A DNA stretch of 64,000 nucleotides from Candidatus Pseudoscillospira falkowii. GTDB taxonomy: Bacteria > Bacillota > Clostridia > Oscillospirales > Oscillospiraceae. The stretch spans positions 32,364-96,363 of the forward strand of contig CAJFFX010000002.1 in NCBI GenBank assembly GCA_904374485.1, in the 5' to 3' direction. Both the position numbers and the translations under genes were made by a program. Of the stretch, positions 1-64,000 are shown piece after piece. The notes under the pieces are model-generated. The model saw only the letters and a program-made list of their open reading frames with translations, did no database searches and was not told where the DNA came from. Each line of letters begins with the position of its first letter. Within the stretch, counting starts at the first letter, position 1.

Positions 1-619
1 CGATGACGAACACGATCAGCAGCAATCCGACAAAGTTCCAGAAGCTCTCATAGAAAAACGTGGGGTGGACCTCGATGAAATGGTCCGCGCTTTCCCACAG
101 GCGCATGCGCCAGGGCAGCGTGGTCTCTCCGCCGAAAGCCTCGCGGTTGATAAAATTGCCCCAGCGGCCGATCATCTGGCCGATCAGCATGCCCATGCAG
201 CCCAGATCCAGCATGGCGCCCACCTTGATGCCCTTATGGCGGCAAAAGAAGAACACCGTCAGGATCGCCACGATGACGCCGCCGTAGATCGCCAGGCCGC
301 CGTCCCAGATGGCGACGGTCTTGGCAAAATTGATGCTTCCGTCTTCATTGCGGAACAGGTCCAGATAGAAAATTACATAATAAAGCCGCGCGCCGATGAC
401 GCTCAGGGGCGTGGCGACGATCAGAAGGTCATAGAGCGAATCCTTCTCGATGCCGTACCGCCGGGCGCGGTGGGAACAGAACAGCACCGCCAGCAGAAAC
501 CCCATGGCGATGATAATGCCGTACCAGTAGATCCCGTGGCCGATGTGCAGGGCGACGGGGTCGATATTGATCTCAAGATCAGGAAACAGCCCAGGAAAAC
601 TGACGGGCATCTCCCGCAT
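1..619 (-). CDS. lgt: Prolipoprotein diacylglyceryl transferase, partial (C-terminus beyond left edge)
   Basis: Reverse-strand translation MREMPVSFPGLFPDLEINIDPVALHIGHGIYWYG...WDGGLAIYGG...GQMIGRWGNFINREAFGG matches Lgt signature. Confidence 0.93.
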   Translation of the reverse strand, partial: MREMPVSFPGLFPDLEINIDPVALHIGHGIYWYGIIIAMGFLLAVLFCSHRARRYGIEKDSLYDLLIVATPLSVIGARLYYVIFYLDLFRNEDGSINFAKTVAIWDGGLAIYGGVIVAILTVFFFCRHKGIKVGAMLDLGCMGMLIGQMIGRWGNFINREAFGGETTLPWRMRLWESADHFIEVHPTFFYESFWNFVGLLLIVFVI

Positions 620-641
620 AAAACTATTCACTGCTTTTGCC

Positions 642-1919
642 TCAACTTTCTGCCTTGGGATGGATGATGGAAATAGTCGCCCGGTCGGGCGTCACATAGT
701 CGGCGATAAACCGCTCCACATCCTGTTTGGTGATCGTGTCGAAGATCTCGGGGAAGCGGAAATAATCGCAGCCGCGGAACGTCCTCTCCGCCATGGCGAC
801 GGCGATGTTCTCAAAGGAATTCAGGCCCCGCAGGAAGCTGCCGTAGGTCGCCCGGCGGGTCTGCCGCCACAGCGCCTCCCCGACGCCCTCCCGCGCGATG
901 CGCTCGGCCTCCTCCACGATGGCCAGATGCACCTTGCGGGGGCTTTCGCTCTCTCCGCCCACGGCCACGAAGGACGCACCGGGCAGGAGATCGTAGCCGC
1001 CGCCGAAGACGCTGTTGATCAGCCCCTCGGCATACAGCCGGTTATAGAGACCGCTGGTCTCGCCAAACAGGATGTCACAGGCCATATTGCCGACGAGTTC
1101 CTGGCGCATCTCCTCTTCCCCGCCGCGGGCTGCCGGTCCTTTATAGCCGCACAGGAACAGGGGCTGGGAAACCGGCATGGCCATTTCCACCGCCGGCGCA
1201 GCAGCTGTTTCGCCCTCTTCCGCGCCGTAGTCCCGCTCGACGGAAAGGCCCGCGCTTTCCGGCAGGATCTCCCGGGCGATGTCCCGGATGCGCCCGGGGT
1301 CCACATCGCCAACCACACACAAAGCCATGTTGGAAGGATCGTAAAACGCCCTGTGGCAGTCGTAAAGCGTCTGCGCGGTGATGCGGGCGATCGACTCCAC
1401 CGTGCCGGCCACCGGGATCCGCGCCGGGTGGTTTGCGTAAAGGCCCTGCAGCAGATTTGCGTAGACCCGCCAGTTGGGATCATCCTCGATCATGCGGATC
1501 TCCTGGCCGATGATCCCCTGCTCCTTGGCCACGCTTTCCTCTGTGAAATAAGGCACGGAAACAAAGGAAAGCAGGATGCGCAGGCTCTCTTCAAAATGCT
1601 CCGTGCTTTCAAAGTAATAACCGGTGATGTCGTCGCTGGTGAAAGCGTTGGGTTCCGCCCCCAGCTTGGCCAACTCCTGGAGGGCATTGCCCTCCCTGGT
1701 GTCGAACATTTTGTGCTCCAGATAATGGGCCACGCCGGCGGGCGTTTCCTTCCGCGCACCGTCAATGGAAAATCGCATGTCCATACTGCCGTACTGCGTG
1801 GCAAAAAAAGCATAGCGCTTGCTGAAGCCGTGCTTGGGAACCACGATCAGCCGCAGGCCGTTTTCGCAGGTCTCCCGCCACACCGTTTCGCCCAGGCGGG
1901 CATATTCCGTCTTTTTCAC
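642..1919 (-). CDS. M16 family metallopeptidase, YmfH-like (catalytic, HYLEH motif)
   Basis: 425-aa ORF with inverted zinc motif HxxEH (AHYLEHKMFD). Confidence 0.88.
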   Translation of the reverse strand: MKKTEYARLGETVWRETCENGLRLIVVPKHGFSKRYAFFATQYGSMDMRFSIDGARKETPAGVAHYLEHKMFDTREGNALQELAKLGAEPNAFTSDDITGYYFESTEHFEESLRILLSFVSVPYFTEESVAKEQGIIGQEIRMIEDDPNWRVYANLLQGLYANHPARIPVAGTVESIARITAQTLYDCHRAFYDPSNMALCVVGDVDPGRIRDIAREILPESAGLSVERDYGAEEGETAAAPAVEMAMPVSQPLFLCGYKGPAARGGEEEMRQELVGNMACDILFGETSGLYNRLYAEGLINSVFGGGYDLLPGASFVAVGGESESPRKVHLAIVEEAERIAREGVGEALWRQTRRATYGSFLRGLNSFENIAVAMAERTFRGCDYFRFPEIFDTITKQDVERFIADYVTPDRATISIIHPKAES

Positions 1920-3205
1920 TGTGCCGCCACCTCCTCGCCGCTGCGGTTCTTCAGGAAAAACACCGTGTCCAAAGCGATGCCCGCCGCCGCGTCCAGCATC
2001 CGTTCCCGGGTGACGGCGTCCACTTCTCGGGCCAGCTCCTCCACGGTCTCCATCCTGCCGGTGGCCGCCTGGCCCAGATAGTATTCCTCCAGCTGGCCCA
2101 AGCTATCGCCCATGGCGCGCAGGCCGTGGCGGATCGTGCTCCGGGCGCCGGCCTCCTCCCAATCCTCGATCGCGCCCTGCTGGGCCAGCTTCAGCTGCAG
2201 CAAGATCTCGTCCAGGGCCTTCTCGTAATCCTTCACTTCAATGCCGCTGGAGAGGGTGATGAGGTTTTTCTGCCGGTGCAGCATGGTGGAAGCGTAATAG
2301 CACAGAGACTCCTTCTCCCGCACGTTCATGAACAGCTTGGAGGTGGAGCTGCCGCCGTAGATCATATTGAACAGCATCAGCGCCGGATAATCCTCCGACG
2401 CGCAGGAAAAGCCGACGGCCAGTTTACCCTGGGTCACGTCCATTTCCTCGGTGAAATAACGCGCCGCGCCGGCCGGGGCATGGGGCAGCACCGGCGGCTC
2501 CTCCGCCAGCTCCGCCCGGGGCAGAGTGCTGAAGGCCGACAGCAACGCCTGTTCCAGCCGCGCGATCTCCGCGCTGCCGCAGTAAAACAGCTCCAGCCGT
2601 GCGGCGGACAGCAGCTCCGTATAGCGCTGATACAGCTTTTTGGGCCCCAGCTTTTCCGCGTCCCGCTCGCTGCCCAGACGGCTCACGCCGTAGGCCTCGC
2701 CGCGGCACATTTCCCGCAGCATCCGCAGCTGCGCGTAAACGCGCTTGTCGTTGATCTGGCCGCGGATCTGATCGACGAGATTCTCCCGCTCGCCCCGGAC
2801 GTAGTCCGGCACAAAGCGGCCACTGCGGGTGGCGGGATTGCAGAGGAGATCTCCCAGCAGCTCCGCCACCGGCTCCAGCAGCTTTTCCCCGCCAGGCACG
2901 ACGCGCTCGTCGATAAAGCTGGCCACAAAGCCGACGCACTGCTTTTCGCCCTTTTTGCGCACCGTGCAGTCGATCCGTGCGCCGTAGAGATCGTCCAGTA
3001 CGGCGGAGAGGGCCTGCATATCGCTGCAGCGAGCCGTGCCCCGGCGCAGGACCGCGGGCAGCAGCGCGTTGGCCGCGGCGTGCGCCTCCTCCAGCGGCGC
3101 AATCATCTGGGCGGAAAGCACGTTCGTTTTGAATTTCCGCTCCTGAATATACGTCAAATAGACACCGGGCATCAATTTCCGGCGCATCGTTTCCATATCG
3201 GTCAT
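1916..3205 (-). CDS. M16 family peptidase-like, YmfF-like non-catalytic partner
   Basis: ORF overlapping the YmfH-like gene by 4 nt; M16 fold sequence, no HxxEH; probable start MTDMETMRRKLMPGVYL. Confidence 0.8.
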   Translation of the reverse strand: MTDMETMRRKLMPGVYLTYIQERKFKTNVLSAQMIAPLEEAHAAANALLPAVLRRGTARCSDMQALSAVLDDLYGARIDCTVRKKGEKQCVGFVASFIDERVVPGGEKLLEPVAELLGDLLCNPATRSGRFVPDYVRGERENLVDQIRGQINDKRVYAQLRMLREMCRGEAYGVSRLGSERDAEKLGPKKLYQRYTELLSAARLELFYCGSAEIARLEQALLSAFSTLPRAELAEEPPVLPHAPAGAARYFTEEMDVTQGKLAVGFSCASEDYPALMLFNMIYGGSSTSKLFMNVREKESLCYYASTMLHRQKNLITLSSGIEVKDYEKALDEILLQLKLAQQGAIEDWEEAGARSTIRHGLRAMGDSLGQLEEYYLGQAATGRMETVEELAREVDAVTRERMLDAAAGIALDTVFFLKNRSGEEVAAQ

Positions 3206-3361
3206 CCTTCCGCGGCCAAAGCGGCCGCTTCTTTTTATATAGGTATTTTGTATTATACCGATTTTCGGGGCGTTGCACAAGCCGTTTCTCCGAATCTTTC
3301 CCGCCGCCGCGCGCCGCGGCAAAAATTTTTGAAAAAACACGCTTTTTTCGGAAGTTTTCTC

Positions 3362-3390
3362 TTGACAGCGGCACAGAAGTTTAGTAAAAT
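3362..3390 (+). promoter_or_regulatory. Sigma-A-type promoter of ylxM-ffh operon
   Basis: TTGACA-17 nt-TAAAAT. Confidence 0.7.
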
Positions 3391-3437
3391 ACGATTCGTT
3401 GTAAAGCTGTTGTGCTTTACAGAAAGAGGTGCTCTCC

Positions 3438-3807
3438 ATGAAAAATCAGACGTATCGCATGACGATGCTCTTCGATTTCTACGGGGAACTGCTGACAGAG
3501 CGGCAGAAAGAGTTTTTCGATCTGTACTACAACGAGGACCTCTCCCTGGCAGAGATCGCCGAGAATTACGGCATTTCCCGCCAGGGCGTGCGGGATGTGA
3601 TCGTCCGCGCCGAAGCCGCCATGACCGAGGTGGAGGACCGCACCGGGATCATCCGGCGCTTCATGCGCTCCCGCAGCGCCATCCAGGCCATCGAAGAGGC
3701 CGCCCGCGACATCGGATCCGTCAACACGCACCAATACGACAACGAACAGATCGCATCGAAGGTGAAGGACATCCTCACCGCGGTGGATACCCTAAAGGAG
3801 CAGGACA

Positions 3808-3818
<11 letters not shown>
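3438..3818 (+). CDS. ylxM: YlxM-family SRP-associated DNA-binding protein
   Basis: MKNQTYRMTMLFDFYGELLTERQKEFFDLYYNEDLSLAEIAENYGISRQGVRDVI; immediately upstream of ffh. Confidence 0.92.
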
Positions 3819-5175
<1,357 letters not shown>

Positions 5176-5255
5176 AGAAGATAAATGTAGCTTTGATCCT
5201 CTGGATCACCGCATTTATATAAGAATGTCCCATCATATTTTTGGAGGTGAATTTC

Positions 5256-5495
5256 ATGGTTAAAATCAGACTGCGCAGAATGGGCGCCAAGAGCGCTCCC
5301 TTCTACAGAGTGGTGGTCGCCGATTCCCGCTATCCCCGCGATGGCCGTTTCATCGAAGAGATCGGCACCTATAATCCCTGCACCGATCCCGCAGAGATCA
5401 AGATCGACCTGGATCGTGCTGAGGCTTGGATCAAGACCGGCGCTCAGCCCACTGAAACCGTCAGAGCCCTGCTGAAAAAAGCAAAGGCCATGTAA
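5256..5495 (+). CDS. rpsP: 30S ribosomal protein S16
   Basis: [52 protein letters not shown]. Confidence 0.98.
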
Positions 5496-5510
5496 TCCGG
5501 AGGGGTTGGC

Positions 5511-5741
5511 ATGAAAGAATTGCTGCTCTACATCGCCAGAAACCTGGTGGACCATCCCGACGCCGTCAGCGTAACGGAGGTCCCCGGCGACGATGAACTG
5601 ACACTGGAGCTGCGTGTGGCCCCCGAGGATATGGGCAAGGTCATCGGCCGTCAGGGCCGCATTGCCAAAGAGATCCGCACCATCGTGCGCTCCTATGCCC
5701 AACGCACCGGCACCAAGGTTTCGGTTGACATTGTAGACTGA
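5511..5741 (+). CDS. khpA: KH-domain RNA-binding protein (KhpA/YlqC)
   Basis: 76-aa KH domain (MGKVIGRQGRIAKEIRTIVRSYA), downstream of rpsP. Confidence 0.93.
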   Translation: MKELLLYIARNLVDHPDAVSVTEVPGDDELTLELRVAPEDMGKVIGRQGRIAKEIRTIVRSYAQRTGTKVSVDIVD

Positions 5742-5742
5742 A

Positions 5743-5779
5743 AACAGCCGCCTGCCCGAAATCGGGCAGGCGGCTGTTT
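5743..5779. terminator. Intrinsic terminator
   Basis: ACAGCCGCCTGCCCGA/TCGGGCAGGCGGCTGT hairpin with T run. Confidence 0.85.
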
Positions 5780-5905
5780 CCGGCATATATCTTCGATCGC
5801 AAAAGCATTTCCGGCCCGCTTTCTTCTGCGCGGCCGGAACGTGCTGCATAGAGAGCGCCCGCGGCAAAGAGATATCTCTTTGCCGCAGGCGCTTTTTCTT
5901 TTGGA

Positions 5906-7234
5906 TCAGGCATATTGATACCGCTTCCGGAAAATGACGAAGCAGAGGACGGAAACGAGCAGGGCCAGGCCCTCCGCCACAGGCAGGGCCAGCCACACGC
6001 CATTCAGGCCCAGAACGATGGGCAGCAGCATCACGGCGCCGGCTTCAAAGACGATCGTACGCACAAAGGAAATGAACGCCGACACCGCGCCGTTGCACAG
6101 CGCCGTAAAAAAGGCCGAGGCAAAAATGTTGACACCCACCACCGCAAAGGAGACAGCAAAGAGCCGGAAGCCCCTGAGGGTCATTTCATACAAGCTCTGG
6201 CTGTCGGCGAAAACAGTCACCAGCGGCCCCGCCACCAGCTCGGACAGGGCGAACATCAAAAGGCAGGCGGCAATGATAAAGGTCATGCAGATGCGGAACA
6301 GCCCCTTGAGCTCCGCGTGGTTCTGGGCGCCGTAGTGATAGCCGATGACCGGCGCGCTGCCCACGGAAAAGCCGATCATCACGGCGATGAACACAAAGTT
6401 GACATACTGCATGATGGTGATGGCGCTGACGCCAGCCTCGCCCACCAGGCGCATCAGCTGGATATTGAAGAGGAACGTGGTCAGGGCGCGGGAAGCGTTG
6501 GACACCATTTCCGAAGATCCGTTGCCCGCGCTGTGCAGCAGCATGCGCCAGTGGAGCCTGGGGCGCACAAAATGCAGGCGGCTGGTGTTTTTCCGCGCAA
6601 AATACAGCAGCGGAATAAAACCGCCCACCGCGCAGCCGATGGATGTGGCGATGGCCGCGCCAGCGATGCCCCACTGGAACACCGCGATGAACAGCCAGTC
6701 CAGCACCATATTGGTCACGCCGCTGGCAATGGTCAGCGCCATGCCCAGCTTGGGCTTTTCCGCCGTGATGAAAAACGTCTGGAAAAAGGTCTGCAGCATG
6801 TAAGGGATATTGCCGATGAGGCAGATGGTGCCGTAAGTCACGCAGTCCGCAATCAGAAGGTCGCTGGCGCCCATGAAATAGCTGAGGGGCCGGATAAAAA
6901 AGATCGTGCCCACCGTCAGCAGCACGCCGAGGACCGCCACCGCGATGGTCAGGGTGGTGAAATAGCACTTGGCGTCATCTTCCCTGCCCTCACCCATGGT
7001 TTTGGCCACCTCGGCGCTGCCGCCGCTGCCCAGCATAAAACCGAAAGCACCCAGGATCAGGAACATAGGCATCATGATATTGATGGACGCCAGGGCGTTG
7101 CTGCCCACAAAATTGGCCACAAATAAACCATCCACCACAGTATAGATCGAAGTGAACACCATCATGACGATGGATGGCAGCGTAAAACGCACCAGGCGTC
7201 CCGCAGTAAAATGATCAGATAACTGAATTTTCAT
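5906..7234 (-). CDS. MATE family efflux transporter
   Basis: 442-aa polytopic MatE protein. Confidence 0.88.
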   Translation of the reverse strand: MKIQLSDHFTAGRLVRFTLPSIVMMVFTSIYTVVDGLFVANFVGSNALASINIMMPMFLILGAFGFMLGSGGSAEVAKTMGEGREDDAKCYFTTLTIAVAVLGVLLTVGTIFFIRPLSYFMGASDLLIADCVTYGTICLIGNIPYMLQTFFQTFFITAEKPKLGMALTIASGVTNMVLDWLFIAVFQWGIAGAAIATSIGCAVGGFIPLLYFARKNTSRLHFVRPRLHWRMLLHSAGNGSSEMVSNASRALTTFLFNIQLMRLVGEAGVSAITIMQYVNFVFIAVMIGFSVGSAPVIGYHYGAQNHAELKGLFRICMTFIIAACLLMFALSELVAGPLVTVFADSQSLYEMTLRGFRLFAVSFAVVGVNIFASAFFTALCNGAVSAFISFVRTIVFEAGAVMLLPIVLGLNGVWLALPVAEGLALLVSVLCFVIFRKRYQYA

Positions 7235-7713
7235 ATTTCCCCCTGTTTTCCATTCGCTGATGTATCCGCCAGCATCGGCCGCAATGCTGCGCGCAATTGC
7301 CTGAGATAGGCACGGCTCCCGTGCAGAAGCCCCTCCCTGTCTCGCTGATCCATTTGCTGAAAAGCCGCTTTCTCCGCTTCAAACAGCGGATAAAGCTTTT
7401 CCCTTTTGTAGCGCTCGCCCAACTCCGTCAGGAAAATATACTTGCTGCGCCGATCCGCAGGCGACACATCCAGATAGAGATACCCCTGTGTCTGCAGCTT
7501 CTTCAGCGCCGAATGCACCGTTTGTTTACTCATAGCGCAAATACCGCACACGTCCTTTTGGGCGCAGGACCCATCCTTGGAGCACACGGCATACATGGTC
7601 CAGAACATGGCCGAAGACATGCCGCTACGCTCGGCCACCGCGCTGTACAGCGCGTCGGTCTCCTTATAGACTTCGTAGTATTCGATCAACTGTCGATGAA
7701 TTTCTTCTGACAT
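7231..7713 (-). CDS. MarR family transcriptional regulator
   Basis: Winged-helix MarR pattern (MSKQTVHSALKKLQTQGYLYLDVSPADRRSKYIFLTELG); 4-nt overlap with MATE gene. Confidence 0.82.
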   Translation of the reverse strand: MSEEIHRQLIEYYEVYKETDALYSAVAERSGMSSAMFWTMYAVCSKDGSCAQKDVCGICAMSKQTVHSALKKLQTQGYLYLDVSPADRRSKYIFLTELGERYKREKLYPLFEAEKAAFQQMDQRDREGLLHGSRAYLRQLRAALRPMLADTSANGKQGEI

Positions 7714-7738
7714 TTCGCATCACCCAAAAAGTACGATT

Positions 7739-7784
7739 TCAGACTATTTTTTCTGACTATAGCATGGATCGCCGTTGCTGTCAA
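7739..7784 (-). promoter_or_regulatory. Promoter of marR-MATE operon with adjacent inverted repeat
   Basis: Minus strand TTGACA-17-TATAGT followed by TCAGAAAAAATAGTCTGA. Confidence 0.6.
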
Positions 7785-7823
7785 TAGCACAATAGATTGC
7801 CCATGCTCCGCCATCTCAAAAAG

Positions 7824-7860
7824 CAATCCCCTTTCCCGCATATCGCGGAAAAGGGGATTG
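7824..7860 (-). terminator. Intrinsic terminator
   Basis: CAATCCCCTTTTCCGCG/CGGGAAAGGGGATTG hairpin, T run on minus strand. Confidence 0.75.
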
Positions 7861-7880
7861 TTCTGCTCCATATTTTACAT

Positions 7881-8340
7881 TCAACTATCATTACCCACAG
7901 AAACTGTGACAGCATAATCATAGGATGGTCCCTTTGATCCGGTACCCTTGAAGCAATAGGTTCCCTTACCATAAAAATTCTTCCCTGATTCTATGGTTTG
8001 TTTGCCATTTTCAGATACGATCAGCCCATCTTCTCCATTGATATCTATATCACACCACTCGCCGCGCCAATCCCGCTTTTGCAAAGTAATTTCCACTTCA
8101 AAATCCGCTTGATTTTCCGCATAAAAAGACAGCGCCGCCGCATCATTCAAATAAAACTCGCCCGTGTTTCCGCTGTCAGAATTGCAAGTAAGGGTCACCG
8201 CAGCTGCAGCACCAACTCCATCTTCCAGCAGATTCAAATCTGTACACGAATCGGGCGATCTGTGCAAAGACATCCAGAACACTGCCGCGCAAAGCAAGCA
8301 AAGTATCCCCACACCCAAAACGATTTTCCTTCGTTTCACA
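7881..8340 (-). CDS. Hypothetical membrane-anchored/secreted protein
   Basis: VKRRKIVLGVGILCLLCAAVFWMSL N-terminal TM/signal then beta-rich extracellular sequence; GTG start inferred. Confidence 0.55.
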
Positions 8341-8469
8341 AAGCATCCCTTCCATTCAAAAAATTCTCTCGTTCTCAACTGTTCTCTTCTATTAAAAACA
8401 GTATAGCATGCTCCCGGATATAAAACACAAATGAATCCTTTCATTCTTTTATAAGATTTTATAAACAAC

Positions 8470-8497
8470 ACGTCCGGGCGTATTTTCGCCCGGACGT
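8470..8497. terminator. Intrinsic terminator hairpin
   Basis: ACGTCCGGGCG-TATTTT-CGCCCGGACGT. Confidence 0.65.
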
Positions 8498-8517
8498 CCT
8501 TTTCAGCATATTATTTT

Positions 8518-8745
8518 TCAATCACGGAAATCAAACAGATCCTTTGGCTTGATATCCAATACCTGGCACATTTTAAAAATCACATCCATCGAAACGCCTA
8601 CATTTCCCAGCTCAATGGCGCTGATATGACTTCTGTCAATATCCACCAGTTCCGCCAGCTGCAGCTGCGTCAGCTTTTTTCTTTTTCGATAATAGACCAC
8701 ATTCAGGCAGAATTTCTCATAAAGCTCTTTGTATTCTTTCTTCAC
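8518..8745 (-). CDS. XRE-family HTH transcriptional regulator (75 aa)
   Basis: VVYYRKRKKLTQLQLAELVDIDRSHISAIELGNVGVSMDVIFKMCQVL. Confidence 0.88.
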   Translation of the reverse strand: MKKEYKELYEKFCLNVVYYRKRKKLTQLQLAELVDIDRSHISAIELGNVGVSMDVIFKMCQVLDIKPKDLFDFRD

Positions 8746-8900
8746 ATCACGCCACCTCCCCTATGATTGTAGAGGCGTTTCCACCCTCTATAAACCTTGT
8801 GAAAACCCTGTAACGTGATTAACACAAGTCATTTAATGTGTTAGTATTCCCAGAGGAGCGCTATGAAAATACAGTGTGAAAAAAGAAAGGATCTGGTTGC

Positions 8901-9542
8901 ATGAAAAAATGGACATCCCTGCTGCTCTCCCTGGTCACGGCCCTTTCCCTAACCGCCTGCGGCAGCGAAAAGAACAGCATGTCAAAGGAAGAACTGCTCG
9001 AAAGCGCCGAAGAAGTAAGCTTTTCCACGCTGGCAAACGATACCTATGAAAATGCGGTAAAAGCGAAGGAGACCTATTGCGCAACGCCCATTCAGATCAG
9101 CGGATGGATCCAGAATATCGAGGAAGATCATATCACCCTCGGGAACGGCGGCGCCTCTTATGATGTGATGATCGACGCATACCTTCCCACAGAAGACATC
9201 ACCACACTGGTGACCGGCCAGAAGGTGACCGTTGTCGGCATCAACAGCGATACAGAGGAAAAGACCGATTCCTGGGGCGGCATGTCTTTCCCGTCAACCC
9301 ATTACATCATGGACACAGCCTGTCTGGTGCAGTCCCGCTACGAGATCTCCGGCAAGTTGGTCCTCGCCCTGGGCAAGGTGCGCTTTGACGACGGCACCCA
9401 ATATATCAAAGACATCCCCAACATTGATGACGGCAGTTTCGACGGCTATCAGACCGGAGATGAATTGACGATTTCCGCTGTTATCAGCTATGGCGACGGC
9501 AGCGACGCCTATTCCATCATTGAAGCCATACCCGCTGCATAA
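8901..9542 (+). CDS. Lipoprotein with tRNA_anti-like/OB-fold-like domain
   Basis: Lipobox LSLTAC; duplicated ISGWIQNIEEDHITLGNG...VTGQKVTVVG OB-like strand pattern. Confidence 0.6.
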   Translation: MKKWTSLLLSLVTALSLTACGSEKNSMSKEELLESAEEVSFSTLANDTYENAVKAKETYCATPIQISGWIQNIEEDHITLGNGGASYDVMIDAYLPTEDITTLVTGQKVTVVGINSDTEEKTDSWGGMSFPSTHYIMDTACLVQSRYEISGKLVLALGKVRFDDGTQYIKDIPNIDDGSFDGYQTGDELTISAVISYGDGSDAYSIIEAIPAA

Positions 9543-9548
9543 AAAAGG

Positions 9549-9577
9549 CGCCTTGCAAAGCAAGGCGTCTTTTTTTA
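9549..9577 (+). terminator. Intrinsic terminator
   Basis: CGCCTTG-CAAAG-CAAGGCG then T run. Confidence 0.8.
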
Positions 9578-9587
9578 TTTACAGAAT

Positions 9588-10766
9588 TCAATATTTTGCT
9601 ACCAACCCCAGCACCTTCGCCGCTACTTTGTAAACCGGCGTTTCCATGTGCCGGCAAACGGCTTTCAGCTCCCGGCGGATTGCAATATGCTGGGGGCAAT
9701 GCTGTTCGCATTTGCCGCAGCCCACGCAGAGGGAGGCGTTGGACCGCTCCCGCTTCAGGGTGGTACACATCAGATATTCCTTCATGCCGGTGTACCAGCC
9801 GTCCGTCCAGCGGTCATTGTAGGTCCGGAAGCACACGGGAATATCCACGCCATGGGGGCAGGGCATACAGTAGCCACAGCCGGTGCAGCCCACTTTGGTG
9901 GCCCGATGCACCGCAGCGCGGACCGCCGAGAACATTTCCCGGTCCCGCGCCGTCAACGCGCCCACGGCGGCGCGATCCGCCGCGGCGGCGTTTTCCCGCA
10001 CCTGCTCCCGGTCGTTCATGCCGGAGAGAACGCAGAGCACTTCTTCCTGATCCCACAGCCACTGCAACCCCCACGCTGCAGGGCTGCGCTGTTCCGTCGC
10101 GGCAGCAAAGGCCGCCAGCGCCCCCTTCGGCAGCTTATGACACAGCCTTCCGCCCCGCAGGGGTTCCATGATCACCACGCCGATGCCTTTTTCCGCGGCG
10201 TACCGCACGCCCCGCACGCCGGCCTGGCTCGTTTCATCCATATAATTGTACTGCACATAGCAGGTGTCCCAGTCATAGACATCCAGCACCTTGATAAACT
10301 GCTCCGTCCCGCCGTGGAAGGAAAAGCCGACGTGCCGGATCTTTCCCGCCGCCTTCTGCCGGGCGATCCATTCCTCGATCCCCAATGCCCGCAGGCGCGC
10401 CCACTGGCGGTCGTCGTTGAGCATGTGGAAAAGGTAGTAATCAATGTGATCCGTGCGCAGGCGCCGCAGCTGCTGGGCCAGGCATCCATCAAAGGCTTTC
10501 AGGTCCCGCAGCAGATACTGGGGTGTTTTCGTGGCCACGAAAACCTTGTCCCGATATCCCCGGGAAAGCCACTTGCCCAGGGCCTCTTCGCTGCCGGGGT
10601 AGATATAGCCCGTATCGTAATAATTGACGCCGGAATCATAGGCCAGCGTCAGCTCCTGCTCCGCCTTTTTCTGGTCGATGCCCAGGGCGTTTTTGGAAAA
10701 GCGCAGGCAGCCATACCCCAGGACGGAAATGCGGTCCCCCGTTTTGGGATGAATGCGGTATTGCAT
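9588..10766 (-). CDS. Aldo/keto reductase with C-terminal 4Fe-4S domains
   Basis: AKR fold (GVNYYDTGYIYPGSEEALGKWL) plus CTGCGYCMPCPHGVDIP and CVGCGKCEQHCPQ. Confidence 0.9.
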   Translation of the reverse strand: MQYRIHPKTGDRISVLGYGCLRFSKNALGIDQKKAEQELTLAYDSGVNYYDTGYIYPGSEEALGKWLSRGYRDKVFVATKTPQYLLRDLKAFDGCLAQQLRRLRTDHIDYYLFHMLNDDRQWARLRALGIEEWIARQKAAGKIRHVGFSFHGGTEQFIKVLDVYDWDTCYVQYNYMDETSQAGVRGVRYAAEKGIGVVIMEPLRGGRLCHKLPKGALAAFAAATEQRSPAAWGLQWLWDQEEVLCVLSGMNDREQVRENAAAADRAAVGALTARDREMFSAVRAAVHRATKVGCTGCGYCMPCPHGVDIPVCFRTYNDRWTDGWYTGMKEYLMCTTLKRERSNASLCVGCGKCEQHCPQHIAIRRELKAVCRHMETPVYKVAAKVLGLVAKY

Positions 10767-10908
10767 GGATCTTCCCCCCATCGATTGCTGAGCCTACTTT
10801 ACCATGTTCCCCGCCGGCGCGCAAGAGGCGCCCCCTTGACAGCGGCGCCGATCTATTGTATCGTGCAAGCAGGGACATTTTGCCCCCCAAAAAGAGAGGT
10901 TGCCCAGA

Positions 10909-11433
10909 ATGAAAGATCTGATCGTATACGGAAGCTGCTACGGGAGTGCCAAGCGCTACGCCGAGGCCTTTGCCGCTCGGACCGGCTCCCCCGTACTCGC
11001 GGAAGAAGCCGTCCGGAATCTGTGCGGGGTCGACCGCGTCATCCTGTTCGGCGCGCTGTACGCCGGCGGCGTCAAGGGTCTGAAAAAATTGCTTCGCACA
11101 CTGCCAGAAAACACCCGGCTCGTGATCGTCACTGTGGGACTGGCCGATGTGGAAAATCTGAAAAACACGGCGCACATCCGGGAAGCCCTGTGCCGGCAGG
11201 TGCCCCAGCCGCGGCTGAAAGGCACGGCCGTTTTCCATCTGCGGGGCGGTATCGACTACCAAAAGCTGAATTTCAAGCATCGGGCCATGATGGCCATGCT
11301 TTGCCGCAGGCTCAAAAGCCTTCCCCCGGAAAAGCAGACGGACGAGGACCGGGCCCTGTTGGAAACCTATGGCAAGGCGGTCGATTTTGTGGACCTGGAT
11401 ACCCTTGCGCCCATCGCAGCGGCCCTGTGCTGA
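10909..11433 (+). CDS. Flavodoxin-domain protein
   Basis: MKDLIVYGSCYGSAKRYAEAFA FMN-binding loop-like start; 174 aa. Confidence 0.7.
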   Translation: MKDLIVYGSCYGSAKRYAEAFAARTGSPVLAEEAVRNLCGVDRVILFGALYAGGVKGLKKLLRTLPENTRLVIVTVGLADVENLKNTAHIREALCRQVPQPRLKGTAVFHLRGGIDYQKLNFKHRAMMAMLCRRLKSLPPEKQTDEDRALLETYGKAVDFVDLDTLAPIAAALC

Positions 11434-11528
11434 GGTCTCTTTGCAAAACGCCCTTGTGAAATGGGGAAAATCCCGCTATAATAAGCAGATAATGAGATAC
11501 TAACGATGAAACGAAAAAGGAGCTTCCC

Positions 11529-12032
11529 ATGAAACTGGAACAGGTCGAAGTCGGACAGATCGTCAATACCCACGGCGTGCGGGGCGAAATGAAAGTGCAG
11601 CCCTGGTGCGATACGCCTGAGCAATTCCTCACCTTTCCCACGCTGTATCTCGACGGCACCCCCGTCAAGCCCGCCGCGGTGCGGATCCACAAAAGCATCG
11701 TGCTCCTTACCCTCCCCGGCGTGGAGGATATGGACGCGGCGCTGCATCTGAAGGGCAAGGTGCTTTCCGTCCGCCGAGAGGATATCCATCTGCCCGAGGG
11801 GCGCTATCTCAACGCGGAGCTGATCGGTCTTTCCGTTTTGGACGCGGAAACGGGCCGCGCCGTCGGCACGATCCGGGATGTGCTGGTCTACCCCGCCAAC
11901 AACGTGCTGGTGGTCAAGGGCGAAAAGGAATATCTGATCCCCGCCGTGCCCGCCGTCATCGAAAACACCGATCTGGATGCCAACACCATGACCGTCCATC
12001 TGCTGAAAGGAATGGCCGCCGATGAGAATTGA
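11529..12032 (+). CDS. rimM: Ribosome maturation factor RimM
   Basis: VGQIVNTHGVRGEMKVQPWCDTPEQF; PRC barrel; upstream of trmD. Confidence 0.95.
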   Translation: MKLEQVEVGQIVNTHGVRGEMKVQPWCDTPEQFLTFPTLYLDGTPVKPAAVRIHKSIVLLTLPGVEDMDAALHLKGKVLSVRREDIHLPEGRYLNAELIGLSVLDAETGRAVGTIRDVLVYPANNVLVVKGEKEYLIPAVPAVIENTDLDANTMTVHLLKGMAADEN

Positions 12033-12819
12033 CATCATGACGCTGTTCCCCGAATCGGTGGGCGACATGCTGAACGAGTCCATCCTGGGCCGGGCGGCGG
12101 AGCGGGGCTACATCCGCATCGAATGCCACCAGATCCGGGACTATACCTTAAATAAACAAAAGCAGGTGGACGATTACCCCTACGGCGGCGGCCGCGGGGC
12201 CGTGATGCAGGCCGACCCGCTGTACCAGTGCTGGAAGCACATCTGCGACGAGGCCGGGGAGCGCATCCACACCATCTACTTCTCCCCCTGCGGCGAAACC
12301 TTCCGCCAGGAGACCGCCAAGCGCCTGGCGGCGAACTACGACCGGCTGCTGCTGGTCTGCGGCCACTATGAGGGCATCGACGAGCGCTTTATCGAAGAGT
12401 GCGTGGACGAGGAGATCTCCATGGGCGATTTCGTGCTCACTGGCGGCGAGATCCCGGCCATGGCCCTTGCCGACGCCGTTTGCCGTCTGGTACCCGGCGT
12501 GCTGCCCGACGCGGAGTGCTATATGGAGGAATCCCATTGGGACGGCCTGCTGGAATATCCCCAATATTCCCGGCCCGAGGAGTGGCACGGCCGCCATGTG
12601 CCGGAGATCCTGCTGTCCGGCAATCACCAGAAGGTGGCGGAATGGCGCAAAAAGGAATCCTACAAGCGCACGCTGCGCCGCCGTCCGGATATGATGGCCG
12701 GCTTCGACCCCAACGCCCTGGATAAAAAGGGCAGGAAGATCTACGCCGCCGCCCTGGAAGAACTGGCCCAGGAACAGCATGCCGCCGGCGCGGCAGCGGC
12801 GTCTTCGGAAGAAAACTGA
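12022..12819 (+). CDS. trmD: tRNA (guanine-N1)-methyltransferase TrmD
   Basis: MRIDIMTLFPE...CGHYEGIDERFIEECVDEEISMGDFVLTGGE. Confidence 0.97.
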   Translation: MRIDIMTLFPESVGDMLNESILGRAAERGYIRIECHQIRDYTLNKQKQVDDYPYGGGRGAVMQADPLYQCWKHICDEAGERIHTIYFSPCGETFRQETAKRLAANYDRLLLVCGHYEGIDERFIEECVDEEISMGDFVLTGGEIPAMALADAVCRLVPGVLPDAECYMEESHWDGLLEYPQYSRPEEWHGRHVPEILLSGNHQKVAEWRKKESYKRTLRRRPDMMAGFDPNALDKKGRKIYAAALEELAQEQHAAGAAAASSEEN

Positions 12820-12840
12820 ATCACCGTGCTCATTTTGCGC

Positions 12841-12870
12841 GGCCGTTCCCTTTCCGGGAACGGCCGTTTT
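12841..12870 (+). terminator. Intrinsic terminator
   Basis: GGCCGTTCCC-TTTCC-GGGAACGGCC TTTT. Confidence 0.8.
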
Positions 12871-13098
12871 CCATTTTATTCCAGCTTTTATTTTCCTGAG
12901 ATCCCTGTTTCTTTTTGAAAAATGATCAAATTTTCCTACACCGTCCGCTTTTATTAACTTGTACGGCGAATTTTATTTTTTGGCTCCATTTTGTAATGAT
13001 TTTGTAATTATTGCATATACTTTGACTGTATTTTCCAGCGAAATCCACTACACTTTTCTCAAAAGTGGAGGAAGATATCCTGTTTATATCGCAAAAAC

Positions 13099-13127
13099 TT
13101 GACAAATGTGGAGAAATCGTGTATACT
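13099..13127 (+). promoter_or_regulatory. Consensus sigma-A promoter of YabE-like gene
   Basis: TTGACA-17 nt-TATACT. Confidence 0.8.
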
Positions 13128-13273
13128 TACGCTTGTATTTGAGCCAGGTAACAAAAGTTACAATTTTGTTTCCGTCTGATTTTTTCCAAAGTCTGCGGTT
13201 TCCAGTTCCTGGAAATCATGGCTTCAGTACTCCGGGCGGTCCTTGGGCCGCGCGGAATTTCAGGAGGTTTATC

Positions 13274-14341
13274 ATGTTCAAACACGTAACCGCCGGCCGC
13301 AAAACCATGCGTCCGGTCCGACGTACCGTCGCCTTCGTTTCCATGATGGTCCTGACCGTCGGCGCTGCATCTGCCATCGCCAGCGCCAAGGCCGTTTACA
13401 TCATTGACGACGGCACGACCCGCACCACTGTGGAAAGCAGCGATTACGCACCCTCTTCCGTGGTGAAAAAAGCGGGCATCGAGGTGGCCTCTTCCGACCA
13501 GATCACATCCGACCGCAACGAGGACGGCACCGTGGAGATCAAGATCACCCGCGGACAGAACGTTTCTGTCAACTATATGGGCGCCACCCTCCACACCTAT
13601 GCCCACGACGAGACCATCGCTTCCGTGCTGGACCGGCTGAACATCGATCTGGGCGAAAACGACGAGGTTTCCGTCGATCTGAGCAGCTATACCGAAGACG
13701 GCATGTCCATCAACGTCACGGCCTATACCTACGGCACGGAAGAGGCGGTGGAACCCATCACCTACTCCACGGAGCGCGTGGCCAACGGGTCCATGACCAA
13801 GGGCAAGGAAGTGACCAAGCAGGCCGGCAAAAACGGCACCGCCCGGGTGACTTACGCCGTCACCTATAAGGACGGCGTGGAGATCGACCGCGAGCCCGTC
13901 TCTTCCGAAGTGATCACCGCCCCCACGGCGGAGATCGTGGAATACGGCACCAAGGCCGCATCGATCTCCTCCAGCGACCGCATCGCATCCGATGCGCGCA
14001 ATGCCGACGGCAGCGGCGTGCTGACCTTCAAATCCGGCAGCACCCTCACCTATTCCAGGGTGATCAGCGCCAACGCCACCGCCTATACCGCCCCCGCCGG
14101 CGCCCACACCGCTTCCGGCCGCGTGGTATCCGTGGGCTGTGTCGCTGTGGACCCCAAGGTCATCCCCATGGGCAGCAAGCTGTATATCACCACGCCCAAC
14201 GGCAGCATTGTCTACGGCATGGCCGTGGCCGCCGACACCGGCGGCGCCATCAAGGGCAACAAAGTGGACCTGTTTTTCAACACGTATAATGAATGCATCC
14301 AGTTTGGCCGCCGGACCTGCACCGTGTATGTGCTGAACTGA
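13274..14341 (+). CDS. YabE/Rpf-like cell-wall protein: DUF348 + G5 + 3D domains
   Basis: DUF348-like repeats, G5-like segment, 3D motif ([10 protein letters not shown]...[17 protein letters not shown]); RBS CAGGAGG. Confidence 0.88.
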
Positions 14342-14356
14342 TCGGAAAGCGCCGTT

Positions 14357-14385
14357 CCGGCCCCGCGCACGCGGGGCCGGTTTTT
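14357..14385 (+). terminator. Intrinsic terminator
   Basis: CCGGCCCCGCG-CAC-GCGGGGCCGG TTTTT. Confidence 0.8.
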
Positions 14386-14443
14386 CTTTGCGTTCCCGGC
14401 GGCGCTGTGGTATACTATCCCCATCAACAAAGGAGGACCCGCT

Positions 14444-15310
14444 ATGGATCTTTGCAACCTGAACGATATCCGTGCGCTGCTGGGGCGGCATGGCTTCCAT
14501 TTTTCCAAAGCCATGGGGCAGAATTTTCTCATCGACGCCGCCGTTCCCCAGGCCATCGCCGAGGGCTCCGGCGCGGAGGCGGACTGCGGCGTGCTGGAGA
14601 TCGGCCCCGGCATCGGCTGCCTGACGGCCCAGCTGGCCCGGCGCGCCGGGAAAGTGGTGTCCGTGGAGCTGGACAAGCGCCTGCTGCCGGTCCTCAGCGA
14701 GACCATGGCCCCCTATGACAACGTATCGATCGTCAGCGGCGATATCCTCAAGCTCGACATCCCCGCCCTGGCAGCGGCGCAGTTTTCCGGCCTGCGCCCC
14801 CTGGTGTGCGCCAACCTGCCCTATAACATCACAACGCCGGTGCTGTCCGCGCTGATCGACAGCGGCTGCTTTGAAAGCCTGACCGTGATGATCCAGAAGG
14901 AAGTGGCCCAGCGCATCTGCGCCGCCCCCGGCACCGCCGATTACGGCGCTTTTTCCGTTTACATGCAGTTTTACACCGCGCCGGAGATCCTCTTTGACGT
15001 ACCCCCCCACTGCTTCACGCCCCAGCCCAAGGTGACCTCCGCCGTGCTGCACTGCCCCGTGCGCCAGGCGCCGCCCGTCCCCGTTGGGGACCGCGCGCTC
15101 TTTTTCCGCGTAGTGCGCGCAGCCTTCGCCATGCGGCGCAAAACGCTGCTCAACGGCCTTTCCGCGGCCTTCGGAAGCCAACTGGACAAAGCCCGGCTCT
15201 CCCAGGTCCTGGCAGACTGCGGCTTCCCTGCCGCCGTCCGGGGCGAGACCCTGGGCCTGGCCGAATTTGCGGCGCTGACAGACCGCCTGGCTGAACAGTT
15301 GACGGGCTGA
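14444..15310 (+). CDS. rsmA: 16S rRNA (A1518/A1519)-dimethyltransferase RsmA/KsgA
   Basis: GQNFLID, EIGPGIGCLT, NLPYNITTPV motifs. Confidence 0.96.
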   Translation: MDLCNLNDIRALLGRHGFHFSKAMGQNFLIDAAVPQAIAEGSGAEADCGVLEIGPGIGCLTAQLARRAGKVVSVELDKRLLPVLSETMAPYDNVSIVSGDILKLDIPALAAAQFSGLRPLVCANLPYNITTPVLSALIDSGCFESLTVMIQKEVAQRICAAPGTADYGAFSVYMQFYTAPEILFDVPPHCFTPQPKVTSAVLHCPVRQAPPVPVGDRALFFRVVRAAFAMRRKTLLNGLSAAFGSQLDKARLSQVLADCGFPAAVRGETLGLAEFAALTDRLAEQLTG

Positions 15311-15350
15311 AACGCCCATCCAAAAAATTCTCATTTTTTTCATTTTTCTA

Positions 15351-15378
15351 TTGACATTTTTGAAAATCCCGCTATAAT
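15351..15378 (+). promoter_or_regulatory. tRNA-Gln promoter
   Basis: TTGACA-16 nt-TATAAT. Confidence 0.75.
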
Positions 15379-15399
15379 AAGTAATGTTCTGCGGAACAC

Positions 15400-15473
15400 A
15401 GCGGGTTTGTGTAATGGTAGCACACCGGACTCTGACTCCGTTTGTGAGGGTTCGAATCCTTCACCCGCTGCCA
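15400..15473 (+). tRNA. tRNA-Gln (anticodon CTG)
   Basis: Cloverleaf AGCGGGT...CCGGA-CTCTGAC-TCCGT...GAGGG-TTCGAAT-CCTTC-ACCCGCT-G-CCA; CCA encoded. Confidence 0.93.
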
Positions 15474-15478
15474 AAAAA

Positions 15479-15509
15479 GCGAAGCAAGCATCTGCTTGCT
15501 TCGTTTTTT
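15479..15509 (+). terminator. Intrinsic terminator after tRNA
   Basis: CGAAGCAAGCA-TC-TGCTTGCTTCG TTTTTT. Confidence 0.85.
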
Positions 15510-15684
15510 ATTTTTCCCACGCAGCAATCGTTCTGTTATATTTATTTTTAATTATTTTTGTTTAGTTTCTTTGTTTTTATTATGTTCTATTGGCCGTACC
15601 GCGCAGGCTATGCTACACTTTTTCAAGGAGGGGAGATCTCTCCCTCGCCGCAAGCAAATCGCATAAACGACAGGAGGCAGCAAT

Positions 15685-15897
15685 ATGAAACTCAGCGCAA
15701 GAAACCAGTTCAAGGGCACCGTCGTCGAGATCCAGGAAGGTGCGGTAAACGGCATCGTCAAGATCGACATCGGCGGCGGCAACGTGATGGTCTCCACCAT
15801 CTCCATGAACGCCATCAAGGAGCTGGGCCTGGAAGTGGGCAAAAGCGCCTATGCCGTGGTGAAGGCCACCTCTGTGATGGTCGGCATCGACGAATAA
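15685..15897 (+). CDS. Single-domain molybdopterin/molybdate-binding (Mop/TOBE) protein
   Basis: MKLSARNQFKGTVVEIQEGAVNGIVKIDIGGGNVMVSTIS...LEVGKSAYAVVKATSVMVGIDE, classic Mop domain. Confidence 0.92.
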   Translation: MKLSARNQFKGTVVEIQEGAVNGIVKIDIGGGNVMVSTISMNAIKELGLEVGKSAYAVVKATSVMVGIDE

Positions 15898-15916
15898 GGC
15901 TTTTTCCGCCAAAGGA

Positions 15917-15954
15917 ACGCCGCCCCGGATGCTTTGTATCCGGGGCGGCGTTTT
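15917..15954. terminator. Bidirectional terminator between Mop gene and trxA
   Basis: ACGCCGCCCCGGAT-GCTTTGT-ATCCGGGGCGGCGT TTT. Confidence 0.8.
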
Positions 15955-15968
15955 CCGTTTTCCGATTG

Positions 15969-16295
15969 TTACAGATGGGCGTCCAGCATGGCCTTGTACT
16001 CCGAAATGGGCATGGCGCCGATGCGGCGGTCCACTTCCTTTCCGTTCTTAAAAAGCACCACCGTGGGAATGCTCATCACGCCGAACTGGGCTGCCAGGGC
16101 GTTTTCTTCGTCCACATTGACCTTGCCCACGCTGGCGCGGCCGTCGTACTCCTCCGCCAGCTGCTCGATCACCGGGCCGACCATGCGGCAGGGGCCGCAC
16201 CAAGTCGCCCAGAAATCTACCAGAGCCACATCCTTTTCGGCCAGGAAGCCTTCAAACGCCGCCTGTGTGATATGTCTTGCCTTTTCGTTTGCCAT
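15969..16295 (-). CDS. trxA: Thioredoxin
   Basis: WATWCGPCRMVGPVIEQLAEEY. Confidence 0.96.
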   Translation of the reverse strand: MANEKARHITQAAFEGFLAEKDVALVDFWATWCGPCRMVGPVIEQLAEEYDGRASVGKVNVDEENALAAQFGVMSIPTVVLFKNGKEVDRRIGAMPISEYKAMLDAHL

Positions 16296-16352
16296 CGTTG
16301 ATTCCTCCTGTTTCTAATGTTGTAGTTTCTTTTTTCCAAATTCGGCCGGGTG

Positions 16353-17204
16353 TTATCCCTGCCGGTCCAACCAGCTGACAGCATGCAGCGCTGCGATCTG
16401 CCCCTGCCCCGCGGCCCGGGCGATCTGGTAGGGCTGGCCGGTGCAGTCGCCGCAGGCGTAAACGCCGGGCAGATTTGTTTCCATTGCCCCGTTTACGCGG
16501 ATATGGCCGTTCTCCACCGCCAAGCCGGCGATGAGATCCACCGGCGACACCGCAGGACGCAGCAAAAATACGCCGTCGCACAGCACCTTTTCCCCGTCGA
16601 TCAGGACATAATCCACTTTTCCGTCGCCGAAAATCTTCATTTCGCGGATGCGAAGATACGGGATGGTATCCTTCAGGCGGCCGCTTTCGGCGCGGCGGGA
16701 AACGTAGATCACGATGCAGCCGATCTCCTTGAGATAATTGGCCTCCAGCTCAGCCCCTTCCGTTTCGCCGTAGACCACCACGCGCTTGCCGCGGTATAGC
16801 ATCCCGTCGCAGGTGGCGCAGTAGCTGACGCCGCGGCCCAGACGTTCGCTTTCCCCGGGGAATTTATCGCTTCGAAGCACGCCGCCGGCCAGGATCAGCG
16901 CCTTGGCTTCCACCACGGCGTCTTCCGCGCTCAAAAACCAGCTGTTTCCCATATTCATGGCGGAAATCATGCGCTTGGGCACAAATTCCGCGCCCAGCTT
17001 TTCCGCCTGCCGGTGCATCCGCTCCAGAAGTTCGCCGCCGGACACGTCGGGCAGACCCGGATAATTGGGGACATGGGGTGAGCGGTACAGGGGATTTTCG
17101 CGGTAATCATTGGAGATCACCGCCACGGTTTTGCTGCGCACGCGGGCGTTGATCGCCGCGGAAAGGCCGGCGGGGCCGCCGCCCAGGATACCAATATCAT
17201 ACAT
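16353..17204 (-). CDS. Thioredoxin reductase-like flavoprotein (NADPH site degenerate)
   Basis: MYDIGILGGGPAGLSAAINARVR FAD motif and redox CATC; no GGGxSA or HRRxxxR; next to trxA. Confidence 0.82.
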   Translation of the reverse strand: MYDIGILGGGPAGLSAAINARVRSKTVAVISNDYRENPLYRSPHVPNYPGLPDVSGGELLERMHRQAEKLGAEFVPKRMISAMNMGNSWFLSAEDAVVEAKALILAGGVLRSDKFPGESERLGRGVSYCATCDGMLYRGKRVVVYGETEGAELEANYLKEIGCIVIYVSRRAESGRLKDTIPYLRIREMKIFGDGKVDYVLIDGEKVLCDGVFLLRPAVSPVDLIAGLAVENGHIRVNGAMETNLPGVYACGDCTGQPYQIARAAGQGQIAALHAVSWLDRQG

Positions 17205-17307
17205 ACACGCTCTCTCCTTTGTCTGTTGCAAATGCGCCAGCGGCGGGAACAATGGTCCGCCGCTTTTTATTATACACCTTTTTTCCCGTTTTCCAAGGGG
17301 GAAGCGT

Positions 17308-18021
17308 TCAACTCAGGCGCAGGATCTCTTTTTTCAGTTTGCCGATGATCTTTTTCTCCAGGCGCGATATGTAGGACTGGGAAATGCCGAGGCGGTCGGC
17401 GCACTCCTTCTGGGTCTGCTCCCGGCAGCCGCCCAGGCCAAAGCGCATGGTGATGATCTGCCGCTCCCGTTCGGACAGCGTCCCGATGGCCTGGGCCAGC
17501 AGTTTCCGGTCCACATCCTCTTCGATGGGCCGCATGACGATGTCGCCGTCCGTCCCCAGCACGTCCGACAGCAGCAGTTCATTGCCGTCCCAGTCGGTGT
17601 TCAGCGGCTCGTCCAAAGAGATCTCCGCGCGCTGGGGCGCGTTTTTGCGCAGATACATCAGGATCTCGTTTTCAATACAGCGCGAGCAGTAGGTGGCCAG
17701 CTTGATGTTTTTACCGCTGCAGAAGGTGTTGACCCCCTTGATAAGGCCGATGGTGCCGATGGAGATCAGATCCTCGATATTGATGCCCGTGTTTTCAAAC
17801 CGGCGGGCGATGTAGACGACCAGCCGCAGATTGTGCTCGATCAGAGCGGATTTCGCTCCTTCCTCCCCAGCGTCCAACCGCTGCAGCAGCACCGCTTCCT
17901 CCTCCCGGGGCAAAGGCGGCGGCAGCGGGTCCGCGCCGCCGATGTACATGATTTTTCCCGGCCGGCGCGCCCGCAGCCAGCGCCGCAGGCGCCCCGCCCA
18001 GTGCTTCCAGAACGGATTCAT
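17308..18021 (-). CDS. sigE: Sporulation sigma factor SigE
   Basis: [41 protein letters not shown]; overlaps spoIIGA. Confidence 0.92.
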
Positions 18022-18890
18022 ACCACAGGACCTCCCCACAATGCGTCATATTCCTTGCTTTCCGACACCGCCGTCGGCGACAGGGCCACCGGCAGTTTTT
18101 CCGTCCGATACGCGCCGATGCGCGCCTGTGCCGCAGTACACAGCAGCAGCATTCCCGCGCAGGTGCCGACGCTCCGGTAGGGCAGAAGCCGCGCCTGCGC
18201 CGCCGGGCACAAAGCGCGCAATGTTTCCAACGTCTCCTCCGGCCGGACAAGGCACGGCGGCGAAAGGCACTCCTGCACCGCTTCCGGGAGAAAGGGCGCC
18301 AGAAACGCCCCCTCCATCACCAGGACCGGCGCACCGGTCAGCGGATCGCACAGCGTGTTGCCGCTGTCCCGCAAGGCGCGGAAGGACACCCGCACCCCCG
18401 CCAGCTCCAAAACACCCTCCGCCAGTGTCCCCTCCACCTGATGGCGCAGCTGGCCGCGGCCAAACCAGGTCAAAAGGCCGAAACAGCCCGCAGCCGCCGG
18501 CGCCAGCACCTCCAGCCCGACGGGCAGAAGGTATGCCCCGCCCCGGTACAGATCCAGGGACACGGCGGCGCCGCAGGCGATGACCGCGCCGGCCAGCAGG
18601 CACGAAAGACCCAGAAAAACCAGAAGGAGCCGCCTGTACTTCCCCGCGCGGCCATAGGCCAGCAGCACCAATCCAGCGGCCGCCGGCAGGCGCAAAGGCC
18701 AGGCCGTCAGTACATCGGCCGGCGGCACAAACGCCAGGGCCGCATACAGCCCGCCGGCGCAGGACGCCAGAAGGAGCCGCGCCGGCTTTCGTTCTGCGCC
18801 GGCCAGATACCCCGTAAAATAGAGCAGCAAACCGTCAAGCAGCGCGTTGAGCAGAAAAACCACGTCGATATAGACAACCATCCCTATCAC
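18018..18890 (-). CDS. spoIIGA: Sigma-E processing peptidase SpoIIGA
   Basis: Five-TM N-terminus, [16 protein letters not shown] aspartic-protease motif, directly upstream of sigE. Confidence 0.9.
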
Positions 18891-18993
18891 CGCTCTTCAG
18901 TATAACGGACCGCCGCCTGAAAAAAGGTCGCAAAAAAGGGACGGCCTCGAGCCGCATTGCGCTGATGGTCCGCGAAGGCGCCGTCCAAAACAA

Positions 18994-19028
18994 ATGCTCC
19001 GACGCACGGTCGTGCGCCGGAGCTTTTT
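18994..19028. terminator. Intrinsic terminator hairpin downstream of HMA ATPase operon
   Basis: GCTCCGACGCAC-GGTC-GTGCGCCGGAGC TTTTT. Confidence 0.6.
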
Positions 19029-19163
19029 GATACAAAATTTCTGCTTAGGGCTTGTACCGGAAGAGATACGCCGCACAGGCCGCAGTGCCGATGGGATACA
19101 GCCTATTCTTCTCATTCCGATCTTCCGCAATCTGATGGTCAGGAAAACGTATGCGAATTCACA

Positions 19164-21284
19164 TCACCTTTGCGGCGCATTTTCAGATGCCTGCGCCTTT
19201 TGCCTGGGCAGAGGCAGGGCGCTCATGCTGTGGAGGCTCACCCCTAAAGTGGACAGGTTGTGGAGCATGGCGGAGGCAGCGGGAGGCAGAACGCCTATTA
19301 CGCCCAAGCCAATGAGGGCCCCATTGAAACCGATGACGAAGCGGTAGTTGTTCTGAATGCGGCCCATGAGAGCCAGGGCCAGCTGCCGCAGTCGCACCAG
19401 CTCCCACAGGCTGTCGGCGGCGATGGTGATGTCGGCGATCTCCCGGGCGATGGCCGCCCCGTCACTGATGGCGATGCCGGCGTCCGCCTCGGAGAGGGCC
19501 GGGGAGTCGTTGATGCCGTCCCCCACCATGAGGACGGTGTGGCCCTCCCGTCGGAGAGCGGCCACATAGTCTGCCTTGTCCGCCGGGAGCACTCCGGCCT
19601 GGAAGTCGTCCACCCCCAGCTGTGCCGCGATGGCGGCGGCGGTGCGGGGGCTGTCCCCGGTGAGCATGACGGCGTTTTTTACCCCCAGGCCCCGCAGGGC
19701 GGCGAGCACGTCCTTCGCCTCCCCCCGCAGGGGGTCGGAGATACACAGCGCAGCGGAGAGCACTCCGTCGATGGCCAGATAGAGCTGGGAATACTCCGGG
19801 GGCAGGGCATCAAACTTGGCCAGCTCCCCCTCGGGGATGGTCACCTTCTCATCCTCAAAGATGAAGTGGGCACTGCCGATACGCACCTGCTGTCCGTCCA
19901 CGGAACTGGCAATGCCGTGGGCCACCAGGTACTCCACCTTTGCGTGGCGCTCCTCGTGGGTGAGCCCCCGGCGGCGGGCCTCCTCCACCACGGCGTTGGC
20001 CATGGAGTGAGGGAAATGCTCCTCCAAACAGGCGGCCAGGCGGAGCATCTCCGCTTCCTCTTTGCCGTTAAAAGAGACGATCTTCTCCACCCGGGGGCAG
20101 GCGTGGGTGAGGGTGCCGGTCTTGTCAAAGACGATGGTGTCCGCTTTGGCCACCGCCTCCAGAAATTTACCGCCCTTCACGGTGATGTGCTCCCGCCCCG
20201 CCTCCCGCATGGCGGAGAGCACCGCCAGGGGCATGGCCAGCTTCAAGGCGCAGGAGAAGTCCACCATCAGCACCGACAATGCCCGGGCCACGTTCCTGGT
20301 GAGGGCCAGGCTTAAAATGCTCCCGGCAAAGGTGTAGGGCACCAGCCGGTCCGCCAGGCTGGAGGCCTTGGCTTCGGCGGCGGACTTCATCTGCTCGGAG
20401 CGCTGGATCATCTCCACGATCTTGTCGTACCGGCCCTGGCCGGAAGCCTGGCGTACCTCCAGAACGCACTCGCCCTCCTCCACCACGGTGCCGGCATATA
20501 CCGTGCCGCCGGAATGCTTGGCCACGGGGACGGACTCCCCGGTGAGGGAGGCTTGGTTGACGGTGACCTCCCCCTCCGCCACCACGCCGTCCAGGGGGAT
20601 GACGCCCCCAGCCCGGACCAGCACCCGGTCGCCGGGCTTTACCTGGCCTATGGGGACCAGCACCTCTCCAGCCCCGGTTTTCAGCCACACCCGGTCCACG
20701 TGGAGAGACAGGCTCTCCGCCAGGTCGGCCACGGACTTCTTCCGCGTCCAGTCTTCCAGCAACTCGCCGATCTCCAGCAGGAACATCACCATGCCGGCGG
20801 TGCCGAAGTCCCCGCGGCAGACGGAGATCCCGATGGAAAGGGCGTCCAGCAGCTCGACTTTGACCTGCCGCCGCCCCAGGCACCACAGGCCCTTTCGGAG
20901 GAAGGGCACCATGTGCCAGACTACCCGGGCGATTCGCAGCGGGGCGGGCAGGAACAGAGTCGCCGCCCCCTTTAGCAGCACCTTACCAACCAGCTTCTCC
21001 TGAAATTCCCGGTTCAGTTGCCGGGTGCTGTGGCCGGGCAGGGTGACCGTTTTCTCCGCCCCGGCCCAGGTGAAGCCGCCGATGGCGGCGAGGACGGTCT
21101 CCCGCTCCCCCGCGTAGATCACGATGACGCAGCCGGTGCGCTCGTGGACCACGGCCTCTTTTGCCCAGGACTGGCCTTTCAGCCAGGTCTCCAGCAGGTC
21201 TGCCTGCCGGAGGGTCATGGTTTTCTGCCGGAGCCGCAGGCGCATCCGGCCCCGGCTCTCATGTACAATGGTCGCTTTCATCAA
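19164..21284 (-). CDS. Heavy-metal-type P-type ATPase with HMA_2-like N-terminal domain
   Basis: DKTGTLTHACP, LTGDSPRTAAAIA, VGDGINDSPALSEADAGIAI; N-terminal IVHESRGRMRLRLR domain. Confidence 0.92.
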   Translation of the reverse strand: MMKATIVHESRGRMRLRLRQKTMTLRQADLLETWLKGQSWAKEAVVHERTGCVIVIYAGERETVLAAIGGFTWAGAEKTVTLPGHSTRQLNREFQEKLVGKVLLKGAATLFLPAPLRIARVVWHMVPFLRKGLWCLGRRQVKVELLDALSIGISVCRGDFGTAGMVMFLLEIGELLEDWTRKKSVADLAESLSLHVDRVWLKTGAGEVLVPIGQVKPGDRVLVRAGGVIPLDGVVAEGEVTVNQASLTGESVPVAKHSGGTVYAGTVVEEGECVLEVRQASGQGRYDKIVEMIQRSEQMKSAAEAKASSLADRLVPYTFAGSILSLALTRNVARALSVLMVDFSCALKLAMPLAVLSAMREAGREHITVKGGKFLEAVAKADTIVFDKTGTLTHACPRVEKIVSFNGKEEAEMLRLAACLEEHFPHSMANAVVEEARRRGLTHEERHAKVEYLVAHGIASSVDGQQVRIGSAHFIFEDEKVTIPEGELAKFDALPPEYSQLYLAIDGVLSAALCISDPLRGEAKDVLAALRGLGVKNAVMLTGDSPRTAAAIAAQLGVDDFQAGVLPADKADYVAALRREGHTVLMVGDGINDSPALSEADAGIAISDGAAIAREIADITIAADSLWELVRLRQLALALMGRIQNNYRFVIGFNGALIGLGVIGVLPPAASAMLHNLSTLGVSLHSMSALPLPRQKAQASENAPQR

Positions 21285-21338
21285 AAATCTCTCCTCATGG
21301 AAAAAGGGAGCCGCTCTCCGGCTCCCTTCCGCGGTTTT

Positions 21339-21596
21339 TCACTGGCCCTCCACCTGGGCCGCGGCCTCCTGGGCGGAGCGGGCCTCGTTGATGTCCTTGG
21401 CGGAGGCCAGGATATCGGCGGCGTTCTCCTGGACCGAGGTGACCGTCTCCATCACGCTGTCCTTCATCCGAAGACCGGCGGCGGTGATGTGGGTATAAGT
21501 CTTTTTTGCATCCTTGCTGGTGAGCAGCTTCACGCCGGCAGAGCCAAACAGGGCGCCGCCCACAAAGCAGGCCAGTCTGACATAGTGCTTCATCAT
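21339..21596 (-). CDS. DUF6110-like small protein
   Basis: MMKHYVRLACFVGGALFGSAGVKLLTSKDAKKTYTHITAAGLRMKDSVMETV; between ATPase and microprotein ORF. Confidence 0.7.
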   Translation of the reverse strand: MMKHYVRLACFVGGALFGSAGVKLLTSKDAKKTYTHITAAGLRMKDSVMETVTSVQENAADILASAKDINEARSAQEAAAQVEGQ

Positions 21597-21622
21597 GGGA
21601 AATTCTTCCTTTCTGCTATGTA

Positions 21623-21703
21623 TTATTTGTGCTTGTAGCCCGTGATCATCACCATGACCATGCAGATCACAGCGCCCCAGGCCCAGAAGCGATGCTGTTT
21701 CAT
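21623..21703 (-). CDS. Putative 26-aa membrane microprotein MKQHRFWAWGAVICMVMVMITGYKHK
   Basis: Strong RBS (AAGGAGGAGATCACAATG), single hydrophobic segment, between regulator and DUF6110-like gene on same strand. Confidence 0.65.
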   Translation of the reverse strand: MKQHRFWAWGAVICMVMVMITGYKHK

Positions 21704-21807
21704 TGTGATCTCCTCCTTGTGAAAACAGGCTCGTCTCTTTACATATTGAAGAATTATAGCAGAGGAAACGCTTCGTGTATCACCAAACCGGACGGGGTTG
21801 TGCCGGT

Positions 21808-22683
21808 TCAGACATTTTTCCGGTATCGGGCCGGCGTTACGCCGTACTGCCGCCGGAAGGCAGCGGTGAACTGGCTGGCGCTGCCGTATCCCACCGACTG
21901 GGCCACTCCCAGCACACTGAGAGAAGAGCCCTGCAGCAGCTCCGCCGCCCGTTCCATCCGCCGCTGGCGCAGCCAGGTATGGACCGGCAGGCCGTACAGG
22001 CGACGAAAACCCGCTTTGAACGCGGTGGTGGAAAGGCAGGCCCGGCGGCTCAGGGCCGGGATGGTGAGGGGCTCGTCCAGGTGCTCTTCCATATACCGGC
22101 GGGTATCCGCCAGCGTCCGGGCAACGTCCCGATCCAGCGCCGGGGCCCTGTTCACCGCCGCCTTCTCCGGAGCGGAGAGCAGATAGAGCAGCTCCACTGA
22201 CTTCCACACGCACCAGCGCGCCCGTTCGCCAGAGGGCAGACGGTCCAGATCGGCAAAGGCCGCCCGGCTCCAGTGGGTGGGGCCCTCCACGGCGCAGCCG
22301 CCCCGGCCGGCCATCCAGCGCCGCACCCGGCCTGTGTCCAGGGTCAGCCCGCCCAGCAGGGTACAGATGGTGTTCAGGCTTTCCCGTGCATTCCGGGCGT
22401 CCACCGCCACCAAAACACCCTCCAGCGGAGTGTCTGCGCTGGCTCCGGTCACGCCGGAGAGGTCCGTGAGGAGCAGCACCTGCCGGGCAGACGCTGTCAG
22501 GGCCGGGCCGTCCCGCCGGTTCAAGGTGATCGACCCTGCCAAACAAAACAGGGCCTCGAAGTGCAGTGTCTCCAGCCGGAGGGGCAGGGAAACCGGCCCC
22601 TCACCCAGGGAAAACAGGCAAGCCCGGGCGCCGGGCATCACCTGGGCCCAGTTTCCCTGGTCCGCCAGAAATTCCGCCAGCAT
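21808..22683 (-). CDS. AraC family transcriptional regulator
   Basis: C-terminal double HTH (LTIPALSRRACLSTTAFKAGFRRLYG...VAQSVGYGSASQFTAAFRRQYGVTPARYR). Confidence 0.9.
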   Translation of the reverse strand: MLAEFLADQGNWAQVMPGARACLFSLGEGPVSLPLRLETLHFEALFCLAGSITLNRRDGPALTASARQVLLLTDLSGVTGASADTPLEGVLVAVDARNARESLNTICTLLGGLTLDTGRVRRWMAGRGGCAVEGPTHWSRAAFADLDRLPSGERARWCVWKSVELLYLLSAPEKAAVNRAPALDRDVARTLADTRRYMEEHLDEPLTIPALSRRACLSTTAFKAGFRRLYGLPVHTWLRQRRMERAAELLQGSSLSVLGVAQSVGYGSASQFTAAFRRQYGVTPARYRKNV

Positions 22684-22740
22684 TCGTCCGCCTCCTCTCC
22701 ATGGTTCGCCGCTTGCCGGCCAAACAGGTGCTTTTTCGAA

Positions 22741-22772
22741 GTTAGTATATGCTAACCCCGTCATTTTGTCAA
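22741..22772 (-). promoter_or_regulatory. Sigma-A promoter of AraC/HMA operon with palindrome over -10
   Basis: Minus strand TTGACA-17-TATACT; GTTAGCATATACTAAC palindrome includes the -10. Confidence 0.75.
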
Positions 22773-22876
22773 GGGGCCCGAAAACGGAAGAGAGCGTTTC
22801 TCCTCAGGACCGCAGCTGTGCAGAACGCTTCAGACGCGTCCCGTCAGCGCCCCGCCTGCCGCAACAGCGCAAAATG

Positions 22877-22918
22877 AAAGGGATTGCTGTCTGCAAATTG
22901 CAGGCAGCAATCCCTTTT
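22877..22918. terminator. Long intrinsic (bidirectional) terminator
   Basis: AAAGGGATTGCTGTCTGC-AAATT-GCAGGCAGCAATCCCTTTT. Confidence 0.8.
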
Positions 22919-23006
22919 GGCCGTTTGAATGGCCTATGCTCAAACATATTTACCCAAACTTTGGGCGCGCTTCACATGGCCGTCCCTTTTCTTCCGGCGC
23001 TGCGGT

Positions 23007-24068
23007 TCAGCGGCCCAGGATCTCTTCCAAGGCGCACAGCAGCGCTTTCATCTCTTCATCCGTTCCGACGGTGATGCGCAGGAACTGGTCGACGATGGGC
23101 TTATTGAAATAGCGCACCAGGATATGCCGCTGCCGCAGCGCCCCGAACAGCGCCGCAGCGCTGGCTTCCGGGTGGCTGGCAAACAGAAAGTTCGTTTTGG
23201 AAGGCAGCACCGTGAAGCCCAGCTTTTCGAGAGCCTCTGCGCTCCAGGTGCGCGTGGCGATGATCTTCTGCCGCGTGGCTTCAAAGTATTCCTGGTCCTC
23301 CATAGCCGCGGCGGCGCCCGCCTGGGCCAGGCGGTCCAGAGTGTAGGAGTTGAAGGAATTTTTCACCGTGTCCAGCGCCGCGATCATGTGGGGCTGCCCC
23401 AGGGCAAAGCCCACGCGCAGGCCCGCCAGGGAGCGGGATTTGGAAAAAGTCTGGATCACCAGCAGGTTCGGATATTCACCGATCAGCCCCACGGCGCTGT
23501 CCGCGCCGAAATCCACATAGGCCTCGTCCACGATCACCGGCACGTCCCGGTGCGCCCGGAGGATCTGCTCCACCTCTTCCAGGGGCAGGGCAATGCCCGT
23601 GGGCGCGTTGGGGTTCGCGAACACGATGCCCCGATGTTCCTTCCGGAACACGGAGGGGTCCAGCGTGAAATCCTCCCGCAATTCCACGGCGTCATAGGGG
23701 ATATCGAACAGGCGGGCATAGACGGGATAAAAACTGTAGCTCACGGCCGGGAAGGCGATCCGGTCCTCCGGCGAAAAGAAGGCGAGAAAGGCCATGGCCA
23801 GCACCTCGTCGGAGCCGTTGCCCACAAAGACCTCCTCCGGCGTCAGGCCGTAAAAATCCGCGATGGCACGGCACAGGCCGCCGCACTCGGGCGCGGGATA
23901 CAGCCGCAGGCCCTCCCCCGCCGCCGCGGCGATAGCCGCCAGGGCCTTCGGTGAAGGCGGATAAGGGTTCTCGTTGGTATTCAGCTTGATGTACTGCCCC
24001 TCTTTCGGCTGTTCCCCTGGGACATAGGGCTCCACATCCGCCAGCCGGCGGCTCCAGTAAGGATTCAC
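23007..24068 (-). CDS. hisC: Histidinol-phosphate aminotransferase
   Basis: LNTNENPYPPSPKAL, FSKSRSLAGLRVGFALG PLP aminotransferase motifs; GTG start inferred. Confidence 0.88.
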   Translation of the reverse strand: MNPYWSRRLADVEPYVPGEQPKEGQYIKLNTNENPYPPSPKALAAIAAAAGEGLRLYPAPECGGLCRAIADFYGLTPEEVFVGNGSDEVLAMAFLAFFSPEDRIAFPAVSYSFYPVYARLFDIPYDAVELREDFTLDPSVFRKEHRGIVFANPNAPTGIALPLEEVEQILRAHRDVPVIVDEAYVDFGADSAVGLIGEYPNLLVIQTFSKSRSLAGLRVGFALGQPHMIAALDTVKNSFNSYTLDRLAQAGAAAAMEDQEYFEATRQKIIATRTWSAEALEKLGFTVLPSKTNFLFASHPEASAAALFGALRQRHILVRYFNKPIVDQFLRITVGTDEEMKALLCALEEILGR

Positions 24069-24256
24069 GACGCATCGCCTCCCGACAGAATTTTCCGGAT
24101 GCTTTTTTCTGCTTTGCTGCGCGGCAGCATCACTTCCCGGCCGCAGCCCTCGCAGCGCCATTTGATATCCATCCCCACCCGGGTGATGACAAAGGTCTTG
24201 CAGCCGCAGGGGTGCTGTTTTTTCAGCTCCACGCGGTCGTTCAGATGCAGTTCCAT
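24065..24256 (-). CDS. DUF951 family protein
   Basis: MELHLNDRVELKKQHPCGCKTFVITRVGMDIKWRCEGCGREVMLPRSKAEKSIRKIL. Confidence 0.88.
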   Translation of the reverse strand: MELHLNDRVELKKQHPCGCKTFVITRVGMDIKWRCEGCGREVMLPRSKAEKSIRKILSGGDAS

Positions 24257-24348
24257 GGGCAGTTCCCCCGATCTATCAATTTTACGCATCGGCGCGCATA
24301 TAGTAGGTGTACAGAATTTATGCCGCAAGCGGCAGACAGGATGATGAC

Positions 24349-25260
24349 ATGTTGATCAATCGCCCTTATCTTCCCGAAGGAATGAATCAGACCTATCAGC
24401 GCAGCGCAGCCGCGCTGCGCGCCGCCGGCGATCTGAAAAAATACAGCGGCGAAGCTATCCCGCTGGAGATGATGGTGGACCGCTGCGACAGCGCCCACGA
24501 CCTGCACGGGACGATCAACGGCCTTCCCGCTGTCATCCCCCGCGCAGAGGCCGTCTGCAGCGCCGTCAGCGGCGCGGAAAAGGAGATCGCCGTCCTCTCC
24601 CTGGTGGGAAGGCCCGTCTGCTGCGTTCTGCTGGACGCCGCCGGCGAAAACGGCGCAGCGCTGCGCCTGTCACGCCGGGCCATGCAGGAAAAGGCCTTGG
24701 CATATCTCGAAGAAACGCTGCGCGAAGGAGACGTGATCCCGGCGGTGATCACTTCCATGTCCCCCATCGGCGTCTTTGCGGACATCGGCTGCGGCGTGAT
24801 CGCCCTGCTGCCCATCCGCCACATCTCCGTTTCCCGCATCGAGCACCCGCGGGAGCGCTTCGCGCCCCACCAGCGGATCTGGGCCGCCGTGCAGAAAATC
24901 GACCGGGAGCACCACCGGTTTTTCCTGTCCCATAAAGAGCTTCTCGGCACCTGGGCGGAAAACGCCGCCCAGTTTCAGGAGGGCGAGACCGTGACAGGCA
25001 TCGTGCGGGGCGTGAAAAGCTACGGCGTGTTCGTGGAGCTCTCCCCCAACCTCACCGGCCTGGCAGAACCCGACGAAACACTCCAAAACGGCCAACGGGT
25101 ATCCGTGCTGATCAAGGCGATCCTGCCGGAGAAGGAAAAGGTGAAGCTGCACATCGTCGCCCGGCTGCCGCCCTCCGTCCGCCGCCGGGCGCTGCAGTAC
25201 TATCTTCCGGGCCCCAATCTCCGGGACTGGCGCTACAGCGGCGTCAGTTCTCCCCTTTGA
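24349..25260 (+). CDS. S1 RNA-binding domain protein (ribosomal S1-like)
   Basis: Two S1-like domains (GDVIPAVITSMSPIGVFADIGCGVIALLPI; GETVTGIVRGVKSYGVFVELSPNLTGLAEP). Confidence 0.85.
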   Translation: MLINRPYLPEGMNQTYQRSAAALRAAGDLKKYSGEAIPLEMMVDRCDSAHDLHGTINGLPAVIPRAEAVCSAVSGAEKEIAVLSLVGRPVCCVLLDAAGENGAALRLSRRAMQEKALAYLEETLREGDVIPAVITSMSPIGVFADIGCGVIALLPIRHISVSRIEHPRERFAPHQRIWAAVQKIDREHHRFFLSHKELLGTWAENAAQFQEGETVTGIVRGVKSYGVFVELSPNLTGLAEPDETLQNGQRVSVLIKAILPEKEKVKLHIVARLPPSVRRRALQYYLPGPNLRDWRYSGVSSPL

Positions 25261-26509
25261 TCTGGTCCCAGTATTTTTTCGCGGCCTGCTCGATCTTGTT
25301 GTCCCCATATTCATAATACTGTGTGCCTGCCAGCGCGTCGGGCAGATACTGCTGAGGCGTATAATGATGGGGATAATCGTGGGGGTATTTGTAGCGCTGG
25401 GCTATCGTTTCCCCGGCGGAATCGGCGTGGACGTTTTTGAGGTGACGCGGGATGTCCCCGGTGCGCCCGCGGCGCACGTCGTCCATAGCCGCGATGATGG
25501 CGTTGTGGGCGGTGTTGGATTTCGGCGCCGTGGCCAGCAGCACCGCGGCCTCCGCCAGAGGCAGACGCGCCTCCGGCAAGCCCAGCTGCATGGCCGCGTC
25601 CACGCAGGCTTTCACCACCACGATGGCCTGGGGATAGGCAAGGCCCACATCCTCGGCGGCGATGACCAGCAGCCGGCGGCAGGGCGAGAGCATATCCCCT
25701 GCTTCCAGCAGGCGCGCCAGATAGTGGACCGCCGCGTCGGGATCGGAGCCGCGGATAGATTTCTGCAGGGCCGACAGGAGATCGTAATGATCGTCGCCGT
25801 CCCGGTCATAGCGCATGGCGCTGCGCTGGGCCGCCTGGGCCGCGTCCTCCCCGCGCAGTTCGACGGCGCCCTTTTCCGGCACCGCCGCGCGGCAGAGCAG
25901 CTCCACCGCCGAAACCGCCTTGCGCACATCGCCGCCGCTGGCGGCGGCGATCTGATGGAACACCGCGTCGCTGCAGTTCACCCGCAGGTCCAGCCGCTTC
26001 TCCATGGCCGCGACGGCCCGGCGCAGGGCCGGGCAGATCTCCTCGGCCGACACGGGCTTGAACTCAAAGACCGTGCTGCGGCTGAGCAGGGCCGAATAGA
26101 CATAGAAATACGGGTTTTCCGTGGTGGAGGCGATCAGCGTCAGCGAGCCGTTCTCCATGAATTCCAGCAGCGTCTGCTGCTGTTTTTTGTTGAAATACTG
26201 GATCTCGTCGAGATACAGCAGAATGCCGCCGGGCGCCATCAGCGTGCCCACGTCCGCCAGGATGTCCTTCACGTCGGAAATGGAGGCCGTTGTGGCGTTC
26301 AGTTTATAGAGGCGCTTGTTCGTTTTAGCGGCGATGATATTGGCCAGGGTGGTCTTACCGGTGCCAGGCGGGCCGTAAAAAATCAGGTTGGGGGCCGTGC
26401 CGCTCTCCACAATGCGGCGCAGCAGGCCCTGCGGCCCCAGCAAGTGCTTCTGGCCGACGATCTCGTCCAGGCTCCGGGGCCGGATCTCATCTGCCAACGG
26501 GCGTTCCAT
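25244..26509 (-). CDS. rarA: Replication-associated recombination protein RarA/MgsA
   Basis: LADEIRPRSLDEIVGQKHLLGPQGLLRR, YGPPGTGKTTLANIIA; 421 aa. Confidence 0.95.
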   Translation of the reverse strand: MERPLADEIRPRSLDEIVGQKHLLGPQGLLRRIVESGTAPNLIFYGPPGTGKTTLANIIAAKTNKRLYKLNATTASISDVKDILADVGTLMAPGGILLYLDEIQYFNKKQQQTLLEFMENGSLTLIASTTENPYFYVYSALLSRSTVFEFKPVSAEEICPALRRAVAAMEKRLDLRVNCSDAVFHQIAAASGGDVRKAVSAVELLCRAAVPEKGAVELRGEDAAQAAQRSAMRYDRDGDDHYDLLSALQKSIRGSDPDAAVHYLARLLEAGDMLSPCRRLLVIAAEDVGLAYPQAIVVVKACVDAAMQLGLPEARLPLAEAAVLLATAPKSNTAHNAIIAAMDDVRRGRTGDIPRHLKNVHADSAGETIAQRYKYPHDYPHHYTPQQYLPDALAGTQYYEYGDNKIEQAAKKYWDQIKGEN

Positions 26510-26655
26510 GACAGCACCTTCTTTCTTTGAGAAATTTCAGATTAAAATATTATATCATATTTTTTCTTTTGTGCATGGTCTTTTTCTCTCGCATTTTGAT
26601 GAATTTTGTAGTATGCTGACTACAAAGGCTCGTGAAATGGAAAGGATCCTGCTCT

Positions 26656-27300
26656 ATGAAACGAAAAAGCACCGTGCTGCGCATTCTCGACACGCTGAAG
26701 ACCATGTATCCCGACGCCGTGTGTTCCCTGACGTATGAAAAGGATTATGAACTGCTCTTTGCCACCCGGCTGTCCGCCCAGTGTACCGACGCCCGGGTCA
26801 ATTTGGTGACGCCGCAGCTCTTCGACGCTTATCCCACGCTGGAGGCTTTCGCCAACGCTTCCGCCGCAGACGTGGGCGAGATCATCCGCTCCTGCGGCCT
26901 GTATCAGACGAAGGCCCGGGATCTGGTGGCCTGCGCCAAAATGCTGGTGGAGGAATACGGCGGCCGGGTGCCGGATACCATGGAGGCGCTGACGCGCCTG
27001 CCCGGCGTGGGCCGCAAGACCGCCAACCTCATCCTGGGCGATATTTTCCACAAGCCCGCCATCGTGGCGGACACCCACTGCATCCGCATCGCCGGCCGCC
27101 TGGGCCTGACCGACGGCACCAAGGACCCGCTGAAGGTGGAAAAGCAGCTGCGCCAGACGATCCCCCCGGCGGAGGGCAGCGACTTCTGCCACCGGCTGGT
27201 GCTCCACGGCCGGGCCCTCTGCATGGCCCGCACGCCGAACTGCGCCGTCTGCGCTCTGAAGGGCGACTGCGATTACGCCAAGTCCCGCAAAATCAAATAA
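26656..27300 (+). CDS. nth: Endonuclease III
   Basis: LPGVGRKTANLILGD, C-x6-C-x2-C-x5-C cluster CMARTPNCAVCALKGDC. Confidence 0.95.
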   Translation: MKRKSTVLRILDTLKTMYPDAVCSLTYEKDYELLFATRLSAQCTDARVNLVTPQLFDAYPTLEAFANASAADVGEIIRSCGLYQTKARDLVACAKMLVEEYGGRVPDTMEALTRLPGVGRKTANLILGDIFHKPAIVADTHCIRIAGRLGLTDGTKDPLKVEKQLRQTIPPAEGSDFCHRLVLHGRALCMARTPNCAVCALKGDCDYAKSRKIK

Positions 27301-27323
27301 CGTTTTCACACGTTTCTCCGCAC

Positions 27324-27360
27324 AGCAGGGCGGGCGGCAAATGCCGCCCGCCCTGCTTTT
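27324..27360 (+). terminator. Intrinsic terminator
   Basis: AGCAGGGCGGGCGGCA-AA-TGCCGCCCGCCCTGCT TTT. Confidence 0.85.
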
Positions 27361-27440
27361 GCCCGCCCCTTCGGAAAACAGGCACACTTTTCCCTTGACG
27401 CACATATACTGCAGTAGATACTGTGCAAGGGGAGGAATGG

Positions 27441-27692
27441 ATGGATTTGGAACTTCAGGAACAAATCAGGAAGGTGCAGCAGAACAAGGCACTGGTGCAG
27501 CAGCTCATGCACTCCGCCGACGGGCAGAAACTGCTGGCCATGCTGAGCCGCGACGGCGGCGCCCAGCTCCGGCAGGCCACCGACGCCGCCGCCAAGGGCA
27601 ACACCGCCGACATCGTTCACATGATCGCCCGGCTGATGGAATCCGAGGAGGGCGCAAAGCTGGTGCGAAACATCAACGACCGGATCAAGTGA
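27441..27692 (+). CDS. Hypothetical small helical protein (83 aa)
   Basis: GGGGAGG RBS; MDLELQEQIRKVQQNKALVQQLMHSADGQKLLAMLSRDGG. Confidence 0.7.
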   Translation: MDLELQEQIRKVQQNKALVQQLMHSADGQKLLAMLSRDGGAQLRQATDAAAKGNTADIVHMIARLMESEEGAKLVRNINDRIK

Positions 27693-27731
27693 CACTGCGG
27701 CTCAGGCCGCTGGAAAAAGGAGGCGGCCGCC

Positions 27732-28133
27732 GTGGCCGATTTTGAAGAAAAGCTCAACGCCCTGCTCTCCTCGCCAGAGAGCATGCAGCAGGTGGCCCAG
27801 CTGGCACAGATGCTCGCCCAGCAAAACGGCGGCGCAGCGGAAGGGGCCGGTGAAACGGCGCCGCCGGAGGGGCCGCCGCCCCCCGCTCCCGCCGAAGAAC
27901 CCTCCCTCGCGTCGCTTTTCGGCGGGCTGGACCCATCGTCCCTGGCCCGCTTCCTCCCGCTGCTGCAGGAGCTCAGCGGCAGCCAAAACGACGAGCGCGC
28001 CCGGCTTCTCTATGCCCTCAAGCCCTTTCTGAAGCCTGCGCGCCAGGAAAAGATCGACACGGCCCTGCGCCTGGCGCGGCTGTTCCACGCCGGCAAACGG
28101 TTTTTCAAGGAATTCGGTGGGGCCCATGTATAA
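27732..28133 (+). CDS. Hypothetical helical protein with Pro-rich linker (133 aa)
   Basis: ADFEEKLNALLSSPESMQQVAQLAQMLAQQ...LLYALKPFLKPARQEKIDTALRLARLF; GTG start; cotranscribed with neighbours. Confidence 0.7.
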   Translation: MADFEEKLNALLSSPESMQQVAQLAQMLAQQNGGAAEGAGETAPPEGPPPPAPAEEPSLASLFGGLDPSSLARFLPLLQELSGSQNDERARLLYALKPFLKPARQEKIDTALRLARLFHAGKRFFKEFGGAHV

Positions 28134-28413
28134 CCGCTACATACGAAACCAGCAGGGCGTTTTTACCTGCGCGGAACAGGAAGACGCGGAAGCCGGCCGC
28201 GCCGCATTCTGCGGCCCGCCGCCCCCGGCGGCGGAAAAGGGCGGCGCGGAGGAAGAAGGCACCTTTCTGCAGCGCATGCTGCAGAAGCTGGGCGTTGGCG
28301 AGCTGGACACCGGGGACCTGCTCCTGCTGCTGATCCTATTTCTGCTGTTCAGCGAAAACGGTGGAAAGGACGACGAGCTGCTGCTGGCCCTAGGGCTGCT
28401 GCTGATCCTGTAA
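28126..28413 (+). CDS. Hypothetical protein with C-terminal hydrophobic Leu-rich tail (95 aa)
   Basis: Overlaps previous ORF by 8 nt; ...GDLLLLLILFLLFSENGGKDDELLLALGLLLIL. Confidence 0.68.
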   Translation: MYNRYIRNQQGVFTCAEQEDAEAGRAAFCGPPPPAAEKGGAEEEGTFLQRMLQKLGVGELDTGDLLLLLILFLLFSENGGKDDELLLALGLLLIL

Positions 28414-28436
28414 ATTACGCACATCCGAAGGCAAAA

Positions 28437-28464
28437 ACTCCCCTGCCGCGGCAGGGGAGTTTTT
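28437..28464. terminator. Terminator between small-protein cluster and citrate synthase
   Basis: ACTCCCCTGCC-GC-GGCAGGGGAGT TTTT. Confidence 0.8.
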
Positions 28465-28474
28465 CGGCAAATTT

Positions 28475-29851
28475 TTACATCTCTTCCCGTTCTTCCAGAA
28501 CGATATAGGGCCGCTCATCGCGGATACTGCTCTCATAGGCCGGGCGGATGATCTTGTCCATATTGACCAGCTCTTCCAGCCGGTGGGCGCTCCAGCCCAC
28601 GATGCGGGCGATGGCGAAGATCGGCGTGTACAGCTCCACCGGGATACCCAGCATGCTGTAGACAAAGCCGCTGTAAAAGTCCACATTGACACAAACGCCC
28701 TTGTAGATCTTCCGGCGCTCGGCAATCAGCTCCGGCGCCAGGCGCTCCACGTTGGAATAGATCTCGAAATCCTCCATCCGGCCCTTCTCCTCCGCCAGGC
28801 GGCGGACAAAGCCGCGAAACACTTCCGCGCGGGGATCGGACAGGGAGTAGATCGCATGGCCCACGCCGTAGATCAGGCCCTTGCGGTCGAAAGCGTCCTT
28901 ATCCAGGATCCGGCTGAGGTAATCCCGCAGCTGCCCTTCGTCCCGTGGATCCGCCACCCGCTCCTTCAGGTCGCGCATCATTTCCATCACCTTGATGTTC
29001 GCGCCGCCGTGCTTGGGGCCCTTCAGGGAACTGAGGGCCGCGGCCATGACAGAGTAGGTATCCGAACCGGAGGAAGTCACGACGCGGGTGGTGAAGGTGG
29101 AGTTGTTGCCGCCGCCGTGCTCCATGTGCAGGATCAGGGCGATATCCAGAACCTTGGCCTCTGTTTCTGTGTAGCTGCAGTCGGGGCGGAGCATGCGGAG
29201 CATGTTTTCCGCCGTAGTCAGCTTCGGGTCCGGCCGGTGGATGTACAGAGAATCGTTGCAGACATAATGATTATAGGCCTGGTAGCCGTAGATCGCCAGC
29301 ATGGGGAACACGCTGATGAGCTCCAGGCACTGGCGCAGAACGTTCGGCACGGAGATGTCCATGGTCCGGTCGTCGTAAGAGGCCAGGGTGAGCACGCTCT
29401 TCGCCATGGAATTCATCAGGTCTTTGCTGGCGGCTTTCATGATAACGTCGCGGGTGAAATCCTCCGGCAGATAGCGGCCGTCGCACAGGATGCCGTGGAA
29501 TTCCTGCAGCTGGGCCGCGGTGGGCAGCTCGCCGAACAGCAGCAGATACGCCACCTCTTCAAAGCCGAAGGTCCCGTGGCGCGTGCAGTTCTGCACCAGG
29601 TCGATCACATTGTAGCCGCGGTAGAGCAGGCGGCCTTCGCAGTACACTTCCCGGCCGTTTTCCTTTTTGCGGCCGTCCACGCGGGAGATATTGGTGATGC
29701 CGGTCACAACGCCGCGGCCCTGCCTGTCGCGCAGGCCGCGAAAAACGTGGTGCTGGTCGAAAAGCGCGTCGTCGATCGCGTCGTTTTCATAGCACAGGGC
29801 GCTGCAGCGCTCGGCGTATTGGGTCATGGCGTCCTTTTTCTGCTGCTCCAT
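28475..29851 (-). CDS. gltA: Citrate synthase (citrate/2-methylcitrate synthase family)
   Basis: LEHGGGNNSTFTTRVVTSSGSDTYSVMAAALSSLKGPKHGGAN. Confidence 0.95.
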   Translation of the reverse strand: MEQQKKDAMTQYAERCSALCYENDAIDDALFDQHHVFRGLRDRQGRGVVTGITNISRVDGRKKENGREVYCEGRLLYRGYNVIDLVQNCTRHGTFGFEEVAYLLLFGELPTAAQLQEFHGILCDGRYLPEDFTRDVIMKAASKDLMNSMAKSVLTLASYDDRTMDISVPNVLRQCLELISVFPMLAIYGYQAYNHYVCNDSLYIHRPDPKLTTAENMLRMLRPDCSYTETEAKVLDIALILHMEHGGGNNSTFTTRVVTSSGSDTYSVMAAALSSLKGPKHGGANIKVMEMMRDLKERVADPRDEGQLRDYLSRILDKDAFDRKGLIYGVGHAIYSLSDPRAEVFRGFVRRLAEEKGRMEDFEIYSNVERLAPELIAERRKIYKGVCVNVDFYSGFVYSMLGIPVELYTPIFAIARIVGWSAHRLEELVNMDKIIRPAYESSIRDERPYIVLEEREEM

Positions 29852-29918
29852 TCGAAAGCCTCCTATCGTTCAAACAATGTAAAGTTGCTTTTTATTTTAA
29901 CAGATTAAATTGTAAAAA

Positions 29919-31318
29919 TCAACGTTCTTGTGAACGAGACTGCGCCGGCGCCTCTTCGGGCCGCCGGTACAGCAGCTTCCGGCTGCGCAGGCGGAAGGCG
30001 ACATAGGTCACCGTGGCGGCGGTGAAATCGGCGATGGGCTCGGCCAAAAACAGGCCCCAGACCCCAGGCCGAACAGATGGGGCAGGATCAGCGCCAGCGG
30101 CCAGATCAGGAACAGCTTGCGCAGGCATGCCAGGAACATGGAGATCTTCGCCTGGCCCAGAGCCAGAAACGTATTCTGGCAGGCACTCTGGACGCCCATG
30201 GCTGCCATGCCCAGGATATAGACCCGCAGCGGCAGCGTTCCCAGGGCATGCAGCTCGGCATTGCCGGAGAAAATATGCAGGACCGCGGCGGGAAACAGCT
30301 CGATAAAGCCCACCACGCCCACGGCGAAAATGACGTCCACCAAAAGCAGCAGCCGGAAGGTCTGCCGGGCGCGGTCCAGCCGGCCTGCGCCGTAATTATA
30401 GCTGATGATGGGCGAAGCGCCCTGGGCAAAGCCGTTCAGCGGCATCCAGACGATCTGGATCAGGGAAAACAGAATGCTCTGCAGCGCCACATAGAGATCT
30501 CCGTACTGGACGATGCTGATATTATACGTCAGCTGCACGACGCATTCCGTGATGCTCATGCTGAAGGGCGACAGGCCCAAAGACAGGATGGACAGCACCA
30601 GCTTCCGCTTCAGCCGGAACCACTTTCTGCGGATATGGATATAGCCGTGCTTCCCTGTCAGGAACAGCAGGATCATCAGCGCCGAAGCGCCCTGGGAGAT
30701 CACGGTGGCCCAGGCGGCCCCCGCCACGCCCATCTGCAGGCCGAAAATAAAGATCGGGTCCAGCACAAGATTCATCGCCGCGCCCAGGCAGGTGGCCGCC
30801 ATGCTGGTCTTGGCATAGCCCTGGTTGGTGATAAACGCGCTCAGCCCCATGGCGACCATCACGAAAAACGTACCCAAAAGGTAAATACGCAGATAGGTGG
30901 AGGCATAGGGCAGCGTCTGTTCGCTGGCGCCGAAGAGCATCAAAAGCGGGTCACACAGGGCCTGAAAGAACACAAACAGCGCGGCGGAAGCGCCGATCAG
31001 CATCACCGTGCAGTTCCCCAAAATCTCCTCCGCTTTTTCGTAATGCCCCTCGCCCATGCAGATGGCCGCCCGGGGCGCGCCGCCCATGCCGATCAGCTGA
31101 GCGAAGGCTGAAACGATCAGGGTGATCGGCAGCACGATGCCGAGGCCCGCCAGGGCCAGCGGCCCCTCGCCGGCGATATGGCCCACGAAGGCGCGGTCCA
31201 CCATATTGTAGAGCAGGTTCACCAGCTGGGCCAGCACCGTCGGCAGCGCCATGCGGAACAGAAGGCCCGGGATCGGCTCAACGCCCAGTTTGTTTTGAGA
31301 TGTATCCGCTGCGTTCAT
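29919..31318 (-). pseudogene. MATE family efflux transporter, apparent -1 frameshift near 30062-30065
   Basis: Frame 1 (30008..31318) is MATE to LILPHLFGLG; C-terminal VWGLFLAEPIADFTAATVTYVAFRLRSRKLL continues in another frame (29919..30128); one missing G restores a continuous protein. Confidence 0.78.
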
Positions 31319-31358
31319 TTGAGATCCCCCGCTTCCCGGAAGCAAAATTGGATGATAA

Positions 31359-31388
31359 AAAGCGGCGGCCGCCGGGCCGCCGCTTCTG
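31359..31388 (-). terminator. Intrinsic terminator
   Basis: GCGGCGGC...GCCGCCGC hairpin, T run on minus strand. Confidence 0.65.
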
Positions 31389-31395
31389 CACGCTG

Positions 31396-32163
31396 TCAGT
31401 CCGCCGCGGCGGAGAGCGCCGTGCCGTCCGGCAGGGTAAACAATTCAGGACTCGGTTCGCTGACCGTTGTATCCGAGGCTTCCATCAGATACACGGTCTG
31501 CCCGTTTTGCAGCCGCTCCGCCGCCACCAGAAGGCCGCTGTCCACGGCGATCCAGTAGCGCTCGGCATAGCCGTCTCCATCCTCCGCCGTGGCGGCGTAG
31601 ATACAGTCCGTTTCCAGATACGTCTCGTACCCGGCCTCGGCCAGGCGTTCCGGCGCCACCTCCAAAAGATCCTCATAGGTGGGGACCCACAGCTCGTCGT
31701 CTACGGAAAAGCTGCCGGTGGGCGCCTGATAAACGTCGGCGGTGTCGCTGTTGTACCAAATATAAGTCTGGCCGCCGTCGCGCAGGATGTGGCGCCACTG
31801 GCCGTCCGGCAGCACCGTGTCCATCCGGACCGCGCCGTTGCGCACATAGCTGTTCACATACGCCGTGCCGCTGCCGCCGCTCCAGTACATGGTGATCGAA
31901 AGCTCCTGGCTGTAGGCCTCCGGCCGGGCCAGGGTGGCGATCACGTTCTGGACCGACGACGGCGTCACCTCCAGGCGCGCCGCCAGGTCGCGGTTCCCTT
32001 CCCCGCTTTCCGGGTCCGCCGGTTCCTGGGTGCTGCCGCTGTCGGGGAGCACGATCTGCGGGCGGCCGCTGTCCAGCGCCGCATAGGCAATAAATAAAAA
32101 GACGATGAGAAGAATGGCCCCCACGATCATGACGCTCACCGTTCCCATTCTGTTTTTATTCAT
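31396..32163 (-). CDS. Hypothetical membrane-anchored extracellular protein
   Basis: MNKNRMGTVSVMIVGAILLIVFLFIAYAALDSG N-terminal anchor; 255 aa. Confidence 0.7.
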   Translation of the reverse strand: MNKNRMGTVSVMIVGAILLIVFLFIAYAALDSGRPQIVLPDSGSTQEPADPESGEGNRDLAARLEVTPSSVQNVIATLARPEAYSQELSITMYWSGGSGTAYVNSYVRNGAVRMDTVLPDGQWRHILRDGGQTYIWYNSDTADVYQAPTGSFSVDDELWVPTYEDLLEVAPERLAEAGYETYLETDCIYAATAEDGDGYAERYWIAVDSGLLVAAERLQNGQTVYLMEASDTTVSEPSPELFTLPDGTALSAAAD

Positions 32164-32197
32164 CGGCTCCCTCCCCCCGGCGCACACCGCAAAATAC

Positions 32198-33361
32198 TCA
32201 GGTCTCTTCGCCGCTGCCGCAGTAATCCGCCGGCGGCGCGGCGCGCCGCCCGAAATGCCACAGGATGGCCTCTGCGATGCGGCGGCAGGCCTGACCGTCG
32301 CCATAGGGATTGACGGCGTGGGCCATGCGTTCATAAGCCGCCGGCGAACGGATCAGTTCCCGGGCCAGGGCGGCGATCTCCTCCTGAACGACGCCGGCGA
32401 TCTTTACCGTTCCGGCCGCCACGGCCTCCGGCCGCTCCGTTTCCCGGCGCAGCACCAGCACGGGTTTCCCCAGGGCCGGCGCTTCCTCCTGCAGCCCGCC
32501 GGAATCGGTCAGCACCAGATAGCAGCGCGCCATCAGATTGTGCATCTCGTCGGCCGCCAGGGGGTCGATCAAATGCACCCGGGGCGTTCCGGCCAGGTAG
32601 GTCTGCACCGCTTCGCGCACCACAGGGCTCAGATGGACGGGATATACCAGTTCCACATCCTCGTTCTCCAGCGCGATCTGCCGCAGGGCCAGCATGATGT
32701 TCTTCATCGGCTCGCCGTAATTCTCCCGGCGGTGGCAGGTCACAAGAATGATCTTTTTCTCCCCGTAGGGCAGCGCATTCAGCTCGTCCGTTGAAAATGT
32801 ATAATCCCGGCGCACCGTGGTCTTCAGCGCGTCGATGACCGTATTGCCGGTGACAAAAACGCCCTCGGTGATGTTTTCCCGCGCCAGATTGCGGCGGTTG
32901 TTCTCCGTGGGGCAGAAATGAAGCGTTGCGATGGCACCCACCATTTTGCGGTTCATTTCCTCCGGAAACGGGGAATAGCGGTCATAGGTCCGCAGTCCCG
33001 CCTCCACATGGCCCACCGGCACCTGGTGATAAAAGGCCGACAGGGCCCCGGCAAAGGTGGTGGACGTGTCGCCGTGGACCAGAATCAGGTCCGGCTTCAT
33101 GCGGTCGATCACGTCGTCCATGCCGGCCAGGCATTTACAGGTGATGCTCGACAGCGTCTGCCGGGGAGCCATGATATTCAGGTCGCAGTCCGCCTGCAAG
33201 TGAAACACCTCCATCACGGAATCCAGCATCTGCCGGTGCTGGGCCGTGACGCAGCAGAGGCTCTCGATCTCCGGGTACCGCTTCAGCTCCTGCACCAGCG
33301 GCGCCATTTTGATCGCCTCCGGCCGGGTGCCGAACACGCTCATAACGCGCAGTTTTTCCAC
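32198..33361 (-). CDS. wecB: UDP-N-acetylglucosamine 2-epimerase
   Basis: MSVFGTRPEAIKMAPLVQEL, VHGDTSTTFAGALSAFYHQVPVGHVEAGLRT, LTDSGGLQEEAP; GTG start at 33361 (GGGAGG RBS) or ATG at 33382. Confidence 0.94.
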   Translation of the reverse strand: MEKLRVMSVFGTRPEAIKMAPLVQELKRYPEIESLCCVTAQHRQMLDSVMEVFHLQADCDLNIMAPRQTLSSITCKCLAGMDDVIDRMKPDLILVHGDTSTTFAGALSAFYHQVPVGHVEAGLRTYDRYSPFPEEMNRKMVGAIATLHFCPTENNRRNLARENITEGVFVTGNTVIDALKTTVRRDYTFSTDELNALPYGEKKIILVTCHRRENYGEPMKNIMLALRQIALENEDVELVYPVHLSPVVREAVQTYLAGTPRVHLIDPLAADEMHNLMARCYLVLTDSGGLQEEAPALGKPVLVLRRETERPEAVAAGTVKIAGVVQEEIAALARELIRSPAAYERMAHAVNPYGDGQACRRIAEAILWHFGRRAAPPADYCGSGEET

Positions 33362-33378
33362 GTTGGGTTCCTCCCTTT

Positions 33379-34578
33379 TCATCGTTCCCGTTCTTCCCCG
33401 GGCGCTTCCGTCCCGTCCTCTTCGCCCTCCGGCGGCGCGGCGGCGGCTTTGCCGTCCGCCTGGTGCAGCTCGCCTTCCAGTTCCGCCAGTTCCTCGCGCA
33501 GGCTGTGTTCCTTGAGATTTTTGCGCTCCTCCTCGCTCAGATGGGGCAGGAACACCACCCGCGCCGCCACCACGGCGACGATCAGAAGCGCCATCAGGCA
33601 CAGGATCGCCTTCAGCGCGCCGCTGGTAGCCAGCACCACCGCGGAAAGGCCCAGGATGGCCGAGATCACATACAGCACCGCCACGGCCTGCTTCTGGTTC
33701 AGGCCCATGTCGATCAGCCGGTGGTGGACATGGCTGCGGTCCGGCGTCATGGGGTTCTGGCCGTGGGACATGCGGCGGATGATGGCAAACATCGTGTCGA
33801 AAATGGGCAGGCCCAGGATCAAAAACGGCACCACAAAGGAGATGACCGCGTAAAATTTGAACAGGCCCTGGATGGTGATGCACGCCAGGATATAGCCCAG
33901 GAACGTGGACCCCGTGTCGCCCATGAAGATCTTTGCCGGATTGATGTTATAGGGCATAAAGCCGATGCAGGCGCCCACCAGGGCCGCCATGATGACCGCC
34001 ACCTGGGGCTCGGCCACCAGAATGGCGATGACGAGCATCGTCAGCGCGCTGATGCTGGAAACGCCGATGGCCAGGCCGTCCAGCCCGTCGATCAGGTTGA
34101 CGGCGTTCGTCAGCCCCACGATCCAGAGCACAGTGATGGGGATCGAAAGCCAGCCGAAATCCCAGTAGAGATCGGGGCTGAAAATATTGGGGTTGGAGAT
34201 GCAGGTGATCTGCACCCCGTAATAGATCGGGATCAGCGCGGCCAGGATCTGGACCACGAACTTCAGGCTGGCCCGCAGGGGGGTGATATCGTCGATGATG
34301 CCCATGATGACAATGATCACGGACCCCAACAGAATGCCCTTGAGTTCATCGTCCAGCGGGCAGAACAGCAGCAAGCTGATGATAAAGCCCAGGAAGATCG
34401 CCAGGCCGCCCATCCGCGGGATCGGCACCTTGTGCATCCGCCGGGCGTCCTTGGGCACGTCGATGGCGCCCACGCGGCAGGCGAAGGATTTGACGATCGG
34501 CGTGGCCAGGAAGCTGACGATCAGCGCCACCGCCAGCGCCAGCACGATGGTCGCCATCATCGTAAACTCATTCAACAT
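33379..34578 (-). CDS. tagO: Undecaprenyl-phosphate GlcNAc-1-phosphate transferase (TagO/WecA family)
   Basis: MraY/WecA motifs DDITPLRASLKF, NLIDGLDGLAIG, FMGDTGSTFLGY, HHRL. Confidence 0.93.
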   Translation of the reverse strand: MLNEFTMMATIVLALAVALIVSFLATPIVKSFACRVGAIDVPKDARRMHKVPIPRMGGLAIFLGFIISLLLFCPLDDELKGILLGSVIIVIMGIIDDITPLRASLKFVVQILAALIPIYYGVQITCISNPNIFSPDLYWDFGWLSIPITVLWIVGLTNAVNLIDGLDGLAIGVSSISALTMLVIAILVAEPQVAVIMAALVGACIGFMPYNINPAKIFMGDTGSTFLGYILACITIQGLFKFYAVISFVVPFLILGLPIFDTMFAIIRRMSHGQNPMTPDRSHVHHRLIDMGLNQKQAVAVLYVISAILGLSAVVLATSGALKAILCLMALLIVAVVAARVVFLPHLSEEERKNLKEHSLREELAELEGELHQADGKAAAAPPEGEEDGTEAPGEERER

Positions 34579-34608
34579 ACGTTTCTATCCTCCAAATGAC
34601 GGCGGCCC

Positions 34609-35613
34609 TCACCGCTCCACAAAGCCCACTTTTTTATAGACTTTGCGCAGCGTCTTGTTCGCCACATAGGCTGCGCGCTCCGCGCCGGCGCGGTAAATGG
34701 ACTCGAGATAGGCCTTGTCCGCCAGGATGCGCTCGGTCTCCTCCCGGATGGGGCGCAGGGTCTCCACCACGGCCTCGCCCACGGCGGCCTTGAAATCGCC
34801 GTAGCCATGGCCGGCAAACTCCTGCTCGATGGTCTCGAAGGTCTTTCCGGTGCAGACGGCGTAGATCTGCATCAGGTTGGACACGCCGGGCTTGGCCGCG
34901 GGATCATAGCGCACGCTGGCTTCGCTGTCGGTCACGGCTTTTTTGAATTTGCGCAGGATATCCTCGGGTTTCTCCAGCATGTAGACGCAGCCGTTTTGAT
35001 CCTTGTCGGACTTGGACATCTTGTTTTCCGGGCTCGTCAGGCTCATGACCCGGGCGCCCACCTGGGGGATATAGGGCTCGGGCAGTTTGAACACGTCGCC
35101 GTAGATGCCGTTGAACCGGGTCGCAATGTTGCGGCAGATCTCCACATGCTGCTTCTGGTCGCCGCCCACGGGCACCAGGTCCGCCTGGTAAAGCAGGATG
35201 TCCGCCGCCATCAGAGACGGGTAGGTGAAAAGGCCGGCGTTGATATTGTCGGCATTTTTGGCGCTCTTATCCTTGAACTGGGTCATGCGGGAAAGCTCGC
35301 CGAACATGGTGTAGCAATCCAGCACCCAACCCAACTGGGCGTGAGCCGGCACATGGGACTGGATGAACAGCACGTTCTTCTCCGGGTCCAGGCCGCAGGC
35401 AATGTAGGCCGCCAGCTGTGTCAGCGTGCGGCGGCGCAGGTCCGCCGGTACCTGGCGCACCGTGATGGTGTGCATATCCGCCAGCATATAAAAGCAGTCG
35501 TATTCATCCGCCAGCGCCGCCCAGTTGCGGATGGCGCCGAGATAGGAGCCCAGTGTCAAGTCGCCCGAGGGCTGAATTCCGCTCAAAATCCGTTTTTTCT
35601 GTATCTGTTCCAT
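34609..35613 (-). CDS. trpS: Tryptophanyl-tRNA synthetase
   Basis: RILSGIQPSGDLTLGSYLGAIRNW, KMSKS. Confidence 0.96.
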   Translation of the reverse strand: MEQIQKKRILSGIQPSGDLTLGSYLGAIRNWAALADEYDCFYMLADMHTITVRQVPADLRRRTLTQLAAYIACGLDPEKNVLFIQSHVPAHAQLGWVLDCYTMFGELSRMTQFKDKSAKNADNINAGLFTYPSLMAADILLYQADLVPVGGDQKQHVEICRNIATRFNGIYGDVFKLPEPYIPQVGARVMSLTSPENKMSKSDKDQNGCVYMLEKPEDILRKFKKAVTDSEASVRYDPAAKPGVSNLMQIYAVCTGKTFETIEQEFAGHGYGDFKAAVGEAVVETLRPIREETERILADKAYLESIYRAGAERAAYVANKTLRKVYKKVGFVER

Positions 35614-35716
35614 GATTTCCGAACCTCCATATCCGGCGCGGCAGCGCTGCGCCGGGCCGGTAAATTTCCATATACTGTTTTATAGTACCATACTCCCGAA
35701 AAAAGTGCAATCCAAC

Positions 35717-35744
35717 TTGACATTTTCCCCGGCGAAAATATAAT
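35717..35744 (+). promoter_or_regulatory. gltX promoter
   Basis: TTGACA-16 nt-TATAAT. Confidence 0.7.
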
Positions 35745-35791
35745 ATGTATATTCAGGCATTCCTTACTTTTGAATAAACGGAGGGTTCCAA

Positions 35792-37282
35792 ATGGCATTG
35801 GATCTGGCATTTTTTGAGGATATGGAGCGCCGCATCCCCAAGGGACGCGTGCGCACCCGTTTCGCGCCTTCTCCCACGGGCTATATGCACGTGGGCAATC
35901 TGCGCACGGCGCTATACACCTGGCTCATCGCCCGCCGCGGCGGCGGCGACTTCATCCTGCGCATCGAAGACACCGACCAGGGCCGCCTGGTGGAGGGCGC
36001 GGTGGACGTGATCTACAAGACCCTGGCCGAATGCGGCCTGACCCATGACGAAGGCCCCGATGTGGGCGGCCCCGTGGGCCCCTATATCCAGAGCCAGCGG
36101 CGCGATCTCTACGGGAAATACGCCCAGCTGCTGGTGGAAAAGGGCGCGGCTTATTACTGCTTCTGCGAGAAATCCGAATCCGAGGAGGACAGCGGCAATT
36201 TTGAGCACACCGCCGACCCCTGCCGCGCTCTGACGGCGGAGGAGGTCTCCGCCAAGCTGGCCGCCGGTGCGTCCTATGTGATTCGCCAGAAGATCCCTGC
36301 CGGCCAGACCACGTTCCGCGACGCCATCTTCGGCGACATCACCGTGGACAACGACACCCTGGACGATCAGGTACTCCTCAAGTCCGACGGCCTGCCCACC
36401 TATAACTTTGCCAACGTGGTGGACGACCATCTGATGGGCATCACCCATGTGGTGCGCGGCAGCGAGTATCTGGCCTCCGCGCCGAAGTACAACCTGCTCT
36501 ATGAAGCCTTCGGCTGGGATGTGCCCGTGTATATCCACTGCTCCCCCGTCATGCGCGACGCCCACAACAAAATGTCCAAGCGCCACGGCGACCCCTCTTA
36601 CGAGGATCTCATCGCCCAGGGCTATCTGACGGAAGCCGTGCTGAACTATGTGGCCCTGCTGGGCTGGAGCCCCAAGGGCGAGCTGGCCGAGCAGGAGGTC
36701 TTCTCCCTGGAGGAGCTTTCCCGGGTATTCGACATCGCCGGCATCTCCAAATCCCCCGCCATTTTCGACATCGCTAAGCTGGATCATTTTAACGCCCTGT
36801 ACCTGCGCGCCATGGACGCAGAGTCTTTCCACAAGGTGGCGGAGCCCTATATCCGCAAGAGCGTGAAAAATCCGGCCATCGACACCCGGCTCATCGCGCC
36901 GCTGCTGCAGGCCCGGCTGGAGACCCTCAACGAGATCCCCGAAAAGGTGGACTTCTTCGACGCCCTGCCGGAATACGGCACAGAGCTCTACTGCAACAAA
37001 AAATCCAAGACCGACGAGGAAAGCGCCCTGGCCGTTTTGGAGGATTACCTCCCCGCGCTGGAATCCCTCTCCCCCTGGGACCACGACGCGCTCTACCAGT
37101 CCATGGTGGATTATGCCGCCGCCCACGAGATGAAAAACGCCAAGCTGATGTGGCCCGTGCGCATCGCCGTGGCCGGCAAGGCCGTCACCCCCGGCGGCGC
37201 GGTGGAGATCTGCCAGATCCTCGGAAAAGAAGAGACCCTGCGCCGCATCCGCATCGGCATCGAGAAGCTGAAAAACCGGTAA
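35792..37282 (+). CDS. gltX: Glutamyl-tRNA synthetase
   Basis: RFAPSPTGYMHVGNLRTALY, KMSKRHGDPS. Confidence 0.97.
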   Translation: MALDLAFFEDMERRIPKGRVRTRFAPSPTGYMHVGNLRTALYTWLIARRGGGDFILRIEDTDQGRLVEGAVDVIYKTLAECGLTHDEGPDVGGPVGPYIQSQRRDLYGKYAQLLVEKGAAYYCFCEKSESEEDSGNFEHTADPCRALTAEEVSAKLAAGASYVIRQKIPAGQTTFRDAIFGDITVDNDTLDDQVLLKSDGLPTYNFANVVDDHLMGITHVVRGSEYLASAPKYNLLYEAFGWDVPVYIHCSPVMRDAHNKMSKRHGDPSYEDLIAQGYLTEAVLNYVALLGWSPKGELAEQEVFSLEELSRVFDIAGISKSPAIFDIAKLDHFNALYLRAMDAESFHKVAEPYIRKSVKNPAIDTRLIAPLLQARLETLNEIPEKVDFFDALPEYGTELYCNKKSKTDEESALAVLEDYLPALESLSPWDHDALYQSMVDYAAAHEMKNAKLMWPVRIAVAGKAVTPGGAVEICQILGKEETLRRIRIGIEKLKNR

Positions 37283-37286
37283 GGCC

Positions 37287-37910
37287 ATGGCATTTCTCAA
37301 AGAACAATACCGCCAGGCCTTCGCCTTTTTCCGCGTCGAGCTCCTGCCCTATTTCCGCAACAGCACCATTGCGTTTTTTGTGATCCTGCTGGTCTTTTAC
37401 GCCGCCGGGATGCTCTATCCCCCGGTCATGGATACGATGATCTCTTATTTTGAAGGCGTGGTTGAACAATCCGGCATCGTGTCGGACGGCGGGCAGATCC
37501 TGGTGCTGAATCTGCTGGCCAACAATCTGCTGGCCTCCGCCACGAGCATCGTATACGGCATCATCCCCTTTTTGTTCCTGCCGGCTCTGTCCATCGGCAT
37601 GAACGCCGCCGTGCTGGGCGCTTTGGGCGCTATGTACCAAAAACAGGGCCTTTCCCTGCTCCTTTACGCGGCGGCGCTGGTGCCCCACGGCATTTTCGAG
37701 ATCCCCGCCCTGCTGGTGGCCTTCGCCTGCGGCCTGTATCTCTGCCGCACGGTCACCCGCACCCTGCTGGGCCGGGAAACGGCCATGCCCCTCCCCCAGG
37801 CCCTGCTGAGCCTGGTGCGCGTCTATGTCGCCGTCATCGTGCCGCTGCTCGTCGTGGCCTCCGTGGTGGAGGCCTATGTGACGCCGTGGTTCGCATCCCT
37901 GTTCTCATAA
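37287..37910 (+). CDS. spoIIM: SpoIIM family membrane protein
   Basis: Stage II sporulation M-like hydrophobic profile (FFVILLVFYAAGMLYP, NLLASATSIVYGIIPFLFLPALSIGMNAAVLG, ALVPHGIFEIPALLVAFACGL). Confidence 0.8.
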   Translation: MAFLKEQYRQAFAFFRVELLPYFRNSTIAFFVILLVFYAAGMLYPPVMDTMISYFEGVVEQSGIVSDGGQILVLNLLANNLLASATSIVYGIIPFLFLPALSIGMNAAVLGALGAMYQKQGLSLLLYAAALVPHGIFEIPALLVAFACGLYLCRTVTRTLLGRETAMPLPQALLSLVRVYVAVIVPLLVVASVVEAYVTPWFASLFS

Positions 37911-37927
37911 CGGTTTTTCCGCAAGAG

Positions 37928-37970
37928 GCGGCCCGCCCGGAGCACTGCTCCCGGACGGGCCGCTTTGATT
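37928..37970. terminator. Intrinsic terminator between spoIIM and ANTAR gene
   Basis: GCGGCCCGCCCGGAGCA/TGCTCCCGGACGGGCCGC TTTG. Confidence 0.75.
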
Positions 37971-37978
37971 TTCACGGT

Positions 37979-38548
37979 TCAATTCTTATAGGTACGGATG
38001 ATGCTTTGGGCGATCTCCGCCTTGGTGCAGCGCATGTTCATGGCCTGGCGCTCGATATAGTGGTGGGCGTTTTCCTCGCTCATCTTCAGACACTCGATCA
38101 GCACCAGCTTCGCCCGGTCCACCAGGCGGATCTCCTCGATCCGCTGCTGCAGGCGCGCATTCTCCCCCTTCAGCAGCTGCAGCCGCCGCTCCATGGTGCC
38201 CATCATGCGCATGGTGTACTGGAACATGCTGCGGCTGAGCGGCTTTCCCAGCACAAAAACGCCGGAGGATTCCGCCTGGGCATTGACCTCGGCCACCCGG
38301 TCCGCCTTGACCAGCAGCGCCACGCCCGCAGCGGTGGTCTCCGCAATGCGGCAGGCCAGGTCCGTACCGAATTCGTCCCGCAGGGGCGTGTTGACCACAG
38401 CCAGGTCGTATTCCTTTTCCGCCAGGCGGCGGCGGGCCTCCCCGCCATTCATGGCGAACTGGACGTCCTGCAGGCGCAGGTCCCGCAGCAGGTCGAACAG
38501 CGCTTTGACGCCCGCATCCGTACTGGATACAATCAAAGCAGTTTCCAT
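37979..38548 (-). CDS. ANTAR domain regulator with degenerate receiver domain
   Basis: C-terminal ANTAR (VDRAKLVLIECLKMSEENAHHYIERQAMNMRCTKAEIAQSII); REC-like N-terminus with VVNTPL in place of phospho-Asp loop. Confidence 0.88.
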   Translation of the reverse strand: METALIVSSTDAGVKALFDLLRDLRLQDVQFAMNGGEARRRLAEKEYDLAVVNTPLRDEFGTDLACRIAETTAAGVALLVKADRVAEVNAQAESSGVFVLGKPLSRSMFQYTMRMMGTMERRLQLLKGENARLQQRIEEIRLVDRAKLVLIECLKMSEENAHHYIERQAMNMRCTKAEIAQSIIRTYKN

Positions 38549-38584
38549 TCCGTCAACGCCTTTCTTTTCCCCGTTCTGCCGCGC

Positions 38585-39850
38585 TCACAGCAGTTCAAAA
38601 TAGGTGCGCGCGTCATACTCCGCCTTATTCTTGGCCTTGGTATACCCGGCGGCCTGCTCCTGCTTGTTTTTCACATAGCTGCTGAACACGTCCTGGGGGA
38701 GATACGCCTTGGCAAAGGCGCCGCGGCCGGCGGCGCTCAGGGCCTGGCGCAGCGTCAGCGGCAGCTTGCCGCAGGCCGTTTCCATGGGGGGCAGGGTCTT
38801 TTCGGCGCGGATGCCCTCCAGGCCCGCGCGGATCAACAGCGCGTAAACCAGGTGGGGGTTAATGGCCGGGTCCGCCGCCGTCAGCTCCATGCGGCCCTTG
38901 ATGCCGGCGATGGCCGGGATGCAGACGGTGAAGCGTCCGCTCAGATTGGACCAGCCATGCTCCCGCCGGCTGTCGGCGCCGTAGGAATTCGTGGTGGATT
39001 TGAGATAGACCATCAGCTCGGGCAGGCGCTGGAGGATGCCGGCCACAAAGCTGCAGGCCTCAGGCTCCAGCGTCTTCTCCTCAAAAATATTTTTTCCGTC
39101 TTTATAAATCTCGAACATCAGCGTCAGGGCGCTGCTCTTCTCCTGCTCCAGGGGTTTGGGCATGAACGAGGCGTACAGCCCGTTGACCGCCGCCGCCTGC
39201 TTGACGACGGATTTGAAGGTCATGAAATTGTCGGCGGCGCTCAGCGCGTCGCTGCTGCGGAACACGACTTCGTTCTGCCCCGGGCCCACGGCGTGATGGG
39301 AGCTTTCGGGGACAATGCCCATTTCATACAGCGTCAGGCAGATGTCCCGGCGGACGTTCTCCCCCCGGTCGGCCGGCGCGATGTCGAAAAAGGTGCCCCG
39401 GTCCTGGGGCGTGTGGGTGGGCTCGCCGTTTTCATCGGTATTGAACAGATAAAATTCGCAGGCCGAGCCGATGCGGACGGCGTAGCCCGCCTCCGCCGCC
39501 TCCCGCACCGCTTTCTGCAGCATGTCGCGGGTATCGCCGCCGTAGGGCGTCCCGTCGGCGTTCATCAGGTCGCAGAACATGCGGGCCACACGGCCGGTAG
39601 AGGGCCGCCAGGGCAGCAGCGCCAGCGTCCGAGCGTCGGGGCGCAGCAGCAGCTTCGTGCCGGGAGTCAGATGGAAACCCGGCAGCTCCCAGGCGTTGAA
39701 GGGGATCCCGCTTTCAAAGGCGCGCTCCAGCTCCCCGGGCTGGAGCGAAATATTCTTCTGCAGGCCCATATTGTCGCAAAAGGCCAGGCGGATGAACTTC
39801 ACGTCGTTTTCCTTTACAAATGTCAGCACTTCTTTGCTGGAATCTTTCAT
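38585..39850 (-). CDS. Glutamine synthetase type I-like protein, catalytic motifs degenerate
   Basis: Clear GlnA fold similarity (VKYIRL-like start, VARMFCDLMNADGTPYGGDTRDML, FDIAPADRGENVRRDICLTLYEMGI, FMPKPL) but key motifs lost. Confidence 0.88.
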   Translation of the reverse strand: MKDSSKEVLTFVKENDVKFIRLAFCDNMGLQKNISLQPGELERAFESGIPFNAWELPGFHLTPGTKLLLRPDARTLALLPWRPSTGRVARMFCDLMNADGTPYGGDTRDMLQKAVREAAEAGYAVRIGSACEFYLFNTDENGEPTHTPQDRGTFFDIAPADRGENVRRDICLTLYEMGIVPESSHHAVGPGQNEVVFRSSDALSAADNFMTFKSVVKQAAAVNGLYASFMPKPLEQEKSSALTLMFEIYKDGKNIFEEKTLEPEACSFVAGILQRLPELMVYLKSTTNSYGADSRREHGWSNLSGRFTVCIPAIAGIKGRMELTAADPAINPHLVYALLIRAGLEGIRAEKTLPPMETACGKLPLTLRQALSAAGRGAFAKAYLPQDVFSSYVKNKQEQAAGYTKAKNKAEYDARTYFELL

Positions 39851-39874
39851 GCTACCATCCCTCGCTTATATCGG

Positions 39875-39916
39875 CCGCCCACGGCCCGGGCGCACAGCGC
39901 CCCGGGCCGCGGGCGG
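39875..39916 (-). other. Very stable ~19-bp GC hairpin in leader of GlnA-like gene
   Basis: CCGCCCGCGGCCCGGGGCGC-TGT-GCGCCCGGGCCGTGGGCGG, no U tract. Confidence 0.7.
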
Positions 39917-39943
39917 AGCATTTTATGCTTCTTTTATGATTCT

Positions 39944-39972
39944 ATCATAGCCGAATCAATTGGCAGTGTAAA
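39944..39972 (-). promoter_or_regulatory. Putative promoter of GlnA-like/ANTAR genes
   Basis: Minus strand TTTACA-17-TATGAT. Confidence 0.55.
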
Positions 39973-40675
39973 GAGATTTGTAGGGATTATTTGTGTTGGG
40001 CGTCAGCACATAGAAGGGCTTTTCCAGGACCGTGTCCATCCCATAGCCGAAGCGGCGGCAGAATTCCTCCAGGTCGCCGCGGATCTCGTCCATATCCGCC
40101 GTCTCCGCCCGCCGGGCCGCCACCTGATCAGGGAGTTTCGGCAGCGCGTCGCAGCGGAGGTACATTTTTCCGCCGTGCATGCCCACGGCGCAGTAATAGC
40201 CCACCGGAGCCTCCTTTTCGCTTTCCAGCCCCAGCGCCACCAGAATGCCGCCGGCCTGGTATTCGCCGAAAAAGCTGCCCACTTCATTGCCGATGATAAT
40301 GATGGGCTTTTTGTCTTTGTATTCCTTCATGTGGATCCCCGTGCGGTAGCCGGCATTGCCCCGGACATAGATCTTTCCGCCGCGCATGGCGTAGCCGCAG
40401 GCGTCGCCGGCGCTGCCGTAAATGCAGATCATCCCGTCGTTCATGGTGTCGCCAATGGCGTCCTGGCCGCTGCCATGGACGTCGATGCGGCTTCCGTTGA
40501 GATAACAGCCCAGGGCGTTGCCCGGGGTGCCGTGGATCGTGATCTGCTTGTCCCGGGAGCCGGCGCCGATAAAGCGCTGGCCGCAGCAGTGGTCGATCTG
40601 GATCTGCGCGTCTTCCGCATCGCGGATCTGCCGGTCCAACGCCCGGTAGGACAGTCCCTTTGCGTCGATCTTCAT
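39956..40675 (-). CDS. Glutamate synthase GXGXG (alpha subunit C-terminal) domain protein
   Basis: Beta-helix repeat GNALGCYLNGSRIDVHGSGQDAIGDTMNDGMICIYGSAGDACGYAMRGGKIYVRGNAG. Confidence 0.92.
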   Translation of the reverse strand: MKIDAKGLSYRALDRQIRDAEDAQIQIDHCCGQRFIGAGSRDKQITIHGTPGNALGCYLNGSRIDVHGSGQDAIGDTMNDGMICIYGSAGDACGYAMRGGKIYVRGNAGYRTGIHMKEYKDKKPIIIIGNEVGSFFGEYQAGGILVALGLESEKEAPVGYYCAVGMHGGKMYLRCDALPKLPDQVAARRAETADMDEIRGDLEEFCRRFGYGMDTVLEKPFYVLTPNTNNPYKSLYTAN

Positions 40676-41904
40676 TTTGCCTTCCCTCCCAGCATTTCTT
40701 CCCGCACAGTGCGGTCGTACAGCATCAGCTGCGGTTTCTCCAGCAGCAGTTCCAAATCCACCTGCACCAAGGGCGTCCGCTTCTGGATCAGGGCCGTGTA
40801 GATCCCCGCCCGGCTGACGTCGCCCACAATGATAAAGCCTTTCAGCAGGCCGTCTTTGATCACCAGGCGGCGATAGCTGTTTTCGCCCCGGGTGATATGG
40901 CTTTCACCGTCGTAAGAGCCGGCAGTGACCAGGTGGACATCAAAAAATCCGCCAGCGTTCATGGGCATCGTCTCTGTAAACTCCTCTTGGCCGCCCGCCA
41001 TGGAAACGCCCGCGGCGCGGCCCTGCAGATAAGCGTTGGGCAGAATGGCGATCACACCCTTCCGGCCCGTGGTCAGATCTGTGCTTTCCGCGCAGTCGCC
41101 GGCGGCGTAAACATTCTCCAGCGTGGTGCGTCCGCTGCCGTCGATTACGATCCCTCTGTCCGCCGCCGCGCCCGCCCGGGCCGCCAATTCCGTGTTGGGC
41201 TGGACGCCCACAGCGGTAACGAGGATATCGAAGGGGATCCGCTCCCCGTTTTCCAGGATCGCCGCGTTCTTTTCAAATTTTTTGACCGATGTGCCCAGGT
41301 GAAAAACGCAGCCATGGCGTTCCATTTCCCGCTGAACCAGCGCCGCGGCCTCGTCGTCCAGCACCGAGGGCAGCACCCGCGGCGCCAGATCACAGATGTC
41401 GATACGGGCCACGCGCTGGGCGATACCCTCGGCACATTTCATGCCGATCAGGCCGGCACCCACGATGAAAACGCGGCTCTTTTCCGTCAGCATCTGCTCC
41501 AGCGCCAGCGCGTCATCCAGCGTCATAAAGGAAAAACGGTGCTCCACCTGTTCGATCCCCTCCATGGGCGGCAAGAACGGTCTGGACCCTGTCGCCACCA
41601 GAAGCCGGTCGTAGGGGACCCGTTCCCCGTCCTCCAGCAGCACGGTTTTGTTTTCCGCGTCGATCTCCGCGGCCCGCCGGCCCAGCATGGCCGTGACGCC
41701 CATGGTCTCATAAAAATCGGCGGGCCGATAGTTCATATGAGCAAGGTCCGTCCGCCCCATCAGAAGATAGGAGATCAGCGGGCGGCCGTAAGCCGCGTGA
41801 GGCTCGTCGGAAATCAGAGTGATGCTGCCCGCGCGGTCCACGCTGCGGATGCCCTCGATACAGCCGACAGCCGCCGCCGAATTGCCGATGACGACGTATT
41901 TCAT
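40672..41904 (-). CDS. FAD/NAD(P)-dependent oxidoreductase
   Basis: MKYVVIGNSAAAVGCIEGI; VFIVGAGLIGMKCAEGIA; NVYAAGDCAES. Confidence 0.9.
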   Translation of the reverse strand: MKYVVIGNSAAAVGCIEGIRSVDRAGSITLISDEPHAAYGRPLISYLLMGRTDLAHMNYRPADFYETMGVTAMLGRRAAEIDAENKTVLLEDGERVPYDRLLVATGSRPFLPPMEGIEQVEHRFSFMTLDDALALEQMLTEKSRVFIVGAGLIGMKCAEGIAQRVARIDICDLAPRVLPSVLDDEAAALVQREMERHGCVFHLGTSVKKFEKNAAILENGERIPFDILVTAVGVQPNTELAARAGAAADRGIVIDGSGRTTLENVYAAGDCAESTDLTTGRKGVIAILPNAYLQGRAAGVSMAGGQEEFTETMPMNAGGFFDVHLVTAGSYDGESHITRGENSYRRLVIKDGLLKGFIIVGDVSRAGIYTALIQKRTPLVQVDLELLLEKPQLMLYDRTVREEMLGGKAK

Positions 41905-42341
41905 GCCTCATCCACCTCCTCGAGAACAATGGCGCGGTTCGGACAATGCTGCACGCACAGGGGTTCGCCGAAAGCATTGTCCAGGCACAGCGCGCACTTC
42001 TGGGCCACGCCCGTGCCGCTGGGCATGATCGCTCCGTAGGGGCACAGCAGGATGCAGGTGCCGCAGCCCACGCACTTTTCCTGGTCGATCAGCACCGCAC
42101 CGCCCGGCTCTTTGTGCAGCGCGCCGGCGATGCACCCCGCCGCGCACAGCGGCTTTTCGCAGTGACGGCAATTGACCGCAAAGCTGACCTGCTGATCGCC
42201 CTCCACGATCAGGCGCGGATGGATCGGTTTATTCTGCAGCGCCTTGACCATATCGTCGCTGCCGGAGTTGGCAAAGGCGCAGAAATATTCGCACAGATGG
42301 CACCCGAGGCACCACTGCTCCCGCACAATGATTTTCTTCAT
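41901..42341 (-). CDS. 4Fe-4S dicluster ferredoxin-like electron transfer protein
   Basis: Multiple cysteine clusters (CLGCHLCEYFC, CRHCEKPLC, CVGCGTCILLCPYGAI). Confidence 0.92.
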   Translation of the reverse strand: MKKIIVREQWCLGCHLCEYFCAFANSGSDDMVKALQNKPIHPRLIVEGDQQVSFAVNCRHCEKPLCAAGCIAGALHKEPGGAVLIDQEKCVGCGTCILLCPYGAIMPSGTGVAQKCALCLDNAFGEPLCVQHCPNRAIVLEEVDEA

Positions 42342-42357
42342 ATCGCTCCGCCCCTCC

Positions 42358-43866
42358 TTATTCGCCGGCGTGCTTCACGCCGAGGATCTCCAGTTCTTTT
42401 TCGCTCAGGCCGATGCCGCGGAGCATCAGCCGGTTGCCCCGCAGGGCTTCGATGGAGTTGATGCCCATGCCGCCCAGGATCTCCTTGATCTCCCGCGTCC
42501 AGCCGGTGACCAGATTCACCAGCCGCTCCTCGCCGACCTCCGGATTCAGCCGCTTGACCAGATCGGGCCGTTGGGTAGCAATGCCCCAGTTGCACTTGTT
42601 GCGCGAGCAGCTGCGGCACAGATGGCAGCCCAGGGCCATCAGCGCCGCCGTGCCCAGATAGACCGCGTCCGCGCCCAGGGCGATGGCCTTGACCACATCG
42701 GCGCTGCAGCGGATGGATCCGCCGGCAATCAGAGAAACGCAGTTGCGGATGCCCTCTTCCCGCAGGCGGGCGTCCACCGCCGCCAGGGCCAGCTCGATGG
42801 GGATGCCCACATGGTCGCGGATCATGGTGGGCGCCGCGCCGGTGCCGCCGCGGAAGCCGTCGATGGCGATAATGTCCGCGCCGCTGCGGGCGATGCCGCT
42901 GGCGATGGCCGCCACGTTGTGGACCGCCGCCACCTTGACGATTACCGGCTTTTTGTAATCCGTGGCCTCCTTCAGCGAATCGATCAGCTGGCGCAGATCC
43001 TCGATGGAGTAGATATCGTGATGGGGCGCCGGGGAGATAGCGTCCGTGCCCAGGGGGATCATGCGGGTCCGGGACACGTCCTCGCCCACCTTTTCACCGG
43101 GCAGATGGCCGCCGATGCCCGGCTTTGCGCCCTGGCCCATTTTGATCTCGATGGCCGCGCCGGCGTCGAGATACCGCTCGTGGACGCCGAAGCGACCCGA
43201 GGCCACCTGGACGATGGTGTGGGCGCCGTAGGCGTAGAAATCCTCGTGGAGGCCGCCTTCGCCGGTGTTGTAGTAAATGCCGAGGCGCTCCGCCGCCCGG
43301 GCCAGGGCGAGATGGGCGTTGTAGCTGATAGCGCCGTAGGACATGGCGGAAAACAGGATCGGCGTTTCCAGCCGCAGGGAGGGCGGCAGATTGTCGATCA
43401 AACGGCCGCTGCCGTCGCGCTCCACCGGCACTTCCCGCTTTCCCAGATACACCCGGGTCTCCATAGGTTCGCGCAGCGGATCGATGGAGGGGTTCGTCAC
43501 CTGGGAGGCGTTGATAAGCAGATGATCCCAGTAAATGGGGTAGGGCTTCGGGTTGCCCATGGACGAGAGCAGCGCGCCGCCGCTGCCGGCCTGACGGTAA
43601 AGCTCTTTCATCGTCTGCATCGACCAGTTGGTGTTGGGACGATACTGGTTGCGGTTTTCAACGATCTGCAGCGCGTGGGTCGGGCAGATGCACACGCAGC
43701 GCTGGCAGTCCACGCAGTCGGCGCTGTCGCTGTACATGCGGTTTTCCTCCGCGTCGTAGCGATGCACCAGATTGGCGCACTGCCGCTCGCAGGCGCGGCA
43801 CTGGATACAGCGGCAGGGGTCGCGCAGCACTTCAAATTCCGGGGAAATGTATTCCTGGGGCAGCAT
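42358..43866 (-). CDS. Glutamate synthase FMN-binding domain protein with N-terminal 4Fe-4S clusters (archaeal-type)
   Basis: CIQCRACERQC, CVDCQRCVCICP; GEGGLHEDFYAYGAHTIVQVASGRFGV; IKMGQGAKPGIGGHLPG. Confidence 0.94.
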   Translation of the reverse strand: MLPQEYISPEFEVLRDPCRCIQCRACERQCANLVHRYDAEENRMYSDSADCVDCQRCVCICPTHALQIVENRNQYRPNTNWSMQTMKELYRQAGSGGALLSSMGNPKPYPIYWDHLLINASQVTNPSIDPLREPMETRVYLGKREVPVERDGSGRLIDNLPPSLRLETPILFSAMSYGAISYNAHLALARAAERLGIYYNTGEGGLHEDFYAYGAHTIVQVASGRFGVHERYLDAGAAIEIKMGQGAKPGIGGHLPGEKVGEDVSRTRMIPLGTDAISPAPHHDIYSIEDLRQLIDSLKEATDYKKPVIVKVAAVHNVAAIASGIARSGADIIAIDGFRGGTGAAPTMIRDHVGIPIELALAAVDARLREEGIRNCVSLIAGGSIRCSADVVKAIALGADAVYLGTAALMALGCHLCRSCSRNKCNWGIATQRPDLVKRLNPEVGEERLVNLVTGWTREIKEILGGMGINSIEALRGNRLMLRGIGLSEKELEILGVKHAGE

Positions 43867-44957
43867 CAGCGCCCACCTCCTTTCACAGTGACGATCACGC
43901 CTTCTCCGCCGTGAGGCGCCCAGACGCGGTCCAGCTCCGGCTCCACAATGCGGATTGCGGCTTCTTCCGAGGCGATGTAGACTCGGCTCCCCTTTTCGCC
44001 CACCACCATGCTGCGCAGCTTCAGCCGGTCGTTGAGGGCCATCAGGCCGCCGGTGAAGCCGAGGATGATGGAAAAGGGGCCGGTGATCAGCATGTCGGGA
44101 AAGCGCTTGCGCAGATACGTGGCCGCGGCGCGCTCCGCCTCCGGCAGGGCGTCGATATTTTCCCAGAAGGAAGCCGCCGTCACCATGGCCGCCTCCTGCA
44201 GCGTCAGGTGCTGGCGCTCCAGAAGATAGTCGAAGATATAGGCGATGGCCTCGGTGTCGGTCAGCAGGTCGCAGTGGTAGCCGTACATTTCGATGGCGCG
44301 GCGGTTGGCATCATAGGACGAGATCTCGCCGTTGTGGACGACGGAATAATCCAGGATGCCGAAAGGATGGGCGCCGCCCCACCAGCCGGGGGTATTGGTG
44401 GGATAGCGGCCGTGGGCCGTCCAGCTGTAGCCGCTGTATTCCTCCAGGCGGTAAAAATCGCCCACGTCTTCGGGATAGCCCACCGCCTTGAAAATGCCCA
44501 TGTTTTTGCCGCTGGAAAACACAAAAGCGCCGGGGATTTTTTCATTGATGTGGAACACGCAGGCGGAGACGAACTCCCGCTCGCCCTTCAGGCTCTCCAC
44601 CTGCTTGCGGGGGATGGGGCTGGCAAAATAGCGCCAGATCATGGGGGCGTCCTTCACGCCCCGGTTCAGCCGCGTGGGGATCTCGCCCGCGCCGGTGAGC
44701 GAAAAGTTCCGGTGCAGAAATTCCTCGCAGGCGATCTTGGCCTGCTCGCTGTCGTAAAAAATGTGGAACGCGTAAAAATCGGCGTACTCCGGGTAGATAC
44801 CGTAGCCGGCAAACCCGCCGCCCAGGCCGTTGCTCCGGTCGTGCATCAGCGCGATGGAGTCGATGATCGCCTCGCCGCTGAAGCGTTTTCCGCTTTTGTC
44901 GATGATCCCGGAGATCGCGCAGCCGGAGGGGATACGGACCTCGCCTTCCCGTTTCAT
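43866..44957 (-). CDS. Class II glutamine amidotransferase (glutamate synthase glutaminase domain)
   Basis: MKREGEVRIPSGCAISGIIDKSG; HGRYPTNTPGWWGGAHPF; VVHNGEISSYDANRR. Confidence 0.9.
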   Translation of the reverse strand: MKREGEVRIPSGCAISGIIDKSGKRFSGEAIIDSIALMHDRSNGLGGGFAGYGIYPEYADFYAFHIFYDSEQAKIACEEFLHRNFSLTGAGEIPTRLNRGVKDAPMIWRYFASPIPRKQVESLKGEREFVSACVFHINEKIPGAFVFSSGKNMGIFKAVGYPEDVGDFYRLEEYSGYSWTAHGRYPTNTPGWWGGAHPFGILDYSVVHNGEISSYDANRRAIEMYGYHCDLLTDTEAIAYIFDYLLERQHLTLQEAAMVTAASFWENIDALPEAERAAATYLRKRFPDMLITGPFSIILGFTGGLMALNDRLKLRSMVVGEKGSRVYIASEEAAIRIVEPELDRVWAPHGGEGVIVTVKGGGR

Positions 44958-45038
44958 ATACAGCCACTCCCTTTCTGATTCTGACAGTTCCGGCGGCCGC
45001 CCCTTCGTTTTCCGGCCGCCGCGCATATCCCGCCGCAG

Positions 45039-45098
45039 AAAAAAGGACGCTCCGGGGACGGCCCTGCCGCAGCCGGCAGCGCCTTCCCAGAACGTCCT
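45039..45098 (-). terminator. Leader terminator (attenuator) upstream of glutamate synthase operon
   Basis: AGGACGTTCTGGG...CCCCGGAGCGTCCT TTTTT on minus strand, between promoter and first CDS. Confidence 0.75.
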
Positions 45099-45150
45099 TG
45101 TCCTCAACACAAATGCAATTGTAGCGCGGATACAGTTTTGGATTGCTCCT

Positions 45151-45179
45151 ATTATACGGGCCTGCTCCCGATTTGTCAA
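45151..45179 (-). promoter_or_regulatory. Promoter of glutamate synthase operon
   Basis: Minus strand TTGACA-17-TATAAT, perfect consensus. Confidence 0.82.
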
Positions 45180-45342
45180 TGCTCTTTTGCAGGATAAAGC
45201 ACAAAAAATTGCAAATTCCGAAATACACGCCCCGCATTCTGCCCCGCTCTTTAATAAGGTGTTCCGCCGCCCCGGAGCACGACGGGACGGCGGATCTTTT
45301 CCCCTGCGTCCAAAAAAATTTCAAAAAATGGGAAAAAGATGC

Positions 45343-45370
45343 TTGACATTTTTCCGCACGATGCTATACT
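45343..45370 (+). promoter_or_regulatory. Promoter of GSIII gene
   Basis: TTGACA-16-TATACT. Confidence 0.75.
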
Positions 45371-45378
45371 ACACCTAT

Positions 45379-45427
45379 CAGCAATGGCGCTGTGGGGCAA
45401 TCGCTTCCCGCAGCGCCTTTTCTTTTT
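45379..45427 (+). terminator. Leader attenuator of GSIII with upstream hexaloop hairpin
   Basis: CAGC-AATGGC-GCTG hairpin competes with terminator GGCGCTGTGGGG...TCCCGCAGCGCC TTTTCTTTTT. Confidence 0.72.
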
Positions 45428-45471
45428 GAAAGCCGCGCATCCCCACTTCACATTTTTAAGGAGGAGTTTTG

Positions 45472-47568
45472 ATGTCAGAAGCATCCAGTTTCGTTCCTTC
45501 GATCTTCGGCAGCATGGTCTTCAACGAAACCGTCATGAAGGAGCGCCTTCCCAAAGACACCTACAAGGCACTGAAAAAATGCAAGGACGAGGGCATTCCT
45601 CTGGATATGTCCGTGGCCACCGTCATCGCCAACGCAATGAAGGACTGGGCCCTGGAAAAGGGCGCCACCCACTATACCCACTGGTTCCAGCCCATGACCG
45701 GCGTCACCGCAGAAAAGCACGACAGCTTCATCTCTCCCACCGACGGCGGCGGCGTGATTATGGAGTTTTCCGGCAAAGAGCTGGTGCGCGGCGAGCCCGA
45801 CGCCTCCTCCTTCCCCTCCGGCGGCCTGCGCGCCACCTTTGAGGCCCGCGGCTACACCGCCTGGGACCCCACGTCCTACGCCTTTATCAAGGACGGCAGC
45901 CTCTATATCCCCACGGTGTTCTTCTCCTACGGCGGCGAGGCCCTGGATAAAAAGACGCCTCTGCTGCGCTCCATGGACGAGCTGAGCAAGCAGGCGCTGC
46001 GCGTGCTCCGTCTCTTCGGCGACACCACCACCAAGAAGGTCACCGCCAGCATTGGTCCGGAGCAGGAGTATTTCCTGATCGACAAAAAGACTTACGAGCA
46101 GCGCGAGGACCTGATCATGACCGGCCGCACCCTGTTCGGCGCCAAGCCCCCCAAGGGCCAGGAAATGGACGACCACTATTTCGGCACCCTCAAGCCCCGC
46201 ATCGCCGCCTATATGAAGGATCTGGACGAGGAGCTGTGGAAGCTGGGCATCCTGGCCAAGACGAAGCACAACGAGGTGGCCCCCGCCCAGCACGAGCTGG
46301 CCCCCATCTTCTCCGACGCCAACACCGCTGCCGACCACAATCAGCTGACCATGGAGATCATGAAAAAGGTGGCCGCCAAGCACGGTCTGGTGTGTCTGCT
46401 GCATGAAAAGCCCTTTGCCGGTGTCAACGGCTCCGGCAAACACGACAACTGGTCCATTTCCACCGATACGGGCAGAAACCTGCTGGATCCCGGCAAGACC
46501 CCCCGCGACAATGCTCAGTTCCTGCTGTTTTTGGCGGCCGTCATCAAGGGCGTGGACGATTATCAGGAAATGCTGCGCTGCACCGTGGCCTCCGCCGGTA
46601 ACGACCACCGCCTGGGCGCCAACGAAGCGCCTCCTGCCGTGATCTCCATCTTCCTGGGCGACGAGCTGAACGCCGTGCTGGAATCCATCGAACGCGGCAC
46701 CGCCTACCACGAAAAGGCCCAGAGCGCCCTGGAGGTCGGCGTGGACGCCCTGCCCCACATTTCCCAGGACACCACGGACCGCAACCGCACCTCCCCCCTG
46801 GCTTTCACCGGCAACAAGTTCGAATTCCGCATGCTGGGCTCCGAGCAGTCCATCTCCGGCCCGAACATCGCGCTGAACACCATCGTGGCCGAAGAGCTGT
46901 GCCAGTTCGCGGACAAACTGGAAAAGTCCAAGAACTTCAACAAGGATCTGCAGGCGCTGCTGCAGAAGACCATCAAGGAACACAAGCGCATCATCTTCAA
47001 CGGCAACGGCTATGACGAGTCCTGGCTGGCCGAAGCGGAGGAGCGCGGCCTGGCGAACCTGAAGAACACCCCCGAAGCCATGCGCGCCTATATCTCCCCG
47101 AAGAACATCAAGCTCTTCACCAAGCACAACATCTACACCGAGACCGAGATGAAGGCCCGCTATGAGATCCACCTGGAAAGCTACAGCAAGGTGATCAATA
47201 TCGAGGCCCAGACCATGGCCGACATGGTCAAGCGCGACATCCTGCCTGCCGTGTCTTCCTACATGGAAAGCATCAGCTCCGCCGTGCTGAACAAAAAGGC
47301 CGTTTGCAAGGACCTGCCCTGCATTGCGGAAACGGAGACCCTCAAAAAGCTCTCCGGCCTGAGCGACAGCCTGTATCTCAAGTGCGCCGAGTTGGAGACC
47401 GCCCTGGTCAAGATCCCCAAGGACGCCCAGAAAGCCGCCCTGTATTACCACGACACGGTCTTCGCCCTGATGCAGGAAATGCGCGCCATCGCCGACGAGA
47501 TGGAAACCATGACCTCTGCGGAATACTGGCCCTATCCTTCTTACGGCGAGATGCTGTTCAACATCTGA
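45472..47568 (+). CDS. glnN: Glutamine synthetase type III
   Basis: ~700-aa [62 protein letters not shown]. Confidence 0.96.
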
Positions 47569-47609
47569 CCGCACCCTGATTTTCATTACCCTCTCTTCTT
47601 TTCACACGA

Positions 47610-47648
47610 AGGCGTGTGCTCCCAAAACGGGAGTACACGCCTTTTTTC
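47610..47648 (+). terminator. Intrinsic terminator between GSIII and amtB
   Basis: GGCGTGTGCTCCC-AAAA-CGGGAGTACACGCC TTTTTT. Confidence 0.85.
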
Positions 47649-47663
47649 TTTCCGGCAGCAAGA

Positions 47664-47687
47664 TGGCGGGGACTCCATCTTTTTGCA
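47664..47687 (+). terminator. Second terminator-like hairpin in amtB leader
   Basis: AGATGG-CGGGGACT-CCATCT TTTT. Confidence 0.55.
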
Positions 47688-47726
47688 ATAAACCCAAAAA
47701 CGAGACGACATAGGAGGACTTATTTT

Positions 47727-49412
47727 ATGGACATGAGTACATGGTATCTTTTGGGCGCTGTTCTGGTGTTCTTTATGGGCGCCGGATTCGCCATGGTGGA
47801 AACCGGCTTTACCCGAGCCAAAAACGCCGGCAACATCATTATGAAAAACTTTATGGATTTTTGCATCGGTACGATTTTCTTCATTTTGCTGGGATACGGC
47901 ATCATGAATTCCGAAAATTATCTGTTTGGTCTGATCGGCAGGCCGACCTACCAAATGTTTACGGATTTTAACGACTTCAACTGGTCCAACTTCTTCTTCC
48001 AGCTGGTATTCTGCGGCACCTGCGCGACGATCGTCTCCGGCGCTATGGCAGAACGCACGAAATTCAGCGCTTACTGCATCTATTCGGCGGTCATCAGCGC
48101 CGTTGTCTACCCCATTGAGGCGGGCTGGGTCTGGAACGCCCAGGGCTGGCTGGCCCAGCTTGGCTTTATCGATTTCGCCGGCTCCGCCGTGATTCATATG
48201 GTCGGCGGCATCACTGCGTTCATCGGCGCGGCGCTGCTGGGCGCCCGCATCGGTAAATACGGAAAGGACGGCACGCCCCGCGCCATTCCCGGCCACGCCA
48301 TCACCCTGGGTGCTCTGGGCTGCTTTATCCTGTGGTTCTGCTGGTACGGCTTCAACGGCGCGGCAGCCACCGACACCATTCAGCTGGCGCAGATCCTCTG
48401 CACCACCACGCTGGCCCCCGCTTCCGCCACGCTGACCGTAATGCTTTTCACCTGGGCAAAATACGGCCGTCCTGACGTTTCCATGACGCTGAACGGCTCC
48501 CTTGCCGGTCTGGTGGCCGTCACCGCCGGCTGCGCCGCCGTGGACGGACTCGGCGCGCTAATCATCGGCGTTGTCTCCGGTTTTCTGGTCTGCTTCGGCA
48601 TTTGGTTTTTGGATTATAAGGTCCATGTGGACGATCCGGTGGGCGCCGTGGCCGTGCATGGCTTCAACGGCATCTGGGGCGCCATCGCCGTGGGACTCTT
48701 CGACCGCACGAACGGCCTGTTCTACGGCGGCGGCTTCCACCAGCTGGGCATCCAGCTTTTGGGCGTGATCGCCATTGCCGCATATACCTTTGCCGTCATG
48801 TATATCGTATTCAAACTTCTCAAAGTTACCCTCGGCCTGCGCGTCCCCGTGGAGGTCGAGGTGCAGGGCCTTGACGTTCACGAGCACGGCCTGCAGAGCG
48901 CCTACGCCGACTTTATGCCCGCCGTTTCCACCCTGTCCTTCAGCCAGGGCACGGAGATGTCTACCGCCAAAGTCACCGGCAGCGCGACGGTGGAGGAAGC
49001 GGTGCCCGTAACGCACAAAAAGAGCGCGCCCGTCGCCGGCGACGGCGTGAAGCTCACCAAGATCGAAATGTACTGCAACCCCGCCCACTTCGATCCCCTG
49101 AAAGAAGCGCTGGAAAAAATCGGCATTACCGGCATGACCGTGACCAACATCATGGGCTGCGGCGCCCAGCGCGGGGCCACCGGCTCCTACCGCGGTGTTA
49201 AGCTGCACATGACGCTGCTGCCGAAGATCCGCGTCGACGTTGTGGTGGCCAAGATCCCCGCCCAGGTCGTGATCGACGCCGCCAAACAGGCGCTGTACAC
49301 CGGCCATGTGGGCGACGGCAAAATCTTTGTCTACGATGTGGAGGACGCCGTCAAGGTGCGTACCGGCGCCACCGGCTACGATGCGCTCCAGGACGAGCCC
49401 GACCTGAACTGA
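47727..49412 (+). CDS. amtB: Ammonium transporter AmtB with C-terminal fused PII (GlnK) domain
   Basis: Amt motifs (FAMVETGFTRAKN, FDFAGSAVIHMVGG-like) then KLTKIEMYCNPAHFDPLKEALEKIGITGMTVTNIMGCGAQRG...VGDGKIFVYDVEDAVKVRTG. Confidence 0.95.
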   Translation: MDMSTWYLLGAVLVFFMGAGFAMVETGFTRAKNAGNIIMKNFMDFCIGTIFFILLGYGIMNSENYLFGLIGRPTYQMFTDFNDFNWSNFFFQLVFCGTCATIVSGAMAERTKFSAYCIYSAVISAVVYPIEAGWVWNAQGWLAQLGFIDFAGSAVIHMVGGITAFIGAALLGARIGKYGKDGTPRAIPGHAITLGALGCFILWFCWYGFNGAAATDTIQLAQILCTTTLAPASATLTVMLFTWAKYGRPDVSMTLNGSLAGLVAVTAGCAAVDGLGALIIGVVSGFLVCFGIWFLDYKVHVDDPVGAVAVHGFNGIWGAIAVGLFDRTNGLFYGGGFHQLGIQLLGVIAIAAYTFAVMYIVFKLLKVTLGLRVPVEVEVQGLDVHEHGLQSAYADFMPAVSTLSFSQGTEMSTAKVTGSATVEEAVPVTHKKSAPVAGDGVKLTKIEMYCNPAHFDPLKEALEKIGITGMTVTNIMGCGAQRGATGSYRGVKLHMTLLPKIRVDVVVAKIPAQVVIDAAKQALYTGHVGDGKIFVYDVEDAVKVRTGATGYDALQDEPDLN

Positions 49413-49471
49413 CGCTTTCCCCGGCAGTCTGTCTGCCGCTTCCCATTTCATACCCCCTTCTGAAAAGGAAC

Positions 49472-49496
49472 GGCGCGCACCGATATGGTGCGCGCC
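49472..49496. terminator. Terminator hairpin between amtB and SLH-M28 gene
   Basis: GGCGCGCACC-GATAT-GGTGCGCGCC. Confidence 0.6.
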
Positions 49497-49525
49497 GGTC
49501 CGCGGTTCGTATTTTGCAGTTCTTT

Positions 49526-51955
49526 TCAGGCAAGGCCCAGGTTTGCCCGGATCTCGCCGCGCAGCTGGACCATGTCCGCGTCGTTCCAGAAAAAGAGGAT
49601 CTTTTCCTCGGCCACGGTCTTCCCCTCCGGCTTGCCGCTCAGAACGAACACCGCAAAGGTGTCGGCAATGTCCTCGTGGAAGTAGTTGGCCCCGTACTGG
49701 CTGACATAGTGGGTCGGGTTCGTTTCATAATCGCCCGCCGCGGAATCGCCGATGTCCTGCCAGAAGGCGTCGTAAAAAGCCTTGCGGAAGGAACCCTCCA
49801 CAAAAGCGGCCGGGTCGTGGGTGCTTTCGCCCTGGGTCAGATCCACCTGGGTCTCGTCCTCCAGCAGCACGTGGCCGTATTCATGCAGGATGGTGTAGGT
49901 CAGCTTGCTCCAATCCCGCCGCGCGCCGTTTTCGTCGTAGACGTCGTAATAGTCGATGCTGATGGAAAACTGCGCGTTCTCCGGCCTGCCCTCCGCCGCC
50001 AGAGGCGCCGTGAAGGCCAGGATATTGCTGCAGCCGTCGGTGAACAGGTCAAACTGGGCGATCTTCCGGCGGCAGCGCTCCGGCAGAATGGAGCAGATAT
50101 ACTCCCACACGGCCTGATCCTTGGGGTCGGAGATCTCCGCCTGGCCGTCTTTCACCGGATAGGACGCCAGCACGTTGGAGATGCCGAGGGAGTAGGGCTG
50201 GATATAAACGGCGCAGCCGCCGTCCTCCAGCGCCGCCAGGGTGATATATTTCCCGTAGATCGGGTCCTCCCAGCCGGTCTGGCCGCCCTCATCCAGCGCG
50301 GGCGCACCGTACATGGCTTCGATCAGCGCCCGCGTCTGCGCGGCCGTATAGCCCGTTTCCGCCGGGCGGATCTCGATGCTCTCAAGATAGCCGTTGCGGT
50401 ACTGGTAATAGGTGTTCATGGGCGTTTCGGCGTCGAACCAGCGCATGGAATAGCGATAGGTTTCATAGGTATCCGTCCAGCCGTCGCCGGAGATCTCCTG
50501 GGTATCCGTCAGCGTGCCCGCTGCGCCGATACTGCTTTCCGTATCCTCCAGCGACATACTGAAATAGATCACGGTCTGCCGCGTCTGGCGATAGACGTAC
50601 CCCTGGCCCTCTTCCCGGGCGACGGCGCGGTAAGACGGCGTGTGGGGCCCGGCGATCTCCTGCACCGCCGCCGCGATCATCTGCACGGCGCCGGAGAGGG
50701 TATAGACGTCGATCTGGTCCGCAGTGTCCCCGGCGCTGTGGTAGAGATAGCCGCGGCCCTGTTGGGTCACCATCACGGCGGGGATCTCCGCCATCTGGAA
50801 AGATGCGTGGTCGCTGGCCGCCTCGGCGCTCAGCGGCAGGCCGGGGTGCCGGTCCAGCAGCAGGTCCGAAAGCCAGTTGCCCTCGCCGTCGGTAGTGGCC
50901 AGGGCGATGCCCTGGCTGCCCAGGCCGCCCAGCATGTCGATCTGGATATCGCCGACGATGCGCTTGCGCTCCTCTTCACTCAGCGACGCCACATAGGCGC
51001 GGGAGCCTTTCTTCCCGCTTTCCTCATCGGTGAAGCTGATAAAGCGCAGCTCCGTGTCCGTGGGCAGGGCCTTGACCAGCTCGGCCACAGCCAGCATGGC
51101 CGCCACACCCGAGGCGTTGTCATTGGCCCCGTAAGCCGACGGCACGCTGTCGTGGTGGGCAGAGATCACCAGGATGTCGGCCTGGTCGTCCGCCGCCGGC
51201 TTCACCGCGACGACCGTGGTGCCGCTGCGGCCCGCATCGTCGGTATAAGCCTGGGTGGAGACCTGATAGCCCATGGCGGAAAAGCGCTGCAGGAGATATT
51301 GGGCCGCATCCCGCTCACCATCAGAGCCGACGGGCCGGGGCTGGGTACACAGCGTCTGCAGGTCCGCGGAGATTTGCTGCGGGTCCGGCAGCAGATCGTA
51401 ACGCTGCAGCACCGTCAGCGCCTCCGCCGCGGTGATGGTGGCCTCCGGGGCGAGGGCGCCGCCGGAACGGCCGGAAAACAGGCCGGTCCGGGTGCTCCAC
51501 ACCAGGGCGTCTTCCGCCCACGACGCCGCCGCGCCGGCGTCGGCAAAGGTTTCCGCCAGACCGCCCTGCACCGCCGGCGTGCCCGCCAGACGGTAGAGCA
51601 TCGCGGCGAACTCCTGCCGCGTGACGGGGGACGATGGCAGGAACTTGCCGTTCCCCGCGCCCCGGACGACGCCTTCCGCCGCTGCCCAGGCCACCGCCGC
51701 GTCGTCCGCCGCATCCGCAAAGGGCGACGGGGCGGCAGCGGCGGGACGGCCCGCCGCTTCATAGAGCAGCTCCACCGCCTCCAGCCGGGTCAGCACTGCC
51801 TGGGGGCGGTCCAGGAAGGATTCGTCGATCTGCTGCGCCTGGGCCCAGGAGCGGCCATCGGCCGCCCATTCCGGCCAGTCCGCCGCAAAGGCGGCGGAGG
51901 TCAGAACGCCCAGGCTCAAAAGGAGGGAAAGGGGGATTTGAAAACATTTCTTCAT
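49526..51955 (-). CDS. Secreted SLH-domain, M28 aminopeptidase-like protein with C-terminal HExxH (gluzincin-like) module
   Basis: Signal peptide; SLH-like repeats; M28 (VISAHHDSVPSAYGANDNASGVAAML, DEESGKKGSR); TILHEYGHVLLEDE and NYFHEDIADTFAVFVL near C-terminus. Confidence 0.85.
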   Translation of the reverse strand: MKKCFQIPLSLLLSLGVLTSAAFAADWPEWAADGRSWAQAQQIDESFLDRPQAVLTRLEAVELLYEAAGRPAAAAPSPFADAADDAAVAWAAAEGVVRGAGNGKFLPSSPVTRQEFAAMLYRLAGTPAVQGGLAETFADAGAAASWAEDALVWSTRTGLFSGRSGGALAPEATITAAEALTVLQRYDLLPDPQQISADLQTLCTQPRPVGSDGERDAAQYLLQRFSAMGYQVSTQAYTDDAGRSGTTVVAVKPAADDQADILVISAHHDSVPSAYGANDNASGVAAMLAVAELVKALPTDTELRFISFTDEESGKKGSRAYVASLSEEERKRIVGDIQIDMLGGLGSQGIALATTDGEGNWLSDLLLDRHPGLPLSAEAASDHASFQMAEIPAVMVTQQGRGYLYHSAGDTADQIDVYTLSGAVQMIAAAVQEIAGPHTPSYRAVAREEGQGYVYRQTRQTVIYFSMSLEDTESSIGAAGTLTDTQEISGDGWTDTYETYRYSMRWFDAETPMNTYYQYRNGYLESIEIRPAETGYTAAQTRALIEAMYGAPALDEGGQTGWEDPIYGKYITLAALEDGGCAVYIQPYSLGISNVLASYPVKDGQAEISDPKDQAVWEYICSILPERCRRKIAQFDLFTDGCSNILAFTAPLAAEGRPENAQFSISIDYYDVYDENGARRDWSKLTYTILHEYGHVLLEDETQVDLTQGESTHDPAAFVEGSFRKAFYDAFWQDIGDSAAGDYETNPTHYVSQYGANYFHEDIADTFAVFVLSGKPEGKTVAEEKILFFWNDADMVQLRGEIRANLGLA

Positions 51956-52009
51956 GGTATTTGCCTCACAATTGCATTTTCAAATCTTGCCGGCAGCCGC
52001 CGGCGCTTT

Positions 52010-53497
52010 TCAGGGTTCGGCCCAACTGCGGCTGCGGCCCACGGCCCGGTGCCAGCCGGCCAGCAGCGCGCGGCGGCGCTCCTCCTCCATCTGCGGCGCG
52101 TAGCACACGTCGCAGGCCCAGAGCTTTTTGATCTCCTCCCGGTCTTTCCAGACGCCTGCGGCCAAGCCCGCAAGGTACGCTGCGCCCAAAGCCGTCGTCT
52201 CCCGAACCACCGGGCGGCAGACTTTTTTATGGAGAATATCCGCCTGGAACTGCATCAGGAAACTGTCGCGGCTGGCACCGCCGTCGGCCTTCAGGGCGGC
52301 CAGGGACAAACCGGTGTCCTTTTCCATGGCCTCCACCAGATCCGCCACCTGATAGGCGATGCTCTCCTGGGCCGCGCGGATGATATGCTCCCGCCGGGTG
52401 CCCCGGGTCAGGCCCACGATGCAGCCCCGGGCGTACATATCCCAATAGGGCGCGCCCAGGCCGGTAAAGGCCGGCACCAGATAGACGCCGCCGGTGTCCT
52501 CCACTTTTCCGGCGTAATACTCGGCGTCCTGGCTTTCGGTGAAAAAGCGCATCTCGTCGCGCAGCCACTGGATCACCGCGCCGCCGATGAAAACAGAGCC
52601 TTCCAGGGCGTACTGCACCTTGCCGTCCAGGCCCACGGCAATGGTGGAGAGCAGGCCGTTTTTGCTTTCGCACAGCGTCTCGCCGGTGTTCATCAGCAAA
52701 AAGCAGCCGGTGCCGTAGGTATTTTTGGCTTCCCCCGGGGCAAAGCAGGTCTGGCCAAACAGGGCCGCCTGCTGGTCGCCGGCGATGCCGCAGACCGGCA
52801 CCTGGCAGCCCTGCAGCTGGGCATAGCCATAGATCTCGCTGGAGGAGCGCACCTGCGGCAGCATGGATCGCGGGATATTCAGGGCCCGCAGGATCGTTTC
52901 GTCCCAGGCGAGCTTGCGGATGTCAAAAAGCATGGTGCGCGAAGCGTTGGTCACGTCGGTCACATGGACCGCGCCGCCCGTCAGCTTCCACAAAAGCCAG
53001 GTGTCCACCGTGCCGAACAGGATCTCGCCCCGCTCCGCCTTTTCCTGGGCCCCCTCCACGTGGTCGAGGATCCAGCGGATCTTTGTGGCGGAAAAATAGG
53101 CGTCCGGCACCAGGCCCGTGGTCCTGCGGATATGGTCGCCATAACCCCGGGCCATCAGATCGTCCACGATGGACGAGGTGCGGCGGCACTGCCAGACGAT
53201 GGCGTTGCAGATGGGCCGCCCCGTTTCCCGGTCCCAGAGGATCGTGGTCTCCCGCTGGTTGGTGATGCCGATGGCCGCAATGTCGCCCGCGGCGATGTCC
53301 GCCTTGGCGATGACCTCCATCATCACGGCGTACTGGGACGACCAGATCTCCATGGCGTCGTGCTCCACCCAGCCCTGCCGGGGATAGATCTGCCGGAATT
53401 CCTTCTGCGCCACGGCGGCGATCCGCTGTTCCTGATCGAATAAAATGGCCCGGGACGACGTCGTCCCCTGGTCCAGCGCCAACAGATACACGCCCAT
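52010..53497 (-). CDS. glpK: Glycerol kinase
   Basis: [40 protein letters not shown]. Confidence 0.96.
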
Positions 53498-53559
53498 TTC
53501 TGCAAACCTCCTTGCTTTCATCTTTTCGTATTGTACCATGGTCCGTCCCCCGGGGCAAG

Positions 53560-53589
53560 AAAAACCCGGCTTCCGCGCGGGAAGCCGGG
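53560..53589 (-). terminator. Intrinsic terminator between glpK and moeA
   Basis: CCCGGCTTCC-GCGC-GGAAGCCGGG, T run on minus strand. Confidence 0.7.
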
Positions 53590-53606
53590 CCGCCGGTTCT
53601 TTCGGT

Positions 53607-54836
53607 TCAACGGAACAGACAGTAGGCGCGGATCTCTGCCCCCGCCTCCATCGGCGGGCTGCCCGCCGGGATCTCTCCCAGCAGTTCGCAGTCCACCAGC
53701 GGGCGGAGCATGCCGTTCCCCTGGCGCAGGTTCTGCTCGAGATAAGCCGCGCCGTCCCGCACGATCAGCCGGCCCGGCAAAAAACGCCGCACCGGGCTTT
53801 TTTTCGGGAAGGGATTTGCGAGCTTCAGGCGGATCGTGCGCAGAGCGACTTCCCTGCGGCCGCCCAGCTTCCGCAGCACGGGGATCCCCAGCAGAAAGAG
53901 CGCCACCGCCGCAGCCGAGGGATTGCCGGACAGGCACAAAACCAGCTTTCCCCGGCACACCGCCGCCACAAAGGCCATGCCCGGCTTGATCTGCAGCTTC
54001 CAGAACAGGATCTCCGCCCCCAGCCGCTCCAGGGCGGCGCGGGCCACGTCGTAATCCCCCACAGATGCGCCGCCGGTGGTCATCACGATATCCGCATAGC
54101 GGAGGCCGCTTTCGATGGCTTCCGCCACGGTCTCCGCCCGATCCGGCGCAATGGCCGCGCAGCGGCACTGCCCGCCGCAGCGCGCGATGTAGGACGAGAG
54201 GGCGTAAACACTGCTGTTGCGGATCTTGCCCGGGCGCAGGGGCGACTCCTTGGGCACCAGCTCGCTGCCCGTCGGGATCAGTTCGACCTTGGGGCGGCGG
54301 TATACGTCTACCACCGCGCGGCCCAATCCCGCCAGGATGCCCAGCCGGGCGCTGTCCAGCACCGTCCCCTTCCGCATGACGACGCTGCCCTGCCGGATGT
54401 CCTCTCCGGCGGGGACCACGTTTTCGCCGCTGCGGCAGGGGGAAAAGATCGTCACGGTCTCTGCCGTAAACTCCGTATCTTCAAATTTGACAATGGCGTC
54501 CACCCCCTCCGGCACCGGCGCGCCGGTCAGGATCTTCGCAGCCTGGCCGGGACAGACGGGATGCGCCGGCGCATGGCCCGCCGGGATCTCCTCCACGACG
54601 AAAAGGGTGACGCCGTGCTCCGGCGAAGCGGCCGCCGTGTCTTCGGCGCGCAGGGCGTAGCCGTCGTAGGGCGAGCGGCGAAAGGGCGGGATATCCTCCT
54701 TGGCTGTAACGTCCGCCGCCAGGACGCGCCCCTCGGCCGCTTCCAGCAAAACGCGCTCGGCCGGCAAAGGCGCGCAATGCGCCAGGAGCATTTCCAGCCC
54801 CGCTTCCAGCGATACGCCTATGGGATAGTTTTTCAC
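53607..54836 (-). CDS. moeA: Molybdopterin molybdenumtransferase MoeA
   Basis: [45 protein letters not shown]. Confidence 0.94.
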
Positions 54837-55336
54837 TTATGGCCATGCCCGCCGCACTCGCTTTCTTTTCCAGTGAGGATGCCCAGGCCGTGGGACAGGG
54901 CCGGCAAAATGTATTCCAGATTCTCCCGCACCGCCTTCACGGAGCCGGGCAGGTTCACAATCAGCGTATCCTTGCGGATCACGCTTGCGCCGCGGCTCAG
55001 CATGCCCCGGGGCGTGATTTGCAGGGAATTCCAGCGCATGGCCTCGGCAATGCCGGGCGCATTGCGTTCCGCCACGGCCAGCGTGGCCTCCGGCGTCTGA
55101 TCCCGCCGGGAAAAACCCGTGCCGCCGGTGGTCAGCAGCAGATCGCAGACGTTTTCGTCGCACAGCCGCGCCAGTTCTTTTTTCATGGGCTCCAGCTCGT
55201 CGCTCATCAGGTTCTGGTAAACGACCTCATAGCCCGCGCTGCGCACCATTTCCGCGATGGCCGGGCCGCTCTCATCCGTTCTCTCGCCCCGGGCGCCCTT
55301 GTCGCTCAGGGTCAAAATGGCCACACGATAGCTCAT
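54833..55336 (-). CDS. mogA: MogA/MoaB family molybdenum cofactor biosynthesis protein
   Basis: [47 protein letters not shown]. Confidence 0.92.
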
Positions 55337-55821
55337 ACTTCCTCCTTGCGCACATAGGTGCCGCTCTTTCCGCCGGATTTCATCTCCAGATGGATCTCCC
55401 CGATCTCCATGGTCTTGCTCAGGGCCTTGCACATATCGTAGATCGTCAGCAGCGCCACGGAAACGCCGGTGAGGGCCTCCATCTCCACACCGGTCTGGCC
55501 CTTCAGCTTCACGGTGCAGACGGCGTCCACAGACAACGTGTCCTCGTGGAGCTCGAAATCGACAGCCGCCTTCGTCAGCAGCAGCGGATGGCACATGGGG
55601 ATCAGGTGGGGCGTCTGCTTCGCGGCCAGAATGCCGGCGATGCGTGCCGTTCCCAGCACATCGCCCTTCCGCACGGTGCCGGAAGCGATGGCATCGAAGA
55701 TCTCCCGGGTCACATGAATGGTGCCCCGGGCGACGGCCCGGCGCTCCGTTTCGGCTTTATCCGTCACATCCACCATGACGGCATTGCCCTTTTCGTCAAA
55801 ATGATTCAGCTTCTGTTCCAT
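55333..55821 (-). CDS. moaC: Cyclic pyranopterin monophosphate synthase MoaC
   Basis: [60 protein letters not shown]. Confidence 0.96.
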
Positions 55822-55830
55822 GGCGCGCCG

Positions 55831-56850
55831 TCACTTTCCGAAGCCGCAGTTGGGGAAGGTGCAGGTGGGGCAGTTCAGGCACAAGCCGCCCTCGCCGTAC
55901 CAGGCCAGATCCGCGCGCGTCAGTTTTTCACCGGCCATGACCCGGGGCAGCACCAGATCGAACACCGTCTGCTTGGCGTACATCACGCAGCCGGGCAGGC
56001 CCATGATCGGGATATCGCCCTTGTAGGCCAGCAGGAACATGGCCCCGGGCAGCACCGGCGCGCCGTAGGAAATGATCTGCGCGCCGCTTTTCTGGATAGC
56101 CGTGGGCGTGGTATCGTCGGGATCGACGCTCATGCCGCCGGTGCAGAGGATCATATCGGCACCCTTTTCAATATAGGCGTTGATTTCCGCGGCGATGGGC
56201 TCCGGATCGTCGCTCAGGATGGTCTGGCCCAGGACCTCCACATCGTACTGCGCCAGCTTTTTGCGGATGGCGGGGCCGAAGGCGTCCTGGATGCGGCCGC
56301 TGAAAACCTCACTGCCCGTGGTGATGATGCCCACCTTTTTGCGCCCGAAGGGAACGACGGAGAGGATCGGCACTTCTCCCGCCGCCGCCCGGGCGGCCTG
56401 CATCTTCTCCTCCTCGATCACCAGGGGGATGATGCGGGTGGCCGCCAGCAGATCGCCCTTTTTCACGGCAAAATCACCGGCGCGGGTGGCGATCATCATC
56501 TCCGTCAGGGAGTTGACCGCCAAAAGCTTTTCGCGGTCGATTTTCAGCAAGCCGTCGCACTCGGCCAGAATTTCGATTTTTCCTTCCTTCGGCTCGGCTT
56601 TTTTGCAGGTGTTTTCGCCGTGGCAGATCTCAAACAGGATCTCTGCGGCCTCGTCCTCGTGCAAAATGCCCGGCGTCTTTTCCCACACATAAAGGCTCCG
56701 CTTGCCCATGGACAGCAGCACGGGGATGTCCTCCTCCGTGACGACGTGGCCCTTGCGGAAGCGGGCGTCTTTGCTGACGCCGGGAATGATCTGGGTCATA
56801 TCGTGGCACAGCACGTGGCCCACGGCTTCTTCTGTTTTTACAAGCTTCAT
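55831..56850 (-). CDS. Molybdopterin-binding protein (MoeA/MoaB-like) with C-terminal Cys cluster
   Basis: GIITTGSEVFSGRIQDAF, DMILCTGGMSVDPDDTTPTAI; C-terminal LCLNCPTCTFPNCGFGK. Confidence 0.88.
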   Translation of the reverse strand: MKLVKTEEAVGHVLCHDMTQIIPGVSKDARFRKGHVVTEEDIPVLLSMGKRSLYVWEKTPGILHEDEAAEILFEICHGENTCKKAEPKEGKIEILAECDGLLKIDREKLLAVNSLTEMMIATRAGDFAVKKGDLLAATRIIPLVIEEEKMQAARAAAGEVPILSVVPFGRKKVGIITTGSEVFSGRIQDAFGPAIRKKLAQYDVEVLGQTILSDDPEPIAAEINAYIEKGADMILCTGGMSVDPDDTTPTAIQKSGAQIISYGAPVLPGAMFLLAYKGDIPIMGLPGCVMYAKQTVFDLVLPRVMAGEKLTRADLAWYGEGGLCLNCPTCTFPNCGFGK

Positions 56851-57332
56851 CTGACGATCTCCCTTTCAATCAAATCTGCCACTGCCTCGACCTCCGAAAA
56901 GCCGAAGCAGGGCGCCGCCGTTTCCAGCGGCGTGTCCGTCACGATGGCGGCGCATTCCTCCATCGGGCAGGGAAAAGGCTTGCCCACCGCCGCACGGTAG
57001 AGCGCGATTTTTTTCCAGGGGCCGTGCTTATACCCCTCCGTCAGGATCAAGTCCACGCCCTCCACCCGCGCCAGCAGCGCCTCGGCGGAAACGGGCCGGT
57101 TTTCAAACACGGCGGCGTGCTTCCCGTTCGTCACGATGGTCACGTCCGCACCGGCGCGGGTCATGCGCCAGCTGTCCTTTCCCTCCCGGTCGGCCTGGAA
57201 TTCGTGGGCATCGTGCTTCATGACGCACAATCGCAGTCCCCGCGCTTTCAGCGCCGGGATCAGCTTTTCCAAAAACGTGGTCTTCCCCGTGCCGGACCAG
57301 GCGACGAAGGATACGATCGGGATATCCTGCAC
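56847..57332 (-). CDS. mobB: Molybdopterin-guanine dinucleotide biosynthesis protein B
   Basis: SFVAWSGTGKTTFLEKLIPALKARGLRLCVMKHDAHEF; DLILTEGYKHGPWKKIALYR; GTG start inferred. Confidence 0.93.
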   Translation of the reverse strand: MQDIPIVSFVAWSGTGKTTFLEKLIPALKARGLRLCVMKHDAHEFQADREGKDSWRMTRAGADVTIVTNGKHAAVFENRPVSAEALLARVEGVDLILTEGYKHGPWKKIALYRAAVGKPFPCPMEECAAIVTDTPLETAAPCFGFSEVEAVADLIEREIVR

Positions 57333-57385
57333 AGCCTTTCCCCCCTTTCCCTGTCCCACCCGCCGGGGCGGAAACTTCCGCTTTC

Positions 57386-57425
57386 ATTATAACAGAAAGC
57401 AAAGACTTTGTAAGCCTTTGCTTTC
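57386..57425 (-). promoter_or_regulatory. Promoter region of moco operon overlapping a 10-bp inverted repeat
   Basis: -10 TATAAT on minus strand; GAAAGCAAAG-N11-CTTTGCTTTC. Confidence 0.5.
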
Positions 57426-57488
57426 CGCCGCGTCATTTAATATTCTTTGCATACGATTCGGATTTCTTTATAGGACTTATCGCCGCGC

Positions 57489-58226
57489 TCACGGAAACAG
57501 GTGCCCCAGAAAATAATTCATCTGTTTATACCACCAGGGCCAGTCGTGACAGACGTCCGTGCCCCAGTAATCCACCCAGGCGGGGATGTCCTTTTCCCGC
57601 AGCACCGCCTCCAGGCGGCGGGTGCTGGCGAGAAGTTCCTCCTCCCAGGCGCCCTGGCCCACGCAGAAAATCATGCGGCTGCGGCGATAAAGATCCATGT
57701 AGGGGTGATCCGCCGGCAGGTTGGCCAGACAGTTCACCGGGGAGTTGAGGTAGACCAGCTCGTCGCTGTAATCGCCGAAGAAATAATCCGCCTGATACAT
57801 GCCGCTCAGGGCCACCACGGTGTCGATCACGTCCGGGCGGCGGAAAAAGAAATTGGCCGCGTGGAAAGCGCCCATGGAGCAGCCCGTCGTCATCAGCTTT
57901 TCCCGGCTTCCGGTGATCTGATAGACCCGCGGCGTCAGTTCCTCCATGACGTAATGATACCACGCCTCGTGGTGCTCGATGCGCGCCCGGGGATCGCCCT
58001 GGGCCGTCCAGGTCTCGCCGTCGATGCCGTCGGCGCAGAACAGCTGCAGCTTTCCGCCGTCGAGAAAGGACGCGATGGCCTCCGGCATGTGAAAGTCCTC
58101 ATAATCGTAAAACCGGCCGTTCATGCACGGGAACACGATGCAGGGCTTGCCGCCCCAGCCGTAGCGCTTGAATTCCATGTCGCGCCCCAGGCAGGCGCTG
58201 TATTCCTTATAATATTCCGTTTGCAC
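57489..58226 (-). CDS. Esterase family (alpha/beta hydrolase, esterase D-like) protein
   Basis: TTGCSMGAFHAANFFFRRPDVIDTVVALSG nucleophile elbow; C-terminal WGTDVCHDWPWWYKQMNYFL. Confidence 0.85.
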   Translation of the reverse strand: MQTEYYKEYSACLGRDMEFKRYGWGGKPCIVFPCMNGRFYDYEDFHMPEAIASFLDGGKLQLFCADGIDGETWTAQGDPRARIEHHEAWYHYVMEELTPRVYQITGSREKLMTTGCSMGAFHAANFFFRRPDVIDTVVALSGMYQADYFFGDYSDELVYLNSPVNCLANLPADHPYMDLYRRSRMIFCVGQGAWEEELLASTRRLEAVLREKDIPAWVDYWGTDVCHDWPWWYKQMNYFLGHLFP

Positions 58227-58372
58227 GCCAGAACCTCCTTGTCGTTCAGTCTCCTGTTAGTCAGTGTACCACAAACGGCGGCGCCGTGCATAAAAATTTC
58301 CGCCGTGCCCTTTTCAAACCGCAAAAAGCAGAGTACAATACTGCTGAGAACGCAAAAAGGATGTGGATCCGG

Positions 58373-59611
58373 ATGAATTTTGTCTATATCTCCCCCAATT
58401 TCCCCGCCGTGATGCAGAATTTCTGTGCGGCGCTGCACGGAAACGGCGTCAACGTTCTGGGCATCGGCGACGCGCCCTACGATGCCCTGAGCGACATGCT
58501 CAAGGCCGCCCTGACGGAATACTACCGTGTGGACAGCCTGGAGCGGTACGACGACGTGCTCCGGGCCGTGGGATACTTCACGTTCAAGTACGGGAAGATC
58601 GACTGGCTGGAATCCAACAACGAGTACTGGCTGGCCCAGGACGCCCGCCTGCGCACGGATTTCAATATCACCACCGGCCTGAAAACGCCGGAACTGGATC
58701 CCTATAAATACAAATCCTGCATGAAGGCCGTTTTCCAAAAGGCCGGCATCCCTGCCGCCCGCTGGCAGCTGACTGCCGCGCTGGAGGACGCCCTGCGCTT
58801 TGCCGCCGAGGTGGGATACCCCATCATCATCAAGCCCGACAACGGCGTCGGCGCCTCCGACACCCGGAAGATCGCGGACGAAAACGCCCTGCGCGCCTTT
58901 TTCGCCGCGCCGGGTCCGGCGCGCTACATCATGGAGGAATACGTCCCCGGCGAAGTCACCACCTACGACGGCCTGTGCAACAGCCGCGGCGAAGTGCTGT
59001 TTGCCGCCAGCCACATCACCCCCTCCTCCATTATGGACATGGTCAACAATGCCGACGATTGTTTCTATTATGTAAACCAGCCGGCAGCCAAGGACGTCTG
59101 CCGGGCCGGGCAGGCGGTGCTGGCCGCCCTGGGGGCCAAAAGCCGCTGCTTCCATCTGGAATTTTTCCGTCTCACTGAAGATAAACCGGGCCTGGGCAAA
59201 AGGGGCAGCCTGGCCGCTCTGGAGATCAATATGCGCCCCGCCGGCGGCTTCACGCCGGACATGCTCAATTACGCCTATTCCGCCAGCCTCTATCAGATGT
59301 ATGCCGACATGGTGGTCTACGACGGTCTGCGCCACACCTACGACGGCCCCCGTACTTTCTGCGCCTACTTCGGGCGACGGGACGGCAAGCGGTATCAGCA
59401 CACCCACAGCGAGATCATCGCCCAATACGGGCCGCAGCTGCGCATGGCCGGCCGGATGCCCGACGCCCTGTCCGACGCCATGGGAAACCAGGTCTACATC
59501 GCCTGCTTCCCCACCAAGCGGGAGCTGAACGCCTGCGCGGACTTCATCCTCTCGCCGCCCAAGGCCGCCGGCCGAAAAAAGGCGCGCAAAAGCGCCGCCC
59601 ATTCCGAATAA
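58373..59611 (+). CDS. ATP-grasp domain ligase (carbamoyl-phosphate-synthase-like)
   Basis: YPIIIKPDNGVGASDTRKI, YIMEEYVPGEVTTYDGLCNSRG, ALEINMRPAGGFTPDMLNYA. Confidence 0.88.
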   Translation: MNFVYISPNFPAVMQNFCAALHGNGVNVLGIGDAPYDALSDMLKAALTEYYRVDSLERYDDVLRAVGYFTFKYGKIDWLESNNEYWLAQDARLRTDFNITTGLKTPELDPYKYKSCMKAVFQKAGIPAARWQLTAALEDALRFAAEVGYPIIIKPDNGVGASDTRKIADENALRAFFAAPGPARYIMEEYVPGEVTTYDGLCNSRGEVLFAASHITPSSIMDMVNNADDCFYYVNQPAAKDVCRAGQAVLAALGAKSRCFHLEFFRLTEDKPGLGKRGSLAALEINMRPAGGFTPDMLNYAYSASLYQMYADMVVYDGLRHTYDGPRTFCAYFGRRDGKRYQHTHSEIIAQYGPQLRMAGRMPDALSDAMGNQVYIACFPTKRELNACADFILSPPKAAGRKKARKSAAHSE

Positions 59612-59616
59612 AACAA

Positions 59617-59652
59617 AACCGCAGTGCAGGACCACTCTGCACTGCGGTTTTT
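59617..59652. terminator. Terminator between ATP-grasp gene and DUF134 gene
   Basis: AACCGCAGTGCAG/CTGCACTGCGGTT TTT. Confidence 0.85.
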
Positions 59653-59659
59653 GGATGTT

Positions 59660-60028
59660 TTACGCCTCTTCCTTCTCTTCCCTGCCGCAGGGCGCGCCGC
59701 AGCGGTGGGGACAGCGGGCGCGCCGGCAGTCCTTCCGGCCGGCGCAGACTTCCACATCGCCGCCGCCGATACGCAGCGCTTTGCCGTTGACGATGCAGTC
59801 GGCCACCTTTTTCCGGGCAGCGTTGTAGATGGCCTGCACCGTGGTGCGGGCCACGCCCATTTCCAGGGCGGCCTGCTCCTGCTGCAGACCCTCCAAGTCG
59901 ATCAGGCGCAGGGTCTCAAATTCGTCCAGCGTCAGAAGGACCTCCTCCCCCGCCGCGCCGCCGGGCGGGGCAAAGGACGCGCAGGGCGGAATGCCGCACA
60001 CGCGGCGGCATTTTTTCGGCCGGGGCAT
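59660..60028 (-). CDS. DUF134 domain (HTH) protein
   Basis: MPRPKKCRRVCGIPPCASFAP...LTLDEFETLRLIDLEGLQQEQAALEMGVARTTVQAIYNAARKKVADCIVNGKALRIGGG. Confidence 0.92.
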   Translation of the reverse strand: MPRPKKCRRVCGIPPCASFAPPGGAAGEEVLLTLDEFETLRLIDLEGLQQEQAALEMGVARTTVQAIYNAARKKVADCIVNGKALRIGGGDVEVCAGRKDCRRARCPHRCGAPCGREEKEEA

Positions 60029-60029
60029 C

Positions 60030-60431
60030 TCAGGAATGGCAGCTTTCGCCGCAGCTGTGGCCGCCGTGGCCGCAGCTGTGGCCGGCGCCGTGATGGTCAT
60101 GGTGGTCGCACTGGGCCTGGGTCACATACTGAAGGGTATGGTTGAGATATGCCTGCACCGCCGTGTCCGCCGCCCCCTGAACGCCGGCGCACAGGTGGAT
60201 GCCCGCGCCCTCCAGGGCCATCTGCGCGCCGCCGCCGATGCCGCCGCAGATCAGCGTGTCCACGCCCCGCAGCTGCAGAAAGCCCGCCAGGGCGCCGTGG
60301 CCGCTGCCGTTGGTATCCACGACCTCGCTGGCCGTGATTTTGCCGTCCTCCACGGTGTAGACCTTGAACTGCTCCGTGTGGCCGAAATGCTGGAACACCA
60401 TACCATTTTCATAAGTAACTGCGATTTTCAT
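60030..60431 (-). CDS. NifB/NifX-type dinitrogenase iron-molybdenum cofactor-like protein with His/Cys-rich tail
   Basis: MKIAVTYENGMVFQHFGHTEQFKVYTVEDGKI; GGIGGGAQMALEGAGIHLCAGVQGAADTAVQAYL. Confidence 0.92.
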   Translation of the reverse strand: MKIAVTYENGMVFQHFGHTEQFKVYTVEDGKITASEVVDTNGSGHGALAGFLQLRGVDTLICGGIGGGAQMALEGAGIHLCAGVQGAADTAVQAYLNHTLQYVTQAQCDHHDHHGAGHSCGHGGHSCGESCHS

Positions 60432-60453
60432 GAAAAGACCTCCGCTTTATTTC

Positions 60454-60508
60454 TGGCATATGCCATTTATTTCCGTCTGTATTATAACCCTTTTCTGACA
60501 TATGTCAA
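60454..60508 (-). promoter_or_regulatory. Promoter with two CATATG-core palindromes upstream of NifX-like/DUF134 operon
   Basis: Minus strand TTGACA-16-TATAAT; TGACATATGTCA (60496-60507) and TGGCATATGCCA (60454-60465). Confidence 0.75.
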
Positions 60509-60511
60509 GAA

Positions 60512-60546
60512 TAAAAATACCGGGGACTGCTTCGTCCCCGGTATTC
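60512..60546 (-). terminator. Intrinsic terminator of PepSY lipoprotein gene
   Basis: ATACCGGGGAC-GAAGCA-GTCCCCGGTAT TTTT on minus strand. Confidence 0.8.
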
Positions 60547-60559
60547 TTCTGAAAAATCC

Positions 60560-61942
60560 TCAATCGTCGTAGTCCTGCTCGGCCTTCAGGATGCTGCCGG
60601 ACACAGCGTCGATCTCGTATTCATACTCCAGGTAGCCGGATCTGAATTCGACCTCATAGAGCATGCGGCCGTCGTCGCGGTCCAGCTCGCACTTCTCCAT
60701 GAACACCGCGGAGGCCGACGCGCCGGCGTGATTCAGAGCGATGGATTTGGCCTTTTCCACGCCGATATAGCTGGCGGAGGAGGTCTGGCTGCCGGTGCTG
60801 GTGCTGCCAGTATTGCCGCTGGTGCTGGTGCTGTCGGCATTGCTGCTGCCGGAGGTATTCTTGCCGCTCAGCAGATCGGCCTTATAGCGGTCCTCGGCGT
60901 CCATGCGGTCGCGGTCGGCCTCATAGACCGTGCCGGCGGAAGCGTCTATCTCGTAATCATACTCCATATCGCCCGCGTAGAAATCCACCTCGTACACGGC
61001 CCGGCCGTCATCCCAGTCCAGGCGGCACTTTTCCAGGATCACATTGGCGGCCTTCACGCCGGCGTGGCTGTAGGCGATCTCCTTGGCCCGGCTCTCGCCG
61101 ATATAGTTGCCGGAGGAGGAAGCGGCGTTTTGCTTACTGCCGGAATTCTGTGCTGCGGAGGAACCGGAGGCGCTCTGGGTCTGGCGGGTGTCGTAGTTCT
61201 CATGTTCGGCGGACAGGATTTTGCCGGTCTTGGCGTCCACGTCGTATTCGTACTTCACGCCGCTGGCTGTGAACTCCAGCTCATAGAGGGCATAACCGTC
61301 GTCAAAATCGAATTCCCGGTCATAGAAGGTCGCGTCGGAAGCCTTGACGCCCGCCTGGGTCAGGGCGATCTCCTTGGCCTTTTCCAGGGTGATATAAGGC
61401 GAGGGCGTCGAGGTCGTGGCGTATTTGGCGTCGTAGTCGTCGCTGCCGATGTCGACAACGCCGGAGGTCAGGGACATCTTATCCACCGTAGTCTGGGCAT
61501 CGGTGCGGATGGTGGTGAGGAAATCCACCGTGGGCTGGTCGGAGCCCGCCTCCAGCTGGATCACGATATTGCGCTCGCGGCCGTCGATGTCTTCCACGAA
61601 GTAGCCCGCGTCATAGATCCGCTCGATCAGAGCACTGACCACAGCGCCGCAGGGCTGGCCGGCGTAGCCTTCATAGGCCGTCACGATCTTCTGCCCTTCG
61701 TCGTTTTTGCCGGTCAGCTTCGTAACGAGACCGTTTTCGTCATAAGCGATGCGGATCTCGGGATTCACGCTCAGGGTCAGATAACCCGCGCTGGTATCTT
61801 CCTGCGCCGTCATGGACTGCATGGCGCTGTTCATCGCCGTATGTTCCGCGCTGTTCGGCTGCTGAGCACAGCCCGTCAGCAAGACAGCAGCAGCCGCCGC
61901 AGCCAGAATCGTCATTTTCCAAAAGTACTGTTTTGTTTTCAT
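60560..61942 (-). CDS. Lipoprotein with RsgI-ectodomain-like region and three PepSY repeats
   Basis: Lipobox LLTGC; three aligned YI..(E/S)KAK.IAL..AG...(Y/E)YD(V/I)DA..G.IL repeats. Confidence 0.88.
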   Translation of the reverse strand: MKTKQYFWKMTILAAAAAAVLLTGCAQQPNSAEHTAMNSAMQSMTAQEDTSAGYLTLSVNPEIRIAYDENGLVTKLTGKNDEGQKIVTAYEGYAGQPCGAVVSALIERIYDAGYFVEDIDGRERNIVIQLEAGSDQPTVDFLTTIRTDAQTTVDKMSLTSGVVDIGSDDYDAKYATTSTPSPYITLEKAKEIALTQAGVKASDATFYDREFDFDDGYALYELEFTASGVKYEYDVDAKTGKILSAEHENYDTRQTQSASGSSAAQNSGSKQNAASSSGNYIGESRAKEIAYSHAGVKAANVILEKCRLDWDDGRAVYEVDFYAGDMEYDYEIDASAGTVYEADRDRMDAEDRYKADLLSGKNTSGSSNADSTSTSGNTGSTSTGSQTSSASYIGVEKAKSIALNHAGASASAVFMEKCELDRDDGRMLYEVEFRSGYLEYEYEIDAVSGSILKAEQDYDD

Positions 61943-62114
61943 AGGTTGAGCTCCTTTCTTTTGTGGCCGGTGATCCGGCAGTTCTGTTTGGTGCTTTCAC
62001 TGATAGATTACGGCGCCGCAGATTCAAAACCGGGGCCGCCGGAAAATTTTTTCAAAAAATTTTTGCGCGCGGCGATCTGCATTCCCGCCGCGAAAAGAAC
62101 GCTTATTCAACGGC

Positions 62115-62145
62115 AAGCGGCCCGCCCCAAAAGGGCGGGCCGCTT
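62115..62145 (-). terminator. Intrinsic terminator of sigI-rsgI
   Basis: AAGCGGCCCGCCC-CAAAA-GGGCGGGCCGCTT. Confidence 0.75.
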
Positions 62146-62167
62146 TGCTGTTCACGCGATGTTCCGA

Positions 62168-63010
62168 TCAATCGTCATCGTCGTCATCGTTGTCATCGTT
62201 ATCTTTATCGTCATCATCGTCATCGTTGTCATCGTTATCTTTATCGTCATCATCGTCATCGTTGTCATCGTTGTCATCGTTGTCATCGTCATCGTCATCA
62301 CCATCGTCATCATCGTCGTCATCATCATAGGCCGGAGAGGGGGGATCCTCAGACTGAGTGGCCTGGGGCGGTACGGTGATGACTTCCGGCGGGACCGTTT
62401 CTTCGGCGGGATCGTCGCCGGCCGGCGCGTTCTGATCGATCACGATCACTTCGATTTCGGAGTAGCCTTCCAGATAATCGTTCACACTGGCTTCGTACTC
62501 TGCGCGGTAGCGCTGCAGCTGCTTTTCATCGGGCACGTTGAGTTCGATGGTCACCCGACCGCCCGAAGTGAGATATCCCTGCTGGATGGCGCGCTCGATC
62601 AGTTCGTCGGCCACTTCGATCCGGCTGCGGCCGGCGGGGTCATACCCCTCCAGCAGCGCCTCGCCGTCTTTGTTCATGGCCCGCAGGGAAAGCACGCCGC
62701 CCTGGCGGTTCAGTTCCATGCAGACCGCCGGATTGATGGTCAGATACACCTCGGCATAGGCCCGCATGAAATTATAGTAATAGCCTGTGACCACCAGGAC
62801 CATGCAGGCCGCCAGCGCCGCCAGGCTGAGTTTCCAGTGGACAGGGCGCTTTTTTCTTTGCCGCTGCACCCCGGAGGGCCGCTCCATCAGGATGGGATCG
62901 TCGATCCGTTGGCCTACTTCATAGGAGAAATTGGCCGCCTTCACAAAGCGCCCTTCTTCATCCAGCAGCACCACATAGCCGGGGTGGCACTCCATCACAA
63001 GATATTTCAT
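62168..63010 (-). CDS. rsgI: Anti-sigma-I factor RsgI family protein with poly-Asp C-terminal tail
   Basis: N-terminal RsgI cytosolic motif (VLLDEEGRFVKAANFSYEVGQRI), TM, AEVYLTINPAVCMELNRQGGVLSL; adjacent to sigI. Confidence 0.88.
   Translation of the reverse strand: MKYLVMECHPGYVVLLDEEGRFVKAANFSYEVGQRIDDPILMERPSGVQRQRKKRPVHWKLSLAALAACMVLVVTGYYYNFMRAYAEVYLTINPAVCMELNRQGGVLSLRAMNKDGEALLEGYDPAGRSRIEVADELIERAIQQGYLTSGGRVTIELNVPDEKQLQRYRAEYEASVNDYLEGYSEIEVIVIDQNAPAGDDPAEETVPPEVITVPPQATQSEDPPSPAYDDDDDDDDGDDDDDDNDDNDDNDDDDDDKDNDDNDDDDDDKDNDDNDDDDDD
62170..62328. repeat. Low-complexity tandem repeat (36-bp unit near 62198-62269) encoding D/N/K-rich tail
   Basis: GTTATCTTTATCGTCATCATCGTCATCGTTGTCATC repeated with period 36 plus TCATCG triplet-like repeats. 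Confidence 0.85.
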
Positions 63011-63744
63011 CGGCCGTTCCCTCCTTTCATGACCTGCATCAGGTGGCCGCGCAGGATCTCAAACCCATTCGTCTGGATCAGCAGCAGCGCCACCAGATAT
63101 TTTCTGTGGCGCTCCAGCGTTTTCCGCTCCACGCCGCTCCCTTCGGCCAGTTTGGCCATGGGCAGTTTTTTCGTTTTCAGAAATTCCTCCAGCAGCGCCG
63201 GATCCTCTTTGGCGTACTGCATCGCCCGGCGACAGGCCGTCAGGGTCCGCTCCTGCCGGGGGCAGTTGTCCGCCACGTCGGCCAGGCTCACCTGGAAATC
63301 CTCCATCTGCTCCGTCAGTTCCTCGATCTCCGCTCGGGTCGCCTGGCGCAGGACCAGTTCTTCGGCGTGATCCCGCTCGTCGGCCACCAGGTCACCCCGG
63401 GGCACGCCGTCCTCGCCCTCGGGCACATCCAGGGACAGCACATGGCTGTGCCGGGCTTCCTTGCGGCGATAGTCGATGAGCCTGCTGCGGATCAGCATGG
63501 ACGCATAGGCCAGAAAAGCGCCGCGGCCGCTGCTGTAGCCCAGGATCGCCTCGTGGAACGCGATCAGCGCGATGCTCAGCTCGTCGTCCTGCCCGTCGGC
63601 GACGGGGCGCTGCAGAAATTTTGCCGTTTCCGCCCGGATGAAGGGCAGATAATCCTCGATCAGCAGGTCCGCCGCCCGGTTATCGGTCTTCGCGGCATCG
63701 ACACGGGCGGCAAGATCATGCTCGTTCTCGTGCTCTTTTCCCAT
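63007..63744 (-). CDS. sigI: RNA polymerase sigma factor SigI
   Basis: SigI-like DDELSIALIAFHEAILGYSSGRGAFLAYASMLIRSRLIDYRRKEARH; 4-nt overlap with rsgI. Confidence 0.92.
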   Translation of the reverse strand: MGKEHENEHDLAARVDAAKTDNRAADLLIEDYLPFIRAETAKFLQRPVADGQDDELSIALIAFHEAILGYSSGRGAFLAYASMLIRSRLIDYRRKEARHSHVLSLDVPEGEDGVPRGDLVADERDHAEELVLRQATRAEIEELTEQMEDFQVSLADVADNCPRQERTLTACRRAMQYAKEDPALLEEFLKTKKLPMAKLAEGSGVERKTLERHRKYLVALLLIQTNGFEILRGHLMQVMKGGNGR

Positions 63745-63874
63745 TGATACATCTCTCCTTATCACAGAATACGCATCTCTGTCCCAAAAACCGGGGTCGC
63801 ATCCCGTCCGTTTTATTGTAGCAGCATCTTTTCCCGCTGGCAATGCGTGTTTTTCCTGTCCCGCAAGAGAAAAC

Positions 63875-63914
63875 GGGGCCGGCCGCCGCGGCAGATGCCG
63901 CAGCGGCCGGCCCC
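63875..63914. terminator. Terminator-like GC hairpin, probably for a minus-strand gene beyond the right edge
   Basis: GGGGCCGGCCGCCGCGGCA-GA-TGCCGCAGCGGCCGGCCCC. Confidence 0.6.
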
Positions 63915-64000
63915 TTAAAAAAGGAAAGAGAAAAAACAGAACGCACGCTTTTCTATTTCCAGCCGTCAGCCGGTCTGATAGGCCGCGCGGCCGGTGCGGT

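Follow-up and report, generated by a model that had tools for sequence, protein, structure and literature searches.

The window, that is, the whole stretch of 64,000 nucleotides of DNA analysed here, carries seven co-directional genes for an amidotransferase, an FMN glutamate synthase, a 4Fe-4S protein, an FAD oxidoreductase, a GXGXG protein, a protein resembling glutamine synthetase (GS) and an ANTAR response regulator. A GSIII gene and a gene for an ammonium transporter fused to PII (Amt-PII) are oriented opposite to this GOGAT/GS-like/ANTAR set. The features of the locus are as follows:

37979..38548 (-), ANTAR antiterminator with a pseudo-receiver, the phosphoacceptor Asp being replaced by Asn (Pfam ANTAR 1.2e-14)
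38585..39850 (-), GSI-alpha-like pseudoenzyme, predicted 2-oxoglutarate (2-OG) receptor (421 aa, ATG start)
39956..40675 (-), GXGXG subunit of a split glutamate synthase (GOGAT) (domain search)
40672..41904 (-), FAD/NAD(P) oxidoreductase subunit of the GOGAT operon (domain search)
41901..42341 (-), 4Fe-4S protein of the GOGAT operon (domain search)
42358..43866 (-), FMN-binding glutamate synthase core subunit (Glu_synthase 2e-139)
43866..44957 (-), class-II glutamine amidotransferase subunit of GOGAT (start inferred; open frame to 45179)
45045..45104 (-), leader of the GOGAT operon with an ANTAR-type hexaloop hairpin, AGGAC[AAGGAC]GUUCU, over an intrinsic terminator
45151..45179 (-), sigma-70-like promoter of the GOGAT operon, TTGACA / TATAAT (consensus match only)
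45343..45370 (+), sigma-70-like promoter of GSIII, TTGACA / TATACT (consensus match only)
45379..45416 (+), leader of GSIII with a hexaloop hairpin, CAGC[AAUGGC]GCUG, over an intrinsic terminator
45472..47568 (+), GSIII, 698 aa, presumed catalytic glutamine synthetase (GSIII_N 5.1e-80)
47605..47640 (+), leader of Amt-PII, between GSIII and amt, with a hexaloop hairpin, CACG[AAGGCG]UGUG, over an intrinsic terminator
47727..49412 (+), ammonium transporter fused to a PII domain (domain search, with the query taken from one codon upstream)

In the genome, which is 86% complete, GSIII is the sole other GS that we found, and a single ANTAR gene was detected.

The GS-like open reading frame (38585-39850, minus strand) matched both GS domains in Pfam (Gln-synt_C, 2.6e-61; Gln-synt_N, 1.1e-13). 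Its score with the NCBIfam GlnA model was 242.7 bits, far under the equivalog cut-off of 429 bits, and the gamma-glutamylputrescine synthetase model gave 157 bits for a cut-off of 650. An AlphaFold2 model (pLDDT 90.5, pTM 0.92) displays a confident GS fold with both the beta-grasp and the catalytic domain of a full type I enzyme (GSI-alpha), and the nearest solved structure is the active dodecameric GS of M. mazei (8s59, TM 0.92). We aligned the residues of the protein to solved structures and to M. mazei GS, and scored the six metal ligands E129, E131, E212, E220, H269 and E357 (E. coli numbering, window residues in brackets). Three of the six are missing, Glu129 (A130), Glu212 (A187) and His269 (T243), and each metal site is hit at least once. 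Asp50 (N52), Gly265 (S239), Arg339 (G305), Arg344 (C310) and Arg359 (T324) are replaced as well, and the flap, NSYKRLVPGYEAP, has lost five residues, Arg321 and Glu327 among them. Of the arginines that bind glutamate and ATP, most are absent; Glu131 (E132), Glu220 (E194), Arg355 (R320) and Glu357 (E322) are retained.

The identical set of substitutions is carried by an 82%-identical relative (recorded as L004 and L085, probably the same genome fetched twice). The dN/dS ratio is about 0.05 for both the GS-like gene and its ANTAR neighbour, close to that of the GOGAT genes of the operon; the estimate is soft, as dS is near saturation. The substitutions are therefore not sequencing noise, and their presence in this relative together with strong purifying selection points to a fixed pseudoenzyme. 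The loss of the active site in this GSI-alpha homologue is plain; that the protein is catalytically dead is inferred from its sequence, without activity data. The sequence-only reading had called it a GS pseudoenzyme on the basis of a list of motif replacements, all of which proved correct, and had named as a refutation an alignment in which the catalytic Glu, His and Arg residues are retained. In our alignment Glu129, Glu212, His269, Arg339 and Arg359 are lost and Glu131, Glu220, Arg355 and Glu357 kept, so that the claim, resting on the lost metal ligands, Asp50, substrate arginines and flap, held. Its two other assignments, an adjoining ANTAR regulator (directly downstream) and a GSIII encoded in the window, held as well.

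Loss of metal ligands recurs among relatives. At least one ligand was missing in 20 of the 82 rows of a first tree (window included), which amounts to 8 changes, at least 5 of them forced, i.e., required by well-supported branches. A larger tree held 24 such proteins and 12 changes (at least 4 forced), and the full set 37 proteins with approximately 20 state changes on a FastTree tree. The ANTAR-paired proteins lacking one or more metal ligands number 35, in 21 clusters below 60% identity, and few copies are as degraded as that of the window. All metal ligands were present in 21 of 21 canonical-type GSI in the first control, and five canonical-type or intermediate proteins of the larger set lacked some of them. 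A separate protein of GSIII size is encoded by 18 of the 19 checked genomes with a broken copy. Many relatives at the level of Oscillospiraceae keep their metal ligands and have a short C-terminus and a Lys near the position of the flap Glu, where the alignment is uncertain since the loop is one residue shorter.

Two further observations concern the diversity of these proteins. In members of the window family such as L096, L118 and L131, the C-terminus is shorter by about 35 residues; the missing part is where GS has the helices connecting its two rings, and these proteins might therefore form single hexamers. L287 and L288, canonical-type or intermediate GSI encoded beside an ANTAR gene, have each lost four metal ligands with the 2-OG motif intact, and could represent a second group of candidate GS pseudoenzymes.

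The pairing with an ANTAR gene is strongly conserved. An ANTAR response regulator lies beside the GS-like gene in nearly all of 80 relatives from a species-level genome collection, and in the enlarged set at most 1 kb downstream of 180 of the 184 testable GS-like genes and of 66 of the 97 canonical-type GSI genes. The GS-like/ANTAR pairing is widespread in Clostridia, and was also seen in Treponema and Fibrobacteria. As sampling started from relatives of the window protein, these frequencies are not unbiased, and most of the genomes compared are metagenome-assembled. The GXGXG gene was found upstream in only about half of the GS-like loci (59/114 with an intact copy, 10/22 with a broken one), whereas ANTAR lay beside nearly all loci in the same comparison (118/120 intact, 22/24 broken). 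The receivers of the ANTAR partners rarely display the phosphoacceptor Asp: it is present in 14 of 174 partners of GS-like proteins (1/30 for broken copies, 13/144 for intact ones), and in 7 of 61 partners of intact canonical-type GSI. This suggests that their input is probably a bound protein rather than a kinase. We searched for GS-ANTAR gene fusions and found none; long N-terminal extensions resembled chance open frames.

A candidate ligand is provided by archaeal enzymes. The GSI-alpha of M. mazei and M. thermolithotrophicus bind 2-OG between subunits through F24, R26, R87, R172', R173' and S189' (PMC11957540; equivalents in PMC10799026), and structures of the Bacillus type have no such site (PMC11957540, PMC10799026); they show a blocking Tyr and Glu and are without the key Arg (PMC10799026). 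In the window protein none of the six is missing (F19, R21, R82, R167, R168 and S184), and it has non-blocking S35 and V88 at the two blocking positions (40 and 93 in M. mazei numbering). F24, R26, R87, R172, R173 and S189 (M. mazei numbering) are likewise kept by 35 of the 35 ANTAR-paired proteins that have lost metal ligands, a retention in excess of that of random sets of equally universal positions (p = 0.001; p = 0.003 for 21 cluster representatives below 60% identity, and 0.003-0.007 with a conservation-matched pool). The excess was weak in the first, smaller set (p 0.03-0.12), and limiting the test to ANTAR-paired members was a choice made after this weaker result. Two broken GS-like paralogues without an ANTAR neighbour, L095 and L114, have lost the equivalent of R87; metal ligands, too, are lost in both.

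Among canonical-type GSI, the full 2-OG motif is found in 61 of 66 proteins with ANTAR vs. 12 of 31 without (Fisher, 3.8e-8). After tree correction approximately 4.6 pairs agree and 0.1 are opposed (median sign-test p 0.06), a trend in the same direction that is not significant and is suggestive at most. The full motif is absent from 16 of the 180 ANTAR-paired GS-like proteins. As most clostridial GSI with an ANTAR partner conserve the 2-OG residues, their retention may partly reflect an inherited structure of the subunit interface. Of 102 canonical-type proteins, 87 have the Arg of glutamine feedback (Bacillus R62, M. mazei R66), as against 1 of 188 GS-like ones; the window protein has a Leu at this position, and the part of the flap with the equivalent of Glu304 is deleted. 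Judged by its residues, the 2-OG site is the one known ligand site left intact in the GS-like protein; that it binds 2-OG is inferred. Glutamine sensing by a feedback-inhibited GS, in analogy to TnrA/GlnR, was considered and rejected, R62 and the flap Glu being missing.

ANTAR proteins bind hairpins that overlap terminators and whose hexaloop has A1 and G4 (PMC3369931, PMC3369936). As an Rfam search of the window matched only a tRNA, we located the leaders by scanning for hexaloops and terminators; besides the three intergenic ones listed above, three other matches fall in coding frames or have dissimilar loops. A hairpin overlapping a terminator was found upstream of GSIII in 31 of 42 loci of relatives, and taking the set of 43 leaders together, we observed 32 hairpin/terminator leaders vs. 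0.2 expected from shuffles. The GOGAT leaders of relatives gave 15 of 19 (0.6 expected) and their amt leaders 9 of 20 (0.05 expected), the expectation being derived from shuffling by 2-base blocks, a rough control. In GSIII and GOGAT leaders of most relatives, the hairpin usually begins no more than a few bases from where transcription is predicted to start. Dual P1/P2 hairpins were sought, yet we saw a single clear hairpin directly behind the promoter, with P1 candidates in just 2 of 19 GOGAT leaders; the single-hairpin leaders of GSIII and GOGAT might represent a minimal ANTAR target. When the genome was searched with a 12-base pattern, the only exact matches were the GSIII leader and one intragenic site, and matches with one mismatch were no commoner than in the control.

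We propose that the GS-like protein is an intracellular 2-OG receptor for the ANTAR antiterminator encoded by the adjacent gene. With plentiful nitrogen and low 2-OG, the ligand-free GS-like oligomer would act on the non-phosphorylatable receiver domain of the ANTAR protein and so keep that protein inactive. Upon nitrogen scarcity, 2-OG would bind at the subunit interface, to F19, R21 and R82 and to R167, R168 and S184 of the next subunit, and the ensuing change in the shape of the ring would free or activate the ANTAR protein. The latter would stabilize the hexaloop hairpin in the GSIII, GOGAT and Amt-PII leaders and thereby exclude the overlapping terminator, allowing these genes to be expressed. 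This direction of control is drawn from the analogy to NasS-NasT and AmiC-AmiR (PMC3795266), and from the fact that NitR targets are induced when nitrogen is limiting (PMC6316151). What we observed is that the active site and the phosphoacceptor are lost, that the pair is conserved and the 2-OG residues are retained, and that the leaders carry hairpins overlapping terminators. Ligand binding, contact between the proteins, the direction of control and antitermination itself are inferred, as there are no binding, interaction or expression data. In archaea, 2-OG acts by priming catalysis, which would be meaningless in a dead enzyme; the conformational change alone could be reused. We consider a regulatory role of the GS-like protein with its ANTAR partner likely, and lean only slightly towards the whole statement, with 2-OG as the inferred ligand.

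The sequence-only reading had also suggested that the GS-like protein and the ANTAR protein act together as a nitrogen sensor, in a control mode other than GlnR/TnrA. Comparison supports this link, with physical contact and ligand binding being inferred: a survey of GSI-like genes beside ANTAR genes shows a pairing conserved across phyla and an active site lost many times with the ANTAR gene retained. The suggestion can be refined in that the pairing is not confined to dead copies, catalytic-looking GSI beside ANTAR being common; that the likely signal, by inference, is 2-OG rather than glutamine, since the glutamine-feedback Arg is absent and the 2-OG site intact; and that predicted targets are visible as leader hairpins. 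A bolder reading would be that ANTAR-paired GSI across Clostridia and some other phyla are 2-OG receptors first and enzymes second, that catalysis was lost repeatedly because sensing does not need it, and that recurrent GS pseudoenzyme sensors control GSIII, GOGAT and Amt by RNA antitermination. This reading, taken as a whole, could as well prove wrong as right.

Several alternatives have to be weighed against this proposal. The GS-like protein might be a regulatory partner of the ANTAR protein that senses another signal (glutamine, glutamate, a nucleotide, subunits of GSIII or GOGAT, or GlnK/PII) through contacts outside the 2-OG site. Irrespective of the ligand, a role in regulation is supported by the pairing and by the active site having been lost repeatedly; moreover, the window has an Amt-PII gene close by, and GOGAT operons often include the GS-like gene. 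Yet the glutamine-feedback Arg and the flap Glu are gone, as are most glutamate and ATP arginines in the window copy, the 2-OG site is intact, and we regard this alternative as unlikely. Even less probable, in our opinion, is that the protein is still an enzyme with an altered reaction, e.g., a gamma-glutamyl ligase acting on another substrate (GSI-gamma-like). GS relatives often make other gamma-glutamyl products, and E132, E194, R320 and E322 remain. However, half of the six metal ligands have disappeared along with Asp50, the flap and the phosphate arginines, different ligands are lost in other clades, which fits relaxation over a new active site, and the gamma-glutamylputrescine synthetase model scores far too low (157 vs. 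650 bits).

We find it similarly hard to believe that the protein is a structural subunit or an allosteric regulator of GOGAT or GSIII, with ANTAR merely co-transcribed: the GS-like gene lies in a GOGAT operon here and in many relatives, but it is ANTAR that stays beside nearly all loci, and GXGXG that is upstream of only about half. Finally, the gene could be a decaying pseudogene of a redundant glnA, its activity being supplied by GSIII (the GSIII gene is there; its activity is inferred). The open reading frame is intact, however, dN/dS is about 0.05, the substitutions are common to the 82%-identical relative and the fold is confident, and this explanation, already contradicted by the signal of selection, can practically be dismissed.

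The proposed 2-OG receptor can be compared with several known systems. ANTAR control of GS/GOGAT genes is itself known (PMC3369931, PMC6316151): NitR, an ANTAR protein of Clostridium saccharobutylicum, induces GS/GOGAT genes when nitrogen becomes limiting (PMC6316151, citing Stutz 2007), and a similar cluster in C. thermocellum, Clo1313_2030-2036, is co-expressed (PMC4676874). The mechanism of clostridial nitrogen control via ANTAR proteins such as NitR is incompletely understood (PMC6316151). Our system is alike in having a predicted ANTAR antiterminator for GS/GOGAT; the sensor GS and the 2-OG ligand are our proposals. In the open-access literature that we searched, no GS, dead or active, is described as an ANTAR sensor (subscription papers such as Stutz 2007 were outside our scope), and we found there no 2-OG ligand, neighboring-GS sensor or catalytically dead GS for NitR. 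The GS as ANTAR sensor and the assignment of 2-OG as its ligand thus seem to be new, NitR-type control of GS/GOGAT being known.

In AmiC-AmiR and NasS-NasT, the ANTAR protein is controlled by a partner that binds a ligand, with antitermination in the leader, and AmiR has a non-phosphorylated pseudo-receiver (PMC3369936, PMC3795266); the window ANTAR likewise is without a phosphoacceptor (D to N). AmiC and NasS are transport-type small-molecule binding proteins, whereas the candidate sensor here has a GS fold, so that the GS-like/ANTAR pair would resemble these systems in logic, by analogy and with a ligand-controlled complex being inferred, without being a member. EutV recognizes a dual P1/P2 element, and the leaders described here have a lone hairpin. 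The window protein shares the six 2-OG side chains and the open blocking positions with the GSI-alpha of M. mazei and M. thermolithotrophicus, but these are active enzymes switched on by 2-OG, and the window protein is, by inference, dead. In the GS-GlnR and GS-TnrA circuits of Bacillus, a GSI-alpha informs a transcriptional regulator of the nitrogen status (PMC9249791). That GS is an active enzyme, its feedback inhibition by glutamine via R62 and E304 serves as the signal, and its partners are DNA-binding proteins. The window protein has lost R62, E304 and, by inference, catalysis, and the neighbor is an ANTAR response regulator of the RNA-binding type instead of a DNA-binding protein of the GlnR/TnrA type, in agreement with the different control mode suggested earlier. 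The proposal names a candidate sensor, a ligand for it, the residues concerned and three leaders as targets, each of which can be tested directly. If the proposal is true, the allosteric site of an enzyme has outlived its active site, repeatedly in independent lineages, and common gut bacteria would possess a mode of nitrogen control distinct from GlnR/TnrA.
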